DNA from: Bacteroidota bacterium
Lineage (GTDB): Bacteria; Bacteroidota; Bacteroidia; Flavobacteriales_E; Vicingaceae
Assembly: GCA_016183805.1 (NCBI GenBank)
Contig: JACPDX010000010.1
Location: forward strand, 1-64,000
Direction: 5' to 3'
Length of the DNA stretch: 64,000 nucleotides
Shown: piece after piece, positions 1 to 64,000 of the stretch
How positions within the stretch are numbered: position 1 is the first letter of the stretch
Layout: the number at the start of each line of letters is the position of its first letter
Notes under the pieces: generated by a model
Database searches by the model: none
What the model was told of the DNA's origin: nothing
The model's input: the letters and a program-made list of their open reading frames with translations, nothing else
Made by a program: the position numbers and the translations under genes

Positions 1-284
1 AACCGTTGAAAACTAAAGTTTAATGGATTGGTACTTTGCTGCTTCAATGGAGTTGTTTTATCTTTAAGATTAGAAAAGGATATTTTTTTGTGTATTCCAA
101 AAATGCTCATTTCAGGATGTCCAAAAAGTTTGTCGGAAACCCACCACAGCCTGAATATTGGCACCACACGAAACTGATAGGTATAATTATGGCTGTCTAT
201 TTCAACCAACAATGGAGCGAACAACACATACACCATGATGCATAAAAAAACAACAGTAATAATAAGTAAAATGGAAAGTAACAT
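1..284 (-). CDS. Partial membrane-anchored protein, runs off left edge
   Basis: The reverse strand reads open from an ATG at 284 down to base 1 (94 codons, incomplete). The N-terminus is a single hydrophobic segment (MLLSILLIITVVFLCIMVYV) followed by FAPLLVEIDSHNYTY and a Trp-rich stretch (FRLWWVSDKLFG). An N-terminal anchor followed by a short beta-rich segment resembles DUF2953-like proteins, but too little is visible to assign a family. The same frame stays open upstream to about 422 without another ATG, so the start is likely but not certain. It is divergent from the PHA locus. Confidence 0.6.
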   Translation of the reverse strand, partial: MLLSILLIITVVFLCIMVYVLFAPLLVEIDSHNYTYQFRVVPIFRLWWVSDKLFGHPEMSIFGIHKKISFSNLKDKTTPLKQQSTNPLNFSFQR

Positions 285-496
285 CACCTTGTAATTAAGT
301 ACACAAAGGTTAATGAACTTACCAACTTTGTCGATGACCTTTGTTATAGTTTTTGAATGATTTTGGTTAAAATAAAATCCATCATCTATTTCATAAGCAG
401 TGATATAAATCACTTGTAAGGGCTAATCCATATCATCGTGTAGTTGTTTAAAAAGCAATCTCTTTGTATCAATATTTATTCATTAAAAAAACACTC
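285..496. promoter_or_regulatory. Divergent intergenic region upstream of PHA locus
   Basis: This 212-nt spacer lies between the left-edge gene and the first phasin-like gene. An imperfect -7-like box TCTCTTTG (459-466) lies about 30 nt before the ATG at 497. It differs from TAnnTTTG at one position, so it is only a candidate promoter. No RNA gene or repeat was seen. Confidence 0.3.
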
Positions 497-1192
497 ATGA
501 GCTCACAAAACAACGCATTTAAAACCTCCGAAGATTTTCTAAAAACTTCTTCTAAATGGTTTTCCGAATCGGCAATTGCTATGGCAGACATTTATAGCAA
601 ACAACTAAAACTTGGCTACGATATGTACACCGATTTGCTTAACTCCGGCTCAACTATCGAAAAAAACAAATCAGCCTTTTCATCCGATTTGTTTTATCCA
701 AATGTTGAAACGATGAAAAAAAGTATTGAAAATATTTCAAAAATCTCTGAAAAAGCTATTTCAAACATTATACACTCCTACTCAGGAAATGGTGGAAAAT
801 CTGAAGAAACCACAAAAATAATTGATGACTTGATGGAAGGTTATCATTTGCAAGCAGAACAAATTGCCGAAATCAACAATCGTTTTTTCGAGGCATTTGG
901 TAAAACTTTTAAAGAAACCAACGAAAACATGGAAAAATCATATTCCACTTTTCGAAAAAATACCGATGAAAATTTTCATAAAGTAGAAGAAGCTATAAAT
1001 ACTGCCATAAAAACATATTCTTCCTCTTTAAATAAATCGGATAAAACCCGACAAGAATTGTTTGACACCATAAACAGTCAAATGAAACTGCTTATCAAAA
1101 ACAGTTTACAACAATGGTCGGATTTAACGCAAACCACACAAAAAGAAAATAAAAAACCCGAAGAAAAAGCTAAAGAAGTTAAAGTAAAATAA
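497..1192 (+). CDS. Phasin-like PHA granule-associated protein 1
   Basis: A 231-residue, Lys/Glu/Ser/Asn-rich, mostly helical protein with no signal peptide. It begins MSSQNNAFKTSEDFLK and ends in a charged Lys/Glu tail. Amphipathic helices, conserved-looking aromatic positions (SKWFSESAIAMADIY) and its place directly before PHA synthase fit a phasin, which coats PHA granules. The ATG at 497 is preferred over the TTG at 464, which lies inside the likely promoter. A second protein of the same style follows 31 nt downstream. The assignment rests on context and composition, since phasins diverge strongly. Confidence 0.6.
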   Translation: MSSQNNAFKTSEDFLKTSSKWFSESAIAMADIYSKQLKLGYDMYTDLLNSGSTIEKNKSAFSSDLFYPNVETMKKSIENISKISEKAISNIIHSYSGNGGKSEETTKIIDDLMEGYHLQAEQIAEINNRFFEAFGKTFKETNENMEKSYSTFRKNTDENFHKVEEAINTAIKTYSSSLNKSDKTRQELFDTINSQMKLLIKNSLQQWSDLTQTTQKENKKPEEKAKEVKVK

Positions 1193-1223
1193 TTAACACT
1201 ATAATAATTAAAACTCACTACTT

Positions 1224-1826
1224 ATGAAAACATCAGTAATTGACCACGCTGAAAAGCTAAAACAAAACATCTCCATTGTTTCTGATAATTCAAAAAAAAA
1301 CATCCGAACCATGATTGGTTCTGCTTCTAAAGAATTTGAAGCAGCATTGAACCTAAACAAAAAATTAATTGAATCGCTCGAAAAACAAATCTATAATGGC
1401 GATTTTGCCAACATCTCATTAATCAGCGAAGTAAAAAAAACGTTCGGAAATTCTGTTGAATTATCAGAAGAAGCCATTGATTACATCATCGACATTTACA
1501 ACGACCAGTTGCAATCGAACATCGATATCAACATGGAATTAATGAAAACCATTAAAAATCAATATTTTGAAGACAAAGAGGCTGAAGAAGAATTAATGCA
1601 GGTAATTGAAAAAAATTTCGAAAAAATTACCAACCAGCTCAACGAAAACACCAAAAAAGTAACCGATATCTACAACAAACACATCAACCTATCCATCAAT
1701 TTTAACAAAAAATTTTCCGAAAATATTAATAGCCAGTTAAAAATGTTAAACGGTTTTCAAAACAGAAATCAGGACTCGTTTACCGAATGGTGGAAATCTG
1801 CTAAAGAAGAAGTGGAGGCTTTTTAA
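1224..1826 (+). CDS. Phasin-like PHA granule-associated protein 2
   Basis: A 200-residue helical, coiled-coil-rich cytoplasmic protein beginning MKTSVIDHAEKLKQNIS and ending in a Trp pair (FTEWWKSAKEEVEAF). It has no signal peptide or membrane segment. It shares size, composition and helix periodicity with the preceding gene but little obvious sequence identity. Inferred role: second phasin, or a granule-organising partner of the synthase. It precedes phaC by 90 nt, consistent with one transcript for the PHA locus. Confidence 0.55.
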   Translation: MKTSVIDHAEKLKQNISIVSDNSKKNIRTMIGSASKEFEAALNLNKKLIESLEKQIYNGDFANISLISEVKKTFGNSVELSEEAIDYIIDIYNDQLQSNIDINMELMKTIKNQYFEDKEAEEELMQVIEKNFEKITNQLNENTKKVTDIYNKHINLSINFNKKFSENINSQLKMLNGFQNRNQDSFTEWWKSAKEEVEAF

Positions 1827-1916
1827 CAACCTTTTTTTCAAAGCACTATTACTTAAAGGCAACTTCGTGGTTGCCTTATAAATATCATATTTTTTACAAA
1901 ATAAATTTAGCTTTTT

Positions 1917-3695
1917 ATGCAAGAATCTATCCCCGAAATCGAAAATACCTTTGAAAGAGTTCTTCATGCCAACGAACGAATATTTCAAAATTATCTTGAA
2001 AATTTTTCCGGTTATCATCACGATTTACGAGATATGGCATCAACTTACAGTCATTTTAACACCAAAGTGTTGATTGACCCAAAAGAAATGGCAAAATTTC
2101 AAATCAACTATCTTCAATTTTTAGATAAACAACAAAAATTATTTGCAGAAACCATTACCCGACAAGATGGAAAACCATCTACTCCGATAATAAAACCAAA
2201 TGCAGATGACAAACGTTTTAGAGCTCCTGAATGGAATAATGACCCATTTTTTGATTACATTAAACAAAGTTATTTATTGGTTTCGGAATTGATGAGAAAC
2301 GTAATTGATGACTCGGAAATAGATGATAAGAAAAAACGAAAACTGCTTTTTTATACCAATCATTATATTGATGCGTTTTCGCCCACCAATTTTGCTGCAA
2401 CAAACCCCGAGGTAATTAAAAAAGCAAAGGAAACCAACGGCGAAAGTTTAAAAGAGGGTTTTTTAAATTTATTAACAGATATTGAAAAAGGTAGAATTAC
2501 CCAAACCGACGAAACAGCCTTTGAGGTTGGAAAAAACATTGCCATTACTCCCGGTGCGGTTATTTATCAAAACAATCTTATCCAATTAATACAATATTCG
2601 CCGGTCGGAAATGAAGTGTCGGAAATTCCTTTGCTTATTATTCCTCCGTGGATAAACAAATATTATATTCTCGACCTTCAACCCGAAAATTCGTTTGCCC
2701 GTTATGCAGTAGAAAAAGGATTTACCGTTTTTATGATTTCGTGGAAAAATCCGAGTAAAAAAATGAAAAATTATTCTTTCGACCATTATGTGGAAATGGG
2801 TGTAATGGATGCTATTAAAGCCATACAAAATATTACTGGGCAAGAAAAAATAAACACACTGGGTTATTGTTTAGGCGGAACATTGCAAGGAATAGCTTTA
2901 GCCATTATGCATGCAAAAAAAGAGGTTCCGGTTAACTCCGCAACATTTTTAGCAAGTATGCTCGATTTTACCGATGTGGGCCCTATGGGCGATGTTATAG
3001 ATCAAGCATTGGTTAGAAAACTGGAAAGGGGTGAATTGCAACAAGAAGGCGTAATGCACGGTCATGATATGGAAAAAGCGTTTAATCTTATCCGTTCAAA
3101 CGACCTGATTTGGAATTACGTAGTAAACAATTACCTGAAAGGAAATAAACCCACCGCCTTTGATGTTTTGTTCTGGACCAACGACAACACCAATCTACCG
3201 GCAAACATGTATATGTATTATTTACGACACATGATTCTTGAAAATAAACTGAGCCGAAAAAATGCACTACGAATTTGCGATACGCCTATAAATTTAGGAA
3301 AAATTGATACTCCTTCTCTTGTTATTGCGTTAAACGAAGACCATATTTCGCCGGCAGAAACAGCTTTTACCACCACCGAATTACTAAATGGTCCGGTTCA
3401 ATTTATTTTGGGCGACTCGGGACATGTTATGGGTGTTGCCAACCCTCCATCAAAGAAAAAATACGGGTATTGTACATCCAACCATTTGGGTTATGGTTTT
3501 AAAGCTTGGAAAGAAAGTGCTAAACACATCGAAGGAAGTTGGTGGCAACCTTGGAGCGAATGGTTAGAGACTCAATCAGGAAAAAAAATTAAATCGACTC
3601 CACAACTCGGAAATAAAAAATATAAAGTAATTGAAAATGCTCCGGGTACTTACGTGAAAGAAAAATGTAAAAAATGCCCGGAAGAGTTCTTTTAA
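1917..3695 (+). CDS. phaC: Class I poly(3-hydroxyalkanoate) synthase
   Basis: A 592-residue alpha/beta-hydrolase-fold polymerase that joins (R)-3-hydroxyacyl-CoA units into polyester and releases CoA. The lipase-like box is GYCLGG with nucleophile Cys318. Asp475 (ALNEDHISP) and His503 (DSGHVMG) complete the triad. The N-terminal PhaC domain (about residues 60-230) contains PEWNNDPFFDYIKQSYL, typical of the family. Length and sequence fit class I, which needs no PhaE or PhaR partner. The two phasin-like genes upstream and the reductase 21 nt downstream form a PHA locus. No beta-ketothiolase (phaA) is in the window. Confidence 0.95.
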   Translation: MQESIPEIENTFERVLHANERIFQNYLENFSGYHHDLRDMASTYSHFNTKVLIDPKEMAKFQINYLQFLDKQQKLFAETITRQDGKPSTPIIKPNADDKRFRAPEWNNDPFFDYIKQSYLLVSELMRNVIDDSEIDDKKKRKLLFYTNHYIDAFSPTNFAATNPEVIKKAKETNGESLKEGFLNLLTDIEKGRITQTDETAFEVGKNIAITPGAVIYQNNLIQLIQYSPVGNEVSEIPLLIIPPWINKYYILDLQPENSFARYAVEKGFTVFMISWKNPSKKMKNYSFDHYVEMGVMDAIKAIQNITGQEKINTLGYCLGGTLQGIALAIMHAKKEVPVNSATFLASMLDFTDVGPMGDVIDQALVRKLERGELQQEGVMHGHDMEKAFNLIRSNDLIWNYVVNNYLKGNKPTAFDVLFWTNDNTNLPANMYMYYLRHMILENKLSRKNALRICDTPINLGKIDTPSLVIALNEDHISPAETAFTTTELLNGPVQFILGDSGHVMGVANPPSKKKYGYCTSNHLGYGFKAWKESAKHIEGSWWQPWSEWLETQSGKKIKSTPQLGNKKYKVIENAPGTYVKEKCKKCPEEFF

Positions 3696-3716
3696 TTTAT
3701 TTTATCGATTAAAAAA

Positions 3717-4484
3717 ATGAGAATACCAAACAACAAAGTAGCACTGGTTACCGGAGGAACAGGCGGAATTGGTACTGCTATTTGCGAAAGTCTTTACAAA
3801 GACGGTTTTATGGTAGTTGCCAACTACCGCGATTTTACTAAAGCCATGAAATGGCGTGAAGAAGCTAAAAAATGGAGAGACGACCAGCTAAAAATGGGTA
3901 TTGATGTAAAAGTGGTGGAAGGAAATGTATCCAATTATGCTTCGTGCGAAAGAATGATAAAAGAAATTGCCGAAAAAGTAGGTACTGTAGATGTATTGGT
4001 AAACAATGCAGGTATTACCCGCGATGCTCCGTTACATAAAATGACACCTCAGCAATGGTACGAAGTAATAGAGGCAAACATAAACAGCGTTTTTAACTGC
4101 TCTCGTTTGGTAATTGAACCTATGATAGAAAAAAAATGGGGGCGAATGATAAACATCTCATCCGTAAACGGACAAAAAGGACAATACGGACAAACCAACT
4201 ATGCCACAGCCAAATCGGGCATGTATGGGTTTAGTAAATCACTGGCATTGGAAGTAGCCAAAAAAGGCATTACGGTAAATTGTATTTCGCCGGGCTACAT
4301 AGCTACATCAATGGTAATGGCAATAAAGGAAGAAATTAGGGAGAAAATTGTTGCTCAAATACCTATGGGCAGATTAGGAACTCCTGAAGAAATTGGTAAA
4401 CTGGTTTCCTACCTTTCATCAAATGAAGCTGCATATATTACTGGAGCTAACATGGCAATTAACGGAGGTTTACACATGTATTAA
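3717..4484 (+). CDS. phaB: Acetoacetyl-CoA reductase (SDR family)
   Basis: A 255-residue short-chain dehydrogenase/reductase. The nucleotide-binding motif is TGGTGGIG (residues 12-19), followed by NNAG and the catalytic Ser plus YxxxK (YATAK). The C-terminus matches PhaB/FabG-type enzymes (GRLGTPEEIG ... ITGANMAINGGLHMY). It is expected to reduce acetoacetyl-CoA to (R)-3-hydroxybutyryl-CoA with NAD(P)H and so supply PhaC. A FabG-type role in fatty-acid synthesis cannot be excluded from sequence alone, but its position 21 nt after phaC and the GGLHMY ending favour PhaB. Confidence 0.9.
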   Translation: MRIPNNKVALVTGGTGGIGTAICESLYKDGFMVVANYRDFTKAMKWREEAKKWRDDQLKMGIDVKVVEGNVSNYASCERMIKEIAEKVGTVDVLVNNAGITRDAPLHKMTPQQWYEVIEANINSVFNCSRLVIEPMIEKKWGRMINISSVNGQKGQYGQTNYATAKSGMYGFSKSLALEVAKKGITVNCISPGYIATSMVMAIKEEIREKIVAQIPMGRLGTPEEIGKLVSYLSSNEAAYITGANMAINGGLHMY

Positions 4485-4488
4485 CACC

Positions 4489-4809
4489 ATGAAAACCAAA
4501 AGCAACATATCATCTACTTACAAAATTTACGACTTATCAAATCCGCATTTACAAAATGCCGAAATAATTACCCATGAAAACGTAAAAATAAAAGGACAAT
4601 TTGTAAAATTTAAGGTGGTTGAAAACATTATCGGTTTTAAAATTTATCCTTCCGAAAAATTCTGCTTTCTTCCTACAGAACACCAAAAAGAATTTTGGAA
4701 TACTTTTAAAATGAATCGCGGAGTATTTAACGAATTACCCGAATACATTAAACTATTTGGGCTTAATGAGCTTAAAAAAATAATTATTCACCCTTCGGTA
4801 ATCGGTTAA
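4489..4809 (+). CDS. Small unknown protein in PHA locus
   Basis: A 106-residue protein starting MKTKSNISSTYKIYDLSNP, 4 nt after the phaB stop. A longer reading from 4393 overlaps phaB and is not needed. It has no signal peptide, membrane segment or motif I recognise. It is rich in Phe, Lys and Ile, with a central KGQFVKFKVVENIIGFKIYP segment that looks like a small beta domain. Tight spacing to phaB and to the pyrophosphatase gene (9 nt) argues for co-expression and possibly a PHA-related role. Function unknown. Confidence 0.6.
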   Translation: MKTKSNISSTYKIYDLSNPHLQNAEIITHENVKIKGQFVKFKVVENIIGFKIYPSEKFCFLPTEHQKEFWNTFKMNRGVFNELPEYIKLFGLNELKKIIIHPSVIG

Positions 4810-4818
4810 TACAAGTGT

Positions 4819-5433
4819 ATGAAAAACTTATACAAACTCCACCCGTGGCACGGCATAGAATCGGGAGTAAAAGCTCCCGAACAGGTTACTGCTTTTATTG
4901 AAATTGTACCTACCGACACGGTAAAATACGAAATTGATAAAACCAGCGGGTACCTTACCATTGACCGACCACAAAAATTTTCGAACGTTGTTCCTTCGTT
5001 GTATGGATTTATTCCACAAACTTTTTGTGGCAACTTGGTAGCAGAATACGACGAAAAACAAACAGGAAAACGAATGGGCAAAGGAGATGGTGATCCTCTC
5101 GACATTTGTGTGTTGTGCGAACGAGCTATTTCTCATGGCGATATTTTACTACAAGCCATACCCATTGGCGGAATACGTATGATTGACAAAGGTGAATCCG
5201 ATGATAAGATTATTGCCGTGCTTAAAGGCGATGAGGTATATGCCTCCTGGGTTGATATTAACCATGTACCAAAAAGCGTGATTAACCGCTTAAAACATTA
5301 TTTTTTAACCTACAAAAACATTCCGGGCGTAGAAATTAGCCCCATTGAAATTGTGAGTATTTTTAATAAAAAAGAAGCCCACAAAGTGATTAAAAAAAGT
5401 ATAAAAGATTATCGTCGAAAATTTGGAGAATAG
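4819..5433 (+). CDS. ppa: Inorganic pyrophosphatase, family I
   Basis: A 204-residue soluble enzyme that hydrolyses pyrophosphate to two phosphates with Mg2+. It carries the family I signature with three metal-binding aspartates (DGDPLDICVL, around residues 90-99) and the upstream motif PSLYGFIPQTFCG. It is slightly longer than the usual 175-residue bacterial form. It ends the PHA gene series. Removal of PPi would pull forward acyl-CoA formation by AMP-forming synthetases such as the Acs encoded at 12839. Downstream lie 194 nt with no gene before the convergent defence operon. Confidence 0.93.
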   Translation: MKNLYKLHPWHGIESGVKAPEQVTAFIEIVPTDTVKYEIDKTSGYLTIDRPQKFSNVVPSLYGFIPQTFCGNLVAEYDEKQTGKRMGKGDGDPLDICVLCERAISHGDILLQAIPIGGIRMIDKGESDDKIIAVLKGDEVYASWVDINHVPKSVINRLKHYFLTYKNIPGVEISPIEIVSIFNKKEAHKVIKKSIKDYRRKFGE

Positions 5434-5627
5434 GCTTCTTATTGTCTTTAATTGGACTATTTTTTAGGGAAGCTTACAAAATATACAAAACTATATTACG
5501 GCAGCAAAATAAATATACTGCCAATAATTAGATTTTTTGGAATAGGGAAAGGAAACAGCTCTTTTGAAATTTTTGGTCTGTGCGTGGCTGGTGCAAATTG
5601 CAAGTTTGCTTATGCCTATGGGATGAA

Positions 5628-6680
5628 CTATTCAAATGGAACACCATCAGGCTCTCCAATATTACTTTCAAAAAACTCTTTATTCATTGTATTTGTCATA
5701 AAATCTTTTGCCGTACTGTCAATATAAATAATTTGATTTTCACTTTTCAAATTCAATTTGTTTTTGATATATGATATTTCTGTTTCCTTATCGTTTTCAA
5801 ATAGCGGAGCAACATTAATTATTCTAAGTTCACTTCTTGAATTTAGTGCTTGAGATAATATTATATTAACATAGTCATCAGCATATGAATAACCAATTAT
5901 TGTGATAATTTTAGCTTCATTAAAACAAGAATTTCTTAATATGGAAGAATAGTAAAAATATGGGTCAACCGAAGTCATTTTGTGTTGAATTCCAAATATT
6001 AACTCAGGTTCGGATTCTATTTTTTGACTTTTGAAAAGTCTATTTTCAGATAGATACCAATCAACTGAACCGTGAAGTTTGTACAAATTATAATGTTTCC
6101 CATCAATATTTTCAAAATTAGATTGATGCCATTCATTTGTCTCTTTAGTAAATCCTATTTCAATATTTTTTTCTTTCCCAATAATATTTTCGAAACACAA
6201 ATCATAATTGAGTGTAAAGACCTTCATTAAATTAGCTACATCAGCAGAAAGCGAAACAAAAGATTGATAATAGTTTGCATTATCATAACTTCTTAGTCCG
6301 ACCCATTCGTTTAATTGTTTCCTTATTAGCTTATGAAACTTCTTAATATTTTCAAAATTATTTCCAGCCAAATCAAGTAGCCTGATATTCCAAGTGCCAA
6401 TGAATGGATACATTATATTACTTTCTCTTTTTTCAATTTCAGTAATAACAATAAGTAACCGTTCTACATTAAAAGGCACATTAAATCTTCCAAGAATTCC
6501 ATCCGAATAATTTATACTACTTTTTAAGTAAAAATATAAATCCTTGTATGCTTTCCAGTCATTATGTTCGACTATTTTTTTTTCTATATCGTTAACCATT
6601 TCATTTGAATGAGGTATTCCCGCATCAACGCTTGCACCTGCACCAAAAAGAAATAGTAAATGCTCCCCTTTTATTTCCAT
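5628..6680 (-). CDS. Stand-alone SIR2-domain protein, Argonaute-associated effector
   Basis: A 350-residue protein with a SIR2-like NAD-binding fold and no signal peptide. The N-terminal GAGASVDAGIP (residues 13-23) is the dinucleotide-binding motif, FTLNYD (Asn158, Asp160) matches the sirtuin-type Asn/Asp pair, and KLHGSVDW carries the catalytic His203. A later IIGYSYADD segment completes the Rossmann-like core. In anti-phage systems such domains act as NADases that deplete the cell's NAD+. Length leaves no room for an APAZ domain, unlike the SIR2-APAZ subunit of short-Ago (SPARSA) systems. It is the last gene of the five-gene operon, 12 nt after the Argonaute gene, so the two are probably a sensor-effector pair. 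Confidence 0.85.
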   Translation of the reverse strand: MEIKGEHLLFLFGAGASVDAGIPHSNEMVNDIEKKIVEHNDWKAYKDLYFYLKSSINYSDGILGRFNVPFNVERLLIVITEIEKRESNIMYPFIGTWNIRLLDLAGNNFENIKKFHKLIRKQLNEWVGLRSYDNANYYQSFVSLSADVANLMKVFTLNYDLCFENIIGKEKNIEIGFTKETNEWHQSNFENIDGKHYNLYKLHGSVDWYLSENRLFKSQKIESEPELIFGIQHKMTSVDPYFYYSSILRNSCFNEAKIITIIGYSYADDYVNIILSQALNSRSELRIINVAPLFENDKETEISYIKNKLNLKSENQIIYIDSTAKDFMTNTMNKEFFESNIGEPDGVPFE

Positions 6681-6692
6681 TTTATTATTTTT

Positions 6693-8480
6693 TTATAAAA
6701 ACCATGGTTTATCATTCGAAATAGAATTTTCTTCATAGCCATCTATTTTTTCAAATGCTTCTGAATATTTAGCAATAATTTGAGAATAATAGATTGAAAT
6801 AGGTATAGATTTAGCATTAAATCCTCTCCAATTTGCACCTGATAAGTTTAAAACATCTTGTAAATACTTTCTTTCATCAAAACCTTTCTGATTCCCTAAA
6901 TTCAAAAATTGTATATGAACAGGATTTGCCAATCTTTTGTCAACGACTTCTTTTCCATAAAGTAACCCTTCAAACCAAACTAAATATTCATTGCGGGATA
7001 ATTTCACAAAACTACTTTCGTATGGTACAAATGTGTTGTGGAAACTATAACCAAAATATTTATTATCAAGATTTACTTTAATAGCTACAAATTCAATGTC
7101 ATCAATTTGTTTTATTGCTTCTGATATTGCAGAAATTTCATTCTGTTTAATTTTAAAAGGCAAATGAAGAACGCAGGTCTTATAATCACTCATTCTACTA
7201 TCCTTTAAAAGCTTAATTAAGTTAGACTTTAGCTTTTGCAAATAATTAGTTTCGGAGGTTTCATCTGCTAAAACTTCTAATGTCTTGTACAGACCACTTG
7301 AATCTAAACAAACCGTGTAAGCAAAGTATTTAGTAATCTCACCAGTTTCTTCATTTCTTTTATGAGAACTTCCAACCCCAAGTATCAAACAATTGTTATT
7401 ACTTGGTTTAACTACCCAAGGAATGCCTCCCATTTTAGCAAACATTGCTAATGCAACATTAGAAGTTGACCATTTTAAAGAGTTTTTTTCGCTTAGTTTA
7501 CGATAATTAACTACTTGTAAAGGGAGATTATTTTTTATGAAATTGTATTTCATAAAATAATAGTGGTTCGAAGCAACAATATCTTCTGTGTCAGTAGCAT
7601 AATCTTCGATGTAAATCCCAATAACTTTCTTATTTGGTTCAGTTTCTTGATATGTTTTTACCTTATCTACAATTGAAAGTAGTTGTTCATTAGAAAAACC
7701 TTCAATTTTAATTTGTTTTACATTGCTTGTATTTAATACAACGCCAAACATTTGCTCAAAGCCGGGAAAAGTTATTCCTTGAAATTGTGAATTTGCTGTA
7801 CTTTTATTACTAAAAATGTACTCCTTTTTATTAAGTTGAAAAACAGGTGTTTCTATAAGTTCTCTTTCAATATGTAATAAATTATTTTCCCCTTCTCTTA
7901 TTATTTGAATATTACTATAGACTTTATCTAAAAAAGATTGAATCAATCTAAATTTATCTGAATAATAATTTTTGTTGCTCCGTCCTTGGCTATCAAGACT
8001 TAAACTCAAAATTTGAACTTCCTTATCAAATTGTAATTCTTTATTTCTCGAAAATCTAAAGTCAATAATAAAGCCGAATCTTTTTTGCTCTTCAAAGTAA
8101 AAAGGTGATAAGTATATTATTTGTTTGCCTTTTACAAATTCGTGGATTGTAAACTCAATTTTTTCTTCTGTGAAACGTCTATAAACATTGTAGGGAAATG
8201 GACAACCTTTTATTGTTAATGTATTTAATAATTGTTCTGTTAAAAAACGTTTTGTGAGACCAATGGCATAAAAAGAATGGTTTTCAAATTCTTCAAAACC
8301 TTCTCTTGGTAAAAAAGATACCCAATAACCTTTTCTTTTTGTTAAATCGGAATTTTCTGGAAGATGATAGAAATAAATATCATCCTCCTTAGTATCTTCT
8401 TCTTGCTTTAGTTTTCTGAACACTTTAAAAGAAAAATCACTTTCAGAAATGGGTAATATATTTAATCTAATGTTTGCCAT
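6693..8480 (-). CDS. Prokaryotic Argonaute (N-like region, MID, degenerate PIWI)
   Basis: A 595-residue protein. The MID domain (about 280-355) contains HYYFMK, PLQVV and AMFAKMGGIPWVV. Y307, K311, Q322 and K349 sit at the spacing of the classical guide 5'-phosphate pocket. PIWI follows (about 355-595) and ends with IPISIYYSQIIAKY, the usual Argonaute C-terminal helix. Catalytic positions are lost: G370 in LGVGSS replaces the first Asp, P441 replaces the second, and Q567 replaces the last His/Asp. Residues 1-270 are N/linker-like (GFIIDFRF, LSLDSQGRSN) with no clear PAZ. Expected role: guided recognition of invader nucleic acid without cleavage, signalling to the SIR2 partner. Size is between short (about 450-500) and full long Argonautes; it best fits the inactive long-B type. 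The start lies 20 nt after the restriction gene. Confidence 0.85.
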   Translation of the reverse strand: MANIRLNILPISESDFSFKVFRKLKQEEDTKEDDIYFYHLPENSDLTKRKGYWVSFLPREGFEEFENHSFYAIGLTKRFLTEQLLNTLTIKGCPFPYNVYRRFTEEKIEFTIHEFVKGKQIIYLSPFYFEEQKRFGFIIDFRFSRNKELQFDKEVQILSLSLDSQGRSNKNYYSDKFRLIQSFLDKVYSNIQIIREGENNLLHIERELIETPVFQLNKKEYIFSNKSTANSQFQGITFPGFEQMFGVVLNTSNVKQIKIEGFSNEQLLSIVDKVKTYQETEPNKKVIGIYIEDYATDTEDIVASNHYYFMKYNFIKNNLPLQVVNYRKLSEKNSLKWSTSNVALAMFAKMGGIPWVVKPSNNNCLILGVGSSHKRNEETGEITKYFAYTVCLDSSGLYKTLEVLADETSETNYLQKLKSNLIKLLKDSRMSDYKTCVLHLPFKIKQNEISAISEAIKQIDDIEFVAIKVNLDNKYFGYSFHNTFVPYESSFVKLSRNEYLVWFEGLLYGKEVVDKRLANPVHIQFLNLGNQKGFDERKYLQDVLNLSGANWRGFNAKSIPISIYYSQIIAKYSEAFEKIDGYEENSISNDKPWFL

Positions 8481-8500
8481 TTATTATCAATTTTTATTTT

Positions 8501-9361
8501 TTAATCATTTTCTGTTTTAATCGTAATCAATTTGCAATCCATTAAATGAACAGGGTTATTGGGGTTTTTAATTTTAACGGCTTGAATGCTTAATTTATCA
8601 TTAACCGATTTTTCTATTTTATTTCTGCTTTCGATAGGAAACGAATTGTATTTGTCGTTGGGTACAATTGCCACCAATTGAAACTTTAATTTAGTATTAT
8701 AGGTGTAAACATAGTTGAACACTTTTACTGGTGGTTGCAATAACCACATCCCTCTAATTCTCATGTTGGTAATTTTTAAAGGGTCAACATAATTAACCCG
8801 TCCCAGCTCTTTTGTTTCGGAGAAATTTATCTCCGGTGTATTTTCAAGGCTTTCTGCAACAGTGGCTTTTAAATTGGTATAAACATCATCGTCTGCTGCA
8901 TAAATATTGCCATAAACTAACCAAAGTGACGAAAGTATTTTACTGCTTTTTGGAACGTGTCCAATGGCATAAATAATATCTTTTTCTTCCCATTTTTCGC
9001 AAGTTCTACAATGGTTATTAATTAGGTGGCTATTGGCAAAAAGTTTCGCTTTTGGATGCGAACTATTCAATTGTAATTCCGATAAAATGGATTCGGTCTT
9101 TTTAACTTCGATAGCATCTCCACCTTTAATCATCAAGTCTGGTGGTCTTGTTTGGCTTCCTTCATAAGAAAATACTTCGGCATACTTGGTTATTTTTGTC
9201 GATTCGTCAGTAGTGTTAAAATTGTTTGAAAAAGCGTTTTTTACAAAAATTTCTAATCCATCACCAACACTTGTTATTCTATTATTACCAAACGTTATTT
9301 GATCAACATTTAAAATCGGGAGTTCAGCAATATGTAATATTGCTTCTAAAATATTTGTCAT
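8501..9361 (-). CDS. Type II restriction endonuclease, NgoPII family
   Basis: A 286-residue nuclease. The active site is PD-(D/E)XK: Asp75 in [10 protein letters not shown] and E85-V-K87 in GDAIEVKK. The following [16 protein letters not shown] and the Cys pair region [10 protein letters not shown] match the NgoPII-type family as I know it. NgoPII itself cuts GGCC; the specificity here cannot be read from sequence. The start ATG overlaps the stop of the methyltransferase gene (ATGA), so translation is likely coupled and the toxic nuclease follows its protective partner. It is followed after 20 nt by the Argonaute gene. Confidence 0.85.
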
Positions 9362-10398
9362 ACTGCCAAGGCTTCTTTTCTAGTTTCTGTAATTTGTTTA
9401 ATTAATGCATTTTCATTAATCTGCTGCTTAATGCTTTCGGCTAAAAATTTTGCAAGATTAACCGGAACAGCATTTCCTATCATTTTATAACCCGCCGGAA
9501 CGCTAGTATAATGGAAAATAAAATTGTCGGGAAATGTTTGTATTCTCGCACATTCTCTTACACTTAATCTTCTGTACAATTGTTCTTTGCCTGGCACAAA
9601 AACTCTAATGTTTTGTTCAATAAATTTCATTTTTGGTGCTTGTGGATGGATGGGAGCATGCCTACCTCCTGCTTGTATGGTAAATGATTGTTCGTTCCAG
9701 CAACGTACACGATTTCTAGACATAAAAATGGTAGAAAAATCGCCAATCATATATTCGTGATTTGGTACAGCACAAGTATTTCCGTTTGTTTTATTGTAGG
9801 GCAATGCAGGAACAACATTATCCTTTAAATCATAAATGGTTTCTTCTAAAGTTATTTTTGGAAAATTTGGTTTTGGAAATTGAAACGTAAAATTCAAATC
9901 TTTTCTAATTCCAATAAAAAAAATACGTTTTCTGTCTTGAGGTACATTGTAATCAGATGCGTTAAGCATATCAAACGATAATTCATAACCAACCCCTGCA
10001 TTTCTGAACAATTCTTTAATGTTGTTTAATGCTTCCGAATGCCTACCCAATAACATTCCACTAACATTTTCAGCTAAAAAGAATTTAGGTTGTTTTGCTT
10101 CAAGAATACGGATAAAATCATAAAATAATTGACCTCTTTTGTCATTAATTCCTTTCATAGCACCTGCTTCACTCCAACTTTGACAAGGAGGTCCTCCAAT
10201 TATTCCGTCACATTCAGGCACTTCATTTGTTGGTATGTTTACAATACTCCTTCTGTCTAAAATTGAATGTGGATGGTTCTTTTCGTAGGTTTCCCAAATT
10301 TCTTTGTCGTATTCGTTAGCCCAAATAACATTAAATCCTGCTTTTTGAAAACCTAGGTCGAGACCACCTGCACCGGCAAAAAAGGAGACTATATTCAT
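9358..10398 (-). CDS. DNA (cytosine-5) methyltransferase of type II R-M system
   Basis: A 346-residue m5C methyltransferase. Motif I is [11 protein letters not shown] (residues 7-17, SAM binding). Motif IV is [12 protein letters not shown] with catalytic Cys72, motif VI ENVSG, motif [14 protein letters not shown], motif [17 protein letters not shown], and motif [15 protein letters not shown]. The target-recognition region lies between VIII and IX (about residues 175-275). It protects the host site from the NgoPII-type nuclease encoded next. Its ATG overlaps the stop of the upstream HTH gene by 4 nt (ATGA). All motifs are intact, so it should be active. Confidence 0.95.
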
Positions 10399-10721
10399 AT
10401 TATTGTTAATTTTTTTGATTTTAAATATTCTACTTTTTGTTCTGCAAGAATTAACGTTTCATTATTGCAGTTGTTTTCATAAATTTTTTTGGCAATGATG
10501 TCGCTAAAAAATTCTGTTCTTAGACTTGCAATATCAAGATTAAAAACCTCCGCCAAAAGATGAAGTCGTTTTTCGTCAAATTCTCTTTTGTTGTTTTCAA
10601 TTTTACTCAAATTAGCAGAGTCCAAATCAAGCTTTGCTGCAAGTTGAGTAAGTGTCAACTCGTTTTCTTTCCTAAGCCGTTTAATGTATTCTCCAAATAT
10701 TTCTTTCATTTGACTTGTCAT
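10395..10721 (-). CDS. XRE-family controller (C-protein-like) regulator
   Basis: A 108-residue protein with an N-terminal helix-turn-helix (about residues 10-65: [20 protein letters not shown], then [13 protein letters not shown]) and a short helical tail. Small XRE proteins at the head of type II R-M operons are typically controller proteins that time methyltransferase and nuclease expression. It is the first gene of the five-gene unit. The promoter and candidate operator repeats overlap its start codon, which suggests autoregulation. Confidence 0.85.
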
Positions 10722-10736
10722 TTTTTGACAAATTTA
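10711..10736 (-). promoter_or_regulatory. Leaderless-type promoter and operator of defence operon
   Basis: On the minus strand TAAATTTG (10736-10729) matches the Bacteroidota -7 box TAnnTTTG exactly and lies only 7 nt before the ATG (10721-10719), so transcription would start at or within a few bases of the start codon. A TTG about 18 nt further upstream could serve as the -33 element. Inverted repeats overlap this site: TGACttGTCA at 10711-10720 and TGTCA-N5-TGACA at 10716-10730. They are plausible controller-protein binding boxes. Confidence 0.6.
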
Positions 10737-11025
10737 CAATAATTTTATTTTTTCGCAAGTGTTATTTTTGATTTTTTTATCTATAAAACTTAATCGTTTT
10801 TTTTTGACCGATTTGTTAAGTTCGAACCCAACAAAACCAACAATTAAATATCATGCATTCCAAATGTAGTTATTCCATTCCACTTGGTTTTGTTTTTTAA
10901 GTTAATATTTAATACCAATAAAAAATAGTGGTTACACTAACCACAATCATCGTTAACCAACAACAGGAGTTATCTAAAAATTGGTAAAAGTGTTGGTACT
11001 TTGTTTAAACTAAAATTATAAAACG
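10737..11025. other. Intergenic region between defence operon and stress operon
   Basis: No gene is seen in this 289-nt divergent spacer. It holds an 11-bp inverted repeat (AACAAAACCAA at 10830-10840 and TTGGTTTTGTT at 10884-10894, right arm followed by a T-tract) and a perfect 7-bp hairpin GTGGTTA-cac-TAACCAC (10928-10944). The second lies about 80 nt before the DUF2267 gene and could be a regulatory site. Confidence 0.5.
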
Positions 11026-11475
11026 ATGGCTTTAAATTTTGACAAAATAGCAATAAAAGGAAATGAATTTTTAAAAGACCTCGCTAAAGAATTGGGCTAC
11101 CCCGAAGACACCAACAAAGCAGGCAGGGTACTAAAAGCCATTTTACATGCGTTGCGAAACCAATTAACTGTTGAAGAATCTGTTCAGCTCATGGCACAGT
11201 TTCCGTTGTTTTTAAAAGCAGTTTATGTTGAGAACTGGAGTTTACGCAAACAAGATAACAAACCCCGAAACATGACCGAATTTATTCATGAAATTAAAAA
11301 AATAAACAAACAAACCGCCCAACACGATTTTAAAACCGACGACGACGTTGATCATGCCATTGCAGTGGTATTTATGTCGTTACGAAAATATGTTTCGTTG
11401 GGCGAACTCGAAGATATAAAAGCAGTTTTACCAAAAGATTTAAAATTGATTGTAAACAATGTTTTAATGATTTAA
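11026..11475 (+). CDS. DUF2267 family protein
   Basis: A 149-residue helical protein with the DUF2267 pattern: N-terminal FLKDLAKELG, GRVLKAILHALRNQLTVEES, then LPLFLKAVYVENW-like and DDVDHAIAVVFMSLRKYVS. The family's biochemical role is unknown. It is often found with stress and universal stress proteins, as here: it leads a tight operon with a tandem UspA protein (4-nt gap), a Dps-like protein and acetyl-CoA synthetase. No signal peptide. Confidence 0.85.
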   Translation: MALNFDKIAIKGNEFLKDLAKELGYPEDTNKAGRVLKAILHALRNQLTVEESVQLMAQFPLFLKAVYVENWSLRKQDNKPRNMTEFIHEIKKINKQTAQHDFKTDDDVDHAIAVVFMSLRKYVSLGELEDIKAVLPKDLKLIVNNVLMI

Positions 11476-11479
11476 AAAA

Positions 11480-12340
11480 ATGAAAACGCTACTGGTTCCT
11501 ACCGATTTTTCGCCCATCAGCAGAAATGCGTTGGCGTATGCTGTAGGTTTAGCCGAAAAACTTGGTGCAAAAATTGTGTTGCTCCACGCCTATCATACTT
11601 TCCCTATTGACATCGACCCTGGATTACTTGTGAAAGAATACCGTGAAGAGGTTGAGTTGTTTAAAAAAGTATCAGACATACAATTAAAAGCACTGTGCGA
11701 AGAAATTGAAAATACATCGACCTGTAAATGTGATGCCATTAGTTTACAAGGTTTGGCAAAGGATGTAATTGTTGAATATGCCAACGATACCAACCCCGAT
11801 TTACTGGTAATTGGAACTGAAAACCTGTTGCCTATGGAACGTATTATTTACGGAACAATTACCGGAAGAGTAATAAAAGATGTTGATTGTACTTTATTGG
11901 TAATTCCCGAAAGGGCTAAATATACTACTCCAAAAAAAATAGCCTTTGCCATAGATTATCACGACAGCGATTTGGATGAAATACAATTTGTAGAACAACT
12001 TGCAAAAAAATTTAAATCGGAAACTCACATTGTACATGTTATTTCGGATGAAGAAGATGAGGATTTTGAAGATTATTACTTTACAAAAACGAAAACCGAA
12101 ATCAAAAAATTTGTTTCGAAAAACCACACCATTTTTAAGTTGATTAAGGGTAAAAATATTACTTCAGAACTTAAAAAATACATCACTGACGAACACATCG
12201 ACATTTTTTCGGTGGCAAAAACTAAAAAAACATTTTTAGAACGCTTATTCTCCGGCAGTGTATCACAAAAACTGTTTTACCGCACCAACATACCCTTACT
12301 GATTTTTGAAGCTAAAGATACTCCCAAAGATTTGATATAA
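11480..12340 (+). CDS. Tandem universal stress protein (UspA)
   Basis: A 286-residue protein with two Usp domains. Domain 1 (1-150) starts MKTLLVPTDFSPISRNALAYA and has the nucleotide-binding-type end GTENLLPMERIIYGTITGRV. Domain 2 (about 150-280) starts KKIAFAIDYHDSD and ends SVSQKLFYRTNIPLLIF. Domain 2 is more divergent. Such proteins respond to starvation, oxidative or redox stress in the cytoplasm. It is in an operon between the DUF2267 and Dps-like genes. Confidence 0.92.
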   Translation: MKTLLVPTDFSPISRNALAYAVGLAEKLGAKIVLLHAYHTFPIDIDPGLLVKEYREEVELFKKVSDIQLKALCEEIENTSTCKCDAISLQGLAKDVIVEYANDTNPDLLVIGTENLLPMERIIYGTITGRVIKDVDCTLLVIPERAKYTTPKKIAFAIDYHDSDLDEIQFVEQLAKKFKSETHIVHVISDEEDEDFEDYYFTKTKTEIKKFVSKNHTIFKLIKGKNITSELKKYITDEHIDIFSVAKTKKTFLERLFSGSVSQKLFYRTNIPLLIFEAKDTPKDLI

Positions 12341-12352
12341 TTAGGATATATT

Positions 12353-12835
12353 ATGGATTACGCCAACATTGAATCGCCCAAGGTTAAAGAAATAACCGAA
12401 AATTTAGATGAACTTTTAGCAAGCTATCAAGTATATTGTCAAAAATTAAAAGCCTTTCATTGGAACATCAAGGGGAAAAGTTTTTTTGAATTTCACTTAA
12501 AATTTGAAGAACTCTATCAGGATGCTCTTGTAAAAATAGACGAAATAGCCGAACGTATTTTAATATTGGGATATACCCCATCCTATACATTTAAAGCATA
12601 TCTAGATAAATCAGCTTTAATTGAAGTACATGAAATACCATCCGAACGTAAAATGATTGACGAACTGTTGTTAGACATGAATCAATTGCTAAAAATAGAG
12701 AAAACTTGTGTAAAAATTGCTGCTGAGCATTGCGATTGCGGAACAGTAGAAATGCTGAATCGTTTTATTGCCTATAAAGAAAAAATAAGCTGGATGTTTT
12801 TTACCTGGTTAAAAGTTGATTTAACTAAAAAATAA
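12353..12835 (+). CDS. Dps-like ferritin (DNA-protection protein)
   Basis: A 160-residue four-helix protein. The ferroxidase-region signature of Dps is present: AFHWNIKGKSFFEFHLKFEE followed by KIDEIAERILILG. Dps proteins form dodecamers that oxidise and store iron and shield DNA. A CDCG segment near residue 124 is unusual. It sits between the UspA and acs genes with gaps of 12 and 3 nt, which supports a stress operon. Confidence 0.88.
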   Translation: MDYANIESPKVKEITENLDELLASYQVYCQKLKAFHWNIKGKSFFEFHLKFEELYQDALVKIDEIAERILILGYTPSYTFKAYLDKSALIEVHEIPSERKMIDELLLDMNQLLKIEKTCVKIAAEHCDCGTVEMLNRFIAYKEKISWMFFTWLKVDLTKK

Positions 12836-12838
12836 CCC

Positions 12839-14764
12839 ATGAAATTTGAAATAAATTCATACCAAGATTACCAAAAAGAATATCAAAAAAGCGTGATTAA
12901 TCCCGAAGGATTTTGGGCAGAAAAAGCAAATGAATTTATCTGGAGAAAAAAATGGAACAATGTACTTTCGTGGAATTTTACCGAACCAACCATAAAATGG
13001 TTTGAAGGAGGTAAATTAAACATTACCGAAAATTGTTTGGACAGACACTTGCAAGAACGCGGAAATAAAATCGCATACATTTGGGAGCCTAACAACCCCA
13101 ACGAAAAAAACATAAAAATTACCTACTTCGAGCTTTATACCAAGGTTTGCAGGTTTGCCAATGTGTTAAAAAATAATGGTATAAAAAAAGGCGACAGAGT
13201 TTGTATGTACATGCCCATGATACCTGAATTGGTGGTATCAATGTTGGCTTGTGCCAGAATTGGAGCTATACATTCGGTGGTATATGCGGGGTTTTCTTCC
13301 GATGCACTAGCTAACCGCATACAAGATACACAATCGAAACTTTTAATTACCTCAAACGGAGCGTACCGAGGAACAAAACAAATTAAAATTAAAACTATTG
13401 TTGATGAGGCTTTAAAAAAATGCGAATCGATAAAAAAAGTAATTGTTGTAAAACGAACGGATGAAAATATTAGCATGCTTACCGGTCGTGATGTTTTGTG
13501 GAAAGATGAAGAAGCCAACGTTGGTGATACCTGCAATGCCGTAGAAATGGATGCCGAGGATATATTGTTTGTTTTATACACTTCGGGGTCAACGGGCAAA
13601 CCCAAAGGAATTGTTCATACCTGTGCAGGTTATATGGTGTATGTTGATTACACGTTTCGAAATATTTTTCATTGCAGCCAACAGGATGTTTATTGGTGTT
13701 CGGCTGATATTGGCTGGATTACCGGTCATTCTTACCTTGTTTATGGTCCATTACTCTCGGGTGTAACTTCAGTAATGTTTGAAGGTATTCCTACCTACCC
13801 CGATGCCGGAAGATATTGGGAAGTTATTGATAAACACAACGTAAATATTTTTTACACCTCTCCCACAGCCATTCGAGCATTAATGACTTACGATATTGAT
13901 TTTGTCGATAAACACCAATTAACCTCACTTAAATTACTGGGTACTGTTGGCGAACCCATCAATGAATCGGCTTGGAAGTGGTATTATAAACACATTGGAA
14001 AAGAAAAATGTTTTATTGTAGATACCTGGTGGCAAACCGAAACCGGAGGAATTGCCATTTCACCACTGCTAAACGTATCGTATCCAAAGCCGGGATATGC
14101 CATGCATCCTCTGCCCGGAATTCAGCCGACAATTGTAGATGGTACAGGCAAAAAATTAATCGGTAATGAAGTACAAGGGCAGTTGTGTATTAAATTTCCT
14201 TGGCCGGGAATGTTGCGAACCATTTACAACAACCCTGAACGATATAAACAAACCTATTTTACCGATTTTCCGGGATTCTATTTTACCGGCGACGGTTGTA
14301 AAAGAGATAAAAATGGCGACTATAGAATAACGGGACGGGTAGATGATTTGATAAAAATATCGGGGCATTTGTTAGGAACTGCCGAAATAGAAAATGCCAT
14401 TAACAGCCATCACAAGGTAGTTGAATCGGCAGTAATAGGTTATCCGCACCCCATTAAAGGCAATGCAATTTGTGCATTTGTGGTACCTTTTAAAACATCA
14501 GAAAATCCGGAACAACTTAAATTGGAAATTATAGAACAGGTAAGCCATTTAATAGGACCTATAGCTAAACCCGACAAAGTGCAGTTAATAACAGAACTCC
14601 CAAAAACCAGATCGGGAAAAATTATGCGGAGAATTTTACAAAAAATATTAGGCGGAGAAACTACCCATTTTGGAGACACCAGTACACTGATTAATCCAAA
14701 AGTAATTGAAACATTAGTTAAAGAAAACATCAAAGAATTTCAGTTAAACAATAATCAGCATTAA
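12839..14764 (+). CDS. acs: Acetyl-CoA synthetase (AMP-forming)
   Basis: A 641-residue adenylate-forming enzyme converting acetate, ATP and CoA to acetyl-CoA, AMP and PPi. It shows the AMP-binding motif YTSGSTGKPKGIVHT, the acetate-pocket segment WWQTETGG, the hinge GRVDDLIKISGH, and the C-terminal PKTRSGKIMRR with the lysine that is commonly acetylated. Length is typical (about 640-650). It is the last gene of the 11026-14764 operon. Its product feeds acetyl-CoA to PHA synthesis, and its PPi by-product is removed by pyrophosphatase. Confidence 0.96.
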   Translation: MKFEINSYQDYQKEYQKSVINPEGFWAEKANEFIWRKKWNNVLSWNFTEPTIKWFEGGKLNITENCLDRHLQERGNKIAYIWEPNNPNEKNIKITYFELYTKVCRFANVLKNNGIKKGDRVCMYMPMIPELVVSMLACARIGAIHSVVYAGFSSDALANRIQDTQSKLLITSNGAYRGTKQIKIKTIVDEALKKCESIKKVIVVKRTDENISMLTGRDVLWKDEEANVGDTCNAVEMDAEDILFVLYTSGSTGKPKGIVHTCAGYMVYVDYTFRNIFHCSQQDVYWCSADIGWITGHSYLVYGPLLSGVTSVMFEGIPTYPDAGRYWEVIDKHNVNIFYTSPTAIRALMTYDIDFVDKHQLTSLKLLGTVGEPINESAWKWYYKHIGKEKCFIVDTWWQTETGGIAISPLLNVSYPKPGYAMHPLPGIQPTIVDGTGKKLIGNEVQGQLCIKFPWPGMLRTIYNNPERYKQTYFTDFPGFYFTGDGCKRDKNGDYRITGRVDDLIKISGHLLGTAEIENAINSHHKVVESAVIGYPHPIKGNAICAFVVPFKTSENPEQLKLEIIEQVSHLIGPIAKPDKVQLITELPKTRSGKIMRRILQKILGGETTHFGDTSTLINPKVIETLVKENIKEFQLNNNQH

Positions 14765-14789
14765 TATTAAGACCATAAAATAAGGAGCA

Positions 14790-14828
14790 GTGAGTACATT
14801 TATTTTTTACTCACCTCATTTTTTTTAG
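14790..14828 (+). terminator. Terminator hairpin after acs
   Basis: GTGAGTA (14790-14796) pairs with TACTCAC (14808-14814), followed on the plus strand by a T-rich tract (14819-14826). The hairpin overlaps the last codons of the convergent CDP-alcohol phosphotransferase gene. Confidence 0.6.
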
Positions 14829-15399
14829 TTAACACCCAAAACAACCCCTTAACATTAGCTTTCCATTTTGGAAAAATGAGGATTAAAATAATTTCTTCAA
14901 TGGTTTCGATAATGCTAAAAAAAGTTGCGATATAAAACAACCACAGGTGTACTCCAAAAAAGAGCAGATACAACATAAACCCGGCTTGGAGTATCGCTGA
15001 TAATTTCGCTAAATATGTATGAAAACTACTGGGCATTCCATAACGCCAATATGCCATGAACAATTGAAAAAGATACAATCCGAACGCCAAACTAATAATT
15101 ACAATATATTCTAAAATAAAACTATATTCAAACTTTAAAATACCACCCAATCCCACACAAAACGTAATGGCATCCCCAATACTATCAAGCTGTGCACCAC
15201 GCTGTGTTACAATGTTCATTTTTCTTGCCAAATAACCATCAACAGCATCTGATAAAAAACTGATGAGCAACAATACCGCAAAAATGAATCGTTCATCTAA
15301 AAAGATAAAAACAATTAACACTGGAGCTGCCAAAATACGATAAACCGATAACCAATCGGGAATACTTAGTTTTCGGTTTGCAGATTTAATCCACCACAT
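14800..15399 (-). CDS. CDP-alcohol phosphatidyltransferase family membrane protein
   Basis: A 199-residue multi-pass membrane enzyme. It carries the complete CDP-alcohol phosphotransferase signature, DG-x2-AR-x8-G-x3-D-x3-D: DGYLARKMN, then RGAQLDSIGD. Four to five hydrophobic segments follow. These enzymes transfer a phosphoalcohol from a CDP-linked donor in phospholipid synthesis; the substrate (glycerol phosphate, inositol phosphate or other) is not evident. It is a single gene, convergent with acs. Confidence 0.85.
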   Translation of the reverse strand: MWWIKSANRKLSIPDWLSVYRILAAPVLIVFIFLDERFIFAVLLLISFLSDAVDGYLARKMNIVTQRGAQLDSIGDAITFCVGLGGILKFEYSFILEYIVIISLAFGLYLFQLFMAYWRYGMPSSFHTYLAKLSAILQAGFMLYLLFFGVHLWLFYIATFFSIIETIEEIILILIFPKWKANVKGLFWVLTKKNEVSKK

Positions 15400-15640
15400 T
15401 ATACGTTTAAATTATAAAGTGAATTTACGCATTTATTTGATTAATTCCATGATAAAAAACATCAGAAATCGGTAACATAAGTCATCCGTTACTAGTTAAA
15501 GTTGAAAGACATTTGTAGTGTTCTTTTACATCTTGGATTGATTTTAATAATGATTATTCTAATGTTCTTTAAAATAACGTACCATAAATTTTCAAAAAAT
15601 TAATTGGTAATTAAACCAATTTCAAAAAGTGATAATTATT
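15400..15640. other. Intergenic region upstream of mla leader
   Basis: No gene is seen. A 7-bp hairpin AATTGGT (15602-15608)/ACCAATT (15615-15621) is present. GACATTTG (about 15511-15518) is one mismatch from the TAnnTTTG -7 box and could drive the structured RNA downstream; this is weak. Confidence 0.35.
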
Positions 15641-15650
15641 GTAGGTTGTT

Positions 15651-15862
15651 AAGAACAGGGTTTATTTACCCTTATTTGACAAGCAAATACGGAGTAAATA
15701 TGTCAGCTATTAAAGAGCTGGGTAAAAGTAAACTCAAGAAGTTAACATTATTAATCTAGTGAAGGAATAAATGTTGGGACGGTTAGGTTGGTTGATTTAT
15801 TCAATTAAATTAAACCATAAATTTCAACATTAGAAGGCAGGAGAACATCCTGCCTTCTTAAA
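15651..15862 (+). ncRNA. Structured leader RNA or small RNA before mla operon
   Basis: Three structural modules are visible by complementarity. Module 1: TTTACCC (15665-15671)/GGGTAAA (15720-15726) closes an inner TGACA (15677-15681)/TGTCA (15701-15705) stem and an AGCT (15705-15708)/AGCT (15716-15719) hairpin. An alternative hairpin, AGGGT (15657-15661)/ACCCT (15668-15672), uses the same ACCC. Module 2: AATGTTG (15770-15776)/CAACATT (15825-15831). Module 3: a strong hairpin GAAGGCAGGA/TCCTGCCTTC (15833-15857) directly before mlaE. No known RNA family is recognised. A cis-acting switch or an independent small RNA are both possible. Confidence 0.45.
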
Positions 15863-15865
15863 TTT
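15833..15865 (+). terminator. Strong hairpin (attenuator/terminator-like) before mlaE
   Basis: GAAGGCAGGA (15833-15842) and TCCTGCCTTC (15848-15857) form a perfect 10-bp stem with a GAACA loop, followed by TTAAATTTT rather than a pure T-run. It lies 29 nt before the mlaE start codon, so it could end the upstream RNA or act as an attenuator. Confidence 0.6.
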
Positions 15866-15885
15866 TACGCTAAAAAAAATAACCG

Positions 15886-16695
15886 ATGAGTAAAGTAGAG
15901 GGCAAATACAACGAGTTTACTACTTTACCTCTGTGGAACGAAACCAAAAAATTTTTAACCGAAACCGCAGATATCACCCTTTTTGGAGTCCGGTTTTTTA
16001 AAGAAGGATTAAAACTACCGCTTGAAATTAGTGAAACCATTAATCAATGTTATAAAATTGGTTACAAATCGCTGCCGTTAGTTGGTATTACTGCTTTTAT
16101 CATGGGGTTGGTATTTACCATCCAATCCCGACCAACGTTACAGGAATTTGGTGCAGAATCGTGGCTTCCGGCAATGGTTTCTGTTTCCATTGTTCGTGAA
16201 ATTGGGCCTGTAATTACTGCTTTAATTTGTGCCGGTAAAATTGGTTCGAGCATTGGTGCAGAACTGGGCTCTATGAAGGTAACCGAACAAATTGATGCCA
16301 TGGAGGTTTCCGGAACAAATCCCTTTAAATATTTGGTAGTTACCCGAATTGCCGCAACCACCTTAATGGTTCCGATATTATCGATATTGGCAAATGCCAT
16401 CGGAATTTACGGTTCCTACCTTGGCGTAAACATTAAAGGAGTAGTTAGCTTTCAACTTTTTTACAGTCAGGTGTTTGAAAAACTTATGTTTAGCGACGTT
16501 ATTCCTTCCATCACAAAAACATTTTTTTTTGGTTTTGCCATTGGCTTAATTGGTTGCTATAAAGGATATCATTCCGATAAAGGTACAGAAGGTGTTGGAA
16601 GATCGGCTAATTCAGCCGTAGTAATAGCCTCTTTGCTGGTATTTATTTTAGATTTAATTGCTGTTCAAATTACCGACCTTTTTTATGGATTATAA
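15886..16695 (+). CDS. mlaE: MlaE-type ABC transporter permease
   Basis: A 269-residue integral membrane protein of the MlaE/YrbE permease family. It moves phospholipids across the inner membrane in retrograde lipid trafficking between outer and inner membranes. The family core is clear: VSIVREIGPVITALICAGKIGSSIGAELGSM-type helix and EQIDAMEVSGTNPFKYLVV, with a final hydrophobic helix LLVFILDLIAVQITDLFYG. Its 3' end overlaps mlaF by 11 nt, so the two subunits are translationally linked. MlaF and MlaD follow in order. Confidence 0.93.
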   Translation: MSKVEGKYNEFTTLPLWNETKKFLTETADITLFGVRFFKEGLKLPLEISETINQCYKIGYKSLPLVGITAFIMGLVFTIQSRPTLQEFGAESWLPAMVSVSIVREIGPVITALICAGKIGSSIGAELGSMKVTEQIDAMEVSGTNPFKYLVVTRIAATTLMVPILSILANAIGIYGSYLGVNIKGVVSFQLFYSQVFEKLMFSDVIPSITKTFFFGFAIGLIGCYKGYHSDKGTEGVGRSANSAVVIASLLVFILDLIAVQITDLFYGL

Positions 16696-17470
16696 GGAGC
16701 AAATACAAGATACTGTTCAAAGCAATTTACACAAAAGTAAAGGTGTGCCGGTTATTGAAATTGTTAACCTCAAAAAATCGTTTGGAAATAATCATGTGTT
16801 GAATGGGTTTAACCTTACACTTTATGAAGGAGAAAATGTTGCTGTGCTTGGTAAATCTGGAAGCGGCAAATCGGTTTTGATAAAATGTATTGTGGGTTTG
16901 TTAAAGCAAGATTCAGGAGAAATACGTGCCTTTGGAAAAGATATTTTAAGCCTCAATCAGGCAGAATTAGATCAAATTAGAACCAAAATCGGCTTTTTGT
17001 TTCAAAGCAATGCATTGTACGATTCGATGACTGTGAGAGAAAACCTTGAATTTCCTTTACGAAGACTCAGTATTATTAAAACAAAAGATGAAGTAGATGA
17101 CATGATTCAGGAAGCTTTGGAAAATGTAGGTTTACCTGATACTGCCAACCTAATGCCTTCCGAACTTTCAGGAGGTATGCGAAAACGTATAGGTGTTGCA
17201 CGTACTTTAATTCTTAAACCAAGAGTTATTTTATACGACGAACCCACTACGGGATTAGACCCCATCACCGCTAAAGAAATAAGTACTTTAATGAATACCG
17301 TACATAAAAAATACAACACTTCTTCCATCATTATTTCGCACGACATGTCGTGTTTAAAAATTGTAGCCCAACGAATTGTGCTTTTAATGCAGGGAATAAA
17401 CTATGCCGAAGGCACATATGACGAACTCAAAAATTCGGACGATGAAAAAGTGAAGGAATTTTTTGAATAA
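16685..17470 (+). CDS. mlaF: MlaF-type ABC transporter ATP-binding protein
   Basis: A 261-residue ABC ATPase from the ATG at 16685; an earlier TTG-type start would lengthen the overlap with mlaE without benefit. Walker A is GKSGSGKS, the Q-loop is FLFQSNA, the signature is LSGGMRKR, Walker B is VILYDEP, and the H-loop is SHDMS. It energises the lipid transporter with MlaE and MlaD. The N-terminal extension DYKEQIQDTVQSNLHK is longer than in the proteobacterial homologue. It ends 7 nt before mlaD. Confidence 0.93.
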   Translation: MDYKEQIQDTVQSNLHKSKGVPVIEIVNLKKSFGNNHVLNGFNLTLYEGENVAVLGKSGSGKSVLIKCIVGLLKQDSGEIRAFGKDILSLNQAELDQIRTKIGFLFQSNALYDSMTVRENLEFPLRRLSIIKTKDEVDDMIQEALENVGLPDTANLMPSELSGGMRKRIGVARTLILKPRVILYDEPTTGLDPITAKEISTLMNTVHKKYNTSSIIISHDMSCLKIVAQRIVLLMQGINYAEGTYDELKNSDDEKVKEFFE

Positions 17471-17477
17471 TAGAGCC

Positions 17478-18449
17478 ATGGAAAAAGCCGGAAAAATAAA
17501 ATTAGGATTGTTTGTCATTTTAGGCACATTGTTTTTTGTTGCCTCTATGTATTTTATTGGCGACAAACAAAATCTTTTTGGTTCAACATTTAAAATTAAA
17601 GCCATTTTTAGCAATGTAAACGGGTTACAAAAAGGAAACAATATCCGGTTTTTAGGGATAGATGTAGGCACCGTGAATGAAATTGAAATACTAAACGACA
17701 CCTCCATTTTGGTTACCATGGTTATTAAAGAAGAAAGTAGAGCATTTATTAAAAAAAATTCGATTAGCACCATTGGAACTGACGGTTTAATGGGAAACAA
17801 GTTAGTGAATATTACTCCTAAAAATTTTTCTTCTCAAATAGTTAATGAAGGCGATACGTTGGCTACACTTTCTGAAATTATGACAGAAGACATGTTGCGT
17901 AGACTGGAACAAACCAACACAAACATTGCCATGATATCGAGCAATTTGGTTGATATTACTGATGAAATTCAGCATGGAAGAGGAACCATCGGTAAATTAA
18001 TTAAAGACTCCGCATTTGCTCTAAATATAGATATTACTATTGAAAACCTGAGAGATGCCAGCAAAAAATCTACTAATATTTTAGCAAGCATTGAAGACAA
18101 ATTAAAAGACATTAATCTTAAAAACGGTTCGGTTGGCTCCTTGCTGATGGATACTGTTTTTGCAGGAAATATTGAACAAATGGTAAAAGAAATGAAGGCA
18201 GCAAGTGAAAACACCAAAGAATGAACACAAGAATTAAAGGAAATGATTATTCAACTACGGGCAGGGCAAGGTGTTGCAGGGAGCATGGTTAACGATACCA
18301 CATTGGTAAACAATTTGGAAAAAAGTATGGATAATATTCAAAAAGGAACTGCGGCTTTTAATGAAAACATGGAAGCACTAAAACACAATTTTTTAGTTAG
18401 AGGATATTTTAAAAAACAAGAAAAATTGAAGAAAAAGAACAAAAATTAA
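17478..18449 (+). pseudogene. mlaD: MlaD/MCE-domain lipid-transport protein, interrupted by in-frame TGA
   Basis: The first 248 codons (17478-18221) encode an N-terminal membrane anchor (LGLFVILGTLFFVASMYFIG) and the MCE domain (FKIKAIFSNVNGLQKGNNI, RFLGIDVGTVNEI), then helical repeats. An in-frame TGA at 18222-18224 ends this reading. Directly after it, in the same frame, 74 more codons (18225-18446) encode the usual C-terminus of Bacteroidota MlaD: LRAGQGVAGSMVNDTTLVNN, then MEALKHNFLVRGYFKKQEK. Read through, the protein would be 323 residues, the normal family length. TGG to TGA (Trp) is the simplest change. A real nonsense mutation, a base error or stop readthrough are possible. A truncated protein might still anchor and bind lipid, because the MCE domain is intact. 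Confidence 0.85.
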
Positions 18450-18458
18450 ATAGATAAA

Positions 18459-18752
18459 ATGAACCGACTAAAATTAACCAACCTTATTTTTATTGTAATA
18501 CTCATTGTAATACTCATTGAAAACAACCTTAATGTCATGAATAAATTAAATCATAAAAAAGAATTAAATCAACAACCGGAAGAACCCACTTTTCCACCTA
18601 ACGAAGAGCCAACAAACCCTCCACCCAAAGAAAAACCGATAACCATCCCTCCCGATGTACCCTATTCACCCACACCGGAAGATCCTGAAATAATTCCTCC
18701 GGAAATTCCTGTAGGACCAAAATTAAATAAGAAAGTGTACAACAATAAGTGA
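18459..18752 (+). CDS. Small proline-rich membrane-anchored protein
   Basis: A 97-residue product starting MNRLKLTNLIFIVILIVILI, a single hydrophobic anchor. About 55 residues of Pro/Glu-rich sequence follow (PEEPTFPPNEEPTNPPPKEK and PDVPYSPTPEDP). It is probably an extracytoplasmic spacer-like peptide. It starts 9 nt after the mlaD reading frame ends, so it may belong to the mla operon. No family is recognised, and the low complexity makes it uncertain. Confidence 0.5.
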   Translation: MNRLKLTNLIFIVILIVILIENNLNVMNKLNHKKELNQQPEEPTFPPNEEPTNPPPKEKPITIPPDVPYSPTPEDPEIIPPEIPVGPKLNKKVYNNK

Positions 18753-18794
18753 GAATAAATTTTAAACAGTTGGTAACAATTATCATTAAAAATC

Positions 18795-18823
18795 AATAAC
18801 GGCTGTTTTTACTTGCCGTTATT
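18795..18823 (+). terminator. Hairpin after mla operon
   Basis: AATAACGGC (18795-18803) and GCCGTTATT (18815-18823) form a perfect 9-bp stem with an 11-nt loop. No T-run follows. It is a likely 3'-end stabilising or terminating hairpin for the mla transcript, just before the promoter of the putative small RNA. Confidence 0.5.
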
Positions 18824-18844
18824 CCATCCAATACATTTGTAACA

Positions 18845-18950
18845 TGTCTTTATCCGGGTAGTCATTCCAGCATAGAGATGCAAATCGCCAGAATATTTAA
18901 ACAGATCTCTGGCCGATTTGAAGGCGAGGTCGGCTCGCCTTCTTTTTTTT
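18845..18950 (+). ncRNA. Candidate intergenic small RNA of about 105 nt
   Basis: It has its own promoter signal: TACATTTG (18832-18839) matches TAnnTTTG, with TTGC at 18813-18816 as a possible -33. Two hairpins follow. CAAATCGCCAGA (18881-18892) pairs with TCTGGCCGATTTG (18908-18920) with one bulged G. GAAGGCGAG (18920-18928) pairs with CTCGCCTTC (18934-18942), followed by eight T, a textbook rho-independent terminator. No reading frame of note lies inside. The family is not recognised. The 5' end is inferred from the -7 box. Confidence 0.6.
18920..18950 (+). terminator. Rho-independent terminator
   Basis: A 9-bp GC-rich stem (GAAGGCGAG/CTCGCCTTC), GTCGG loop and T8 tract. It ends the candidate small RNA and isolates the next gene. 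Confidence 0.85.
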
Positions 18951-19083
18951 GTCATGGATTGATGATAAAAGTCACTGCTAACCAACAACTATAATCAGCC
19001 TTTCTATTGTGTTGTTGCAGTAATTTTATTAAAAATTTACTACCCTATAACATCATTTGTAAAACGTTTTTAATTATAGAATT
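18951..19083. other. Leader region of aromatic-rich secreted protein gene
   Basis: No gene is seen. A near-consensus -7 box (ATCATTTG, about 19051-19058) lies about 25 nt before the start codon at 19084, one mismatch from TAnnTTTG. Confidence 0.3.
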
Positions 19084-20691
19084 ATGTTTAGAAATAAAAT
19101 CACCTCTCTTTTAATGATTTTAACTACACTTGTTTTAGGAGGGGTTCAGCTAAAAACCGAATTGTCAAATGGTATTTTACAAGGTTTGTCAGAAGATGAA
19201 CACAAGGCTGTCGAAGCCATTGCTTTATATCCTGAAAAAGAACGAAATATCATTCTCGAAGCAGCTTTATACCCTGAAGTGCTGGTACGCATGCAAAACA
19301 TTAGAAAAAATACAGAAGAAAAGTTTAAATTATTACTCGAAAATCTACCCGACGAAGATCAAAAAAAACTATTCAACCTCTCCAGATACCCCGATTTAAT
19401 CGAAAAAATAGAAGGGAAAAAAAAGTCTAAAGATGAACTTAAGAACCTGATTATAGGTTACCCAAAAGAAATACAAGAACAAGCTGTTTTTGCTAACCAA
19501 CAATACTATACACTGTTAACCAATATGAATACACTTTACAGCAACTCGGAGCTGGCATTTGAAACCATTTTAAAAAATTATGCTTTATCCACACAACAAG
19601 CTTACAAAGAACTGGTAAAATTACCCGAAGTAGTAACCATTTTAGCAGAAAACATGAGTGCAACAGTTCTTTTAGGCGATTTGTATAAAAAAAATCCTGT
19701 TGAACTAAAAAAAGAGTTAAACTCACTTCATATAGCTGCTGCAGAACAAAAAACCAAAGAGTTGAACGAATGGAAACAAAATCTGGAAGATAACCCCGAA
19801 GCCATGGCAGAATATGAACAAGCTGCAAAAGAATTTGCCACAGGGCAAGGAGTTAATGAATCGGATTACACCACATACGTACCTGAAGAAAAGAAGTCAG
19901 AAGTAGAAATCCGTTATATTTACCAACCTTACCCTTATTGGTTTGGCTGGCCATGGTGGTATCATTACGAGTATTGGTATCCTTACCCCTATTGGTATCA
20001 TTGGGGATATTATTACAGTTCGCCAAATGTAATTGTGTTTATTGGTTTACCTTCTAATTACTATATGAATTGGCATTTCCATCATCACGACCATTTTTAT
20101 CATTATCCACACTTTACTAATCATGTGATAAATTATTACTACGGGCATCGAAAATCGAGAAGCAGCATTACCACCGTTGTAAGCAACTGGGAAAAAGAAA
20201 TTAGACCCGAAGTGCCAAAAAACTTTTTTGAGAATGATAATAGTCGGGTTGATCGAATTAAAGAGTATGGGAAATTTAAAATGGATTATCAATCCACTGT
20301 TCAAAAAGCCAATGGAAAGGTACCTAATCAAATGGACTATCTTAAAAACAATGCCAATAAATACCCTACGCTCAAACCTGTTTTAAATGAAAAATCGATA
20401 ATTAAACCTCAACCCACAGTAAAAGAAAAAAAAACAAAAATAGAAGAGTACTATAGTCCAAAATATGAACCCAAAGAAAAAACAATAATCAAGAAACCCT
20501 CAACTTATCAGGAAATTGACCAGGCAAAAAACTACCATCAAAATACTTGGGAAAAACCAATACCAAGATACCAAACAGCACCAACACCAACCCCACCAAA
20601 GCAAGTTATACCAAAACAAATTGTACCACGGCAACCAACTCCTGCACAAAAAAAACCACAACCAATAACACCTCAACGTAAAAAAAAATAA
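19084..20691 (+). CDS. Secreted Tyr/Trp/His-rich protein (DUF3300-like)
   Basis: A 535-residue protein with a hydrophobic N-terminus (LLMILTTLVLGGVQ) typical of a signal peptide. Residues about 35-260 are helical and contain repeated AxYPE or RYPD elements (AIALYPEK, AALYPEVL, LSRYPD), as in DUF3300-type proteins. Residues about 275-365 are extremely rich in Tyr, Trp, His and Pro (for example PYPYWYHWGYYYSS, HFHHHDHFYHYPHF). The tail is Pro/Lys/Thr-rich and repetitive (PTPTPPKQVIPKQ). Periplasmic or surface location is likely; the His clusters suggest possible metal binding. Function unknown. It is followed 4 nt later by the hydrolase gene. Confidence 0.75.
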   Translation: MFRNKITSLLMILTTLVLGGVQLKTELSNGILQGLSEDEHKAVEAIALYPEKERNIILEAALYPEVLVRMQNIRKNTEEKFKLLLENLPDEDQKKLFNLSRYPDLIEKIEGKKKSKDELKNLIIGYPKEIQEQAVFANQQYYTLLTNMNTLYSNSELAFETILKNYALSTQQAYKELVKLPEVVTILAENMSATVLLGDLYKKNPVELKKELNSLHIAAAEQKTKELNEWKQNLEDNPEAMAEYEQAAKEFATGQGVNESDYTTYVPEEKKSEVEIRYIYQPYPYWFGWPWWYHYEYWYPYPYWYHWGYYYSSPNVIVFIGLPSNYYMNWHFHHHDHFYHYPHFTNHVINYYYGHRKSRSSITTVVSNWEKEIRPEVPKNFFENDNSRVDRIKEYGKFKMDYQSTVQKANGKVPNQMDYLKNNANKYPTLKPVLNEKSIIKPQPTVKEKKTKIEEYYSPKYEPKEKTIIKKPSTYQEIDQAKNYHQNTWEKPIPRYQTAPTPTPPKQVIPKQIVPRQPTPAQKKPQPITPQRKKK

Positions 20692-20695
20692 CGTC

Positions 20696-21346
20696 ATGAA
20701 AATAATTGTAACCGGTAATTATAAAGAAGAAGAAATAAAAATTCCGATAGGAAAAACCAATCTCGTCGGCGAATTAATTATACCTGAAATGGCAACGGGC
20801 TTGGTACTTTTCTCACACGGCAGCGGAAGCAGTCGTTTTAGTCCACGCAACAACATGGTAGCCGAAGAGCTTCGCCAAAATGGAATTGGTACATTGATGT
20901 TCGATTTGTTAACTCCTGAGGAAGACGCTATTTTTGCCAATCGTTTTGACATTAATCTTTTAACAAAAAGGCTAAAAGCAGCAACAGGGTGGATAATGGA
21001 ACACGACCATATTGAAAAACTAAGTATCGGTTATTTCGGTGCCAGTACAGGTGCTGCTTCTGCACTTAATGCCGCAGGCGAACTCAGTAATTTGGTTAAA
21101 GCAGTAGTTTCAAGAGGTGGAAGACCTGATTTATCTACAAATCTGGGCAAAGTAAAATCACCCACTTTATTTATTGTTGGAGAACTGGATACCGAAGTGA
21201 TTGAAATGAACAAAAAAGCTTTGAAAAAACTAACCTGTAAAAAAGAAATGGTGATTGTTCCTGGAGCTTCTCATCTTTTTGAAGAGCCCGGAAGGTTAGA
21301 AGAAGTAGCCCGACTTTCATCAAATTGGTTTATGCAGTATTTGTAA
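20696..21346 (+). CDS. Alpha/beta hydrolase (dienelactone hydrolase-like)
   Basis: A 216-residue cytoplasmic alpha/beta hydrolase. An oxyanion-type FSHGSGSSR lies near residue 40, the nucleophile elbow is GASTG, the acidic residue is in VGELDTEV and the His in GASHLFEEPG. The family includes hydrolase domains often found with phosphoribosyltransferases. The substrate is unknown. It is directly linked to the preceding secreted-protein gene (4-nt gap). Confidence 0.85.
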   Translation: MKIIVTGNYKEEEIKIPIGKTNLVGELIIPEMATGLVLFSHGSGSSRFSPRNNMVAEELRQNGIGTLMFDLLTPEEDAIFANRFDINLLTKRLKAATGWIMEHDHIEKLSIGYFGASTGAASALNAAGELSNLVKAVVSRGGRPDLSTNLGKVKSPTLFIVGELDTEVIEMNKKALKKLTCKKEMVIVPGASHLFEEPGRLEEVARLSSNWFMQYL

Positions 21347-21404
21347 AAATATTATTAAAAAAAAATAACTTAACGCTATATTATTATCATTAAAAACAAA
21401 TAAA

Positions 21405-22445
21405 ATGAAAAAAATACTGATTTATGGAATTGCCATTACTGCATTAATGAGTTGTGGCGAAAATGAAAATAATACTACAGAAAATATCGTAGTTGAAGAA
21501 AAAACTGACCAATATGCTGAATTGAATACTCAAGCAAGAAATTTGTTTGGGGTATTGCCCACAATTGCTGAAAACCCTGACAATCCAATAACAGACGAAA
21601 AAGTTGAATTGGGAAGAATGTTGTATTTCGACAACAGACTTTCGAAAGATAACACTCAGAGCTGCAATACCTGCCATAACTTAAACACCTTTGGAGTAGA
21701 TAACAAATCTTTTTCGGAAGGTAATGATGGGAAATTGGGTGGAAGAAACTCCCCCACTACTTTAAATGCTGCATTTCACTTTGCCCAATTTTGGGATGGC
21801 AGAGAACCGAATGTTGAAGCTCAGGCAGGTGGGCCAATTTTAAATCCTATTGAAATGGCAATGCCCAGCGAAAAAGCGGTTATTCAAAAATTATCTAAAA
21901 TTGAAAAATATGTTGATGCTTTTACAAAAACGTTTCCGAACGATAAACCTGCTATGACTTACGAGAACCTAAAAAAAGCCATTGGAGCATTTGAACGAAA
22001 ATTGGTTACTCCATCAAAATTTGATACCTATATTGCCGGAAACAACGATGCACTAAATAATGAGGAAAAAGATGGCTTACAAGCCTTCATTAATTCAGGT
22101 TGTATTGCCTGCCATTCGGGTAGCATGTTAGGTGGAAACATGTATCAAAAATTTGGTTTATTTGGCGATTATTGGACATTAACCAAAAGTACAAAAATTG
22201 ACAACGGAAGATTTGATGTAACAAAAAATGAAGCCGATAAATATGTATTTAAAGTGCCTTCATTACGGAATGTCGAAAAAACAGCACCTTATTTTCACGA
22301 CGGAAGTGTGCAGGATTTGAAGGAAAGTATCATTATTATGGGAAAAACAGCCTTAAATAAAGACATTACTGAAGAAGATGCCAATAAAATGATAGTATTT
22401 TTAAAAACCCTTACCGGAAATTTACCTAATGAATTGAAGCAGTAA
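21405..22445 (+). CDS. Di-haem cytochrome c peroxidase, lipoprotein
   Basis: A 346-residue protein with a lipoprotein signal (ITALMSCGE, Cys at residue 17) and two c-type haem sites, CNTCH and CIACH. The domain order is that of bacterial CCP/MauG enzymes, with LGRMLYFDNRLSKDNT before the first haem and KVPSLRNVEKTAPYFHDG near the end. It would reduce hydrogen peroxide in the periplasm using electrons from a small cytochrome or other donor. It stands 58 nt after the hydrolase gene and is probably separately transcribed. Confidence 0.93.
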   Translation: MKKILIYGIAITALMSCGENENNTTENIVVEEKTDQYAELNTQARNLFGVLPTIAENPDNPITDEKVELGRMLYFDNRLSKDNTQSCNTCHNLNTFGVDNKSFSEGNDGKLGGRNSPTTLNAAFHFAQFWDGREPNVEAQAGGPILNPIEMAMPSEKAVIQKLSKIEKYVDAFTKTFPNDKPAMTYENLKKAIGAFERKLVTPSKFDTYIAGNNDALNNEEKDGLQAFINSGCIACHSGSMLGGNMYQKFGLFGDYWTLTKSTKIDNGRFDVTKNEADKYVFKVPSLRNVEKTAPYFHDGSVQDLKESIIIMGKTALNKDITEEDANKMIVFLKTLTGNLPNELKQ

Positions 22446-22515
22446 AAACAGCTTGTAAAAAGAAAGACAAGACAAATGTTTAATTTTTGAAAAAAACGTT
22501 AGTTGAAAAACGAAT

Positions 22516-23145
22516 TTACGAATTAATAATATTTTCCTTAAAAGCATAAATTACTATGCCGGCGGTATTTTTAAGCCCTAATTTCGCCATAATATTTTTT
22601 CGGTGAGTATTTACCGTATGTGTACTTAAAAACAACGCATCAGCAATTTCTTTGTTGGTTAATCCATCACTAATCAATCGGATAACTTCAAGTTCTCTTT
22701 CAGAGAGTGAAATACCCGAACAATCTGAAGTATCATTTGCTTTTTCGGCTAAAATATCAATGACATGACCACAATAAAACTGCTTGCCTTGGTAAGTATC
22801 TTCAATGGCTTCGAGTATCTCAGGTTTTTGGCAATCATCCAGCAAATAACTATCGACGCCCAGCTTTAATGCCCTATGAATAGTTTGTTTTGGAAGCACA
22901 TCCGTTATTGCTAATATTTTTGAAGATTTATACATTTTTTTTATCTCAGCAATAAAATCAACACCAAACGATTGATTCGAATAATCAATAACAACAATAT
23001 CTGGAAAATACTTTTTTGATGATGAAACAAAATTTTCTTTACAATCGACAACACCCAAAACCCTATTACCCAATTTACTTTGCAGAATAGTTTTTAACCC
23101 TTCTCCTGAAATTAAATTATGGTTGGCTATTAAAATATCTATCAT
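22516..23145 (-). CDS. LuxR/NarL-family response regulator
   Basis: A 209-residue two-domain regulator. The receiver domain (1-120) has the phospho-acceptor Asp in DIVVIDYSNQ. The C-terminal LuxR HTH (about 140-205) contains LSERELEVIRLISDGLTNKE and STHTVNTHRKNIMAKLGLKN. No sensor kinase is adjacent, so the partner is unknown. It is divergently placed from the 1431-residue T9SS cargo gene. Confidence 0.93.
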   Translation of the reverse strand: MIDILIANHNLISGEGLKTILQSKLGNRVLGVVDCKENFVSSSKKYFPDIVVIDYSNQSFGVDFIAEIKKMYKSSKILAITDVLPKQTIHRALKLGVDSYLLDDCQKPEILEAIEDTYQGKQFYCGHVIDILAEKANDTSDCSGISLSERELEVIRLISDGLTNKEIADALFLSTHTVNTHRKNIMAKLGLKNTAGIVIYAFKENIINS

Positions 23146-23285
23146 CTTATTCTTATTTAGACTAATTCTAAATAGTGCTCAAAAGTAAACAGTTTTATGT
23201 TTTCAACCAAACAAAATACATTCAATTTTTTAATAATTAAATTTCAAACCAATTTATCATTAAATTTACTTAATCATTTAACTAT

Positions 23286-26200
23286 ATGATAATACGATTA
23301 ATATATATCCTATCATTCTCTTTATTAAATGTTTTAAGCTTAACTGCTCAAAATAAAAATTTGAGTTATATAGAAAATAAAGGTCAATGGGATAATAATG
23401 TTATTTTTAAAGTTGATTTAAAAGGAGGATTTCTATTTCTAGAAAACAATAGACTCATTTATAATTTATTTGATACTAAAGTAGTTAATAATCACGGTCA
23501 TCAATCATCTGATAATTTTGAAAAAATTCCTGAAAAATTAAACTGGCACTCCTATTCAGTAAATTTTTTGGATTGTAATCCACAACCAAGTATCTCAAAA
23601 AAAGATTCAACTATAGCATATTTCAACTATTTTATAGGTAACGATAAAAGTAAATGGGCATCAAATGCTAGGGGATTTAAACAGGTAACTTATAATACTA
23701 TTTATAATGGAATTGATATAGTTTTTTATTCTGATAATGAGTTAAAATACGATTTTGTTATCAGACCAAAAAGCAATCCATCTCAGATTAAACTTGAGTA
23801 TATTGGAGCTGATAAGTTATTTATAAAAAATGAAAGGTTATTTATAAAAACATCAGTCAATACAATTATTGAAGAAAAACCTTATGCTTATCAGATTATA
23901 AATGGTAATAAAATTGAAGTTCCCTGTAAATATCTCTTAAAAAAAAATGTGTTAGGTTTTGAATTTCCTGATGGATATGACAATAACCATGAATTAGTTA
24001 TTGATCCTACTTTAATCTTCTCTGCTTACTCCGGATCTACATCAAACAATTTTGGATATACTGCTACATTCGATTCTAAAGGATTTTTATATGCAGGGAG
24101 TTCAGCCTTTGGTGGTGGCTACCCTTATACTACTGGTGCATACGATACCTTATATAATGGTGGAGGGGTTGATATTGCTATATCCAAATTTGATACTTCT
24201 GGAACCTTTCTTATATACTCAACTTTTATTGGGGGAAATAATGTGGAACTTCCTCATAGCTTAATAGTAAATAGTTATGATGAATTATTTATTCTTGGTA
24301 CAACGAGTTCTACTAATTACCCTACCACAACCAATGCTATTGATTCTACTTTTAATGGAGGTACTTTGAATGATTTATCAAATGGTCTTGGTGTAACCTA
24401 TAGTAATGGTTCTGATATAGTTGTGTCTCGATTAAGCACTAATGGAGATGTTTTGTTGGCTTCAACTTATTTGGGTGGTTCGAAAAATGATGGGTTAAAC
24501 TCAACCGCAGCAGCCAATTCGCCTCTTAATGTGTTAAAATATAATTATGCTGACGAAATTAGAGGTGAAATTGATATTGACAAAAACAACAATGTTTATG
24601 TTGTTAGTTGTACCAGAAGTGATGATTTTCCAATAATTGGTAATGTATTTCAACCCAATTTCGGTGGAGGAGATCTTGATGCTTGTATCATTAAAATGGA
24701 TAACAATTTGCAAAATATTATTTGGAGTAGCTTTCTAGGAGGTGAAAACCATGATGCTGCATTTTCCCTAACTATTGATAGCAATGAAGATTTGTACGTA
24801 GCCGGCGGAACAAACTCTAGCTCTTTTCCAGTTACTAGTAATAGTTTACAAACTAGTTTTAATGGTGGTAGAGCAGATGGTTTTATTACTAAATTTTCCA
24901 AAAATGGTTCTCAAATTTTAAATTCTTCCTATTATGGTTCAGCAGTTTATGATCAAAATTATTTTGTTGAATTAGACAAACAAGATAATGTTTATTTACT
25001 TGGACAAACTGAAATTATAGATAGTACGTTTATTAAAAATGTACTATGGGGTGTACCTGGAAGTGGACAGTATATAAGCAAATTAAATGCTGATTTAGAC
25101 ACCTTAATTTACTCAACTGTTTTTGGTTCCGGTAACGGAATAAACATTTCACCCACAACATTTTTAGTTGACTTATGTAATAAAATTTATTTAGCAGGTT
25201 GGGGTGGTTCTGTAAATCAGTATAATGTATATAATAACACAGGAAGCACAAATGGAATGACTACTACAGCAAATGCTTATCAGAGCACCACAGATGGAAG
25301 TGATTTTTATGTGATGGTTATGGAGGACGATGCCTCAAACATCAGTTACGGGTCTTTTTTTGGTGGAGGTATTAGTTCAGAACATGTTGATGGAGGAACA
25401 AGTAGGTTTGATAGAAAAGGTAAAATCTACCAGTCTATCTGTGCAGGTTGTGGTGGTTATTCTGACCTACCAATTGAGCCACCAAACAACCCATTAAACA
25501 CCAATAATCACAGTTGTAATTTAGGTGTTTTTAAAATGGATTTTGACTTACCCGTTGTAGTGGCAGATTTTGATGTTCCTCCAATAGGCTGTTCTCCTTT
25601 TACAATTACTTTAAATAATACAAGTTTAGTTCAAAGCAATACTACATTTAGCTGGAATTTTGGAGATGGAGATACTAGTAGCCTCTTTTCTCCCACTCAC
25701 ACATATAATCAACCAGGAACTTATATCATTACTCTTTCCTTAAATGACACCAGTACTTGTAATTTATCCGACTCCATTCAAAAAACTGTTCTTATTTTGG
25801 GTGATACCTCATTTTACATAAATAATGTGGCTATATGCCCTGGTGAAAATGAACAAATTGGTATATTACCTAATAATAATCCATTAATTACTTATTCATG
25901 GATTCCTTCCATAGGTTTGAGTGATAGTACCATCTCTAATCCATTTGCTTCACCAATTGTTACAACAAACTATACCTTGCTTATTTCTAATGGAATCTGT
26001 ACAGATACAGTTTATCAAACAGTAATTGTAAATACACCTCTGTTATCAGTAACTAACGACACCATTCTTTGTAATAATCAAACTTCTAATTTGATAGCAA
26101 ATTCATTTGGAACAAGCAACACATATATATGGTCTTCGATGAATAATTTTTCTGACACATTAAACAATAATAATTTTTCTGACACATTAAACAATCCTAT

Positions 26201-27581
26201 TACATTAAACAGTATTACTCCACTCCCAAATGTTTCCGCAACCTATTATGTATTAATTAACAATAATGGTTGCTTATTAAATGATAGTGTCACAATTAAA
26301 TTTATTGGGTCTGGTTCTGTTAGTAGCCCTCCGCCAATCTGTTATGGTGATACCGTTGTTTTAACCTATACCAATACAGCTCCAGGAAATAATACACAGT
26401 ACAGTTGGTCATCTTCGTCACAAATTTTAAACGGAAATGGCACCCCTACTATTACGGTATCACCTGCAAACACTACAACTTATACCATTATTGCCACCAA
26501 TGATATCTGTATCGATACAATTACTCAAAACATTATCGATACAATTACTCAAAACATTATTGTAACTACTCCTCAGTTAACAGTTAGTAATGATACTGTT
26601 TTATGTGATTCATTTCAATCTATTGAAATTTTCGCTAACTCGACTAATCCTTCAAGTACAATTATTTGGTCTTCAAATTTGAATTTTTCTGATACATTAA
26701 ACTTAAATTTTTCTGATACTATTTCAATTTTGCCCTCTGTGCCAACCACTTATTATGTAATGTCAATGAATAATGGGTGTTATGTTGTTGATAGTGTATT
26801 TATTGGGTTATCAAGTTTGCAAACATCCATTCAAAATCAATCAATATGTATTGGGGACACTATATCATTAATTATTCAGAACCTCAATCCGTTTAGTGCA
26901 CTTACTCATTACTGGCAACCAGCAAGCGAAATAATTTCTGGCGACAGTACCAATACCATTCTAATTTCTCCTACTACAACAACCAGTTATTTTATTGAAT
27001 CTGAAAACAGTTCTGGTTGTATTATTTTTGATACGGTTACCGTTTTTGTCGATACTCTAAACATTTTACCAGTATCTGCTTATGCTGTTAGCCCAGATAT
27101 TTATATTGGAGAAAGTGTTCAATTATACTCATCTCCTAATGGTTATAATTATTTGTGGACACCATCAATAGGTTTAAACAATTCTATTATTCAGAATCCA
27201 ATTGCAACACCAACTCAAACTACTACTTATACCCTTAACATTACAGGTAACAGCTGTTCGAGAACAGCCTCTTTAACTATTATAGTGCATGAAATTTTAT
27301 GTAACGAACCAGACGTGTATCTACCCAATGCCTTTACCCCAAATGGAGATAAGGAAAACGACGTTTTGTATTTGAGAGGAAGAAATGTGGAAAGTATGCA
27401 CCTAAAAATATACGACCGTTGGGGAGAATTGGTTTTCGAAACCGATAAACAAAGTGTTGGGTGGGATGGAACTTACAAAGGTAAACCCGTTGACCCAGCC
27501 GTTTTTGTGTATCACCTTTCGGTAATTTGTATAGATGATCAAGAATACTTTAAAAAAGGAAATGTTACGGTAATAAGATAA
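23286..27581 (+). CDS. Very large secreted adhesin-like protein with T9SS type B sorting domain
   Basis: A 1431-residue protein with a signal peptide (IRLIYILSFSLLNVLSLTAQ). Residues about 25-250 are a conserved N-terminal domain (SYIENKGQWDNNVIFK). SBBP-type beta-propeller repeats follow (about 255-750; repeated STFIGG, STYLGG, SSFLGG units ending each blade). A PKD domain (about 760-840, FSWNFGDGDTS and HTYNQPGTY) and several Ig-like or PKD-like repeats come next (ITYSWIPSIGL type). The C-terminus is the gliding-motility-associated sorting domain (FTPNGDKENDVLYLRG, IYDRWGELVF, WDGTYKGKP, GNVTVIR). It is exported by the type IX system and fixed at or released from the surface. It contains two recent in-frame tandem duplications. 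The PorP/SprF-like gene follows 31 nt later. Confidence 0.93.
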   Translation: MIIRLIYILSFSLLNVLSLTAQNKNLSYIENKGQWDNNVIFKVDLKGGFLFLENNRLIYNLFDTKVVNNHGHQSSDNFEKIPEKLNWHSYSVNFLDCNPQPSISKKDSTIAYFNYFIGNDKSKWASNARGFKQVTYNTIYNGIDIVFYSDNELKYDFVIRPKSNPSQIKLEYIGADKLFIKNERLFIKTSVNTIIEEKPYAYQIINGNKIEVPCKYLLKKNVLGFEFPDGYDNNHELVIDPTLIFSAYSGSTSNNFGYTATFDSKGFLYAGSSAFGGGYPYTTGAYDTLYNGGGVDIAISKFDTSGTFLIYSTFIGGNNVELPHSLIVNSYDELFILGTTSSTNYPTTTNAIDSTFNGGTLNDLSNGLGVTYSNGSDIVVSRLSTNGDVLLASTYLGGSKNDGLNSTAAANSPLNVLKYNYADEIRGEIDIDKNNNVYVVSCTRSDDFPIIGNVFQPNFGGGDLDACIIKMDNNLQNIIWSSFLGGENHDAAFSLTIDSNEDLYVAGGTNSSSFPVTSNSLQTSFNGGRADGFITKFSKNGSQILNSSYYGSAVYDQNYFVELDKQDNVYLLGQTEIIDSTFIKNVLWGVPGSGQYISKLNADLDTLIYSTVFGSGNGINISPTTFLVDLCNKIYLAGWGGSVNQYNVYNNTGSTNGMTTTANAYQSTTDGSDFYVMVMEDDASNISYGSFFGGGISSEHVDGGTSRFDRKGKIYQSICAGCGGYSDLPIEPPNNPLNTNNHSCNLGVFKMDFDLPVVVADFDVPPIGCSPFTITLNNTSLVQSNTTFSWNFGDGDTSSLFSPTHTYNQPGTYIITLSLNDTSTCNLSDSIQKTVLILGDTSFYINNVAICPGENEQIGILPNNNPLITYSWIPSIGLSDSTISNPFASPIVTTNYTLLISNGICTDTVYQTVIVNTPLLSVTNDTILCNNQTSNLIANSFGTSNTYIWSSMNNFSDTLNNNNFSDTLNNPITLNSITPLPNVSATYYVLINNNGCLLNDSVTIKFIGSGSVSSPPPICYGDTVVLTYTNTAPGNNTQYSWSSSSQILNGNGTPTITVSPANTTTYTIIATNDICIDTITQNIIDTITQNIIVTTPQLTVSNDTVLCDSFQSIEIFANSTNPSSTIIWSSNLNFSDTLNLNFSDTISILPSVPTTYYVMSMNNGCYVVDSVFIGLSSLQTSIQNQSICIGDTISLIIQNLNPFSALTHYWQPASEIISGDSTNTILISPTTTTSYFIESENSSGCIIFDTVTVFVDTLNILPVSAYAVSPDIYIGESVQLYSSPNGYNYLWTPSIGLNNSIIQNPIATPTQTTTYTLNITGNSCSRTASLTIIVHEILCNEPDVYLPNAFTPNGDKENDVLYLRGRNVESMHLKIYDRWGELVFETDKQSVGWDGTYKGKPVDPAVFVYHLSVICIDDQEYFKKGNVTVIR
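26142..26192 (+). repeat. In-frame 27-nt tandem duplication
   Basis: The 24-nt unit encoding NNFSDTLN is present at 26142-26165 and again, identically, at 26169-26192 (27-nt period). It lies within the T9SS cargo gene between Ig-like modules. A third looser NFSDT(L) pair occurs near 26684-26720. Confidence 0.85.
26511..26558 (+). repeat. Perfect 24-nt in-frame tandem duplication
   Basis: Two identical 24-nt units (26511-26534, 26535-26558) encode IDTITQNI twice in a row. Identity at every base points to recent slippage. Confidence 0.9.
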
Positions 27582-27612
27582 TTAAACAATTGGTTAATGT
27601 GAAAATGTAACA

Positions 27613-28617
27613 ATGCAAAGAATTATACAATTATCATCTTTTTGCTTCTTGATTCTTGCTTCTATTCTATTGAAAGCTCAAGACATTCACTTTTCGCAAT
27701 TTTACAACTCGCCATTAAATTTAAGTCCGGGTTTAACAGGCAATTTTGTAGGCGATATTAGGGTTGTTGGAAACCAGCGTTCGCAATGGAGCTCGGTAAC
27801 TACTCCCTACTCTACTTTTGGCTTAGCCATTGATGCCAATACTATTTACAACACTCCTGTTAGTGTAGGTTTAGGTTTTTACAACGATAAAGCTGGCGAC
27901 TCGGAATACAGCACCTTGCAAATTGCACCAAGTGTTGGTTATACTTATTTTATTGGCGATTCTACCCACACCTTAACAGCAGGAATACAACCTACTTTTA
28001 CCCAAAAAAGTATTAATTACGATAAATTAAAATTTGACAATCAATACAACGGCATTAGCTACGACGAAAGTTTAAGTAACGGTGAAACTTTTAGCAACGA
28101 TGGCAGAAGTTACCTCAACGTACATGGAGGTTTGAGTTGGAATTACAACATCGGGCAACGAAAATCGGTTACTGCCGGAGTGGCTTTGCACAATATTTTT
28201 AATCCCAAACAAAGCTTTTTTAACAATAATGCCATTGAATTACATCGTCGATTTACATTTCATGCCAATGGGTTGTTTAAAATTTCTGACCGAATTGATG
28301 GTTTACCAGGCTTATCCATAATGACACAAGACCAATTTAAAGAAATTATTTTTGGAGGTTCAGGAAAATATCACCTCAACAACGGCAATTATAAAGCAGC
28401 ATATTTGGGTTTTTGGTATCGTAATAGTGATGCTACCTACATTACTGCCGAAATGGATTACGGCAGCTTCCATTTTGGTGTAAGCTACGACATTAATCTG
28501 TCGTCGTTAAAAGTGGCAAGTAAAAACCGTGGTGGTTTTGAGTTTGCTATTATTTATATTTTTGAAAAATATCGTCCAACTATTAAGCGGTACAAAGCTT
28601 GTCCTAATTATATTTGA
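27613..28617 (+). CDS. PorP/SprF family type IX secretion membrane protein
   Basis: A 334-residue outer-membrane beta-barrel-like protein with a signal peptide (FCFLILASILLKAQ). The family start DIHFSQFYNSPLNLSPGLTG is clear, followed by alternating aromatic beta strands. In Flavobacteriia such proteins are encoded right after T9SS type B cargo genes and are needed for attachment or export of that cargo, which matches the gene pair here. Confidence 0.93.
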   Translation: MQRIIQLSSFCFLILASILLKAQDIHFSQFYNSPLNLSPGLTGNFVGDIRVVGNQRSQWSSVTTPYSTFGLAIDANTIYNTPVSVGLGFYNDKAGDSEYSTLQIAPSVGYTYFIGDSTHTLTAGIQPTFTQKSINYDKLKFDNQYNGISYDESLSNGETFSNDGRSYLNVHGGLSWNYNIGQRKSVTAGVALHNIFNPKQSFFNNNAIELHRRFTFHANGLFKISDRIDGLPGLSIMTQDQFKEIIFGGSGKYHLNNGNYKAAYLGFWYRNSDATYITAEMDYGSFHFGVSYDINLSSLKVASKNRGGFEFAIIYIFEKYRPTIKRYKACPNYI

Positions 28618-28705
28618 GTTCTTGATATGGTTTAATTCTGCTATCACTTCATTAAACCTACTTCTTTTGGATTGTTTTGAAAAAGTAAAAGATTGATTTT
28701 TAGAA

Positions 28706-28737
28706 CCAAAAAAAAATCCGACACTAAAAGTATCGGA
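28706..28737 (-). terminator. Terminator of tRNA-Arg
   Basis: On the minus strand TCCGATACT/AGTGTCGGA (28737-28729 with 28725-28717, one mismatch) is followed by a T9 run (28716-28708). It lies just downstream of the tRNA and also close to the end of the convergent PorP-like gene. Confidence 0.8.
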
Positions 28738-28748
28738 CTTAATCTATG

Positions 28749-28822
28749 TGACCTCGACAGGATTCAAACCTGTAATCTCTTGAGCCGTAATCAAGTGCAT
28801 TGTTCAGTTGTGCTACGAGGCC
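28749..28822 (-). tRNA. tRNA-Arg (anticodon ACG)
   Basis: A 74-nt cloverleaf on the minus strand. The acceptor GGCCTCG/CGAGGTC has one G-U pair. The anticodon stem CTTGA/TCAAG holds the loop TTACGGC with anticodon ACG. The T stem ACAGG/CCTGT is perfect. CCA is not encoded. The T loop is TTTGAAT (U56 instead of C56) and the D loop AACTGAACA has A19 instead of G19, a matched change of a nearly universal tertiary pair. The D stem has only three pairs, with C13 opposite A22. Probably functional, but degenerate enough to deserve a check. Confidence 0.85.
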
Positions 28823-28867
28823 AAAATGTTTTACAAATATACTAATCGAATTTTATTTTTAACCGAT

Positions 28868-29845
28868 TCAAGCTATTTTAATGTCGTTTCCACATTTAAA
28901 ATGTTCTTCGGGACACTCTTTTTTGCCGTGTAATCCACAAGGGCGACATTTTAAATCGTAATTAATTTGAACAATTTTTGAAGACGCAGATAATGGTCCA
29001 AATCCAAATTCTGGTTGAGTGGAGCAAAAATAGGCAGTAACTGGAGCATCCATTGCTGATGCCAAATGTAACGGAGCTGAGTCGTTTACATGATTCATTT
29101 CGGCATGTTGCATTAGTGCAGCAGATTGTAACAGTGTTAATTTTCCGGAAAGATTAACACATTTTTTGTTTTTTGATAGTTCAATAATAGCATCACACGA
29201 GCTTATATCTGACTCAGAACCCAATAAATAAATTACATAATTATCGTTGATTTTATGAATAATATCTACCCATTTAGCCTGAGGTAATTGTTTGGTAAAC
29301 CACACCGAACTTGGTGCTAAACAAATGTATTTTTGATTTTTAAATTCTTGAACAAACTCATAATCATGATTTGTAGGATATAAACGAGGTTTTTCGGGAT
29401 CCAAATCGGTAAAAGCTTCAATTAGTTTTTGATTTCGTTCAATCTCGTGTAAACCATTACCAATTTTATGTTCAAATGAATTGGTAAAAAGAAAAGACAA
29501 TGGATTTTTCTTAAATCCTACTTTAATTTTTGCCCCCGAAAAAGCGGTTAAAACTCCGCTTGAAGCAAATCGTTGGAGGTTTATTACTAAATCGTAATTA
29601 TTGGCATGAATACTTTTTGAAAGTACTTTTAAATTGCTGTATTTATCCTTTTTTTTATTCCAGATCAACACTTCATTAAGCTTGGGATGATTCTCCAGCA
29701 AAGCTTCATTTCCCTTTCTCAATAAAAAATCAATTTTAGCTTCAGGATAAAAAATAACCAGCTTTTCTATTAAAGATGTTGCTAAAATAACATCTCCAAT
29801 AAAGGCTGTTTGAATGATTAATATTTTTTCTAATTTTTTTTTCAA
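28868..29845 (-). CDS. Glycosyltransferase family 9 (heptosyltransferase-like)
   Basis: A 325-residue GT9-type enzyme. The N-terminus ILIIQTAFIGDVILATSLIE is the acceptor-binding signature of LPS heptosyltransferases, and the C-terminal donor region contains MNHVNDSAPLHLASAMDAPV. A cluster of four Cys (CRPCGLHGKKECPEEHFKCG) near the end is typical of the Bacteroidota version. No ATG fits the start; a TTG at 29845 is the likely initiator. It would act in LPS core or surface-glycan assembly at the inner membrane. It lies last in the glycan operon, after an 18-bp hairpin. Confidence 0.9.
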   Translation of the reverse strand: MKKKLEKILIIQTAFIGDVILATSLIEKLVIFYPEAKIDFLLRKGNEALLENHPKLNEVLIWNKKKDKYSNLKVLSKSIHANNYDLVINLQRFASSGVLTAFSGAKIKVGFKKNPLSFLFTNSFEHKIGNGLHEIERNQKLIEAFTDLDPEKPRLYPTNHDYEFVQEFKNQKYICLAPSSVWFTKQLPQAKWVDIIHKINDNYVIYLLGSESDISSCDAIIELSKNKKCVNLSGKLTLLQSAALMQHAEMNHVNDSAPLHLASAMDAPVTAYFCSTQPEFGFGPLSASSKIVQINYDLKCRPCGLHGKKECPEEHFKCGNDIKIA

Positions 29846-29860
29846 TTTTTCTAGTTTCTT

Positions 29861-29914
29861 GTTTAGAGTTTAGAGTTTAGGGTTACTACGAACTTGAAAC
29901 TCTAAACTCTAAAC
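29861..29914. repeat. Intergenic inverted repeat, family A copy 1
   Basis: GTTTAGAGTTTAGAGTTT (29861-29878) is perfectly complementary to 29897-29914, giving an 18-bp stem with an 18-nt loop. It sits between dapD and the GT9 gene. Each arm is itself built of a 7-nt unit (AGAGTTT). A related copy lies at 39801-39850. Confidence 0.85.
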
Positions 29915-29918
29915 TTAT

Positions 29919-30734
29919 TTAAACCGCCACACTGTAATCTCTTAATACATCATTTAAAGAAGTTTTTAAATCGGTACTTGCTTTTCGTTTTCCAATAATT
30001 AAAGCACAAGGTACTTGATAATTACCGGCTTTAAACTTTTTGGTATATGAACCTGGAATCACTACACTTCTTTCAGGCACATCACCAATGTATTCTATTG
30101 GGCTATCGCCACTTACATCAATAATTTTTGTTGATTTAGTTAACACCACATTTGCTCCTAAAACTGCTTCTTTTCTTACCCGAACACCTTCCACAACTAT
30201 ACATCTTGAACCAATAAAACAACCATCTTCAATAATTACCGGTGCAGCCTGTAATGGTTCTAAAACACCACCAATACCTACCCCACCGCTCAAATGTACA
30301 TTTTTGCCAATTTGAGCACACGAACCAACTGTTGCCCAAGTATCTACCATTGTACCCGAATCAACGTAAGCACCAATATTCACATAAGAAGGCATTAAAA
30401 TTACTCCACTTGCTAAATACGCACCATATCGAGCAACAGCATGAGGAACTACCCGAACTCCCAGTTGTGCATAATTCCTTTTCAACTTCATTTTATCATG
30501 GAACTCAAACGGACCTACCTCAATGGTTTCCATTTTTTGGATAGGAAAATACAATACCACCGCTTTTTTTACCCATTCGTTCACTTGCCACTCTCCACTT
30601 ATTGGTTCTGCAACCCTTAATGTGCCTTTGTCAATCAGCTCAATTACATCTCTAATGGCTTTTTGATTTTCCGGTTGATGGAGTAATTCTCTATTCTCCC
30701 AAATATTTTCAATTATTCTTTTTAACTCTTGCAT
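29919..30734 (-). CDS. dapD: 2,3,4,5-tetrahydropyridine-2,6-dicarboxylate N-succinyltransferase
   Basis: A 271-residue left-handed beta-helix acyltransferase that succinylates tetrahydrodipicolinate in lysine and diaminopimelate synthesis. It shows hexapeptide repeats in the middle (SYVNIGAYVDSGTMVDTWAT, GSCAQIGKNVHLSGGVGIGG) and the DapD C-terminus. Length is normal. It is embedded in a glycosyltransferase operon: its start lies 1 nt after the upstream GT4 stop. Confidence 0.95.
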   Translation of the reverse strand: MQELKRIIENIWENRELLHQPENQKAIRDVIELIDKGTLRVAEPISGEWQVNEWVKKAVVLYFPIQKMETIEVGPFEFHDKMKLKRNYAQLGVRVVPHAVARYGAYLASGVILMPSYVNIGAYVDSGTMVDTWATVGSCAQIGKNVHLSGGVGIGGVLEPLQAAPVIIEDGCFIGSRCIVVEGVRVRKEAVLGANVVLTKSTKIIDVSGDSPIEYIGDVPERSVVIPGSYTKKFKAGNYQVPCALIIGKRKASTDLKTSLNDVLRDYSVAV

Positions 30735-30735
30735 A

Positions 30736-31902
30736 TCAATTGGTTGTAATCAGTTTTTCTAAAATTTTGGTAGTTCCTTCCCATGTGTAATTTTCCTTCA
30801 CAAAAATATAACCTTGTTCCGAAATTAAGCTATAAAGTTCTTCATTATCTAACAAACTAGCAATATGTTGTGCATATTCGCTAGGAGTTTCTCCTATCAA
30901 AGCACTCTTGTTATGTTCTGCACCTAAAGCGTTGTTTGCTAAACGAGAGGTAACACAAGGTAATTTCATTGCCATTGCTTCTAACAATTTGTTTTGTAAA
31001 CCAGTTCCTATTTGCATGGGTGCAATAAATACTTTTGATTTTGCATAATAATCCGACATGTTTTCTACCCAACCAGTAACGATTACTTTTTCTGATTTTA
31101 ATGCCAATACTTTTGAATCGGGATTTGCACCAACAATGGCTACTTTTATGGCTGGATTAATTGCCCAAACCAGCGGCATAATTTCTTTTACTAAATATAC
31201 TGCACCAATTACATTTGGAGGATAACCCATGTTTCCTGTAAAAATGATGTCAAACTCTTTTTGAGCTGTTCTATGCTGAAACATGGAGTAATCTACGCCA
31301 TTTTGAACCACAACTATTGAATCGTTTTTAATGTTTACAATCAATTCTTTATCCTGATTTGAAATAATAGTCAAATGGTTAAAATCGTTAAAAATAAAAT
31401 GTTCGTATCGCTTCAATCGTTCGGTTTCTATTTTTAAGAATGGTTTTAAGTAAAATGGCGACTCTTCAATTCTTCGTTCCATTCCTCTCGAAAGGGCATC
31501 CATATAATCTAAGGTTTTTGGAAGTTTTGAATGGCGAACATACTCAGTAACTCTTATTAATTGGCAATAGATATGGTCTGGTTTGGTTTCTTCAATCAGT
31601 TTATTTATTTTTTTTTGAGCAGATTTATTGTAAAAATAGCTTACCTGAAGCGATTCTTTAGAAAAAAGAAGCTTGATTAAAAGGTTGAAAAATATCTGAA
31701 TTTTATGCAATCGTATGACTTCAATTTTGCTACAATACTGTTTTAAAACTTCATAACTATTCTTCGAAACTGGCTCGTCGGAAAGGGCACACAAAACAAT
31801 TTCATAATTTTTTGATAACTCTTTGATTTGATGAAATACACGTAATTTATCCCCTTTTTCGAGTGGATATGGAAACCGTGATAATAGCACAAAAATCTTC
31901 AT
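30736..31902 (-). CDS. Glycosyltransferase, GT4-like, second of pair
   Basis: A 388-residue GT-B fold enzyme. The N-terminal Rossmann domain starts MKIFVLLSRFPYPLEKGDKL. The C-terminal donor-binding domain has FTGNMGYPPN, FIAPMQIGTGLQNKLLEAMA and VTSRLANNALG, as in GT4 family members. It probably transfers a sugar to a growing surface glycan. Its ATG overlaps the stop of the preceding GT4 gene by 4 nt. Donor and acceptor cannot be read from the sequence. Confidence 0.88.
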   Translation of the reverse strand: MKIFVLLSRFPYPLEKGDKLRVFHQIKELSKNYEIVLCALSDEPVSKNSYEVLKQYCSKIEVIRLHKIQIFFNLLIKLLFSKESLQVSYFYNKSAQKKINKLIEETKPDHIYCQLIRVTEYVRHSKLPKTLDYMDALSRGMERRIEESPFYLKPFLKIETERLKRYEHFIFNDFNHLTIISNQDKELIVNIKNDSIVVVQNGVDYSMFQHRTAQKEFDIIFTGNMGYPPNVIGAVYLVKEIMPLVWAINPAIKVAIVGANPDSKVLALKSEKVIVTGWVENMSDYYAKSKVFIAPMQIGTGLQNKLLEAMAMKLPCVTSRLANNALGAEHNKSALIGETPSEYAQHIASLLDNEELYSLISEQGYIFVKENYTWEGTTKILEKLITTN

Positions 31903-33101
31903 GAATTCAATAAATTCTTATAAAAATCAGATAACTTATTACAAATAACTTGATTGTCGTATTTTGTTTCGGCTAAAGTTCTTGCATTTTTTCCAATGGT
32001 ATCACAAAATTTTTGGTCATTTAAACATTTTAAAATGGCATCTTCAAATTCCTGTTCGGTATTTGCAATTAAAATGTTTTTTCCATTTTCGTAGTCAATC
32101 CCCTCAGCACCAACAGAAGTAGAAATAATTGTTTTTCCAAACGCCATTCCTTCAATAATTTTAACACGCATTCCGCCACCAGAAGTTAACGGCACTATCA
32201 TAATTGATTTAGAATTAATAAACTCATGAGAATCACCAACTTCACCTAAAACAACTACATTGTTCATTTTAAATTGCAACAACCATTCTGGCATATTCCG
32301 ACCTGCTAAATATAGTTTTATAGAAGAATTTTTCGACTGTACTTTTAACCAAATATTTTTCAAAAACCACTCAATTCCATCAGCATTTGGTCGCCAATCC
32401 ATTGCTCCTATATGGAATACAGAAGGTTTTTCCAAATTAGAAACATCTATTTTATACTTTTCTAAATCAATTCCAAAAGGTACGTGAACAATTGGCAAAG
32501 TGCATCCCATTTTTTTATAAACTGCCGTATCAAGTTCTGTAATAGTTGCAATGGCGTCAAATTTATTTAAAACATTATATTCATAAGTTTTCAGTCGTTT
32601 TGCCAGCAACTTCAAATACATTTTTTTTATAGGATTTTGGGTGTCTTGTGCTAAACGTTCCCAAATCATAAATTCAATATTTTGCGACCTTAACACAATT
32701 TTGGCTTTGGAATATTTTCGAATCACATCCACATAGGGGGTTACCCACAATGTTTCCAGATGTACAATGTCGTATTCTTTTGATTGTAGTAGTTCAATTA
32801 ATGCTTTTTCAAAATCACGCGAATAAAACCGACTAATATTATAAGATTTGTTCGAAAACAAATTAAAAAAGGCATCTAAAGGTTTTATAGAAGTATCAAT
32901 AAAAACCACACGATAATTTGTTTTGCTGCGGTAATTTAAATCTACGTCATCTATGTTAATAAAATGTTTTGAAGTATTTACTGATAGGACATCTACTGTG
33001 TTACCAGCATTAATTAATCCATGAGTCAATATATCCATTGCAATACTTCCGCCATCTTTTGGTGGAAAAGGAATTTTACTACATACTTGTAAAATCTTCA
33101 T
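31899..33101 (-). CDS. Glycosyltransferase, GT4-like, first of pair
   Basis: A 400-residue GT-B enzyme, related to the next gene (N-terminus MKILQVCSKIPFPPKDGGSI). The donor domain includes FHIGAMDWRPNADGIEWFL, PLTSGGGMRVKIIEGMAFG and STSVGAEGID. Inferred role in polysaccharide or LPS side-chain assembly. It is the first gene of the minus-strand operon 33101-28868. Confidence 0.9.
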   Translation of the reverse strand: MKILQVCSKIPFPPKDGGSIAMDILTHGLINAGNTVDVLSVNTSKHFINIDDVDLNYRSKTNYRVVFIDTSIKPLDAFFNLFSNKSYNISRFYSRDFEKALIELLQSKEYDIVHLETLWVTPYVDVIRKYSKAKIVLRSQNIEFMIWERLAQDTQNPIKKMYLKLLAKRLKTYEYNVLNKFDAIATITELDTAVYKKMGCTLPIVHVPFGIDLEKYKIDVSNLEKPSVFHIGAMDWRPNADGIEWFLKNIWLKVQSKNSSIKLYLAGRNMPEWLLQFKMNNVVVLGEVGDSHEFINSKSIMIVPLTSGGGMRVKIIEGMAFGKTIISTSVGAEGIDYENGKNILIANTEQEFEDAILKCLNDQKFCDTIGKNARTLAETKYDNQVICNKLSDFYKNLLNS

Positions 33102-33154
33102 TAAAAAATCAATCTATTTTGGGTCAAAAATCTATAGTAATTTGTGCTTGGCTA

Positions 33155-33162
33155 CAAATATA
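33155..33162 (-). promoter_or_regulatory. Promoter -7 box of glycan operon
   Basis: TATATTTG on the minus strand matches TAnnTTTG, 54 nt before the GT4 start at 33101. Divergent from the epimerase promoter. Confidence 0.6.
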
Positions 33163-33258
33163 GCAAATAGATTTAGCGAATATTAGCTATTTTTCTAATT
33201 TCAATTCAAAAAAACAGATTAACCTTTTTAATGATATTTTTATTTTAGAACGAATGCT

Positions 33259-33266
33259 TATTTTTG
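33259..33266 (+). promoter_or_regulatory. Promoter -7 box of epimerase gene
   Basis: TATTTTTG matches TAnnTTTG, 17 nt before the ATG at 33284. Because it lies inside the longer possible reading frame (from 33254), it supports the ATG at 33284 as the true start. Confidence 0.6.
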
Positions 33267-33283
33267 TCGCAGAAACAAAATAC

Positions 33284-34255
33284 ATGAGCATTAAGGATAA
33301 GTTTTTAATTACCGGTTTTTCTGGGTTTGTAAGTAAACATTTTATTGATTTTTTAGAGAACAATAAAATAAGTGCTGAAGTTTTGGGCGTAGATGTTAAC
33401 GATGAAATTCCGTTTGATTATTCCAATTATAAGTCTGTAACTTGTAATTTCAAAAAAATTGATTTATTAAACAAGGTTTCGGTAGAAAATGTAATTCAAA
33501 AATTTCAACCTAATTATGTGCTTCACTTGGCGTCTTATAGTAGTGTTGCTATGAGCTGGAAAATGCCAGTTGAAAGCTTTACTAATAACACCAATATCTT
33601 TTTAAATTTAATTGAAACCATACGTTTGTCGGGCATTAACTGTAGAATTTTATCTATTGGTTCTTCTGAAGAATATGGAAATGTTTTAGATGGTAACGTT
33701 CACTTAACAGAAGAACATGTGTTAAATCCGATAAGCCCTTATGCAGTTGCACGTGTTTCACAAGAAATGTTATCAAAAGTTTATACCGATAGTTACGGTA
33801 TGGATATTATTATGACACGCTCTTTTAATCATATTGGAACGCATCAAAAAGATATTTTCGTTATTCCTTCGTTTGTAAAAAAGATGATTGCTTTAAAATC
33901 AACTGCTGACAAGGTTAAAGAATTAACTACCGGTGATACTTCAATAATTAGGGATTTTGTTGATGTAAGAGCTGTTGTTGAGGCATATTATCTTTTATTT
34001 AAGAAAGGAAAAAAAGGTGAAATTTATAACATCTGTAACGAAAAAGGAACTTCATTAAACGAAGTGATACAAATCATTTCTTCTATTTTAAATATTAAAG
34101 TGGTTCAAAAAATTGACCCAAAATTAGTTCGTCCAAACGACAATAAAATAATTATTGGTTCTAATCAAAAAATTAAAAAAGATACGGGTTGGGCAAACAA
34201 ATATTCGCTAGAAGATAGCTTAAAAGATATTGTCGCTTATTATCAAGAAAATTAG
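33284..34255 (+). CDS. NAD-dependent sugar epimerase/dehydratase (extended SDR)
   Basis: A 323-residue enzyme, from MSIKDKFLITGFSGFVSKHF; the dinucleotide motif is TGFSGFVS. The catalytic Ser/Tyr/Lys are in IGSSEEYGN and SPYAVARVSQE, where K of the usual YxxxK is replaced by R (YAVAR). DFVDVRAVVEAYYLLF and GEIYNICN fit GDP-mannose 4,6-dehydratase or related enzymes of nucleotide-sugar metabolism. The Lys-to-Arg change should be verified. It is divergent from the glycosyltransferase operon and probably supplies its sugar donor. Confidence 0.85.
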   Translation: MSIKDKFLITGFSGFVSKHFIDFLENNKISAEVLGVDVNDEIPFDYSNYKSVTCNFKKIDLLNKVSVENVIQKFQPNYVLHLASYSSVAMSWKMPVESFTNNTNIFLNLIETIRLSGINCRILSIGSSEEYGNVLDGNVHLTEEHVLNPISPYAVARVSQEMLSKVYTDSYGMDIIMTRSFNHIGTHQKDIFVIPSFVKKMIALKSTADKVKELTTGDTSIIRDFVDVRAVVEAYYLLFKKGKKGEIYNICNEKGTSLNEVIQIISSILNIKVVQKIDPKLVRPNDNKIIIGSNQKIKKDTGWANKYSLEDSLKDIVAYYQEN

Positions 34256-34263
34256 AGATTAGT

Positions 34264-34304
34264 TAGAAGACGGAAGTCCGAAGTCCGAAGACGGAAGCCC
34301 GAAG
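34264..34304. repeat. Intergenic short repeats, family B copy 1
   Basis: A run of related 7-9-nt units of the type GAAG(T/A)C(C/G)G (GAAGACGGAAGTCCGAAGTC, then CGAAGACGGAAGCCCGAAG) between the convergent epimerase and LptF/G genes. The same units form the hairpin at 35794-35858. Confidence 0.75.
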
Positions 34305-34307
34305 ATT

Positions 34308-35756
34308 TTAATTTCCCTCTCCCTTCTCTTCTTTTCTATTAAATATTTTTTTGAAAAACATAAAATAAGCATCAATGTTAAACATAGCTGAATCAGTTGT
34401 AGCTTTATAGGTAAAGAAAAAACCCAGTGGAAATAAAAATGCAGTTGCTAACCACATTCCTTGATAAACCTCTATCACTCTTTCTTTTGCCATTTTTTCA
34501 CCGGAAATGGATAAAATCCAAAACAATAAAAAGAAAATAACTGAAATGACAACTGGCATTCCTAACCCACCTTTTCTTACTATAGCACCTAACGGAGCAC
34601 CGATAAAAAACATGATTAAACAAGCTAGCGAAAAGGTAAATTTCCGATGCCATTCCACATTTAAATTCATTAAATTTTCGTCATGAAATTTCATTTCAAC
34701 CAATGTTGCCGAAGACCTACCTTTATTTGTTCGGGCACTATTTAATGCAATGTTAAAAATCTGTTCTTTTTGATCGTTTGGGATTTTTCTTAGTACTTCT
34801 TCTAAAGTTAACTTTTCAGCTATTGAATTTCTAAGGGTTGAATTTTTAAACAGTGTATCATATACGATATACGACATTTGAATAGCATTATGAAATTCAT
34901 TAATTCGGGTATTCACGTACTTTGTAATGGTATCTGTCTTTTCAGTAAGTTGCCTTAAATTTAACATTCTATAATCTTCCTTAAACAACTCTTCGTCGGT
35001 TCTATTTAGTTTGAAACCAGATAAATCTATCCTCATTTCATATTCATCAAATGAAAATCTGGATAAAGGGTAAATTTTATCCATTCTTCCTTCATATTTT
35101 TCTTGATAATCTACCCCATGAAATAATTTTACAAGAAAATATGATTTGTCAGCCGATATGTTCATGATTCCGGAATCAGCAATAGTCAGTTGTCTGTTAC
35201 CATGATCTTCGGTATGATTATAAATCATCACTTTTTTTAACATATCACCTTCTTTCGATGGTACTTTATCTTTTACTCGAATTACATACCCATCAATTTC
35301 ATTATAAAAAACATCGGGTAAAATATTCACCGAAGGTTTTTGCGAACGAATGTCGTACAATAACGAATAAAACTTAAGATTAGCTATAGGAATGAGATTG
35401 TTGGCGAAGAAAAAAGCACTCACTGTAATAATTGAAACCAGAATAATGAGTGGTCGCATTACTTTTTGTAAAGAAATACCGGCTGCTTTAAACGAAACCA
35501 ATTCAAAATGTTCGCCTAAATTACCAAAAGTCATTAATGAAGCCAATAATATTGCTAGAGGGAGAGCTAGTGGAACCATATTAGCGGAAGCAAAAACCAA
35601 CAGTTCTGCAATAACGTACCACTCCAATCCTTTGCCCAACATTTCATCAATATAAAGCCAAATAAATTGCATTAAAAGCACAAATAATGCAATAAAAAAG
35701 GTCATGATAAATGGACCTATAAATGATTTTAATATGAAAATGTCAGCTTTTTTCAA
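34308..35756 (-). CDS. LptF/LptG-family LPS export permease
   Basis: A 482-residue membrane protein from the probable TTG start at 35756 (KKADIFILKSFIGPFIMTFF). It has three N-terminal and three C-terminal membrane segments around a periplasmic jelly-roll domain, as in YjgP/YjgQ. It would extract LPS from the inner membrane with LptB. The frame is open further to 35885, but that part runs through an intergenic hairpin repeat and has no family similarity, so it is excluded. Family length (about 480) supports this. Confidence 0.88.
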   Translation of the reverse strand: MKKADIFILKSFIGPFIMTFFIALFVLLMQFIWLYIDEMLGKGLEWYVIAELLVFASANMVPLALPLAILLASLMTFGNLGEHFELVSFKAAGISLQKVMRPLIILVSIITVSAFFFANNLIPIANLKFYSLLYDIRSQKPSVNILPDVFYNEIDGYVIRVKDKVPSKEGDMLKKVMIYNHTEDHGNRQLTIADSGIMNISADKSYFLVKLFHGVDYQEKYEGRMDKIYPLSRFSFDEYEMRIDLSGFKLNRTDEELFKEDYRMLNLRQLTEKTDTITKYVNTRINEFHNAIQMSYIVYDTLFKNSTLRNSIAEKLTLEEVLRKIPNDQKEQIFNIALNSARTNKGRSSATLVEMKFHDENLMNLNVEWHRKFTFSLACLIMFFIGAPLGAIVRKGGLGMPVVISVIFFLLFWILSISGEKMAKERVIEVYQGMWLATAFLFPLGFFFTYKATTDSAMFNIDAYFMFFKKIFNRKEEKGEGN

Positions 35757-35793
35757 CTCAATTCTTTGCTTACAAATATAAACAAACAAGTTA

Positions 35794-35858
35794 GAAGTCG
35801 GAAGACCGAAGTCGGAAGTTAATAAGAGTAAAACTTCAATCTTCGGTCTTCCGACTTC
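35794..35858. repeat. Intergenic inverted repeat, family B copy 2
   Basis: The arm at 35794-35811 (GAAGTCGGAAGACCGAAG) pairs perfectly over 18 bp with 35841-35858, with a 29-nt loop. It lies between the dehydrogenase gene (upstream) and the LptF/G gene (downstream) on the minus strand. It shares its units with 34264-34304. Confidence 0.85.
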
Positions 35859-35862
35859 CGTC

Positions 35863-36750
35863 TTATTTAAACTGACTTGATACAACTAAATCTTTCGTGC
35901 CATGGTTCCACGAATAAAAACCTTCGCCTGATTTAACACCCATTTTACCGGCAGTAACCATATTTACCAATAAAGGACAAGGAGCATATTTTGGATTTCC
36001 AAATCCATCATGCAAAACATTTAAAATGGATAAACAAACATCTAAACCAATAAAATCTGCCAACTGTAAAGGTCCCATAGGGTGAGCCATTCCAAGCTTC
36101 ATAACAGTATCTATTTCATCCACACCAGCTACACCTTCATAAAGTGTTATAATGGCTTCATTTATCATGGGCATTAAAATTCTGTTGGCAACAAAACCCG
36201 GATAATCATTTACCTCAACCGGAACTTTTCCTAATTTTTTTGAAAGTTCCATAATGGTAGTTGTTACCTCATTAGAAGTGGAATATCCTCTAATAATCTC
36301 TACCAATTTCATCATCGGAACCGGATTCATAAAATGCATTCCAATAACCTTATCAGGTCTTTTGGTAACCGATGCTATTTTTGTAATAGAAATAGATGAT
36401 GTATTTGATGCTAAAATTACCGACTCGTCAGTTACTTCATCTAAATTTTTAAAAATTTTAAGTTTTAAGTCAATGTTTTCGGTAGCGGCTTCAACCACCA
36501 ATTGAACTCCTTTTACACCTTCTTTTAAATCTGTAAATGTTGAAATATTACTTAAAGTGTGTGATTTGTCACCTTCAGAAATCTTCTCTTTGGTAACCAT
36601 TCTATCTAAATTTTTAGTAATAGTAGATATGGCTTTTTCTAAAGCCGGTTGAGAAACATCAATTAAATTTACTTTAAACCCACTTTGTGCAAAAGTATGA
36701 GCAATACCATTACCCATTGTTCCTGCTCCTATTACTGCAATGTTTTTCAT
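35863..36750 (-). CDS. hbd: 3-hydroxybutyryl-CoA (3-hydroxyacyl-CoA) dehydrogenase
   Basis: A 295-residue NAD-dependent enzyme oxidising (S)-3-hydroxyacyl-CoA. The N-terminal Rossmann motif is GAGTMGNGIAH. The catalytic region GMHFMNPVPMMKLVEII, followed by GFVANRILMPMINEA, and the C-terminal domain (MGPLQLADFIGLD, GKMGVKSGEGFYSW) are all complete. Stereochemistry makes it part of beta-oxidation or butyrate-type metabolism rather than PHA synthesis by PhaB. It stands before the LptF/G gene, separated by the family B hairpin. Confidence 0.93.
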   Translation of the reverse strand: MKNIAVIGAGTMGNGIAHTFAQSGFKVNLIDVSQPALEKAISTITKNLDRMVTKEKISEGDKSHTLSNISTFTDLKEGVKGVQLVVEAATENIDLKLKIFKNLDEVTDESVILASNTSSISITKIASVTKRPDKVIGMHFMNPVPMMKLVEIIRGYSTSNEVTTTIMELSKKLGKVPVEVNDYPGFVANRILMPMINEAIITLYEGVAGVDEIDTVMKLGMAHPMGPLQLADFIGLDVCLSILNVLHDGFGNPKYAPCPLLVNMVTAGKMGVKSGEGFYSWNHGTKDLVVSSQFK

Positions 36751-36826
36751 GTTTTTTTATTTTTAGTTTTTGAGTTAGTGAATTTGTGAGTTAATAAATT
36801 TTCACATCTACACATTTACAAATTAA

Positions 36827-37777
36827 TTAATGTCCTTTTGCTGCCAAATATCTTTCAGCATCTAATGCTGCCATACAACCTGTTCCTGCTGCTGTAATTG
36901 CTTGACGATAGTTTTTATCCGCAGCATCACCCGATACAAATACACCTGCAACATTCGTTTTTGAAGTACCTGGTATATTTTTAATGTATCCCACTTCATC
37001 TAATTCTAAATAAGGTTTAAAAATTTCGGTATTTGGTTGATGTCCGATTGCTACAAAAAATCCGGTACACGAAATTGTTTTTATTTCGCCAGTTTGGTTA
37101 TTTTTAACTCTAACTCCTGTAACTAAATCATTTTCGCCTAAAACTTCTTCGGTTTCAGTGTTAAACAATATTTCAATATTTGGTGTATTTTTTACTCGTT
37201 CTTTCATTATTTTAGAAGCTCTAAAATCATCTTTACGAACCAACATGGTCACTTTTTTACAAATATTAGAAAGATAATGAGCTTCCTCACATGCTGAGTC
37301 TCCAGCTCCAACAATTACTGTTTCTTGATTTCTGTAGAAAAAACCATCGCAAACAGCACAAGCTGAAACGCCTCCTCCTGCTTTTAAGTAATGTTGTTCT
37401 GATGGCAAGTTTAAATATTTTGCAGTTGCACCTGTAGAAATAATTACAGTATCAGCATGAATTTCTTTTTTATCTTCAATCCAAACTTTGTGTACAGAAC
37501 CCGAAAAATCGACTTTTGTAACCCAACCATTTCTAACATCAGTATTAAATCGTTTGGCTTGATTTTCTAATTGTATCATCATTTCTGGTCCCGATACTCC
37601 ATCTGGATAACCAGGAAAGTTTTCCACTTCATTAGTTGTTGTTAACTGACCTCCGGGTTGCATACCTTGGTATAAAACAGGATTCATATTTGCTCTGGCA
37701 GCATATATTGCAGCTGTATATCCGGCCGGACCGGAGCCGATAATTAAACATTTTACTTTTTCTATTTGTTCTGACAT
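36827..37777 (-). CDS. trxB: Thioredoxin-disulfide reductase
   Basis: A 316-residue FAD/NADPH flavoprotein. The FAD motif is IGSGPAGYTAAIYAARA (residues 12-28), the redox-active disulfide is CAVC, the NADPH motif is VGAGDSACEEA, and the C-terminal FAD motif is GVFVSGDAAD. It reduces thioredoxin in the cytoplasm. An exact -7 box lies 44 nt upstream. Confidence 0.96.
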   Translation of the reverse strand: MSEQIEKVKCLIIGSGPAGYTAAIYAARANMNPVLYQGMQPGGQLTTTNEVENFPGYPDGVSGPEMMIQLENQAKRFNTDVRNGWVTKVDFSGSVHKVWIEDKKEIHADTVIISTGATAKYLNLPSEQHYLKAGGGVSACAVCDGFFYRNQETVIVGAGDSACEEAHYLSNICKKVTMLVRKDDFRASKIMKERVKNTPNIEILFNTETEEVLGENDLVTGVRVKNNQTGEIKTISCTGFFVAIGHQPNTEIFKPYLELDEVGYIKNIPGTSKTNVAGVFVSGDAADKNYRQAITAAGTGCMAALDAERYLAAKGH

Positions 37778-37820
37778 ACTTTAATTATTTTAATCTATTT
37801 ATCCCCATTTATATCGGGAA

Positions 37821-37828
37821 CAAATTTA
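37821..37828 (-). promoter_or_regulatory. Promoter -7 box of trxB
   Basis: TAAATTTG on the minus strand, an exact TAnnTTTG match, with TTG elements further upstream as a possible -33. It lies 44 nt before the trxB start codon. Confidence 0.65.
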
Positions 37829-37917
37829 CATAAATTGAGTAACAATAATATGATAATTAATACCCATCTATTACTAATTAATAACATTTTTTTATTAGAA
37901 TTGCAGTCTCTAATATT

Positions 37918-37991
37918 CGGGGCGTAGCTCAGCTCGGTAGAGTACACGTCTGGGGGGCGTGTGGTCGCAGGTTCAAATCCTGTCGCCCCGA
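37918..37991 (+). tRNA. tRNA-Pro (anticodon GGG)
   Basis: A 74-nt cloverleaf. Acceptor CGGGGCG/CGCCCCG is perfect, the anticodon loop CTGGGGG gives anticodon GGG, and the T arm GCAGG-TTCAAAT-CCTGT is standard. CCA is not encoded. A strong terminator follows 12 nt later. Confidence 0.95.
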
Positions 37992-38002
37992 CTAAAACAA
38001 AA

Positions 38003-38034
38003 AAAAGCCCCCATCAACTAATGGGGGCTTTTAA
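38003..38034. terminator. Bidirectional terminator between tRNA-Pro and HU gene
   Basis: AAAAGCCCCCAT (38003-38014) pairs with ATGGGGGCTTTT (38021-38032) around a CAACTA loop. T-rich tails on both strands fit termination of the tRNA and of the convergent HU gene. Confidence 0.9.
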
Positions 38035-38051
38035 TTTTTTGAGGTGTAAAA

Positions 38052-38324
38052 TTATTTTACAACATCAGCCAAAGCTTTACCAGCTTTAAATTTAGCAACT
38101 TTTTTAGCAGCAATTTTGATTTCTTTTCCAGTTTGTGGATTTCTTCCAGTTCTTGCAGCTCTTTTAGAGATTGAAAAAGTACCAAATCCGATTAACTGTA
38201 CAGCATCACCTTTTTTTAATGTTTTAGAAACAGCTCCAATAAATGCATTTAAAGCACTTCCTGCATCAGCTTTAGTTAATCCGGCTTCTTTAGCCATTGC
38301 ATCAATTAATTCACCTTTGTTCAT
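38052..38324 (-). CDS. HU-family DNA-binding protein
   Basis: A 90-residue histone-like protein, [20 protein letters not shown], with the HU/IHF signature [20 protein letters not shown] and a Lys/Ala-rich end. It bends and compacts DNA as a dimer. Single gene with its own consensus promoter. Confidence 0.95.
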
Positions 38325-38363
38325 AATTTTTAAAAATTTAAGTTAATAATAATGTTATCAAAT

Positions 38364-38371
38364 CAAATATA
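38364..38371 (-). promoter_or_regulatory. Promoter -7 box of HU gene
   Basis: TATATTTG on the minus strand matches TAnnTTTG, about 40 nt before the HU start codon. TTGAC lies upstream at a plausible -33 distance. Confidence 0.65.
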
Positions 38372-38444
38372 GGAGTTTTACAAAGTCAATAAACACAAGG
38401 CTCTATTAGTTATGAACAAGCTATTAACATTGATTTCACTACTG

Positions 38445-39368
38445 TCAGGCAATCTCAAACGTTAAATTTTCTAATCCCAAAACAGTATGCTCAAAAACTA
38501 ATTTTGCTTCGTTTAAAAGTAAGTTCAAATCTTTATATCTGTTTGAGAAGTGTCCGATAATCAGCAATTTAGCATTAGATTTTTGAGCAATCTCTGCTGC
38601 CTGCCTTGCTGTACTGTGATAGGTTGTTACAACCCTTTTAATATCTCTTTCCAGAAATGTAGCTTCGTGATAAAGGACACTAACATCTTTTATTTGTTTG
38701 ATTATTCTTTCATTAAATTTAGTGTCGGAGCAATAAGCATAGCTGCAAGATGGCTCAGGATTGAATGTTAACACTTCATTTTTAATAATTTTTCCACTTT
38801 CAGGAAAACAAAAATCATCGCCATTTTTTAATTTATTTAAAGCATATTTTGGTATTCCAAGTTTATTTACTTCTTCTATATTAACTATTCGAGGTTTTAT
38901 TTTTTCTTTAAATAAAAACCCGGTGCATGGTATTCGGTGATCTAACGGTATGGAGGAAACTGTTATTTGTTCATTTTCAAGCAAAATAGTCGGTTTTTCT
39001 ATATTGGTTTCATGAAAAACTAACGAATACTTTAATGTACTATGTGAATATGATAAATTAATATCAATTATTTCTTTGAGTTGTTTAGGTCCGTAAATAT
39101 TTAAAGATAATGTTCTACCTAACAAATGCATGGTTTGAAGTAAACCTAATAACCCTAAATAGTGATCACCATGTAAATGGCTAATAAAAATATGGTGTAA
39201 TCGTTGAAATTTTATTTTATGTTCTCTTAATCGGCTTTGTGTTCCCTCTCCACAATCAACTAAATAGTATTGTTCATTAATATTTACAAGCTGAGCACTA
39301 GGGTTTCTAGTTAAAGTTGGCGAGGCTGAAGCACTTCCTAATATTAAAACACTAAATTTCGTCATCAA
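38445..39368 (-). CDS. rnz: Ribonuclease Z
   Basis: A 307-residue metallo-beta-lactamase-fold enzyme that trims tRNA 3' ends. The zinc motif is SHLHGDHYLG, with further ligands in CSYAYCSDTKFN and IGHFSNRY. This fits the absence of encoded CCA in the tRNAs here. Its start overlaps the end of the STAS gene by 17 nt, so the two are co-transcribed. Confidence 0.93.
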   Translation of the reverse strand: MMTKFSVLILGSASASPTLTRNPSAQLVNINEQYYLVDCGEGTQSRLREHKIKFQRLHHIFISHLHGDHYLGLLGLLQTMHLLGRTLSLNIYGPKQLKEIIDINLSYSHSTLKYSLVFHETNIEKPTILLENEQITVSSIPLDHRIPCTGFLFKEKIKPRIVNIEEVNKLGIPKYALNKLKNGDDFCFPESGKIIKNEVLTFNPEPSCSYAYCSDTKFNERIIKQIKDVSVLYHEATFLERDIKRVVTTYHSTARQAAEIAQKSNAKLLIIGHFSNRYKDLNLLLNEAKLVFEHTVLGLENLTFEIA

Positions 39369-39741
39369 AATCTTCTGAACCTAAATCACGTTCAAGTTCT
39401 TCCATAAATAAAAAATCAATAGCTTCGGGTAAAGTTGGTGTAATGTTTAGTATTCCGTCGAGTTGGGATATTTTTAGCAATTTTTCAACCATAGGTTGTA
39501 CTCCACAAACAATAAACGAACCATTAGATTCGGTGCAAACTCTATTGCCAATTAATAATGCACTTAACCCTGACGAATCGCAATATTTTACATGGCTTAA
39601 ATCCAACAAAATGTTTTTATCCCCTTTTTTGTTGATAAGTACAAAATCTGCTTTCAACTCTGGCGACAATAATGCGTCTAACTTATCAGTTGTTATAGTA
39701 ACCAGCGAATAATTATCGTATTTTTTTGTGGTAAAATTCAT
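39352..39741 (-). CDS. STAS-domain anti-sigma factor antagonist
   Basis: A 129-residue protein with a SpoIIAA-like STAS domain. The phosphorylatable Ser is in YCDSSGLSALL. Such proteins bind anti-sigma or partner-switch kinases when unphosphorylated. An acidic tail (MEELERDLGSEDFDDE) extends beyond the domain. It overlaps rnz, and an exact -7 box lies 22 nt before the start. Confidence 0.9.
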   Translation of the reverse strand: MNFTTKKYDNYSLVTITTDKLDALLSPELKADFVLINKKGDKNILLDLSHVKYCDSSGLSALLIGNRVCTESNGSFIVCGVQPMVEKLLKISQLDGILNITPTLPEAIDFLFMEELERDLGSEDFDDEI

Positions 39742-39763
39742 TTGATAGTAATTTGATTACCAA

Positions 39764-39771
39764 CAAATGTA
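39764..39771 (-). promoter_or_regulatory. Promoter -7 box of STAS-rnz operon
   Basis: TACATTTG on the minus strand matches TAnnTTTG, 22 nt before the STAS start codon at 39741. Confidence 0.6.
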
Positions 39772-39800
39772 TAAAAAGTATTCTTATTTAACAATTTTCT

Positions 39801-39850
39801 AGTTTCTAGTTTAGGGTTTACTGAAAACTCTAAACTCTAAACTAGAAACT
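39801..39850. repeat. Intergenic inverted repeat, family A copy 2
   Basis: AGTTTCTAGTTTAGGGTTT (39801-39819) pairs with 39832-39850 over 19 bp with one G-U pair and a 12-nt loop. It lies between phoH and the STAS gene. It shares the GTTTAGAGTTT core with the copy at 29861-29914. Confidence 0.85.
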
Positions 39851-39855
39851 GTGGA

Positions 39856-40803
39856 CTATTCCTTTTCGTCCTGATACGCTAATATAATTTTTTTAACCAA
39901 ATCGTGTCGTATTACATCTTTTTCATCAAAACGTACCATTCCAATTCCTTTTACTTTGCCAAGTATTTTTATGGCTTGAGTTAATCCTGATTGTTGATTT
40001 CGTGGTAAATCAATTTGAGTTTCATCGCCATTAATGATAAATTTTGCCGTTTTACCCATTCTGGTTAAAAACATTTTAAACTGGCTTTTAGTTGCATTTT
40101 GGGCTTCGTCTAAAATTACAAAAGCTTTATCCAACGTTCTTCCACGCATAAAAGCCAAAGGTGCAATTTGTATGGTTCCATCTTCGAGCATCTCTTTTAA
40201 TTTTTCAGCAGGAATCATATCTCGTAAAGCATCATACAATGGTTGTAAATATGGATCTAATTTTTCTTTTAAATCGCCAGGTAAAAACCCTAAGTGTTCC
40301 CCCGCTTCTACTGCAGGTCTGGTTAAGATTATTCGTCTGACTTCTTTATTTTTTAAAGCTCTTACTGCTAAAGCAACTGCAGTATATGATTTTCCAGTTC
40401 CGGCAGGACCAACGGCAAAAACCATGTCATTTTTTTCACTTAGCTCCACAAACTTTCGTTGATTGGCTGTTTTAGCCTTAACAATTAATCCTGAATTTCC
40501 AAAAACCAACACATCATCATCATGTTTTAATGTCTGACTTTCTCCATTTTCGGTTTCGTCCATGAGTTGTTCAATATTATTTTCGGTAAGTTGCTTGTAT
40601 TTCAATAAATGGGCTATTAAAAGGGCTATTTTATTTTCAAAAAGTCTTATTTCGTCATTGTCGCCAATTGCTTTTAAAGTACCTCCTCTAGAAACAACTT
40701 TTAACTTTGGAAAATATGCTTTTATTTTACTTAATTTGGTTTCGTTAACTCCAAAAAGCTCGACAGGATTTATCCCTGAAATTTCTATGATTTTTTCGTT
40801 CAA
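39856..40803 (-). CDS. phoH: PhoH-like ATPase
   Basis: A 315-residue P-loop ATPase. Walker A is GPAGTGKSY, Walker B is AFVILDEAQN, and PRNQQSGL is near the end. An N-terminal nucleic-acid-binding-like region (residues 1-100) precedes the ATPase core. PhoH-type proteins are linked to RNA metabolism. The initiator appears to be TTG (at 40803); no in-frame ATG fits the conserved N-terminus MNEKIIEI. Confidence 0.92.
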   Translation of the reverse strand: MNEKIIEISGINPVELFGVNETKLSKIKAYFPKLKVVSRGGTLKAIGDNDEIRLFENKIALLIAHLLKYKQLTENNIEQLMDETENGESQTLKHDDDVLVFGNSGLIVKAKTANQRKFVELSEKNDMVFAVGPAGTGKSYTAVALAVRALKNKEVRRIILTRPAVEAGEHLGFLPGDLKEKLDPYLQPLYDALRDMIPAEKLKEMLEDGTIQIAPLAFMRGRTLDKAFVILDEAQNATKSQFKMFLTRMGKTAKFIINGDETQIDLPRNQQSGLTQAIKILGKVKGIGMVRFDEKDVIRHDLVKKIILAYQDEKE

Positions 40804-40917
40804 ATGATATAATTTTAATTGATAACTTTGGTTGATGTTTATGATACGTTAAATTTCAAAATTTAGATTCAAAATAATACACTCTTTTCATATTTATTAT
40901 CAACAATACTAAGATAA

Positions 40918-41700
40918 ATGCCAATTATTACTTTAACAACTGATTTAGGTTCTACTGATTTTTATGTTGGTTCTTTAAAGGGTGCAATATTGAGTCAGTT
41001 GGCTGATGTTACTATAGTTGACATATCTCATAACGTACCTTTGTATAATTTTTCAAAAGCTGCATTTATTGTCCGGAATTGTTACCAAGATTTTCCGCAA
41101 GGAACTATACATATTATTGGTGTAAATCCAGAAATCGATAATGAAACCGCACACGTAGCTATTTATCACAACGGACATTATTTTATTGGTGCCGATAATG
41201 GAATGTTTTCTTTAATCTTCGATACTGCACCCGACAAAATTGTTGAACTAAATATTAATCAGGATACCGATAAAATTACTTTCCCAACAAGAGATGTTTT
41301 TAGTAAAGCAGCATGCCATATTGCCCGAGGAGGAACATTGGAAGTGCTTGGAAGAATTAAAAATGAGCTTAACATCAGAACACTTTTTCAGGCTACCACA
41401 GTAAACAACCTTATTAAAGGTATGATTACTTATATTGACCGCTATGGAAATGTTCATACCAATGTTTCGGAAGACTTGTTTAAAAACTTTGGGAAAGGAA
41501 GGAAATTTACTATTTATCTAAGAAGTTCGTCGTATGAAATAACAGAAATTTCTAAAACTTACAACGAAACTTACGAGGGTGGAATTGTTGCCATTTTTAA
41601 CACTACAGGGCATATAGAAATTGCTTTAAATAAAGGAAATGCACACAGTTTACTTGGTTTAAAAGAAATGAACCCATTTACTATTGAGTTTTATGATTAG
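40918..41700 (+). CDS. SAM hydroxide adenosyltransferase (DUF62 family)
   Basis: A 260-residue enzyme of the fluorinase/chlorinase-like family that hydrolyses S-adenosylmethionine to adenosine and methionine. The start TLTTDLGSTDFYVGSLKGAI and NVPLYNFSKAAFIV, plus FIGADNGMFSLIF, are typical. The biological role in most bacteria is unclear. The ABM-domain gene starts inside its last codons. Confidence 0.9.
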   Translation: MPIITLTTDLGSTDFYVGSLKGAILSQLADVTIVDISHNVPLYNFSKAAFIVRNCYQDFPQGTIHIIGVNPEIDNETAHVAIYHNGHYFIGADNGMFSLIFDTAPDKIVELNINQDTDKITFPTRDVFSKAACHIARGGTLEVLGRIKNELNIRTLFQATTVNNLIKGMITYIDRYGNVHTNVSEDLFKNFGKGRKFTIYLRSSSYEITEISKTYNETYEGGIVAIFNTTGHIEIALNKGNAHSLLGLKEMNPFTIEFYD

Positions 41701-41992
41701 AATTGTTAAAATGACGTTTAGCCCTGAAAATGTGGATGCTTTTTTAGAAAATTTTAACGCCAATAAAGTTCACATCAGAAATTTTGAAGGTGTTGAACAT
41801 TTGGAATTGCTCCGAGACAAAAATAATCCGAACATCTTTTTTACTTACAGTTATTGGAAATCGGAAGAATATTTAGAAAAATATAGAACATCCGATTTAT
41901 TTAAAAGTGTTTGGGGGGTAACTAAACCTTTGTTTAGTGCTGATGCCGAAGCTTGGAGTGTAGATAGTTTATACAACGTAAATCCGAATTAA
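41693..41992 (+). CDS. ABM-domain (antibiotic biosynthesis monooxygenase-like) protein
   Basis: A 99-residue ferredoxin-like alpha/beta-barrel protein, MIRIVKMTFSPENVDAFLEN, with HIRNFEGVEHLELLRDK and FFTYSYWKSEEYLEKYR. The ATG at 41693 overlaps the upstream gene by 8 nt; an earlier TTG is less likely. These small dimeric proteins include haem-degrading and quinone-type monooxygenases; no specific substrate can be named. Confidence 0.85.
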   Translation: MIRIVKMTFSPENVDAFLENFNANKVHIRNFEGVEHLELLRDKNNPNIFFTYSYWKSEEYLEKYRTSDLFKSVWGVTKPLFSADAEAWSVDSLYNVNPN

Positions 41993-41998
41993 TCCATT

Positions 41999-43177
41999 AT
42001 GCAAACACAACGCTCCTTATTTCTACAACACGTTGCACAAACCAGTGATTTTCCGCTTTGTTTAGAAATTGAAAAAGCCGAGGGAATGTACATGTATGGT
42101 GTGGACGGTAAAAAATACATGGATTTAATTTCAGGCATTTCGGTAAGCAATTTAGGACATCGACATCCTAATGTTATTAATGCGGTAAAAGAGCAACTGG
42201 AAAAATACACATATTTAATGGTGTATGGTGAATTTGTACAATCGCCACAGGTAAAATTGGCACAACTTTTAACCCAACAACTTCCCTCCTCTTTAAACTC
42301 GTGTTATTTTGTAAATTCGGGCAGCGAAGCCAACGAAGGTGCAATGAAATTAGCCAAGCGATATACCGGAAGAAGGGAAATTATTTCTTTTAAAAATGCT
42401 TACCACGGCAGCACGCAAGGTTGTTTGAGTATAATTGGAAGTGATGAATTTAAAAAACCGTTTGAACCTTTGTTGCCCGACATTACCCAACTGGAATTTA
42501 ACAATGAAAGTGATTTAGCAGCAATTAGTACCAAAACTGCATGTGTAATTGTTGAACCCATTATGGGAGAAGCAGGGGTAATTGCTCCAACAAACCATTT
42601 TTTACAAAAACTCAGAAACAGATGTACCGAAACAGGTACGTTATTAATATTTGATGAAATCCAAACAGGTTTCGGACGAACAGGCAAATTGTTTGCTTTC
42701 GAACATTTTGGTGTTGTTCCCGACATTATTACCTTAGCAAAAGCCATGGGTGGAGGTTTTCCGATTGGGGCGTTTATTTCTTCTATTGAGATAATGAGCA
42801 GCTTAAAAACCAACCCTATTTTAGGACATATCACTACTTTTGGCGGGCACCCAATAAGCTGTGCTGCGGCTTTTTCCAACTTACACACCTTGCTTACCAA
42901 CAAAGAACTGATAAACACTGTTACCACCAAAGAGCAATTGTTTAAAAAATTATTGGTTCATACAAAAATTAAGGAAGTACGTAGTTTTGGTTTGTTGCTG
43001 GCTGTTGAATTCGACAGCTTTGAAACCAACAAAGCCATTATTGACCGCTGCATTGAAAACGGTGTACTTACCGACTGGTTTTTGTTTAACGATAAATCGC
43101 TCAGAATAGCACCACCACTAATTATTACGGAAAATGAAATTGAAACGGCTTGTAAAGTGATTTTGGAGGCTATTTAA
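41999..43177 (+). CDS. Class III aminotransferase (acetylornithine aminotransferase-like)
   Basis: A 392-residue PLP enzyme. It has NSGSEANEGAMKLAKRYTGR, the Asp motif LIFDEIQTGFGRTGK and the PLP Lys in ITLAKAMGGGFP. It resembles ArgD/GabT-type omega-aminotransferases; the exact substrate is uncertain. It follows the ABM gene by 6 nt, so the three genes 40918-43177 form an operon ended by a hairpin at 43176. Confidence 0.9.
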   Translation: MQTQRSLFLQHVAQTSDFPLCLEIEKAEGMYMYGVDGKKYMDLISGISVSNLGHRHPNVINAVKEQLEKYTYLMVYGEFVQSPQVKLAQLLTQQLPSSLNSCYFVNSGSEANEGAMKLAKRYTGRREIISFKNAYHGSTQGCLSIIGSDEFKKPFEPLLPDITQLEFNNESDLAAISTKTACVIVEPIMGEAGVIAPTNHFLQKLRNRCTETGTLLIFDEIQTGFGRTGKLFAFEHFGVVPDIITLAKAMGGGFPIGAFISSIEIMSSLKTNPILGHITTFGGHPISCAAAFSNLHTLLTNKELINTVTTKEQLFKKLLVHTKIKEVRSFGLLLAVEFDSFETNKAIIDRCIENGVLTDWFLFNDKSLRIAPPLIITENEIETACKVILEAI

Positions 43178-43208
43178 AAGCAAAGTTTCTTAAAAAAGCT
43201 TTGCTTTT
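43176..43208 (+). terminator. Terminator after aminotransferase operon
   Basis: AAAAGCAAAG (43176-43185) pairs with CTTTGCTTTT (43199-43208), a 10-bp stem with the T-run in its 3' arm. Confidence 0.75.
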
Positions 43209-43269
43209 ATTATTAATTGCTCTCTTTCACGCACCAAGCTATGCCATGTGAGTGGGTAGATTCATTTCA

Positions 43270-44082
43270 TCAATCCGCCACCTTAATAAAATACGATTCG
43301 GCATTGGGTAACCATTCGGTAATTCGTGCAATTCGGGTATCGTTACTTGGGTGAGTGCTTAAAAATTCAGGAACACTACTACCTCCACCGGAAGCAGCTT
43401 TCATACGTTGCCAGAAAGGGATAGCTTCTTTGGGTTCGTAACCTGCCATCGACATAAACACCATTCCTAATTTATCGGCTTCACTTTCGTGGTTTCGTCC
43501 ATAAGCCAAAATACCTAAACCAGTTGTAACACCATAAGCACTCAAAAACAAGGCTTGTGTTTCGGCTGGTTTTTCGTTTAAAGCAACAGCCAAACCTGCA
43601 GCTCCAACAGCAGCAACTAAACCTTGGCTCATACGTTCGTTTCCGTGTCGGGCAACTGCATGTGCAATTTCGTGTCCCATTACTACAGCCAAACCAGCAT
43701 CAGATTCTGCAACTGGCATTATGCCTTTATACACCACTACTTTACCACCAGGCATACACCAGGCATTCACTACATTTTGATTGACTAAATTGAATTCCCA
43801 TTTATAGCCATCCAATCGTTTGGCTAAACCGTTGTCTTTCATGTATTTTTCTACTGCATGAGAAATTCTGCCACCAACTCTTTTTACACGTTTGGTATCT
43901 TCAATTTGATCCGACATGGGTGGGTTTTCACCCAAAAAAGCATTGTATTGTGTTAAACTCATGCTCATCAACTGACTTTCGGGCAGTAAATTCATTTGTC
44001 TTCGACCTGATATTGGCACTTTAGCACACGATAAAATACCTATAACTAACAGTGTTAAAATACTATTTTTTAAATTTTTCAT
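43270..44082 (-). CDS. M48-family metallopeptidase, lipoprotein
   Basis: A 270-residue zinc protease with a lipoprotein signal peptide (LTLLVIGILSCAK, Cys near residue 19). The zinc motif is HEIAHAVARH and the third ligand is in ESEADKLG. It resembles the Oma1/LoiP/BepA group that handles misfolded outer-membrane proteins. It is attached to a periplasmic membrane face. A family C repeat lies just upstream. Confidence 0.92.
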   Translation of the reverse strand: MKNLKNSILTLLVIGILSCAKVPISGRRQMNLLPESQLMSMSLTQYNAFLGENPPMSDQIEDTKRVKRVGGRISHAVEKYMKDNGLAKRLDGYKWEFNLVNQNVVNAWCMPGGKVVVYKGIMPVAESDAGLAVVMGHEIAHAVARHGNERMSQGLVAAVGAAGLAVALNEKPAETQALFLSAYGVTTGLGILAYGRNHESEADKLGMVFMSMAGYEPKEAIPFWQRMKAASGGGSSVPEFLSTHPSNDTRIARITEWLPNAESYFIKVAD

Positions 44083-44112
44083 CTATAGATATTTATTGTT
44101 TTTGTAGGTCAG

Positions 44113-44173
44113 ATGGAATACGCCATGTTATCTTCATCACTGTTTGTGTACTTCGGCACGTGGCTATTTCATT
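44113..44173. repeat. Dispersed repeat, family C copy 1
   Basis: A 61-nt element bounded by imperfect inverted ends, ATGGAATACGCCA (44113-44125) and GTGGCTATTTCATT (44160-44173), with TTATCTTCATCA in between. It lies downstream of clpS. A second copy lies at 44498-44571. Confidence 0.8.
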
Positions 44174-44191
44174 AAATAAAACTAAGTATTA

Positions 44192-44467
44192 TTAATTGAT
44201 TTCTACGGTTAAACCATTTACTGCCAGAATTTCAGCTATAGATGATAAATCCTTGTAGACACCTTTTTTTACACTACATCTTCCTTTAAAATGAACCAAT
44301 GTTGCACATTGCTCTGCTTGAATAGCATCTTGATTACAATATTTAATCAATAAATCTATTACATGTTCAAAGGTATTTACATCATCGTTAAACAATACTA
44401 AATGGTATTGTTGTTGATTTTCATCCTTCTCTTGACTGATGATTTTTTTTAAAGTTTCGGTGTTCAT
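44192..44467 (-). CDS. clpS: ClpS adaptor protein
   Basis: A 91-residue adaptor that delivers N-degron substrates to the ClpA/ClpC protease. It contains the ClpS core LVLFNDDVNTFEHVIDLLIK and the binding-pocket segment CATLVHFKGRCSVKKG. No clp ATPase is adjacent. Family C repeats lie on both sides of it. Confidence 0.93.
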   Translation of the reverse strand: MNTETLKKIISQEKDENQQQYHLVLFNDDVNTFEHVIDLLIKYCNQDAIQAEQCATLVHFKGRCSVKKGVYKDLSSIAEILAVNGLTVEIN

Positions 44468-44497
44468 ATGTTAATATTTATTGTATTAATTTGTCAT

Positions 44498-44571
44498 ATG
44501 GAATACGCCAGTTTATCTCCATCAATCCCGATAACTATCGGGAATATGCTTTTGGAAGTGGCTATTTCATT
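44498..44571. repeat. Dispersed repeat, family C copy 2
   Basis: A 74-nt element with the same ends as copy 1: ATGGAATACGCCA (44498-44510) and GTGGCTATTTCATT (44558-44571). The interior contains a perfect hairpin CCCGATAACTATCGGG (44527-44542) absent from copy 1. Its right end overlaps the TGA stop (44569-44567) of the 2304-residue gene. Confidence 0.8.
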
Positions 44572-47500
44572 CTTTATAGTTTTTTACTAATTCTAATGCT
44601 TCATTTACCTCAATTGGTGTGCCATCTTTAAAAGCAATTACTTTTGGAGATTTAATTCCCTCAACTTTCATTTCAATTTGTAAATCTAAAGCCGATGGAT
44701 AGTCTGGGTACGACCCAATAGTATAAACCGTTTTACCATTATTTTCCGTAATTTTAATTCCTTTACCGGACAATCTTAAATACACAGATGCATCATCAAC
44801 AGGAACCTCATCTTCATATTCGCCTAACAATACTTTATATTCTATATTAAGCTCCTTACCCACTTCTACTTGGTTTATTTTTGGTTTAACATCAGTATTC
44901 ATTTCATTTTCTGTGGGTTGAACAGTATTATTGTTTATTGTACTCGATTCGTCAGGTAGTTTAGTGTTGGTAATATTGTTAGTGGCAGGCCTAACTTCAT
45001 TATTCACGTTAACATTATCATTTCCTAAAGCAACAATTTTTGGATTTTTAACTCCTTCAGCCTTCATTTTAGCTCTAGAATCGTTAGCAGCATTAAAATC
45101 AGAATATGGTCCCATCGAATAAACCGTTTTTCCATTCTTTTCTTCCACCTTTATTCCCATGTTCGATAATTTTAAATAAACCGCTGCCTCTTCAACCGGA
45201 ACTTCATCTGAATACTCTCCCAAAATTAAGGTGTAAACAATTTTTGATTCATTACTAGGAACAGTATTATTAATGGACTGGTTACTGGTTGCCGGTTGAG
45301 AAGTACTGTTGTTTCCAGAAGTAGATGCCATATTATTTTTATCAGCCATAAAATCAATCGCTTCGTTCACTCCTACTCTATTTCCGTTGGCATAAGCGAT
45401 TACAAATGCGTCAGTAATTCCCAATGTTCTAATTCTGTCTTTTGCAGCATTAGCTTCGTTCAAAGTAGAATATTTTCCCGATGTATATCTGATTAATCCG
45501 TTAGCAGTTCGTTCACTATTTAAAGGAGTTACGTTGTTTAATTGCTCAGCAGTAATTGGTTTTGAATACACCCCAACTTGAACAGTAAAGAAAACACCTT
45601 TAATTTTATTTACATCGGTAGAAATGCCATCCTCAACCAATTCAACATTGGTTTTTGGAGCTGGAATGGTTTTGTTGGAAGTTGCAGGTTCAAAGTTTGA
45701 GGTTTGAGGTTGTTGCTGACTATTGTTTGTGGACTGAGAACTGTTATCTGTAATTGTTCCACCAACCATAGCTCTGGCTTCATTAATATTTATTCTTTTG
45801 CCATTAAAAAAAGCAACAACAAATGCATCGGGATAACCAATGGTTCTGATGGCATTTTTGGCTTCGTTAGCCATGTTAAAGGTTTTAAATAAACCGGCAG
45901 TATAACGAGTAATTCCGTTTCCTGCATCTTCTGCCATAATTGGTGCAAACCCTCTAAAATGATCTTGAGGAATAGGGTTTCTAAAGGCACCAATCTGTAC
46001 CTTAAACACTAACCCTTCCGGTAATTTTACAGATGAAGGTATTCTTTTGTTTTCGTTGTAAGCCGCAGATTTATTTGGTGTAAACACAAAAATTTGGTCG
46101 GTTAATACTTGTGGAATTTCATCAACAGTAGCCATGTTGGTGGTATTATTTGTAGGTTGTGTTACTGTTGTATTTGATTCATTATTAGAGGTATTAGTTG
46201 TATTTTCATTAACAACTTCAGGCGTGGTTGTTTCTATATTTTCTGAAGTTATCACAGGATTTTCAATAACCTCTGGAGTACTATTTTCTTCAATATTATT
46301 ATTCTCTACAGCTAATTCAGGTTGAGTAGTTTCTGTTGTTGTTTCATTTACATTGTTATTTGAAGCAGTATTTTCTTCAATAGTATTATCATTTTCTACA
46401 GCTAATTCAAGTTGATTGTTAACATTAGTAGGTGCTGTTTTGTTTATATTATTCGCAATAGCTTCAGCCAAGAAATTATTATCGAATGTTTCTGCTTTTT
46501 CAATAGCTCTTATTGCATTAGCATTATCGGTTGAGGCTAAAATATTTTCAGCTTTTTTAGTTTTTTCAAGAGCTGTCAATTCTTTGTTTGTTGCTGTAGT
46601 TCTACGTTCAGAGGCTTTGGTTTCATTATCCAAAATCATCGTGTTTAACTTCTCAATTTGTCCAAGTAATTTTGTTTTAGCAGCTCCTTGAGCTCCTGCA
46701 GCCATAGCATTTAAACTTATACCCAATGTTTTTTGATCGTCAGCTTCTTCTTTAAACTTATCTGCTTGAATGTAATCTACTTCTGCTTCTTTAACTAATC
46801 TCCTTGATTCTTGTTTTTCATTGACATAAGTTAAATAATCCGTTGAATTTTTAATTTCATTTATCTCTGATGATGAAAGATTATTAATTTGAGTCTGATC
46901 TTGTGCTGTAAATTTTTCATTACTTATTTCTAGTCGGTTGTTGTTAATTTCCTCCACAGTACTTTTTTCCTGAAGAGTCAATTCGTCAGCTTTAGCATAA
47001 CTAATTTCTGCATCTTTTCTTAACTGAACAGCTTTTTCTTTATTGGCATTTGATTCAGTAATCAATGCTTCTTTCTCAAAATCATCACTAGTTCTGGAGG
47101 CACTATCTTGTAACACTATAGCCAATTTTTCTAATCTGGTGGCTTCTTGTTCTGCTAATTTCGCTTCAAATTTTTCAACATCAGAAGGCATACTGACATT
47201 TGATGGTTGATAAATTTGTGTATTACTTACTGAAGTATTATTATTCGTTTCAATTTCATTGTTGGTATTGGCAGATGAATTATTTACCAAATTAGCGTTA
47301 GTTGATGTGTTTGAATTATTATTATCTAAAGATGTAGCATTATTGTTAAGAGTTGTATTTGTTTCAGGTAACGATGCAATAACTTCAGCAGCAGGTTTAC
47401 TACTATACAACTCAATGGCTTTACGTTGTTTTTCGATAGCCGTTTTTTCTAATTTTTCGGCTTTCTCAAAAGAGGAAGATTGAGCTGCGTAAGTTGATGA

Positions 47501-50500
47501 GCTTTGAGCTTTTATCCTCTCCTCCTGTGCTTTTTCAAAGTAGGTATTGGCTTCATCTGTATTAAGTTCAGCTAAAATAGCATTATCATTTTCTGAGTTG
47601 GCATTTTGTTTAACTTTTGAAATAGCCTCTTGATTATTATAATATTCTGTTTTATTTGTTTTCTCATAAACCCTTGCTAATTCCATCTGTTTTGCATCTT
47701 GCTCAGCTTTAAGATTTGAGGCTTCATTAAGCAATTGTTCTTTCTCGGTTTCATTTTTTGAAGCATAAGCTAAAGTTGTTTTTTCTTCAACCTGTTTGTT
47801 TAGTTCGATAATGTTTTCTTTTAAACTATTCGCTTCTTCTAATGCTGCAACTGCCGAACCCGAGGAATACTCAAACCCATCTATATTTGTAGTAATAGCA
47901 TTAACAGCAACTGTTTCCGTTACATTAGTTGTATTGTTTTGGTCTGTTTCAGTACTTGGATTAGTGGTATTGTTGGAACTACTGTTTTTTAATGCCATCA
48001 ATGATTCTTGTTGACTTGAAGATAATTTGATGTCTGAAAGTTGATCATTTAATGCAGCCTTTTCATTATTCAGGCTATTAATTCTTTCCATTATAGATTC
48101 TTTTTCAGTATCATTTGCGATACCTAATTGTTCATTTTTAAGGTTAATTTCTTCATTTATTGAATTAACCCATGCGGTTAATACTTTTTCTTTTTCTTTT
48201 TTCGAAGCTAAAGGATCAACAATATTATCTGCACTAGTAATTTGATTGTTGTAATCGGTCGTGTAATCCAGTACTTCACCATTAGCACTTACAACTTTAC
48301 TATCGTACTTACTATAATCAATTGTATTCGAATTTGTTGGAGATATTTCGTTTGTCGTTTCCGATTCATTAACAGCAATTGGTTGTTCTTCTGTAGTTAG
48401 TTTATCATTGTATAATGCAATGTACTCTTTGTTACTCGTCAGTTGATTTTCTATTTCTTCAATCCTGTTTACTAAATTTATTTTATCTTCTCCCTCAGCA
48501 CTTTTTAACTCTATTTTCTTTAACAACAATTCTTGTTCATTGGCATTTTTCCATTGTTCATAAACAGCAACTTTTTCTTTAATGGTTGAAGGTGTACTTT
48601 CTTTCTCGTCTAAAACAGCAAGCTGATTTTCGTAATTAGAGGAATAATCAATAATATCACCTTGAGCATTTGTAATAGTAGCAGGAGATGTTTGTTCAGA
48701 AGTATTTAAGGTTTGTGAATTGTTAACTGTGGACTGAGTACTGGCAACTGCCAACTGTTCTTCGGCTTCTTTTTGTTTTTCAGTTTTTAAATTCTTAAGG
48801 ACTTCTATTCTACTGGTAATTTTCGTTTTATCGTTTAAATTATCAGCAACTTGTAATTGTTTTTCTTTAATGGCAATTTCTTCATTAATATCGGCAATCC
48901 AATCTTGGTTAATTTTAGCCATTTCTAACGATTTTTGATACTCATTAGTATTTTGTTGAGCATCAACTAACCTGGAACTGTGTTTTGAGCTGTAATCAAT
49001 AATTTTACCTTCTTCAGAAATAATACTAAATTCATCTTTGTGTTCTTTTAAATCAAATTTTTCAATATTGTTTGTAGCTATAAGAGGTTCTTCAGAAGGA
49101 TACAAGCCAACCAATCCTTGTTTTTCGAAAAATAAAATGTCGTTATTTAACGTGGTTTTATCTGTAGTTTTTGTTGGAGTTTGTGCATTTGTTTTTGATA
49201 CTGCCGCAATAATATCGGTTGAAGTTGCATAATTATTTTTCAAATCTTTCAATTCTTTGGCAATTTTAGTTTCTTTTTCGATAGCAACTCCTAAATCATA
49301 TTTGGTATCTTCCAAATCGATGTTTAAAGCATTAACTTCTGCTTGTAAGGTTTCTTTTTCTGGTTTTTTTGATGTTTTATTTATCTTGTCTTTTAACCCA
49401 TCTATTTGCTCTACTAGCTCAGTTTCTCTATTGGTTAATTCAATAGTATTATTTCTTATCTTACTGTATTCTAATTCTTTTTCAGACAATTTATCATCTA
49501 AAATTGTTTTTTCGGTTGTTAAAGCCGATTCCTTATTGTATGTTGAGTTGGTTATTTCCTCTAATTTAGAATAATTTGTTTCTGCCTCACTCCTATTTCC
49601 TGCATTAATTTTTGATGCAATTGCAGTGCTTAATTCAGCAGATTTTTTTACATCACTTTCTCGCTCTACAGCTTCACTTTCAAGTGTTTTTGCTATATTT
49701 AGTGACGCGACAGCTTCGTTAGCCAATTTAGCTGCTTTTAATTTTAGTTGTTCTGCTTCAATAAATGCCGAAGTTTTAACGTTCAAATCCTGAGATTCTT
49801 TGGCTATATTAACGTTCTCCTGATATTGATTATAAACGGTTTTTGCTTCTGCACTTTTTTGGGCAGCCAAATCGTAGGCTTGATTAGATTGTACTCTTGA
49901 TAATTTAGCATTATCAGCTAATTCACCTGAACTTTTTTTAGCATTGTCAACCAATTGCTGATTAGATAAATTTGCCAAATTTGGAGCTTCAGTTAAATCA
50001 GTATTGTCGATGTTTGTATTTAACTCCTCTTCAGTTAAATTAACATCCATTTTTGCTTTGTTTTTTAATAAATTCTCAACGATTAATGGATCCGAAATAT
50101 CAAATTCATCAGATTCGTTAAACAGGTTTTTAACTACTAATTTTTCGCTATCTCCTTGTCCTACTAGTCTCAATTCTTGTTTCAACGCTCTAAAGCCTTC
50201 TAATGAAGGTAATTCAATCACTGCAGAGTGTACTGGAGCATCATTTGTAGTTTCAACTAAAATTTTAAATTTTCCACCATTACCCGGGAAAACCAATACA
50301 TAATTTCCGTTAGCTGCATTAGAAGAAAACACACCATATTTTTTATCTTTTTCAGCATCCATAATGGTAATGGTAGCTGATTTCATGTTAGGGTTAGATT
50401 CTGCAATAAAAAATCCTTTAACAATAGTATTTTCAGCAGGTTGTCTATCCACCTGAACTTTATAAACAGTTAATTCGCCTTGTTTACTGGCTCTTGAAGA

Positions 50501-51481
50501 TGCAAAATAAGCCAGTTCATTGTCAATGTCCGAAATAAATAAAATATCATCATCCGGAGTATTTATTGGAAAATCTAAATTTTCAGGAAACGACCATTCA
50601 CCAGTAGCTTGGTCAAGTGTTGATTTAAAAATATCATACCCCCCCATACTATTATAACCTTTTGAAGAAAAATACAGGGTTTTCCCGTCCGGATGTAAAA
50701 AAGGATAATCTTCATCAAATTTTGTATTAATTTTTGGAAATTGAGAAGGATTACTCCATTCTCCATTAGGTAATTTAACTACTTTAAAAATGTCTTTGCC
50801 ATTTTTACCATCATTACCATACGATGAAAAAACAACCATTGTTGGTTGGTCGCCTAAATGAATTATAGTTGTTTCGTTTTTTTTAAGGTCAATTTTTGTT
50901 TTAAACTCATCGGGTTTAACTATAATTTTACCGCCAATTCCACGTAAATCATAACTTCTGAAAAACTCGGTAGCCTTAATTTCTTTTTTTACCAAAACCC
51001 CAATATCGGTCATACTTTTTATTAAAGTAACCCCATTTCTACACATTTCTATTTTTCGGTTAACCTGAAACTTTTCGATATCTTGAGCAATACCTTTTTC
51101 TCTAAATTTATTATAATTCAATTCTGCTTCAATAAACAAATATTCATGGTGAAGTGCTGATGCTAAAAAATAAAATGCTAAAGGATTTACATTGGGTTTA
51201 GAAACGGCAAATCGTAAATATTTTAAAGCATTTTCTTTTTCTCTATTGCCATAAAAATAACTTGCTCCGTACTTATAATTATAATCTGGGTCTTTTGGGT
51301 ATAAACTTAATAATTGAGAATATAAAGGAAGGGCTTCTAAATAGTTTTCCTCATCAAAAAAAGTTTGTGCAGCTTTTTTTAATTCTTCTTGTGACGAGTA
51401 TTGAGCATTAACATCGGTTAATACCAATACCATTGCAAAAAGCAATAAAACTATTTTATAAAAAGTTGTTTTTAAAATCAT
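44567..51481 (-). CDS. Giant envelope protein: TPR, PD40 propeller, coiled coils, SPOR-like repeats
   Basis: A 2304-residue secreted protein with a signal peptide (VLLLFAMVLVLTDVNAQ). TPR-like helices (about 30-110) come first, then WD40-like PD40 blades (about 205-350; PFLHPDGKTLYFSSKGYNSM, FASSRAS) and a small beta domain. Some 1300 residues of acidic, coiled-coil, low-complexity sequence follow. They include three related modules that start (G)DIIDYSSNY-like and contain W...NEEI.LK..QL, about 120 residues apart. A Thr/Asn/Glu-rich linker leads to four SPOR-like repeats near the C-terminus (FKVQIGAFRNP, FTVQVGVYSKP, YTLILGEYSDEVP, YKVLLGEYEDEVP). SPOR domains bind denuded peptidoglycan; a structural cell-envelope role is likely. 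The start codon is ATG. The stop lies within a dispersed repeat. Confidence 0.85.
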   Translation of the reverse strand: MILKTTFYKIVLLLFAMVLVLTDVNAQYSSQEELKKAAQTFFDEENYLEALPLYSQLLSLYPKDPDYNYKYGASYFYGNREKENALKYLRFAVSKPNVNPLAFYFLASALHHEYLFIEAELNYNKFREKGIAQDIEKFQVNRKIEMCRNGVTLIKSMTDIGVLVKKEIKATEFFRSYDLRGIGGKIIVKPDEFKTKIDLKKNETTIIHLGDQPTMVVFSSYGNDGKNGKDIFKVVKLPNGEWSNPSQFPKINTKFDEDYPFLHPDGKTLYFSSKGYNSMGGYDIFKSTLDQATGEWSFPENLDFPINTPDDDILFISDIDNELAYFASSRASKQGELTVYKVQVDRQPAENTIVKGFFIAESNPNMKSATITIMDAEKDKKYGVFSSNAANGNYVLVFPGNGGKFKILVETTNDAPVHSAVIELPSLEGFRALKQELRLVGQGDSEKLVVKNLFNESDEFDISDPLIVENLLKNKAKMDVNLTEEELNTNIDNTDLTEAPNLANLSNQQLVDNAKKSSGELADNAKLSRVQSNQAYDLAAQKSAEAKTVYNQYQENVNIAKESQDLNVKTSAFIEAEQLKLKAAKLANEAVASLNIAKTLESEAVERESDVKKSAELSTAIASKINAGNRSEAETNYSKLEEITNSTYNKESALTTEKTILDDKLSEKELEYSKIRNNTIELTNRETELVEQIDGLKDKINKTSKKPEKETLQAEVNALNIDLEDTKYDLGVAIEKETKIAKELKDLKNNYATSTDIIAAVSKTNAQTPTKTTDKTTLNNDILFFEKQGLVGLYPSEEPLIATNNIEKFDLKEHKDEFSIISEEGKIIDYSSKHSSRLVDAQQNTNEYQKSLEMAKINQDWIADINEEIAIKEKQLQVADNLNDKTKITSRIEVLKNLKTEKQKEAEEQLAVASTQSTVNNSQTLNTSEQTSPATITNAQGDIIDYSSNYENQLAVLDEKESTPSTIKEKVAVYEQWKNANEQELLLKKIELKSAEGEDKINLVNRIEEIENQLTSNKEYIALYNDKLTTEEQPIAVNESETTNEISPTNSNTIDYSKYDSKVVSANGEVLDYTTDYNNQITSADNIVDPLASKKEKEKVLTAWVNSINEEINLKNEQLGIANDTEKESIMERINSLNNEKAALNDQLSDIKLSSSQQESLMALKNSSSNNTTNPSTETDQNNTTNVTETVAVNAITTNIDGFEYSSGSAVAALEEANSLKENIIELNKQVEEKTTLAYASKNETEKEQLLNEASNLKAEQDAKQMELARVYEKTNKTEYYNNQEAISKVKQNANSENDNAILAELNTDEANTYFEKAQEERIKAQSSSTYAAQSSSFEKAEKLEKTAIEKQRKAIELYSSKPAAEVIASLPETNTTLNNNATSLDNNNSNTSTNANLVNNSSANTNNEIETNNNTSVSNTQIYQPSNVSMPSDVEKFEAKLAEQEATRLEKLAIVLQDSASRTSDDFEKEALITESNANKEKAVQLRKDAEISYAKADELTLQEKSTVEEINNNRLEISNEKFTAQDQTQINNLSSSEINEIKNSTDYLTYVNEKQESRRLVKEAEVDYIQADKFKEEADDQKTLGISLNAMAAGAQGAAKTKLLGQIEKLNTMILDNETKASERRTTATNKELTALEKTKKAENILASTDNANAIRAIEKAETFDNNFLAEAIANNINKTAPTNVNNQLELAVENDNTIEENTASNNNVNETTTETTQPELAVENNNIEENSTPEVIENPVITSENIETTTPEVVNENTTNTSNNESNTTVTQPTNNTTNMATVDEIPQVLTDQIFVFTPNKSAAYNENKRIPSSVKLPEGLVFKVQIGAFRNPIPQDHFRGFAPIMAEDAGNGITRYTAGLFKTFNMANEAKNAIRTIGYPDAFVVAFFNGKRININEARAMVGGTITDNSSQSTNNSQQQPQTSNFEPATSNKTIPAPKTNVELVEDGISTDVNKIKGVFFTVQVGVYSKPITAEQLNNVTPLNSERTANGLIRYTSGKYSTLNEANAAKDRIRTLGITDAFVIAYANGNRVGVNEAIDFMADKNNMASTSGNNSTSQPATSNQSINNTVPSNESKIVYTLILGEYSDEVPVEEAAVYLKLSNMGIKVEEKNGKTVYSMGPYSDFNAANDSRAKMKAEGVKNPKIVALGNDNVNVNNEVRPATNNITNTKLPDESSTINNNTVQPTENEMNTDVKPKINQVEVGKELNIEYKVLLGEYEDEVPVDDASVYLRLSGKGIKITENNGKTVYTIGSYPDYPSALDLQIEMKVEGIKSPKVIAFKDGTPIEVNEALELVKNYKE

Positions 51482-51552
51482 TTCATGATTAAATCAATCG
51501 ACAAAATTACGAATATAATGAATTGATGCAAAAAACATGCTTTTTACTAAAA

Positions 51553-54500
51553 TTAATCGTCAAATTTTCTGACAAAATCTATTTTCTTTTTTTCTGATGA
51601 ATACATAAATTGATAAGGTTCTTGCCCTTTTTCAGCTTTTGCTTTTCTCTTATCAGGTTTTGTTTCTTGTATTATTGTATTGAAATCTGCATCCGAAGAA
51701 ATAGCCTGCATCATACCTCTGGTATAATTAAAGAAATACCAATTGTTTTTATCTATTTCCAAATAAATATTTAAAATATCTCCACTTCTTTTCTTTACAA
51801 TTTCAATTTTTCCATCCACGTATTTATTCACTTGTTCTTTTCCAATATTGCTAATTCCTATTTTACTGAACGATTTATATCTTTTATTTACGTCGTCCCA
51901 TTTGAATTTAACATCATTAAATACCAAGGCTTTTTTTAGTTCTTCAGGTAATTTTTTAAATTCACCATAAAGGTTGGCTTGTGCAATTAATTTATCAGCT
52001 TCTGTTTTACCTATCACTTCTCTTAACCCTTTTTCAAAGGTTGGTCTGTCTAGTTTTGCAGGATCTAACTCACTTGCTTGTTGTAGTTTTTTGGATATAT
52101 TTCGAAGAGCATCTTCATTGAAAAAGAAATCAATAAGCATAACCAAATCGAAGACTACATCATTATCGATTAAATTTTGGTTAATCACACCTGCCGAATT
52201 AATATCAACTTGCCCTAAATCAGCACTTAAGTTTATTTTACCTTCGGCATACGATTTACAATTTTTAGTATTTAAACTTAAATAGTTTCCTCCAAACGAC
52301 ATTTCTTGAAGCTTGTCTTTGTTGGATATTTTATATTCACTATTTTCTTTATCGTAATGTAAAAAACCAGTAGCTCGTATCACTTCTAAATTGCTGTAAT
52401 TCTTTTTATTATTCACAAATGAGGTATAAATGCCTAATGAATCAGGGCTTGAATATATACCGGCATAAAGTGGATTTTTAAATACATCCAGGGTGTTGGT
52501 ATCTATAGGTATATAAATATCATTGGGATTTATTTGAGATTCGAAAGTAAACCAATCTCTATTAATTAAATTACAATCGTGTAAAATCCTACCTCTTCCG
52601 TCAAAAGTTAAGAACTCATTGTTTGCAAATAATTTAATTTTTCCTTTATACTCGTAAAACGGGCTTAACTTAAAGTTAGCTGTATCAGAAATTTGTCCTG
52701 TTGCATAAGTTTGACCTGTTGTATCTACACCAATGTTTTCTAAGTATATCGTTTGGGTAGTAGAGAGTTCATCAACATAATCTATATTTCCGGTACCTGC
52801 ATATTTTCGTTTTCCAAAAACATTAACTGTTGCATCATAAATATGATGATTTTGAGTAACATAACTTGCTACAATTTTAGCATTGTGTAAGGTTTTCATT
52901 TTTGCTTGTTTCTCAACAATAACATTTCCACTATCGGGATAAACCATAGCATCAGCAACATTCATGAACTTAACACCTTCGGCATTTATAATTTTTTTTC
53001 TTAAATCGTATTTGGCTTTTGTAGAGAAAAAGCTTAACGAATCTTGTTCAGGATGAACAGAAATAAACTGAGCACCCTCTAACTTAACATCGGCAGCATC
53101 TGCATCTTTTTGTTCTCCGGCACTTAATTCAATTCCATCGGTGTCCATAAACCATTTGAATTCGTCCATGTAACAGATGTATTGATTTTGAGGAAATTCA
53201 ATAAATGAGCCGCCTCCATTTGACTTAAACTGTCCAAATCGTTCTTTAAAACTTACAAAAGCATTAACATTTGTTGTAGAAAATGTTAACTCTCCCGCAA
53301 GTTCAGCATCTTTTAATCTAAAATTTGCGGTATCAGCACTAAATTCACTAAATCTGAAGCTAATTTCGTTTGATTCTAATTCTGCTTTCTCAAACTCAAA
53401 AGTTCCTGAACCAAATAGTCCGTCCGGCTGAATTCTGGTTTGTCCGTGCATTACCGATTTCATATCATACATTTTAATAGGCTCTGTAATCTGTTTATGA
53501 ATCATGTAATCTTTTTTAGGGAACCAAGTGGTTTTTATATTAACTCCTTCCACAGGAGGAAATTCAACTGCAACAGGATTTTCTTTAACGTTGTAGCTTT
53601 GTGCCACTGCTATCATTGAATCGGGTAAAAAGATAAATTCGTTGGAAAAAGTTGTGGAAGCAATATATTCTAATTTACCATCGCCTTTTAACCCATTATG
53701 GCTCAATTGTATTTCATTGGTAAATTTTCCTTTATTTCCATACATGGGATAACCTTCTGGTGGAGTTTTTCTAATAAAACCAAGTGAATGGTCGGCTTGC
53801 AAGGTTAAAGTTTCTTCAAAATCAGGGAATATTCCAGCCGATTGTAAGGTTCCATCAAATCGTAATGAAGCATTGGTAAAATTATCTAAACTATCAATGG
53901 TAAAAGGTTTTACCTGAAAGTAAAAATTATCTCTTTTATAGGAACCTCCTTGAATGGAACTTCTATCATAATATACGTAAGATTCTTTAAAACTATTTAA
54001 AATAGGATACTCAGCAAAAGGTTTAACTCCTGATTTATTGTTTGGTTTATCAATCAACAAATCGCCATTAATTTTATTAATTACTGTTTTTACGGGCATA
54101 ATAATAGGTTTTCCTAAGTCGTCGATTTTACCGGTTTCTGCATAAATTCTAAGCGAATCTACATTGGGCATGTTAATTTTAAATTCATCATATTTGAATG
54201 AAAAATTACTTCCCATAATATCAAAACGACCTGCTTGAACAACTCCGCTAAAATCAAAATCTCTATTTTTCTTTAAAATCAATTCTTTTTTATCAGGATA
54301 AATAGTAACTTGTTGGGAATCACTTAAATGAATACTATTAACTCCTCTTAAAGTTAAATCGTAGTTTAATAAACTCAACGTACCGTTTGAAGCTCCTTGA
54401 ATATTTGAAGAGAAATTTATTACATCATAATCAAGTTTTCCGGCACTCGATTTTACCCAATCTAGTAATTTTGGTTTAACAATAAAATTCATGTTATCAT

Positions 54501-55992
54501 AATCGAATATGATAAACCCTGCATACGTTAAATTTAATAATAGGGAAACGGATTGTTCTTTTGATAAGTGCATAAAATTGGATACTTGTTCTACCGTTAA
54601 AAAAGTGGTATCGAATTTTTGAGCCATACTTTTAATCAAATAAAGTGGGTTTTGATCAGAAAGTCCCGTTATATCATTGTAAATATCTAAACTAAAAAAA
54701 TTAGAAGACGAAAAGGAAGCGTCGGTTTTTGTTCCTCCAACTAAGTTTCCAAATTGTATCAATGGATCATCTAAATTCCATGTTAACATTTCAAAATCCA
54801 TATCAACCTGATGGTATGAATTATAATACGGTGCTATTTTAATTCCTTGATTATCACGAATCAACGTAACTCTTCTTTCGTTAATAAAAAACTTAAAAGA
54901 TAAGCCGGGATGATAAATAGAATCATTTTTTAAATAGATGGTAGCTGAAGAAATTTCCGAAACAATTCTTTCGGGTCTGATACTAAAAGCTCTTGAACCT
55001 ATTTTAGCAAATGGGTTGCCTTCTCTATAAAAAATTAAATAAGCATCTTGCTCATCATCTCCTCTACCAATTACTTTCCTTCCATTCATTGAAAAACCGC
55101 CAGTATAATCAACACCTTTTGCAATATTTTTTATCTGTAATATTTTTTCGTAAGAATCAAATCTTGGGTATGAAGCCTTATCGAAAGTAATTCCTGCTAA
55201 TACTTTTTCTTCCAATTTTCCTTTTAGTGGTTTTTGAAAATACAAATAATTGTAAAATGTTACGTTATCAATTTCAAAAGCCGGAGTTTTAAAAGAAATT
55301 ACATAATCGTTAATTTCAGCATAAACGGAGTCTTTACTGTATTCAGCCCTTTCCCAAGTTACTTTTCCTCCAATACCAACCCACTTATTTTCGGTTGGAT
55401 AGTATATTCCTTTAGTGTTGTATATAGTAGAACTGTCGCCTTTTGAATAACAGATAAGATTTAGCGCAGAAAACTCAATAGTTGGTAAACTATCGTAGCC
55501 AAATTTGTAATTGTTATTACTCGATTTCCAGATATTTGCAGCCGATTTATAAAGTGCTCCTTCTTCAAAAAGTGAATTACATGATTCTAAATAATCAGAG
55601 AGTCTGTTTTTATCATTATCGTCCAATACTTTAACTAAAATATTTTGCCACTCATCAAAACTCTCGGGTGTTTGATATTTACTGTTTACAAATTTTGAAA
55701 TGGTAAATAAATAATTCTTAAAATCCGGAAATGCTTTTTTCTTTTTATTCAACATTAAGTTGGCAACCATATAAACTCCCTGACGTTGGTCTTCGGTAAA
55801 TTTACCACCAAACCAATCCCATGAAAATTCATCCATTACCGCCTTTCCATCTTCTTTTCTGGAAACCATTAAAAACTCTTCCATTTCATGAAAAAATGCC
55901 GATGAATCAGATGAAAACTGTTTTATTTTAGTTTGTGAGAAACCAGAAATTGTAGCTATTAATAAAGTGAAAGAAAGAAAATATTTAACCAT
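51553..55992 (-). CDS. Giant secreted protein of unknown function
   Basis: A 1479-residue protein with a signal peptide (FLSFTLLIATISGFSQ). No domain is recognised with certainty. An alpha-helical region (about 30-160) is followed by a very long beta-rich region with many repeated short strands and Asp/Asn turns. It ends in a charged segment (DKRKAKAEKGQEPYQF). It resembles the large beta-helical or AsmA-like lipid-bridge proteins in overall style only. It sits between prmA and the 2304-residue protein, all on the minus strand, suggesting an envelope role. Function unknown. Confidence 0.8.
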   Translation of the reverse strand: MVKYFLSFTLLIATISGFSQTKIKQFSSDSSAFFHEMEEFLMVSRKEDGKAVMDEFSWDWFGGKFTEDQRQGVYMVANLMLNKKKKAFPDFKNYLFTISKFVNSKYQTPESFDEWQNILVKVLDDNDKNRLSDYLESCNSLFEEGALYKSAANIWKSSNNNYKFGYDSLPTIEFSALNLICYSKGDSSTIYNTKGIYYPTENKWVGIGGKVTWERAEYSKDSVYAEINDYVISFKTPAFEIDNVTFYNYLYFQKPLKGKLEEKVLAGITFDKASYPRFDSYEKILQIKNIAKGVDYTGGFSMNGRKVIGRGDDEQDAYLIFYREGNPFAKIGSRAFSIRPERIVSEISSATIYLKNDSIYHPGLSFKFFINERRVTLIRDNQGIKIAPYYNSYHQVDMDFEMLTWNLDDPLIQFGNLVGGTKTDASFSSSNFFSLDIYNDITGLSDQNPLYLIKSMAQKFDTTFLTVEQVSNFMHLSKEQSVSLLLNLTYAGFIIFDYDNMNFIVKPKLLDWVKSSAGKLDYDVINFSSNIQGASNGTLSLLNYDLTLRGVNSIHLSDSQQVTIYPDKKELILKKNRDFDFSGVVQAGRFDIMGSNFSFKYDEFKINMPNVDSLRIYAETGKIDDLGKPIIMPVKTVINKINGDLLIDKPNNKSGVKPFAEYPILNSFKESYVYYDRSSIQGGSYKRDNFYFQVKPFTIDSLDNFTNASLRFDGTLQSAGIFPDFEETLTLQADHSLGFIRKTPPEGYPMYGNKGKFTNEIQLSHNGLKGDGKLEYIASTTFSNEFIFLPDSMIAVAQSYNVKENPVAVEFPPVEGVNIKTTWFPKKDYMIHKQITEPIKMYDMKSVMHGQTRIQPDGLFGSGTFEFEKAELESNEISFRFSEFSADTANFRLKDAELAGELTFSTTNVNAFVSFKERFGQFKSNGGGSFIEFPQNQYICYMDEFKWFMDTDGIELSAGEQKDADAADVKLEGAQFISVHPEQDSLSFFSTKAKYDLRKKIINAEGVKFMNVADAMVYPDSGNVIVEKQAKMKTLHNAKIVASYVTQNHHIYDATVNVFGKRKYAGTGNIDYVDELSTTQTIYLENIGVDTTGQTYATGQISDTANFKLSPFYEYKGKIKLFANNEFLTFDGRGRILHDCNLINRDWFTFESQINPNDIYIPIDTNTLDVFKNPLYAGIYSSPDSLGIYTSFVNNKKNYSNLEVIRATGFLHYDKENSEYKISNKDKLQEMSFGGNYLSLNTKNCKSYAEGKINLSADLGQVDINSAGVINQNLIDNDVVFDLVMLIDFFFNEDALRNISKKLQQASELDPAKLDRPTFEKGLREVIGKTEADKLIAQANLYGEFKKLPEELKKALVFNDVKFKWDDVNKRYKSFSKIGISNIGKEQVNKYVDGKIEIVKKRSGDILNIYLEIDKNNWYFFNYTRGMMQAISSDADFNTIIQETKPDKRKAKAEKGQEPYQFMYSSEKKKIDFVRKFDD

Positions 55993-55995
55993 AAA

Positions 55996-56826
55996 TTAAT
56001 TTGTTAAATGTAAAAGAGTCCAATCGTTTTTAGTGTTTTTATTTAATAAAGTTAACCCATTTTTAGCAGCTTCTTCAAGTAATAAATCGGTGTCGGAACT
56101 AAAAAAACCACTTAATAAAACACGACTGTTTTTATTAAGTGTGTTGCAGTAATTTTTCAAATCTTGTAATAAAATGTTTCTGTTAATATTAGCTATTACA
56201 ACATCAAACCTTTTGTTTTCGATACATTCTGCCCCTCCTTTTAATACTTTAATTTTAGAGCAACTATTTTTAGTGATGTTGTCTAATGTATTTTCATAAG
56301 CCCAATCATCAATATCAACAGCCAAAATATTTTTTGCTTTTTTCTGCTCTGCTAAAATTGCCAAAACTCCCGTTCCACAACCCATGTCTAGTACATTTTT
56401 TTCGGTTAAATCCATTTCTAATAGTTCTTGTATCATTAAAAAAGTGGTTTCATGATGACCGGTACCAAACGACATTTTTGGTTCTATGATAATCTCGTAC
56501 TCAATATTTTCGGCAAACTGATGAAATGGTGCTCTCACCACACATTTGTTATTTACATTTATTGGTTCAAAGCTTTGTTCCCAAACTTCGTTCCAATTTT
56601 GGTTTTGGATAACATTTTTGGTGTATTCTATTTTAAAGTAAGCATGATTGAACGAATTAAGGCTTTTCATCAAATCTTCATCAAACATCGACTCTTGAAT
56701 GTATGCATCAACACCTTCGTTAGATTCAACAAAACTTTCAAAACCTATTTCACCTAATTCAGCTACCACAATATCTCTGGCAATATTTACAGGATCGATA
56801 ACAACCTTAATTTCTATATAATTCAT
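55996..56826 (-). CDS. prmA: Ribosomal protein L11 methyltransferase
   Basis: A 276-residue SAM-dependent methyltransferase. The N-terminal substrate-recognition domain contains QNWNEVWEQSFEPI, and the SAM motif I is VLDMGCGTGVLAI. The NxxR-like catalytic loop is in VIANINRNILL. It methylates ribosomal protein L11. It precedes the 1479-residue gene by 3 nt. Confidence 0.93.
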   Translation of the reverse strand: MNYIEIKVVIDPVNIARDIVVAELGEIGFESFVESNEGVDAYIQESMFDEDLMKSLNSFNHAYFKIEYTKNVIQNQNWNEVWEQSFEPINVNNKCVVRAPFHQFAENIEYEIIIEPKMSFGTGHHETTFLMIQELLEMDLTEKNVLDMGCGTGVLAILAEQKKAKNILAVDIDDWAYENTLDNITKNSCSKIKVLKGGAECIENKRFDVVIANINRNILLQDLKNYCNTLNKNSRVLLSGFFSSDTDLLLEEAAKNGLTLLNKNTKNDWTLLHLTN

Positions 56827-56996
56827 GTCTGTTTATTAAACAATGATAAAAAAACAAAAAAAAACAATGACTTTCTAATTATAGTAAAACAGTTTTTAAC
56901 ATTTTTTAGCTTGTTACTTACTTCGTTATATTTTAATTTTAACTTATGAACTAAGCGAAGCGAACTCACGAATACCAATGAAAATAATAAACGTTT

Positions 56997-57608
56997 ATGA
57001 GTAAAATTAAGATAATTCTTTCATTCATCCTTTTGTTTTTTTACCAACTTATTCAATCACAAGTTAAAGATACTTCAACAAGTTATATTTTAAGTGGAAC
57101 TGTTGTAAATGGTGAAACCAACGAATTGTTAATTGGAGCACATTTAATTACCCACCAACATATTGGAACAAAAACAGATGAAACAGGTGTTTTTACTATA
57201 AATGTTGCAGAAAATGATACCATCACAATATCGTATGTCGGATATAAAACAATGCACTACATTACTCCTTATCAAGAAAAGGGGAAGAAGTATTTGATAA
57301 AATTCAAATTATACACCGATTCTATTTCATTAAAAGAAGTAGAGATTTTTCCATGGCCCAGTTATGAAGAATTTAAGAAAGCTTTTGCTGAACTAAAATC
57401 TAAAGAGCCGGAAATTAAAATGGAAGGTGTAAAATTGTATCAAGACAGAAATATTAATCCATTGGAGTTTTCTGCTTTAAGTATCCTTACTAATCCAATT
57501 TCTTTTATGTATGACAAACTTTTTGATAAAAAAGCAAAACAACGTAGACGAATCATTCGAAGTAGAAAAACAATAAAAGAATCTTCATTTATAGAAGATG
57601 ACGAATGA
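56997..57608 (+). CDS. Secreted carboxypeptidase-regulatory-like domain protein
   Basis: A 203-residue protein with a signal peptide (SFILLFFYQLIQSQ) and a beta-sandwich CarboxypepD_reg-like domain (about 30-110; LSGTVVNGETNELLIGAHLI, TDETGVFTI, ITISYVGYKT). The C-terminal third is basic and helical (KKAKQRRRIIRSRK). It is likely periplasmic or outer-membrane associated, as with similar small proteins near TonB systems, though no TonB receptor is present here. Confidence 0.85.
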   Translation: MSKIKIILSFILLFFYQLIQSQVKDTSTSYILSGTVVNGETNELLIGAHLITHQHIGTKTDETGVFTINVAENDTITISYVGYKTMHYITPYQEKGKKYLIKFKLYTDSISLKEVEIFPWPSYEEFKKAFAELKSKEPEIKMEGVKLYQDRNINPLEFSALSILTNPISFMYDKLFDKKAKQRRRIIRSRKTIKESSFIEDDE

Positions 57609-57675
57609 AAAATTGTTAAAAAGTTGATTAAAATAAAAAAATTGTTAAAAATATAACTTTACTGCTTTTTTTTTG

Positions 57676-57683
57676 TAGATTTG
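57676..57683 (+). promoter_or_regulatory. Promoter -7 box of ACT-like protein gene
   Basis: TAGATTTG matches TAnnTTTG, 32 nt before the start codon at 57716. Confidence 0.6.
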
Positions 57684-57715
57684 AAGTCAACACATAAACT
57701 ATTTTTATAGAAACT

Positions 57716-58378
57716 ATGAAAGCGACACACATTTTAGTTGAAGAAATTATCAAAAAATCTCCCTTTTTAGAAGAGGCTCTTGCCGAAGGAATTATTAATT
57801 TATCTTCGTTATCAAGACAAATAAAACCAGAAATTGATGAAATAACTAAACATGATGTTCAGATTGGTGCTATTGTAATGGCTTTAAAAAGGCTTTCTCC
57901 AAAATTCGACCCTAATTTAAAAATTAGGGTAAAAAAAGTAATTAATAAACTGGGAGATATTACTGTTCGTTCAAGAATTACTTACTATACATTTAAAAAT
58001 TCAGAAACAATAGTTGACAGACAAGCTGATTTACTTAAAAAAATTAAAGGCAAAAAAGATACTTTTTTTGCTTTCTCTCAAGGAGTTTATGAAACTACCA
58101 TTATTTTAAGTGATTCAGAACATGATGATGTTGATTCTATCTTTAAAAATGAAAGTTTAATTCAAGAAACAAAAGGTTTATCATCATTAACCATAAAATT
58201 ACCAAGTGAGAATGCCGATGTTTCTGGTATTTATTACTTTATTCTTAAAAAAATAGCGTGGGAAGGAATTAATATTTTAGATATCATTTCAACCATGCAC
58301 GAATTTACCATTATAGTTGATGATGATAGTATTGACAGAGCTTTTACTATTCTAAAAAATCTAAATAAAGGGATTTAA
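57716..58378 (+). CDS. ACT-domain-like regulatory protein
   Basis: A 220-residue cytoplasmic protein. The N-terminal part is helical (residues 1-75; HILVEEIIKKSPFLEEALAE). The C-terminal half has two ACT-like betaalpha units (TTIILSDSEHDDVDSIF and YYFILKKIAWEGINILDII, STMHEFTIIVDDDSIDRAFT) as found in aspartate kinases, but no kinase domain. It is possibly an amino-acid-sensing regulator. Family known in Bacteroidota as an uncharacterised aspartate-kinase-like protein. Confidence 0.75.
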   Translation: MKATHILVEEIIKKSPFLEEALAEGIINLSSLSRQIKPEIDEITKHDVQIGAIVMALKRLSPKFDPNLKIRVKKVINKLGDITVRSRITYYTFKNSETIVDRQADLLKKIKGKKDTFFAFSQGVYETTIILSDSEHDDVDSIFKNESLIQETKGLSSLTIKLPSENADVSGIYYFILKKIAWEGINILDIISTMHEFTIIVDDDSIDRAFTILKNLNKGI

Positions 58379-58410
58379 TCCGTTAAAAAATAACTGCCTT
58401 TAAATAAAAA

Positions 58411-58440
58411 AAAATCGAACTATGCATTCGAGATTTTTTT
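58411..58440. terminator. Bidirectional terminator
   Basis: AAATCGAA/TTCGAGATTT with one bulge, T-runs on both strands (58433-58440 plus strand; A-run 58405-58414 for the minus strand), between convergent genes. Confidence 0.7.
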
Positions 58441-59371
58441 ATGAATTTACTTTTTCGTTAACAATGTAAGTAGGTCGTTGTTTTACACTTTCAAAAATCC
58501 TACCCACATACAAACCCACCATTCCTAATACAGAAATGATGGCACCCGAAAAAAAGCTTAGCAACAAAGCCAAACTTGCCCAACCATCAGTTCTGTAATC
58601 GCCTAAAAAATACATGATTACTAAAAGCACAGCCGAAACAACTGAAAACAAAGAAAGTAAAACACCAAATTTTACAGCCAAACGAAGTGGTTTGTCCGAA
58701 AAAGTTAAAATAGTATTAATAGCCAATCGCAAACGTTTATTAAAAGAATAGGACGATTTTCCATCTTCACGCTCGGCATGTTCAATTTCAACTTTAATAT
58801 AATTAAACCCTATTAATTGCTGCAACATGGGATAATATCGGTTATGGTCTTTAACCAAAGCCATAGCATTTACCGCTTTGCGATGATAACACACAAAATT
58901 GGCTACTGTTCTGTCTTGTTTTGTTTCGGTTAAGTAACCTAAAACATTATAAAATATGCGTGAAAGCATTTTTTTTATAAAATCATCCTGACGATTTTTT
59001 CTACTGGCAACTACAATTTCAAACCCTTCTTTGGCTTTATTTAATAGTTTATAAATTTCTTCGGGTTGGTCTTGCAAATCACAATCCATGGTTATTACAT
59101 ATTTACCTTTACTGACATCCAGCCCTGCTTGTATAGCATGTTGCTGACCATAATTTCGGCTCAGTTTTACTCCTTTAACTTTTGGATTTTTGTTGCAATT
59201 GTCAATAATTTTTTTCCAAGAATGGTCGAATCCGCAATCTTCAACCAAAATAATTTCATAATTATCAGTAATCTGAGAAACCGATGCTACCATTCGTTCA
59301 ACTAATTTATCCACCAAATTTTCTGCTCGGTAAACTGGGCTTACTATTGATATTTCTATTTCTTCAGTCAT
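58439..59371 (-). CDS. Family 2 glycosyltransferase (polyprenol-phosphate type)
   Basis: A 310-residue GT2 enzyme. The N-terminal GT-A domain has ISIVSPVYRAENLVDKLVER, the DxD-type MDCDLQDQPEEI, and ASRKNRQDD. The C-terminus has two membrane segments (LSLFSVVSAVLLVIMYFLG, LLLSFFSGAIISVLGMVGLY). This is the DPM1/GtrB/ArnC-like architecture that loads sugar onto a lipid carrier. It is the last gene of the sugar operon, 10 nt after the methyltransferase gene. Confidence 0.92.
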   Translation of the reverse strand: MTEEIEISIVSPVYRAENLVDKLVERMVASVSQITDNYEIILVEDCGFDHSWKKIIDNCNKNPKVKGVKLSRNYGQQHAIQAGLDVSKGKYVITMDCDLQDQPEEIYKLLNKAKEGFEIVVASRKNRQDDFIKKMLSRIFYNVLGYLTETKQDRTVANFVCYHRKAVNAMALVKDHNRYYPMLQQLIGFNYIKVEIEHAEREDGKSSYSFNKRLRLAINTILTFSDKPLRLAVKFGVLLSLFSVVSAVLLVIMYFLGDYRTDGWASLALLLSFFSGAIISVLGMVGLYVGRIFESVKQRPTYIVNEKVNS

Positions 59372-59381
59372 TGTTGTTGTG

Positions 59382-60095
59382 CTAATTTTTAATTACTCTA
59401 ACATAGTATTGTGCTCCAATCGGCATCCAAGTTAATATTTTTTCGAGAAAAAGAAATGGATTAAACAATTGGTGACGAGGAAAAAACAACGTATAGTTGA
59501 GTTGGTTTAGAGTTAGACCACTTTTAATGATGATGGTTTTATGATAAGAAGGTTTTAACAATACAGCTTCTTTGTCGAATTCGCATTCATTCACCACTTT
59601 TCGTGTTAATGGGTTGTTCGGATTGTGTTCAAAATTATAAAATCGACCGCCCTTTTTTAAAATACGTTTAATTTCCAATAAAATACCTTCATGTAGGTGG
59701 TGTTCAATATGATGGAATACCATTGAAGTAAAAATCAAATCAAATTCCTCAATATTAAATGGAATTTTTAATCCATCGAAAACAGCGAAAGTAGTATCAA
59801 TAACCTGCTTTTTTTGTGCCTGACGAATACTTTCCTCTGACACATCAATGCCAAAAATGGTAGCATTTGGAAAATGCTTTCGCAAATAAACCGAACTATT
59901 ACCATCACCACAACCAAAATCGAGTATTCTCAAAGGTTTGGCTGCCTCTTCAAACTTCAACAATTCTAATATTTTGTATTCACTAAAAAAATCACTATCA
60001 GTTCCACTCATCGCAATTGCTTTGTTATGTGTATCACGATAATCTTCAGCAAATTCATCAAAATTATCAAAGGCTCTTTTATTAGTATTAGTCAT
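59382..60095 (-). CDS. SAM-dependent methyltransferase, class I
   Basis: A 237-residue methyltransferase. Motif I is LDFGCGDGNSSVYL. Post-I IFGIDVSEES and motif FTSMVFHHIEHHL follow. It could methylate a sugar or a lipid carrier; the substrate is unknown. It overlaps the oxidoreductase gene by 8 nt within the sugar operon. Confidence 0.88.
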   Translation of the reverse strand: MTNTNKRAFDNFDEFAEDYRDTHNKAIAMSGTDSDFFSEYKILELLKFEEAAKPLRILDFGCGDGNSSVYLRKHFPNATIFGIDVSEESIRQAQKKQVIDTTFAVFDGLKIPFNIEEFDLIFTSMVFHHIEHHLHEGILLEIKRILKKGGRFYNFEHNPNNPLTRKVVNECEFDKEAVLLKPSYHKTIIIKSGLTLNQLNYTLFFPRHQLFNPFLFLEKILTWMPIGAQYYVRVIKN

Positions 60096-61050
60096 TTATT
60101 TTATCTTTTAATTCTTGCAACAACCTGCTTTGGTTTAAAATTTCGGCATATTTTTTATCCCTATCATTTTCAAATATACAGCGTTTAAATTCATTTAGTA
60201 TATTCACAAAATGATTTTCTGCATTTACCTCATAATTAAACACTTCCCCTTGAATTTCTAAAGTTATGGTTGGTTTAAAATGGGCTGTGGGAGTAAATGC
60301 ACGTTGAGCTGTAATTTTACCTTTGCTTCCCCAAAGTTCATAATTGCATTGATAAAAATTATCAAAACCAAAAGCTACTTCACTAAAAACTCCTGTTTTA
60401 CTTTTTAAATATGCACCTCCAAAAATATCAACTTCGTTAGTGTTGTAATTTAAGGTCGATGCTGCTACCTCTAAATCGTTTCCTAAAAACAACTGACTTG
60501 CTCTAACTGTATATGCCGCAGCATCTAACAATGCCCCTCCGCCTAATTCTTTATTGTACCTAAAATTGTCATTAGCCAGTGGAGGGAAACCAAACGAGCT
60601 TCTAAAACAACGTAATTCTCCTATTTTTCCTTCTTCTATCAATTGTTTTACAAAACGGTGCTGACCATGGTACAAAAACATAAAATTTTCCATAATAAGC
60701 AAATCTTTTTCTTTGGCATTTTGAACCATTTTTTTTGCCGAAACATGACTCATAGCCAGCGATTTTTCGACCAAAACATGCTTGTTTGCAACTAAAGCCT
60801 TCATTATCCATTCTTCGTGTAATCCGGTAGGTAAAGGCATATAAATTGCATCAATGTCTTTTCTATCCATTAATTTTTGATAGCCTTCGATAGCCTCTCC
60901 TCCAAATTCGGCAGTAAACTCGTTAGCCTTTGCTAAGGTTCTGCTAGCAATAGCTACCAACTCAAATTCGGGTATGGATAATATAGCCGGTATTACACTC
61001 CGTTTAGCAATATTGGCACAACCTAAAACACCTATTTTCAGCTTCTTCAT
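60088..61050 (-). CDS. Gfo/Idh/MocA-family oxidoreductase
   Basis: A 320-residue NAD(P)-dependent oxidoreductase. The N-terminal motif is GVLGCANIAKRSVIPAIL. MPLPTGLHEEW and HVLVEKSLA give the cofactor and catalytic Lys (EKS, usual EKP). Together with an NDP-hexose 2,3-dehydratase it fits the 3-ketoreductase step in 2,6-dideoxyhexose biosynthesis. It starts 1 nt after that gene stops. Confidence 0.88.
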   Translation of the reverse strand: MKKLKIGVLGCANIAKRSVIPAILSIPEFELVAIASRTLAKANEFTAEFGGEAIEGYQKLMDRKDIDAIYMPLPTGLHEEWIMKALVANKHVLVEKSLAMSHVSAKKMVQNAKEKDLLIMENFMFLYHGQHRFVKQLIEEGKIGELRCFRSSFGFPPLANDNFRYNKELGGGALLDAAAYTVRASQLFLGNDLEVAASTLNYNTNEVDIFGGAYLKSKTGVFSEVAFGFDNFYQCNYELWGSKGKITAQRAFTPTAHFKPTITLEIQGEVFNYEVNAENHFVNILNEFKRCIFENDRDKKYAEILNQSRLLQELKDKIND

Positions 61051-61051
61051 T

Positions 61052-62473
61052 TTATATAAACTTAACTGCAGAAAGTAAACTTCTGGATTGAATATTGAGG
61101 TAATTGTTAAACTTAATAAACGTTTTCATTTGATTTAAGGTCATCCAAATATATTTTTCGGGCAAATAATTGTTAAACTCCTCTCCTACTTCAATAATCA
61201 TGTTTTGGTTTTGTTCTTCAAAAAATCGACCTCCTTCTTCTGATTGATGGGCTGAATAACAAATTTTTGCACCATGTTTCTTCGGCTCAAGTACATATTC
61301 AAGAAATTCAACTTCATATTCGCTTAAACCTTTACGATAATTACCTGTTAAACATTGAACTGTTGGGGCCAATTCAATAATATCAAAATTACCCGATTCT
61401 AATTTTGCTTGTACCAAAAAGTGATAAACGCCATTTATTTTTTTAATGATAAAAGCAATAATACCTTCTTGAGCCGATTTTACCAAAGGTTGTGTCCAAC
61501 TGTTTACTTCACGGTTTCCTATTTCCGCTTTTACCGCAATAACTGAAAAATATTTATGTTGATTGTGATGAATGGAATATTCATCTTTTTGCCAATCTTT
61601 AATACTGTTTAATGGTATTTTTTCAACCTCCAATTCGGCATACGATTTTAAACGAGTAATCCAAGAAATAATGTGTTCGATAGAATACAAGGCGTTATTG
61701 GTGTCTAATTCAGATAACAGTAAACTATTTTCGTAAGAATCACTATTGTGATAGTTTTCGATTTGTGCTAAAGTTGTAATATCTCCAAATGGAATTCCGG
61801 AAATAACCGTTCTGGTATCCATGTTGATGATGTTATCGTGAGTCAACAATTCTTTTATTTGCCCAAGTGTTAACCAACAAAAATTTTCCTTCAATTCAAT
61901 TTCGCTTGAAACTTCTATAATAATATTTCTGTTACGTTTTTTTAAAAATCTAGCCCCTTGTTCCGATTGTAATTGGTCTAACAACACCTTTACGTCGTTT
62001 CGTTTATCCAAAAAATATTCTAAATACAACGGTGGATTACCTTTGTGTACTTGTGTATAGTTGCTTTTGGTAGCTTGTAATGTTGGTGAAATTTGAACTG
62101 CATTAATGTTGCCAGGTTCAATTTTAGCTTGCATTAAAAAACAAAGCACACCGTTTATTTTTTTTGTGATGATGCCTAAAAATCCAATTTCAGGTTGATT
62201 AATAATGGGTTGCGACCATTCTGCTACATTACCCCAATTGGTTTTAACATAAATTCCTTCGATAGAAAAAAATTTACCTGACGAATGTTCTAAATTCCCT
62301 GTTTGTGGATTAAATCCCCAATGTTCCATTTCCGAAAAAGGAATTGGAGTTATTTTGTGATACGTTTCCTTTTTTTTCTGATTTAACCATTCAAAAAAAT
62401 CAGCTAACTTCATTAACGGGTTTTCTATCGTTAATGCCGACTTTAAAAAATTGTATTTGATGTCGTCATTCAT
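61052..62473 (-). CDS. NDP-hexose 2,3-dehydratase
   Basis: A 473-residue protein with two homologous halves, each ending in GIITKKINGVLCFLMQAKIE and FIIKKINGVYHFLVQAKLE type blocks followed by (I/L)SPT(L/V)Q. It is a duplicated dehydratase as in TylX3/EryBVI enzymes that remove water from NDP-4-keto-6-deoxyglucose for 2-deoxysugars. It is the first gene of an operon with a 3-ketoreductase-like protein, methyltransferase and GT2. A 4,6-dehydratase is not in the window. Confidence 0.9.
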   Translation of the reverse strand: MNDDIKYNFLKSALTIENPLMKLADFFEWLNQKKKETYHKITPIPFSEMEHWGFNPQTGNLEHSSGKFFSIEGIYVKTNWGNVAEWSQPIINQPEIGFLGIITKKINGVLCFLMQAKIEPGNINAVQISPTLQATKSNYTQVHKGNPPLYLEYFLDKRNDVKVLLDQLQSEQGARFLKKRNRNIIIEVSSEIELKENFCWLTLGQIKELLTHDNIINMDTRTVISGIPFGDITTLAQIENYHNSDSYENSLLLSELDTNNALYSIEHIISWITRLKSYAELEVEKIPLNSIKDWQKDEYSIHHNQHKYFSVIAVKAEIGNREVNSWTQPLVKSAQEGIIAFIIKKINGVYHFLVQAKLESGNFDIIELAPTVQCLTGNYRKGLSEYEVEFLEYVLEPKKHGAKICYSAHQSEEGGRFFEEQNQNMIIEVGEEFNNYLPEKYIWMTLNQMKTFIKFNNYLNIQSRSLLSAVKFI

Positions 62474-62654
62474 TAATTAAGCTAAAGTAATCATATATTT
62501 TTTTAATCTAATTTTAAAAATACTTATTCTGATGAAAACAGTTGGTATTCCTACAAAAAACACACGTATTTATTTGTAAAACAACAAACTAAGAAAAAAT
62601 AAATTTGCTTTCTTTACTAAAATAGTTGTAAATTGGTGTTAAATTTTTCCGTAA

Positions 62655-63794
62655 ATGATACAAGAACCTATAAATCTACTTGAAGAACTTGATAGTGCAT
62701 CGAGTTTACACACCTTAAAAAGAGATGATATTGATGCCTTAATGCTTGTGTTTGCCAAACGGGTTACTCATGTTTTAAAAATTGAGCGAACCAATGTTTG
62801 GCTTTTTAATCACGAAAAAGATGCTATGGTATCTATTGGTGAGTACGATGATAGAAATAAACAATTTAGTAAAAACAACATTATTTACCAAAACGATTGT
62901 CCTAATTATATTAAAGCAATAAGCAGGAATAAAATAATTGTGATAAAAAATGTACTCGAACACCCCTATACCAATGAATTAAATTCTAGCTATTCTATAC
63001 CCAACAATGTAATTTCTTTGATGGATATTCCTTTGCGAATTTGTGGGGAATTAATTGGTGTGTTTTGTTTTGAAAAAACAGGTAAAGTTGAAAAGACTTT
63101 TACTGAAGAAGAACAAACGTTTGCGATGAGTTTGGCAATTGTTGTTGCTTCTAATTTAGAGGCTCGACACCGAAGGATTGCCCAGCAGCAATTAGAATTT
63201 GCATTAAAAGAGAAAGAATTATTGATTAAAGAAATTAACCACCGTGTAAAAAACAATTTATCCATTTTAATTAGTTTGCTTCGATTAGCAAAAAACCAGA
63301 GTAAAAATGCCAAAGTCCCGGAAATACTTCAAGAATTTGAACAACGGGTTATGGCAATGCTTAAAATACACGATTTACTACATGAATCGAATAATCATAC
63401 TTCTGTTAATTTATCGGATTACATCAAAGAAATAACTCATGAATTTCAGCAATCGTTTAATCAAACAAAAATTATTGCTGAAATTAAAAAAGTTGACTTA
63501 GAACTAACCTCAAAAGTTGCTCTTCATATTGGATTAGCTGTTACCGAGATTTTTTTAAATGGTATAAAATATGGTAATGAAGATGATGTAAATTATACTA
63601 TTTATCTAAAACTTAATAAAACCGATGAGAAAACAGTTTTAGTGATTGGAAACACCGGAAAAGGATTTGATTTTGAGAAAAAAATACAACAAAACACTTT
63701 AGGGCTTTCTATCATAAAAGACCTTATTGAAGATTTAAACATTACTATTAAATATCCAACGAAAGAAAATTGTTGTTATGAATTGGAATTTTAA
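62655..63794 (+). CDS. Sensor histidine kinase, GAF and HisKA_2 domains
   Basis: A 379-residue cytoplasmic kinase without membrane segments. The GAF domain is about 20-165 (SLMDIPLRICGELIGVFCFE). The HisKA_2 dimerisation domain follows, with phospho-acceptor His196 in KEINHRVKNNLSIL. The HATPase_c domain has VTEIFLNGIKYGN (N box), VIGNTGKGFDF (G1) and LGLSIIKDLIEDL. This kinase class signals through a separate response regulator, none of which is adjacent. Confidence 0.93.
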   Translation: MIQEPINLLEELDSASSLHTLKRDDIDALMLVFAKRVTHVLKIERTNVWLFNHEKDAMVSIGEYDDRNKQFSKNNIIYQNDCPNYIKAISRNKIIVIKNVLEHPYTNELNSSYSIPNNVISLMDIPLRICGELIGVFCFEKTGKVEKTFTEEEQTFAMSLAIVVASNLEARHRRIAQQQLEFALKEKELLIKEINHRVKNNLSILISLLRLAKNQSKNAKVPEILQEFEQRVMAMLKIHDLLHESNNHTSVNLSDYIKEITHEFQQSFNQTKIIAEIKKVDLELTSKVALHIGLAVTEIFLNGIKYGNEDDVNYTIYLKLNKTDEKTVLVIGNTGKGFDFEKKIQQNTLGLSIIKDLIEDLNITIKYPTKENCCYELEF

Positions 63795-63851
63795 ATTAAT
63801 GTTAACCTATATGTTTGATTTTAAAAAATTTGTTATTTAATTAACAAAAAT

Positions 63852-63879
63852 AAGGAAGTAGTATTACTACCTCCTTTTT
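63852..63879 (+). terminator. Terminator after histidine kinase gene
   Basis: AAGGAAGTAGT (63852-63862) pairs with ACTACCTCCTT (63866-63876) with one mismatch and an ATT loop, followed by T5. Confidence 0.8.
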
Positions 63880-63908
63880 AAGATTAAACGAACTAAACAC
63901 TATACTAA

Positions 63909-64000
63909 CTATTCTTGAATTGTTTTATCTTCCTTTTTTTCAATTATTTTATTTGCAAGAAACAATCCTGCCCCAGCAAATAAAAATATCATTGAGAAAT
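63909..64000 (-). CDS. Partial C-terminus of a small membrane protein, right edge
   Basis: The reverse strand from the right edge reads FSMIFLFAGAGLFLANKIIE then KKEDKTIQE and a TAG stop (63911-63909). A hydrophobic helix with a charged tail is typical of a real membrane-protein C-terminus. An ATG lies at 63992, but the frame is open to the edge, so the true start is probably outside. Confidence 0.5.
   Translation of the reverse strand, partial: FSMIFLFAGAGLFLANKIIEKKEDKTIQE

Follow-up and report, generated by a model that had tools for sequence, protein, structure and literature searches.

A SIR2-paired long-B Argonaute encoded without 41 residues of its MID domain at the end of a predicted restriction operon in a Bacteroidota genome

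The window analyzed here is the whole 64,000-nucleotide stretch from the start of contig JACPDX010000010.1 (assembly GCA_016183805.1). It carries a predicted operon of 5 genes in the order XRE regulator, C5 methylase, NgoPII endonuclease, Argonaute (Ago), and SIR2, spaced by 4-bp overlaps and then by gaps of 20 and 12 bp.

10395..10721, minus strand: XRE-type helix-turn-helix regulator of 108 aa that opens the predicted operon (Pfam HTH_3)
9358..10398, minus strand: C5-cytosine DNA methyltransferase of 346 aa (Pfam DNA_methylase, E = 8.6e-99)
8501..9361, minus strand: NgoPII-type restriction endonuclease of 286 aa (Pfam RE_NgoPII, E = 3.9e-111)
6693..8480, minus strand: long-B Argonaute of 595 aa, probably PAZ-less (PADLOC pAgo_II, Pfam Piwi)
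5628..6680, minus strand: bAgaS, a full-length SIR2-domain effector of 350 aa (PADLOC Aga_SIR2, Pfam SIR2_2)

By their Pfam families, the methylase and the endonuclease form a putative type II restriction-modification system. Scans for promoters and terminators at the locus returned no more sites than in shuffles, and no short repeats marking a mobile element were found at the operon edges. In three genomes of the same genus, the Ago is absent together with the DUF2267 gene found on one side of the operon here, and the pyrophosphatase gene on the opposite side is retained, a pattern in keeping with a variable region.

Re-derivation of the Ago gene returned the coordinates, strand, and frame given in an earlier sequence-only reading of this DNA, whose Argonaute call was borne out by PADLOC (pAgo_II Class II, E = 1.9e-235) and Pfam (Piwi, E = 2.9e-14). 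The PADLOC match and the PDB sequence matches, headed by EcAgo and AfAgo, place the protein, the only Ago copy in its genome, in the long-B family. Its nearest relative is encoded at locus L002, from a Bacteroidetes MAG. AlphaFold models of the window Ago (7-row alignment; mean pLDDT 53.6) and of the intact L002 Ago (6-row alignment; mean pLDDT 51.2) were both too poor to superpose. When both were searched with Foldseek and VIA-align, Argonautes ranked top, and the usable match was confined to the N-terminal part, residues 1–218 of the low-confidence L002 model aligning with the PAZ-less AfAgo-N (Z approximately 9). This match and the length of the protein suggest that the window Ago is probably PAZ-less, with N-L1-L2 joined to MID.

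The functional residues were placed in an alignment of 18 Agos, comprising the window copy and 17 relatives that include distant long-B pAgos.

7434..7562, minus strand: MID 5'-phosphate pocket residues Y307, K311, Q322, and K349 (invariant in the 18 aligned Agos)
7371..7373, minus strand: G370, the first catalytic PIWI position, non-acidic (Gly in 18 of 18 rows)
7158..7160, minus strand: P441, the second PIWI aspartate position (Pro for the 11 closest Agos; the remaining 7 carry Thr or Tyr)
6780..6782, minus strand: Q567, the last position of the PIWI tetrad (Q, E, S, or K in relatives, never Asp or His)

The alignment confirmed the dead PIWI domain that had been proposed from these 3 positions: none of the window residues is acidic, Asp does not occur at any of the 3 in the 17 relatives, and the whole aligned set is devoid of the catalytic tetrad. 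The 4 MID residues singled out at the same time are also present, with a spacing that fits Y463/K467/Q478/K506 of RsAgo (PMC6299218); YKQK is kept in every relative, and the C-terminal L595 is invariant as well (18/18 rows). Since both features are common to all 17 relatives, and an inactive PIWI in all long-B pAgos and Y-K-Q-K as the usual 5'-phosphate set have been published (Ryazansky et al., PMC6299218), the combination of dead PIWI and YKQK is a correct observation that is ordinary for the long-B family.

The SIR2 gene, which the earlier reading did not include, follows the Ago on the same strand at a distance of 12 bp and matches PADLOC Aga_SIR2 (Class II, E = 2.1e-146). Its product keeps N158 and H203, both invariant in the SIR2 alignment, and N158 sits in an FTLNYD motif, presumably the one containing the Asn that was replaced in the N155A variant of GbbAgaS (PMC10620215). 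Each of the 10 relatives in Ago alignment A1 has an adjacent, same-strand Ago–SIR2 pair, as do L012, L023, and L024, the association being conserved across Bacteroidota and in one cyanobacterium. By its sequence, the window pair is a BPAS (long-B pAgo plus SIR2), a known kind of system, and its SIR2 is predicted to be an NAD-destroying enzyme. For the tested BPAS member, GbBPAS, Song et al. (2023, PMC10620215) reported that GbAgaS alone kills E. coli and GbAgo suppresses the killing, that the Ago and SIR2 proteins co-purify, that the pair depletes NAD+ in the presence of an invading plasmid carrying the CloDF13 origin, and that SIR2 N155A abolishes the effect. A ThsA-like Sir2 is encoded downstream of some long-B pAgos (PMC10954474). 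An alternative in line with the earlier reading is that the Ago silences on its own, binding DNA or RNA by means of guides under selection for binding and not for cleavage, and that it has no effector. This account agrees with the dead PIWI and the YKQK motif and with the finding that RsAgo, placed in a foreign host, reduces the expression of plasmid genes (PMC10620215). However, a SIR2 gene so close downstream, and conserved beside the Ago in Bacteroidota and a cyanobacterium, argues against such a silencer, which we regard as the least probable of the alternatives; given the SIR2 partner, cleavage by the Ago would not be needed.

A catalytically dead long-B Ago being already known, what sets the window copy apart is the loss of 41 residues from its MID domain.

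7772..7774, minus strand: junction of a 123-nt in-frame deletion, with 41 aa lost after I236 (breakpoint comparison with L002)

When its DNA is aligned with that of L002, the window copy has a single gap of 123 nt, clean and located after codon 236, with an ambiguity or microhomology of 2 nt at the breakpoint (window + 7772–7774). The residues absent from the window Ago are RNYGPLQKIDKEILFVFIFEDRFKSFANELYLSLTGKSNPG, a stretch that takes in the conserved RNYGP loop as well as what is predicted to be the initial strand and helix of MID (strand 249–256 and helix 257–270 in the low-confidence L002 model). In a profile alignment, the start of the deleted segment falls on AF1318 residues 30–67, which we take to be the start of the MID domain, and the PADLOC profile breaks likewise, its best stretch running from protein residue 237 (profile position 269). 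The segment is recognizable in 17/17 relatives, distant long-B pAgos included, and none shares the deletion. Compared to the 595 residues of the window Ago, those of L002 and L003 to L006 have 636 and that of L007 has 637, most others having 630 to 643 and one 759. The window MID domain retains YKQK and lacks the beginning of the domain, and because of these missing residues the guide-binding pocket, described as intact in the sequence-only reading, is unsupported as such.

The deletion could be genuine damage or could stem from an error of assembly. The latter may apply because the genome is a draft of 109 contigs; if assembly or binning had created the gap, the true gene would encode approximately 636 residues and belong to an ordinary intact BPAS. 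The absence of the deletion from every relative is consistent with this account, as is the remainder of the gene, which is intact and was formerly under strong constraint, but the junction is clean and in frame, its microhomology amounts to only 2 nt, it has no large repeat that an assembler could have collapsed, and the genome has only one Ago copy. We consider an artefact possible, although rather doubtful. Should the deletion be real, this copy offers a natural experiment on whether restraint of the SIR2 effector requires the MID fold or whether that fold is needed only for sensing invaders.

Both genes of the pair were under strong purifying constraint, which for the Ago may predate the deletion. 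Between the window and L002, dN/dS was 0.039 for the Ago and 0.048 for SIR2, and after outgroup polarization the window branch carried, for the Ago, 24 synonymous against 4 nonsynonymous changes and, for SIR2, 26 against 6. Selection for guided binding without cleavage had been suggested for this gene; such binding is a known behavior of the long-B family (PMC6299218, PMC10620215), and the low dN/dS value agrees with purifying selection, so the suggestion stands for the family; for this copy it is less certain, since MID is truncated and the constraint may be older than the truncation. The same values enter a further alternative, in which the Ago still works at 595 residues because its MID tolerates the loss, so that guide binding goes on and the system is fully active. 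The low dN/dS on the window branch, the conserved pocket residues and C-terminal Leu, and the intact partner SIR2 speak for this possibility. Against it, the low dN/dS could have arisen before the deletion, and the lost loop, predicted core strand, and helix are present in all 17 relatives; a working variant is accordingly unlikely in our estimation.

Our preferred interpretation, to which we assign a probability of approximately 0.55, is that a BPAS abortive-infection system closes the predicted XRE-methylase-restriction operon at this locus, its guide sensor recently damaged and its SIR2 effector intact. In the intact family, the non-cutting Ago would load a 5'-phosphorylated RNA guide in MID, and the guide-loaded Ago would recognize invader DNA and then release or activate its SIR2 partner. 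SIR2 would deplete NAD+ and the cell would stop, plasmid-triggered NAD+ loss and death being known from GbBPAS and extended here to the window by inference. The deletion is seen in the sequence, and guide loading by the window Ago would probably be impaired because the first MID strand-helix unit is lost, while the truncated protein would probably still bind SIR2 and restrain it, since the SIR2 gene is full length. We counted against damage to the sensor that the pocket has retained its 4 side chains and the protein its C-terminal Leu, and that both AlphaFold models are poor. A variant in which the truncated Ago, no longer using guides, holds the SIR2 NADase in check independently of them, and in which the trigger comes from the co-transcribed restriction system or from the failure of that system, appears very improbable to us.

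Among known systems, GbBPAS (PMC10620215) resembles the window in that the gene of a catalytically inactive long-B Ago is directly followed, within one operon, by that of a SIR2_2 protein; the window differs in its missing MID residues and in the restriction cassette upstream. EbAgo of Epilithonimonas bovis (WP_076783222.1, Fig. 6 of PMC10954474), named among the single-chain long-B pAgos in that work, is likewise a single chain with a SIR2 gene downstream; unlike the window Ago, it has 636 residues with the MID segment present and is accompanied by a type IIG restriction cassette, not NgoPII. Locus L003 is from Epilithonimonas bovis, and its Ago is 81% identical to the window Ago. AfAgo/AfAgo-N (PMC10954474) shares the long-B architecture, PAZ-less as is probable for the window Ago, together with the YKQK pocket and the C-terminal Leu, but is made of 2 chains, and the downstream gene Af1317 encodes another effector type, not SIR2. 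RsAgo and EcAgo (BPAN) are also long-B proteins with an inactive PIWI, whereas their effector is a nuclease and the PAZ of RsAgo is reduced. SPARSA (short pAgo plus SIR2-APAZ) was considered and rejected: there too an inactive Ago controls a SIR2 NADase, as homology predicts for the window, but the SPARSA Ago is short and its SIR2 is fused to APAZ, whereas the window SIR2 (350 aa) is standalone with no APAZ fusion and the window Ago carries its own N-terminal half.

Within 60 genomes near that of the window, its own included, only 3 others matched, all distantly. We found no relatives in viral contigs or in phages; a plasmid search yielded 4 whole-query relatives, 3 from Hymenobacter and 1 from Leptolyngbya. 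L018, L019, L020, and L021 are BPAS pairs on large plasmids of these 2 genera, and at L020 a TIR-domain gene lies downstream of the pair.

The L002 and L003 operons also begin with XRE genes, with which the window XRE shares 35% to 39% identity. At L002, L003, and L004 the order is XRE, type IIG enzyme-methylase, Eco57I-type methylase, Ago, and SIR2 (families scanned at L002 only). An MmeI-type enzyme and a small gene precede the Ago at L019 and L020 (families scanned at L019 only), a DrmD-like helicase lies just upstream of the BPAS at L036 with a type III methylase nearby, and L005 has a PDDEXK nuclease gene at the locus. BPAS was thus seen directly behind restriction-type genes of 4 kinds (NgoPII, Eco57I-type IIG, MmeI-type IIG, and DrmD-like helicase), and no restriction-type genes were found directly upstream at L007, L018, L021, L034, or L035. 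The occurrence of BPAS behind different restriction cassettes in the XRE-led operons of the window, L002, L003, and L004, which share the same outline, suggests layered defence; the arrangement may also reflect nothing beyond defence-island clustering.

Other genes were noted beside BPAS pairs. After the L002 pair, several small genes occupy 9393–12241, some of them TIR-like by eye. An NrtR-type NUDIX regulator adjoins the pair at 2 distant loci (L007, 3165–5906; L021, 3140–3829), and at L007 the Ago is preceded by a Band 7 gene and also by a weak match to NAD kinase; the regulator at both loci and these L007 neighbors may tie BPAS to NAD control. Elsewhere in the window, a PhaC-type polyhydroxyalkanoate synthase gene (1917–3692) is adjacent to an SDR-like reductase frame (3717–4484).

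Follow-up and report, generated by a model that had tools for sequence, protein, structure and literature searches.

What occupies the space behind the mla genes of this bacterium? In the window, by which we mean the whole 64,000-nt stretch of contig JACPDX010000010.1 analysed here, mlaE, mlaF and mlaD (15886-18224), to which MlaE, ABC and MlaD domains were assigned, precede a 97-codon open reading frame (ORF) that ends at 18752. The gap that follows (18753-19083), put at 330 nt without a protein gene in the original prediction, measures 331 nt between ORFs, lies in A+T-rich surroundings (33% G+C), and holds a -7 box, two hairpins and a terminator; the box begins 79 nt after the end of the 97-codon ORF, very nearly the 80 nt that had been predicted. 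Downstream, on the same strand as the predicted RNA, a 535-aa ORF starts at 19084. It had no match in Pfam, and a DUF3300-like name, suggested by its general look, was therefore dropped; a search of genome_contigs gave no relatives of its protein. The mla operon is patchy in its distribution among relatives, and neither a close MlaD nor a match to the 535-aa protein turned up in the other three genomes of its genus, which indicates that the locus is not common to them.

The operon itself shows two further features. Within mlaD, an in-frame TGA (18222-18224) occurs after 253 codons and is followed by 74 further codons of the same frame, whose translation is similar to the C-terminal region of MlaD at loci L007 and L008; mlaD is either a broken gene or the product of an assembly error. 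Just 5′ of mlaE, about 26 nt ahead of its start codon, lies a strongly structured element (15770-15862, + strand; fold z -5.75) without a good T-run, in which a long hairpin, AAUGUUG..CAACAUU, is stacked on GAAGGCAGG..CCTGCCTTC. Because this is a second GAAGGC..GCCTTC hairpin, the mla operon has one on each flank.

The consensus -7 box named in the original prediction can be read at 18832-18839 on the + strand as an exact match (TACATTTG) to the Bacteroidota sigma-A motif TAnnTTTG. A TTG that may serve as the -33 element lies at 18813-18815 (+), with a 16-nt spacer to the box, slightly short compared with the consensus spacing. For Flavobacterium psychrophilum, the available part of the published report places the sigma-A box TAnnTTTG at -12 to -5 (PMC9723704). 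By this spacing, the transcription start at this locus would fall at about 18844, and the predicted small RNA, whose end was taken from the T-run, would span 18844-18950 (+), or about 107 nt. Upstream, a perfect inverted repeat with arms of 9 and a spacer of 11 (18795-18823) lies at -49 to -21 relative to the predicted start, and the RNA fold of its region (18785-18830) has a z of -4.61. Perfect repeats of this form occur at four places in the window, with nine hits in all, and no good second copy of this one was found in 341 kb of the genome. It is possibly an operator for a dimeric regulator, or else a 3′-terminal hairpin of the upstream mRNA. The inverted repeat thus accounts for the hairpin that had been described between the upstream ORF and the promoter, but no T-run follows it on the + strand and it is not an intrinsic terminator.

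Within the predicted RNA, hairpin 1 (18846-18879, +; z -1.91 alone) bears the loop UAGUCAU, and hairpin 2 (18882-18919, +; z -3.31 alone) has 11 pairs, one bulge and an A+U-rich apical part, for which the earlier description of a 12-bp hairpin is fair. Adjoining hairpin 2, the intrinsic terminator (18920-18950, +) consists of the stem-loop GAAGGCGAG-GTCGG-CTCGCCTTC at 18920-18942, with nine pairs, six of them G-C, and the loop GUCGG, followed by eight T at 18943-18950; here the GC-rich terminator with eight T was recovered just as predicted. It formed in the computed folds, including those of the RNA lengthened stepwise, and its pair probabilities were 0.62 for the outermost pair and 0.92-1.0 for the other eight. 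The -7 box and the terminator end are 110 nt apart. In the model the RNA is paired from its third nucleotide and is compact, and its G+C content of 44%, against a window mean of 33%, lies at the 97th percentile. As in a canonical intergenic sRNA, coding sequence is absent: no open frame ends inside the predicted RNA, and Pfam gave no match above cut-off for the frames over it. A small protein is unlikely, because the 38-codon frame that starts at 18878 stops only past the terminator.

How far does this anatomy exceed chance? The fold of 18845-18950 (-36.6 kcal/mol) has a z of -3.81, with 0 of 200 shuffles as good, and by composition-corrected folding energy it ranks 17th of the 5113 stretches of 106 nt on both strands of the window; among those with a higher rank are an overlapping fragment of the RNA itself, the tRNA-Pro region and large palindromes. 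Much of this support is carried by the terminator, and without it the support is modest: the 76 nt ahead of the terminator have a z of -2.08, with 8 of 200 shuffles as good. Other structured elements were seen in passing. The best-folding stretch of the window is a large near-perfect palindrome at an ORF edge (35793-35863), an intergenic inverted repeat with arms around TCTAGTTTCTAGTTTAG lies at 39797-39850, and in L189 (11815-12010, - strand) two short, closely spaced palindromes of the form cgtcatggc..gccat, perhaps a dispersed intergenic repeat, stand behind a 743-codon ORF.

Strong terminators are commoner in the window than chance would give, with four calls at three places, compared with 0.4 per random sequence in 15 sequences of the window's dinucleotide make-up. 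Two of the places lie behind tRNA genes and the third is that of the predicted RNA. The notion that strong terminators mark stable RNAs only is true in the window but false in a larger genome sample of 341 kb (the window and 20 further stretches, terminators near stretch ends being left out), where most of the 29 strong terminators lie behind protein genes, and it was dropped. An exact box 90-125 nt ahead of a strong terminator occurs with one of these 29, at this locus, and about 0.8 such pairs would be expected by chance, given that each strand carries 0.77 boxes per kb; among 120 control loci taken from other genomes, the pair was found in 1 of 36. The promoter region offers an exact TAnnTTTG and a TTG at a spacer of 16, but the combination of box and terminator is at chance level genome-wide and does not by itself prove a gene. 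The case is the sum of the box, the terminator, the folding, the composition and the lack of a fitting frame.

These numbers bear directly on the main rival explanation, namely that the box is fortuitous and the structure is the 3′ tail of the mla operon mRNA, which would run through the hairpin at 18795-18823 to the terminator at 18950; in a variant of this explanation, a stable RNA might be cut from the mla 3′ end. Since the upstream hairpin lacks a T-run, no intrinsic terminator for the operon is evident ahead of the one at 18950, and both the chance expectation for the pair and the many strong terminators that end mRNAs in this genome agree with such a tail. However, 13 listed terminators start 4-41 nt after a stop codon and this one starts 168 nt after the 97-codon ORF, although a few others on the list are similarly distant (161, 177 and 232 nt), and the stretch from box to terminator is structured and G+C-rich. 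On balance we consider an mla tail unlikely, though a competitor to be taken seriously. The earlier claim that the element is more than a 3′ end thus retains its own box and its structured stretch, but the upstream hairpin no longer secures it, because an mla transcript could reach the same terminator.

The terminator ends 134 nt ahead of the start codon of the 535-aa gene, on the same strand, an arrangement that would also suit a leader with a conditional terminator (an attenuator or a riboswitch) for the gene at 19084. A GGCCGA-UCGGCU pairing able to break the terminator exists in principle, but an alternative fold was looked for computationally and not found. Eight of the nine terminator pairs have the near-maximal probabilities given above, a penalty on the terminator register raises the folding energy by 8.2 kcal/mol and produces a displaced hairpin rather than an antiterminator, and stepwise folds of the growing transcript never favour a competitor. 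This stability of the terminator, together with the lack of an antiterminator, makes an attenuator unlikely; in addition, at 19021 the downstream gene is preceded by its own box, one mismatch away from the consensus, and no Rfam riboswitch matched. We therefore regard a leader as very improbable.

We also considered a known RNA in disguise, either 6S RNA or a stray tracrRNA, since its length and independence would fit. 6S-Flavo (RF01685) is, like the window RNA, an independent Bacteroidota RNA, of about 108 nt; the window RNA, in contrast, did not match its model and did not reach its gathering cut-off of 85 bits. The model exceeded this cut-off in 0 of 39 genomes, with the best sub-threshold place of the own genome on contig C74, so that the 6S RNA of the own family is possibly poorly covered by it. 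At gathering score, Rfam found two tRNAs only in the window, and at E up to 10 nothing credible. The tracrRNA idea derives from R1, a covariance model built on the single window RNA sequence, which gave a weak in-family match to an RNA adjoining cas9 in genome G007, with a nearly identical terminator. The type II CRISPR locus of G007 (L067 1501-1603, L219 6803-6905) comprises cas9 and an array whose period is 66 nt, with the likely tracrRNA just upstream of cas9 on the opposite strand. This likeness lies mainly in the terminator, however, and there are no CRISPR-like repeats within the window. Moreover, the RuvC_III Pfam model, verified by hmmscan through its match to the G007 Cas9 at 2.9e-58, had no match in the own genome (96% complete), and none either in 14 control genomes. 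A tracrRNA identity is thus disfavoured, and a known RNA of either kind is extremely unlikely.

Does the RNA have relatives? BLAST in 60 relatives, in 46 genomes of the same order, which all fall in one family, and in 395 genomes of the same class returned only the RNA itself and fragments of 15-46 nt; the 395-genome search scored two candidates per genome, at which depth weak homologues could be missed. A repeated element was rejected, because the genome holds no second copy of the RNA and the 341-kb sample no good second copy of the inverted repeat. A plasmid search gave no match, and a phage search gave one 24-nt match, judged to be chance. The covariance search for homologues between mla and other genes in relatives, proposed along with the original prediction, came back empty, and L224-L229, six mla loci from other genomes, scored at most 12.7 bits with R1 at full sensitivity. 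Pattern scans found one place in genome_contigs, within a Burkholderiaceae gene, and 72 places in viral contigs, and the full model matched none of the 73 at better than E 1. In the genomes searched, then, no homologue displayed covariation or conservation. The missing conservation across the 46 order-level and 395 class-level genomes is what a chance structure without function would produce, but a strong terminator, an exact box and a z of -3.8 coincide in one short gap, and we think such a structure scarcely likely. Orphan status is in any case usual and no argument against an sRNA, given that 27 of the 49 high-confidence intergenic sRNAs of Bacteroides thetaiotaomicron are strain-specific according to the available text of the study (PMC7366714).

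At E <= 0.1, R1 matched four of the 395 class genomes: the own genome, G089 (31.8 bits, E 9.1e-4), G218 (27.2 bits) and G078 (23.5 bits). An E of 9.1e-4 over 395 genomes means that 0.36 such match is expected by chance. The matches in G007, G065, G026 and G078 were dropped: one is a terminator like that of a tracrRNA, two are ordinary terminators, and one overlaps a coding ORF. The best matches outside the own genome, L161 in G089 and L162 in G218 (the latter upstream of ftsH), both belong to genus g60. They are stand-alone RNAs (L161 1502-1619, -; L162 1501-1613, +) that share GTTGAA..CAAYCGGAAGG..GACGA..CCTTC, match each other at 43.9 bits (E 1.2e-10), fold strongly (z -3.7, and -4.5 to -4.9) and had no match in an Rfam search. 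The g60 RNA is present in two of the 11 genomes of its family, a third match (L166) resembling a plain terminator, and it is possibly an undescribed sRNA family of that genus.

Like the window RNA, L161 and L162 have a TAnnTTTG box at a fitting distance, a length of about 100-106 nt, two hairpins and a GAAGG...CCTTC terminator with a 5-nt loop. However, in the reverse search with R2, a model built from L162, the window RNA scored 25.6 bits, which is within the range of ordinary terminators and not clearly above it; unrelated places reached 29.8, 25.3 and 25.3 bits. R2 matched 24 of the 395 genomes at E <= 0.1, among them the own genome, G089 and G218, and the matches in the other 21 were rejected because they resemble gene-tail terminators or coding stretches, judged by eye with the flanks printed where a T-run was near. 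These 21 matches show how large a share of the score the GAAGGC..GCCTTC terminator alone contributes. Joint alignments of the window RNA, L161 and L162 misplaced the hairpins of L162 and were set aside as a basis for a third model. Because the window RNA stands at the score of a plain terminator in the reverse search, we treat L161 and L162 as look-alikes and not as demonstrated homologues. That all three are far-apart members of one scattered, fast-changing Bacteroidota sRNA family, which would keep its layout (box, hairpin, and hairpin stacked on a GAAGG-G.CG.-CCTTC terminator) while sequence and place change, seems to us doubtful.

We consider the best explanation of the locus to be an orphan intergenic small RNA gene, a prediction that is probable though far from secure. 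A stand-alone sRNA with promoter and terminator, as originally proposed, is the best reading of the anatomy now that the attenuator and the small protein have been weakened, but read-through from mla stays a rival. In such a gene, RNA polymerase with the housekeeping sigma factor would start at about 18844 from the TAnnTTTG box, and the RNA would fold into two hairpins stacked on the strong intrinsic terminator and end at about 18950. The repeat at 18795-18823 (-49 to -21) may bind a dimeric regulator, perhaps controlling transcription. The stacked hairpins might protect the RNA and so render it stable, and the loops (UAGUCAU, the A+U-rich one and GUCGG) would be exposed and could pair with mRNAs. 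The predicted RNA therefore probably acts in trans by base-pairing, as GibS does in Bacteroides and as Rfp18 is thought to do in Flavobacterium. Its exact complements in 341 kb, surveyed with no control set, extend to 12 nt and none stands out, and we propose no target.

The kind of element is ordinary, one more intergenic sRNA candidate, and by itself it alters no general picture. If transcribed, it would be one more lineage-specific sRNA in a phylum with few known sRNA targets. Because it lies directly behind the patchy mla operon, it could be an accessory regulator that arrived with the region; a literature search combining mlaE, sRNA and Bacteroidota found no paper.

Compared with known systems, the layout of the window RNA is familiar. 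In B. thetaiotaomicron, 9 of 11 tested intergenic sRNA candidates appeared on Northern blots, and eight of those nine have both a start site and an intrinsic terminator, as far as the available portion of the study describes them (PMC7366714). GibS (BTnc035) and other intergenic sRNAs of that species have, like the window RNA, a promoter of their own, hairpins and an intrinsic terminator (PMC7366714). By the same partial account, GibS is 145 nt long, has a non-canonical promoter, uses a mainly single-stranded 5′ part (1-38) as its seed and shows conservation within its genus (PMC7366714), whereas the window RNA is compact and no homologue of it was found; the two are set apart here by the description of GibS and not by sequence. 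Rfp18 of F. psychrophilum, compared likewise by description, differs in being conserved in its genus and in having a tested effect on protease mRNAs; it resembles the window RNA as an independent, structured Bacteroidota sRNA, with at least three stem-loops in the accessible text (PMC9723704).
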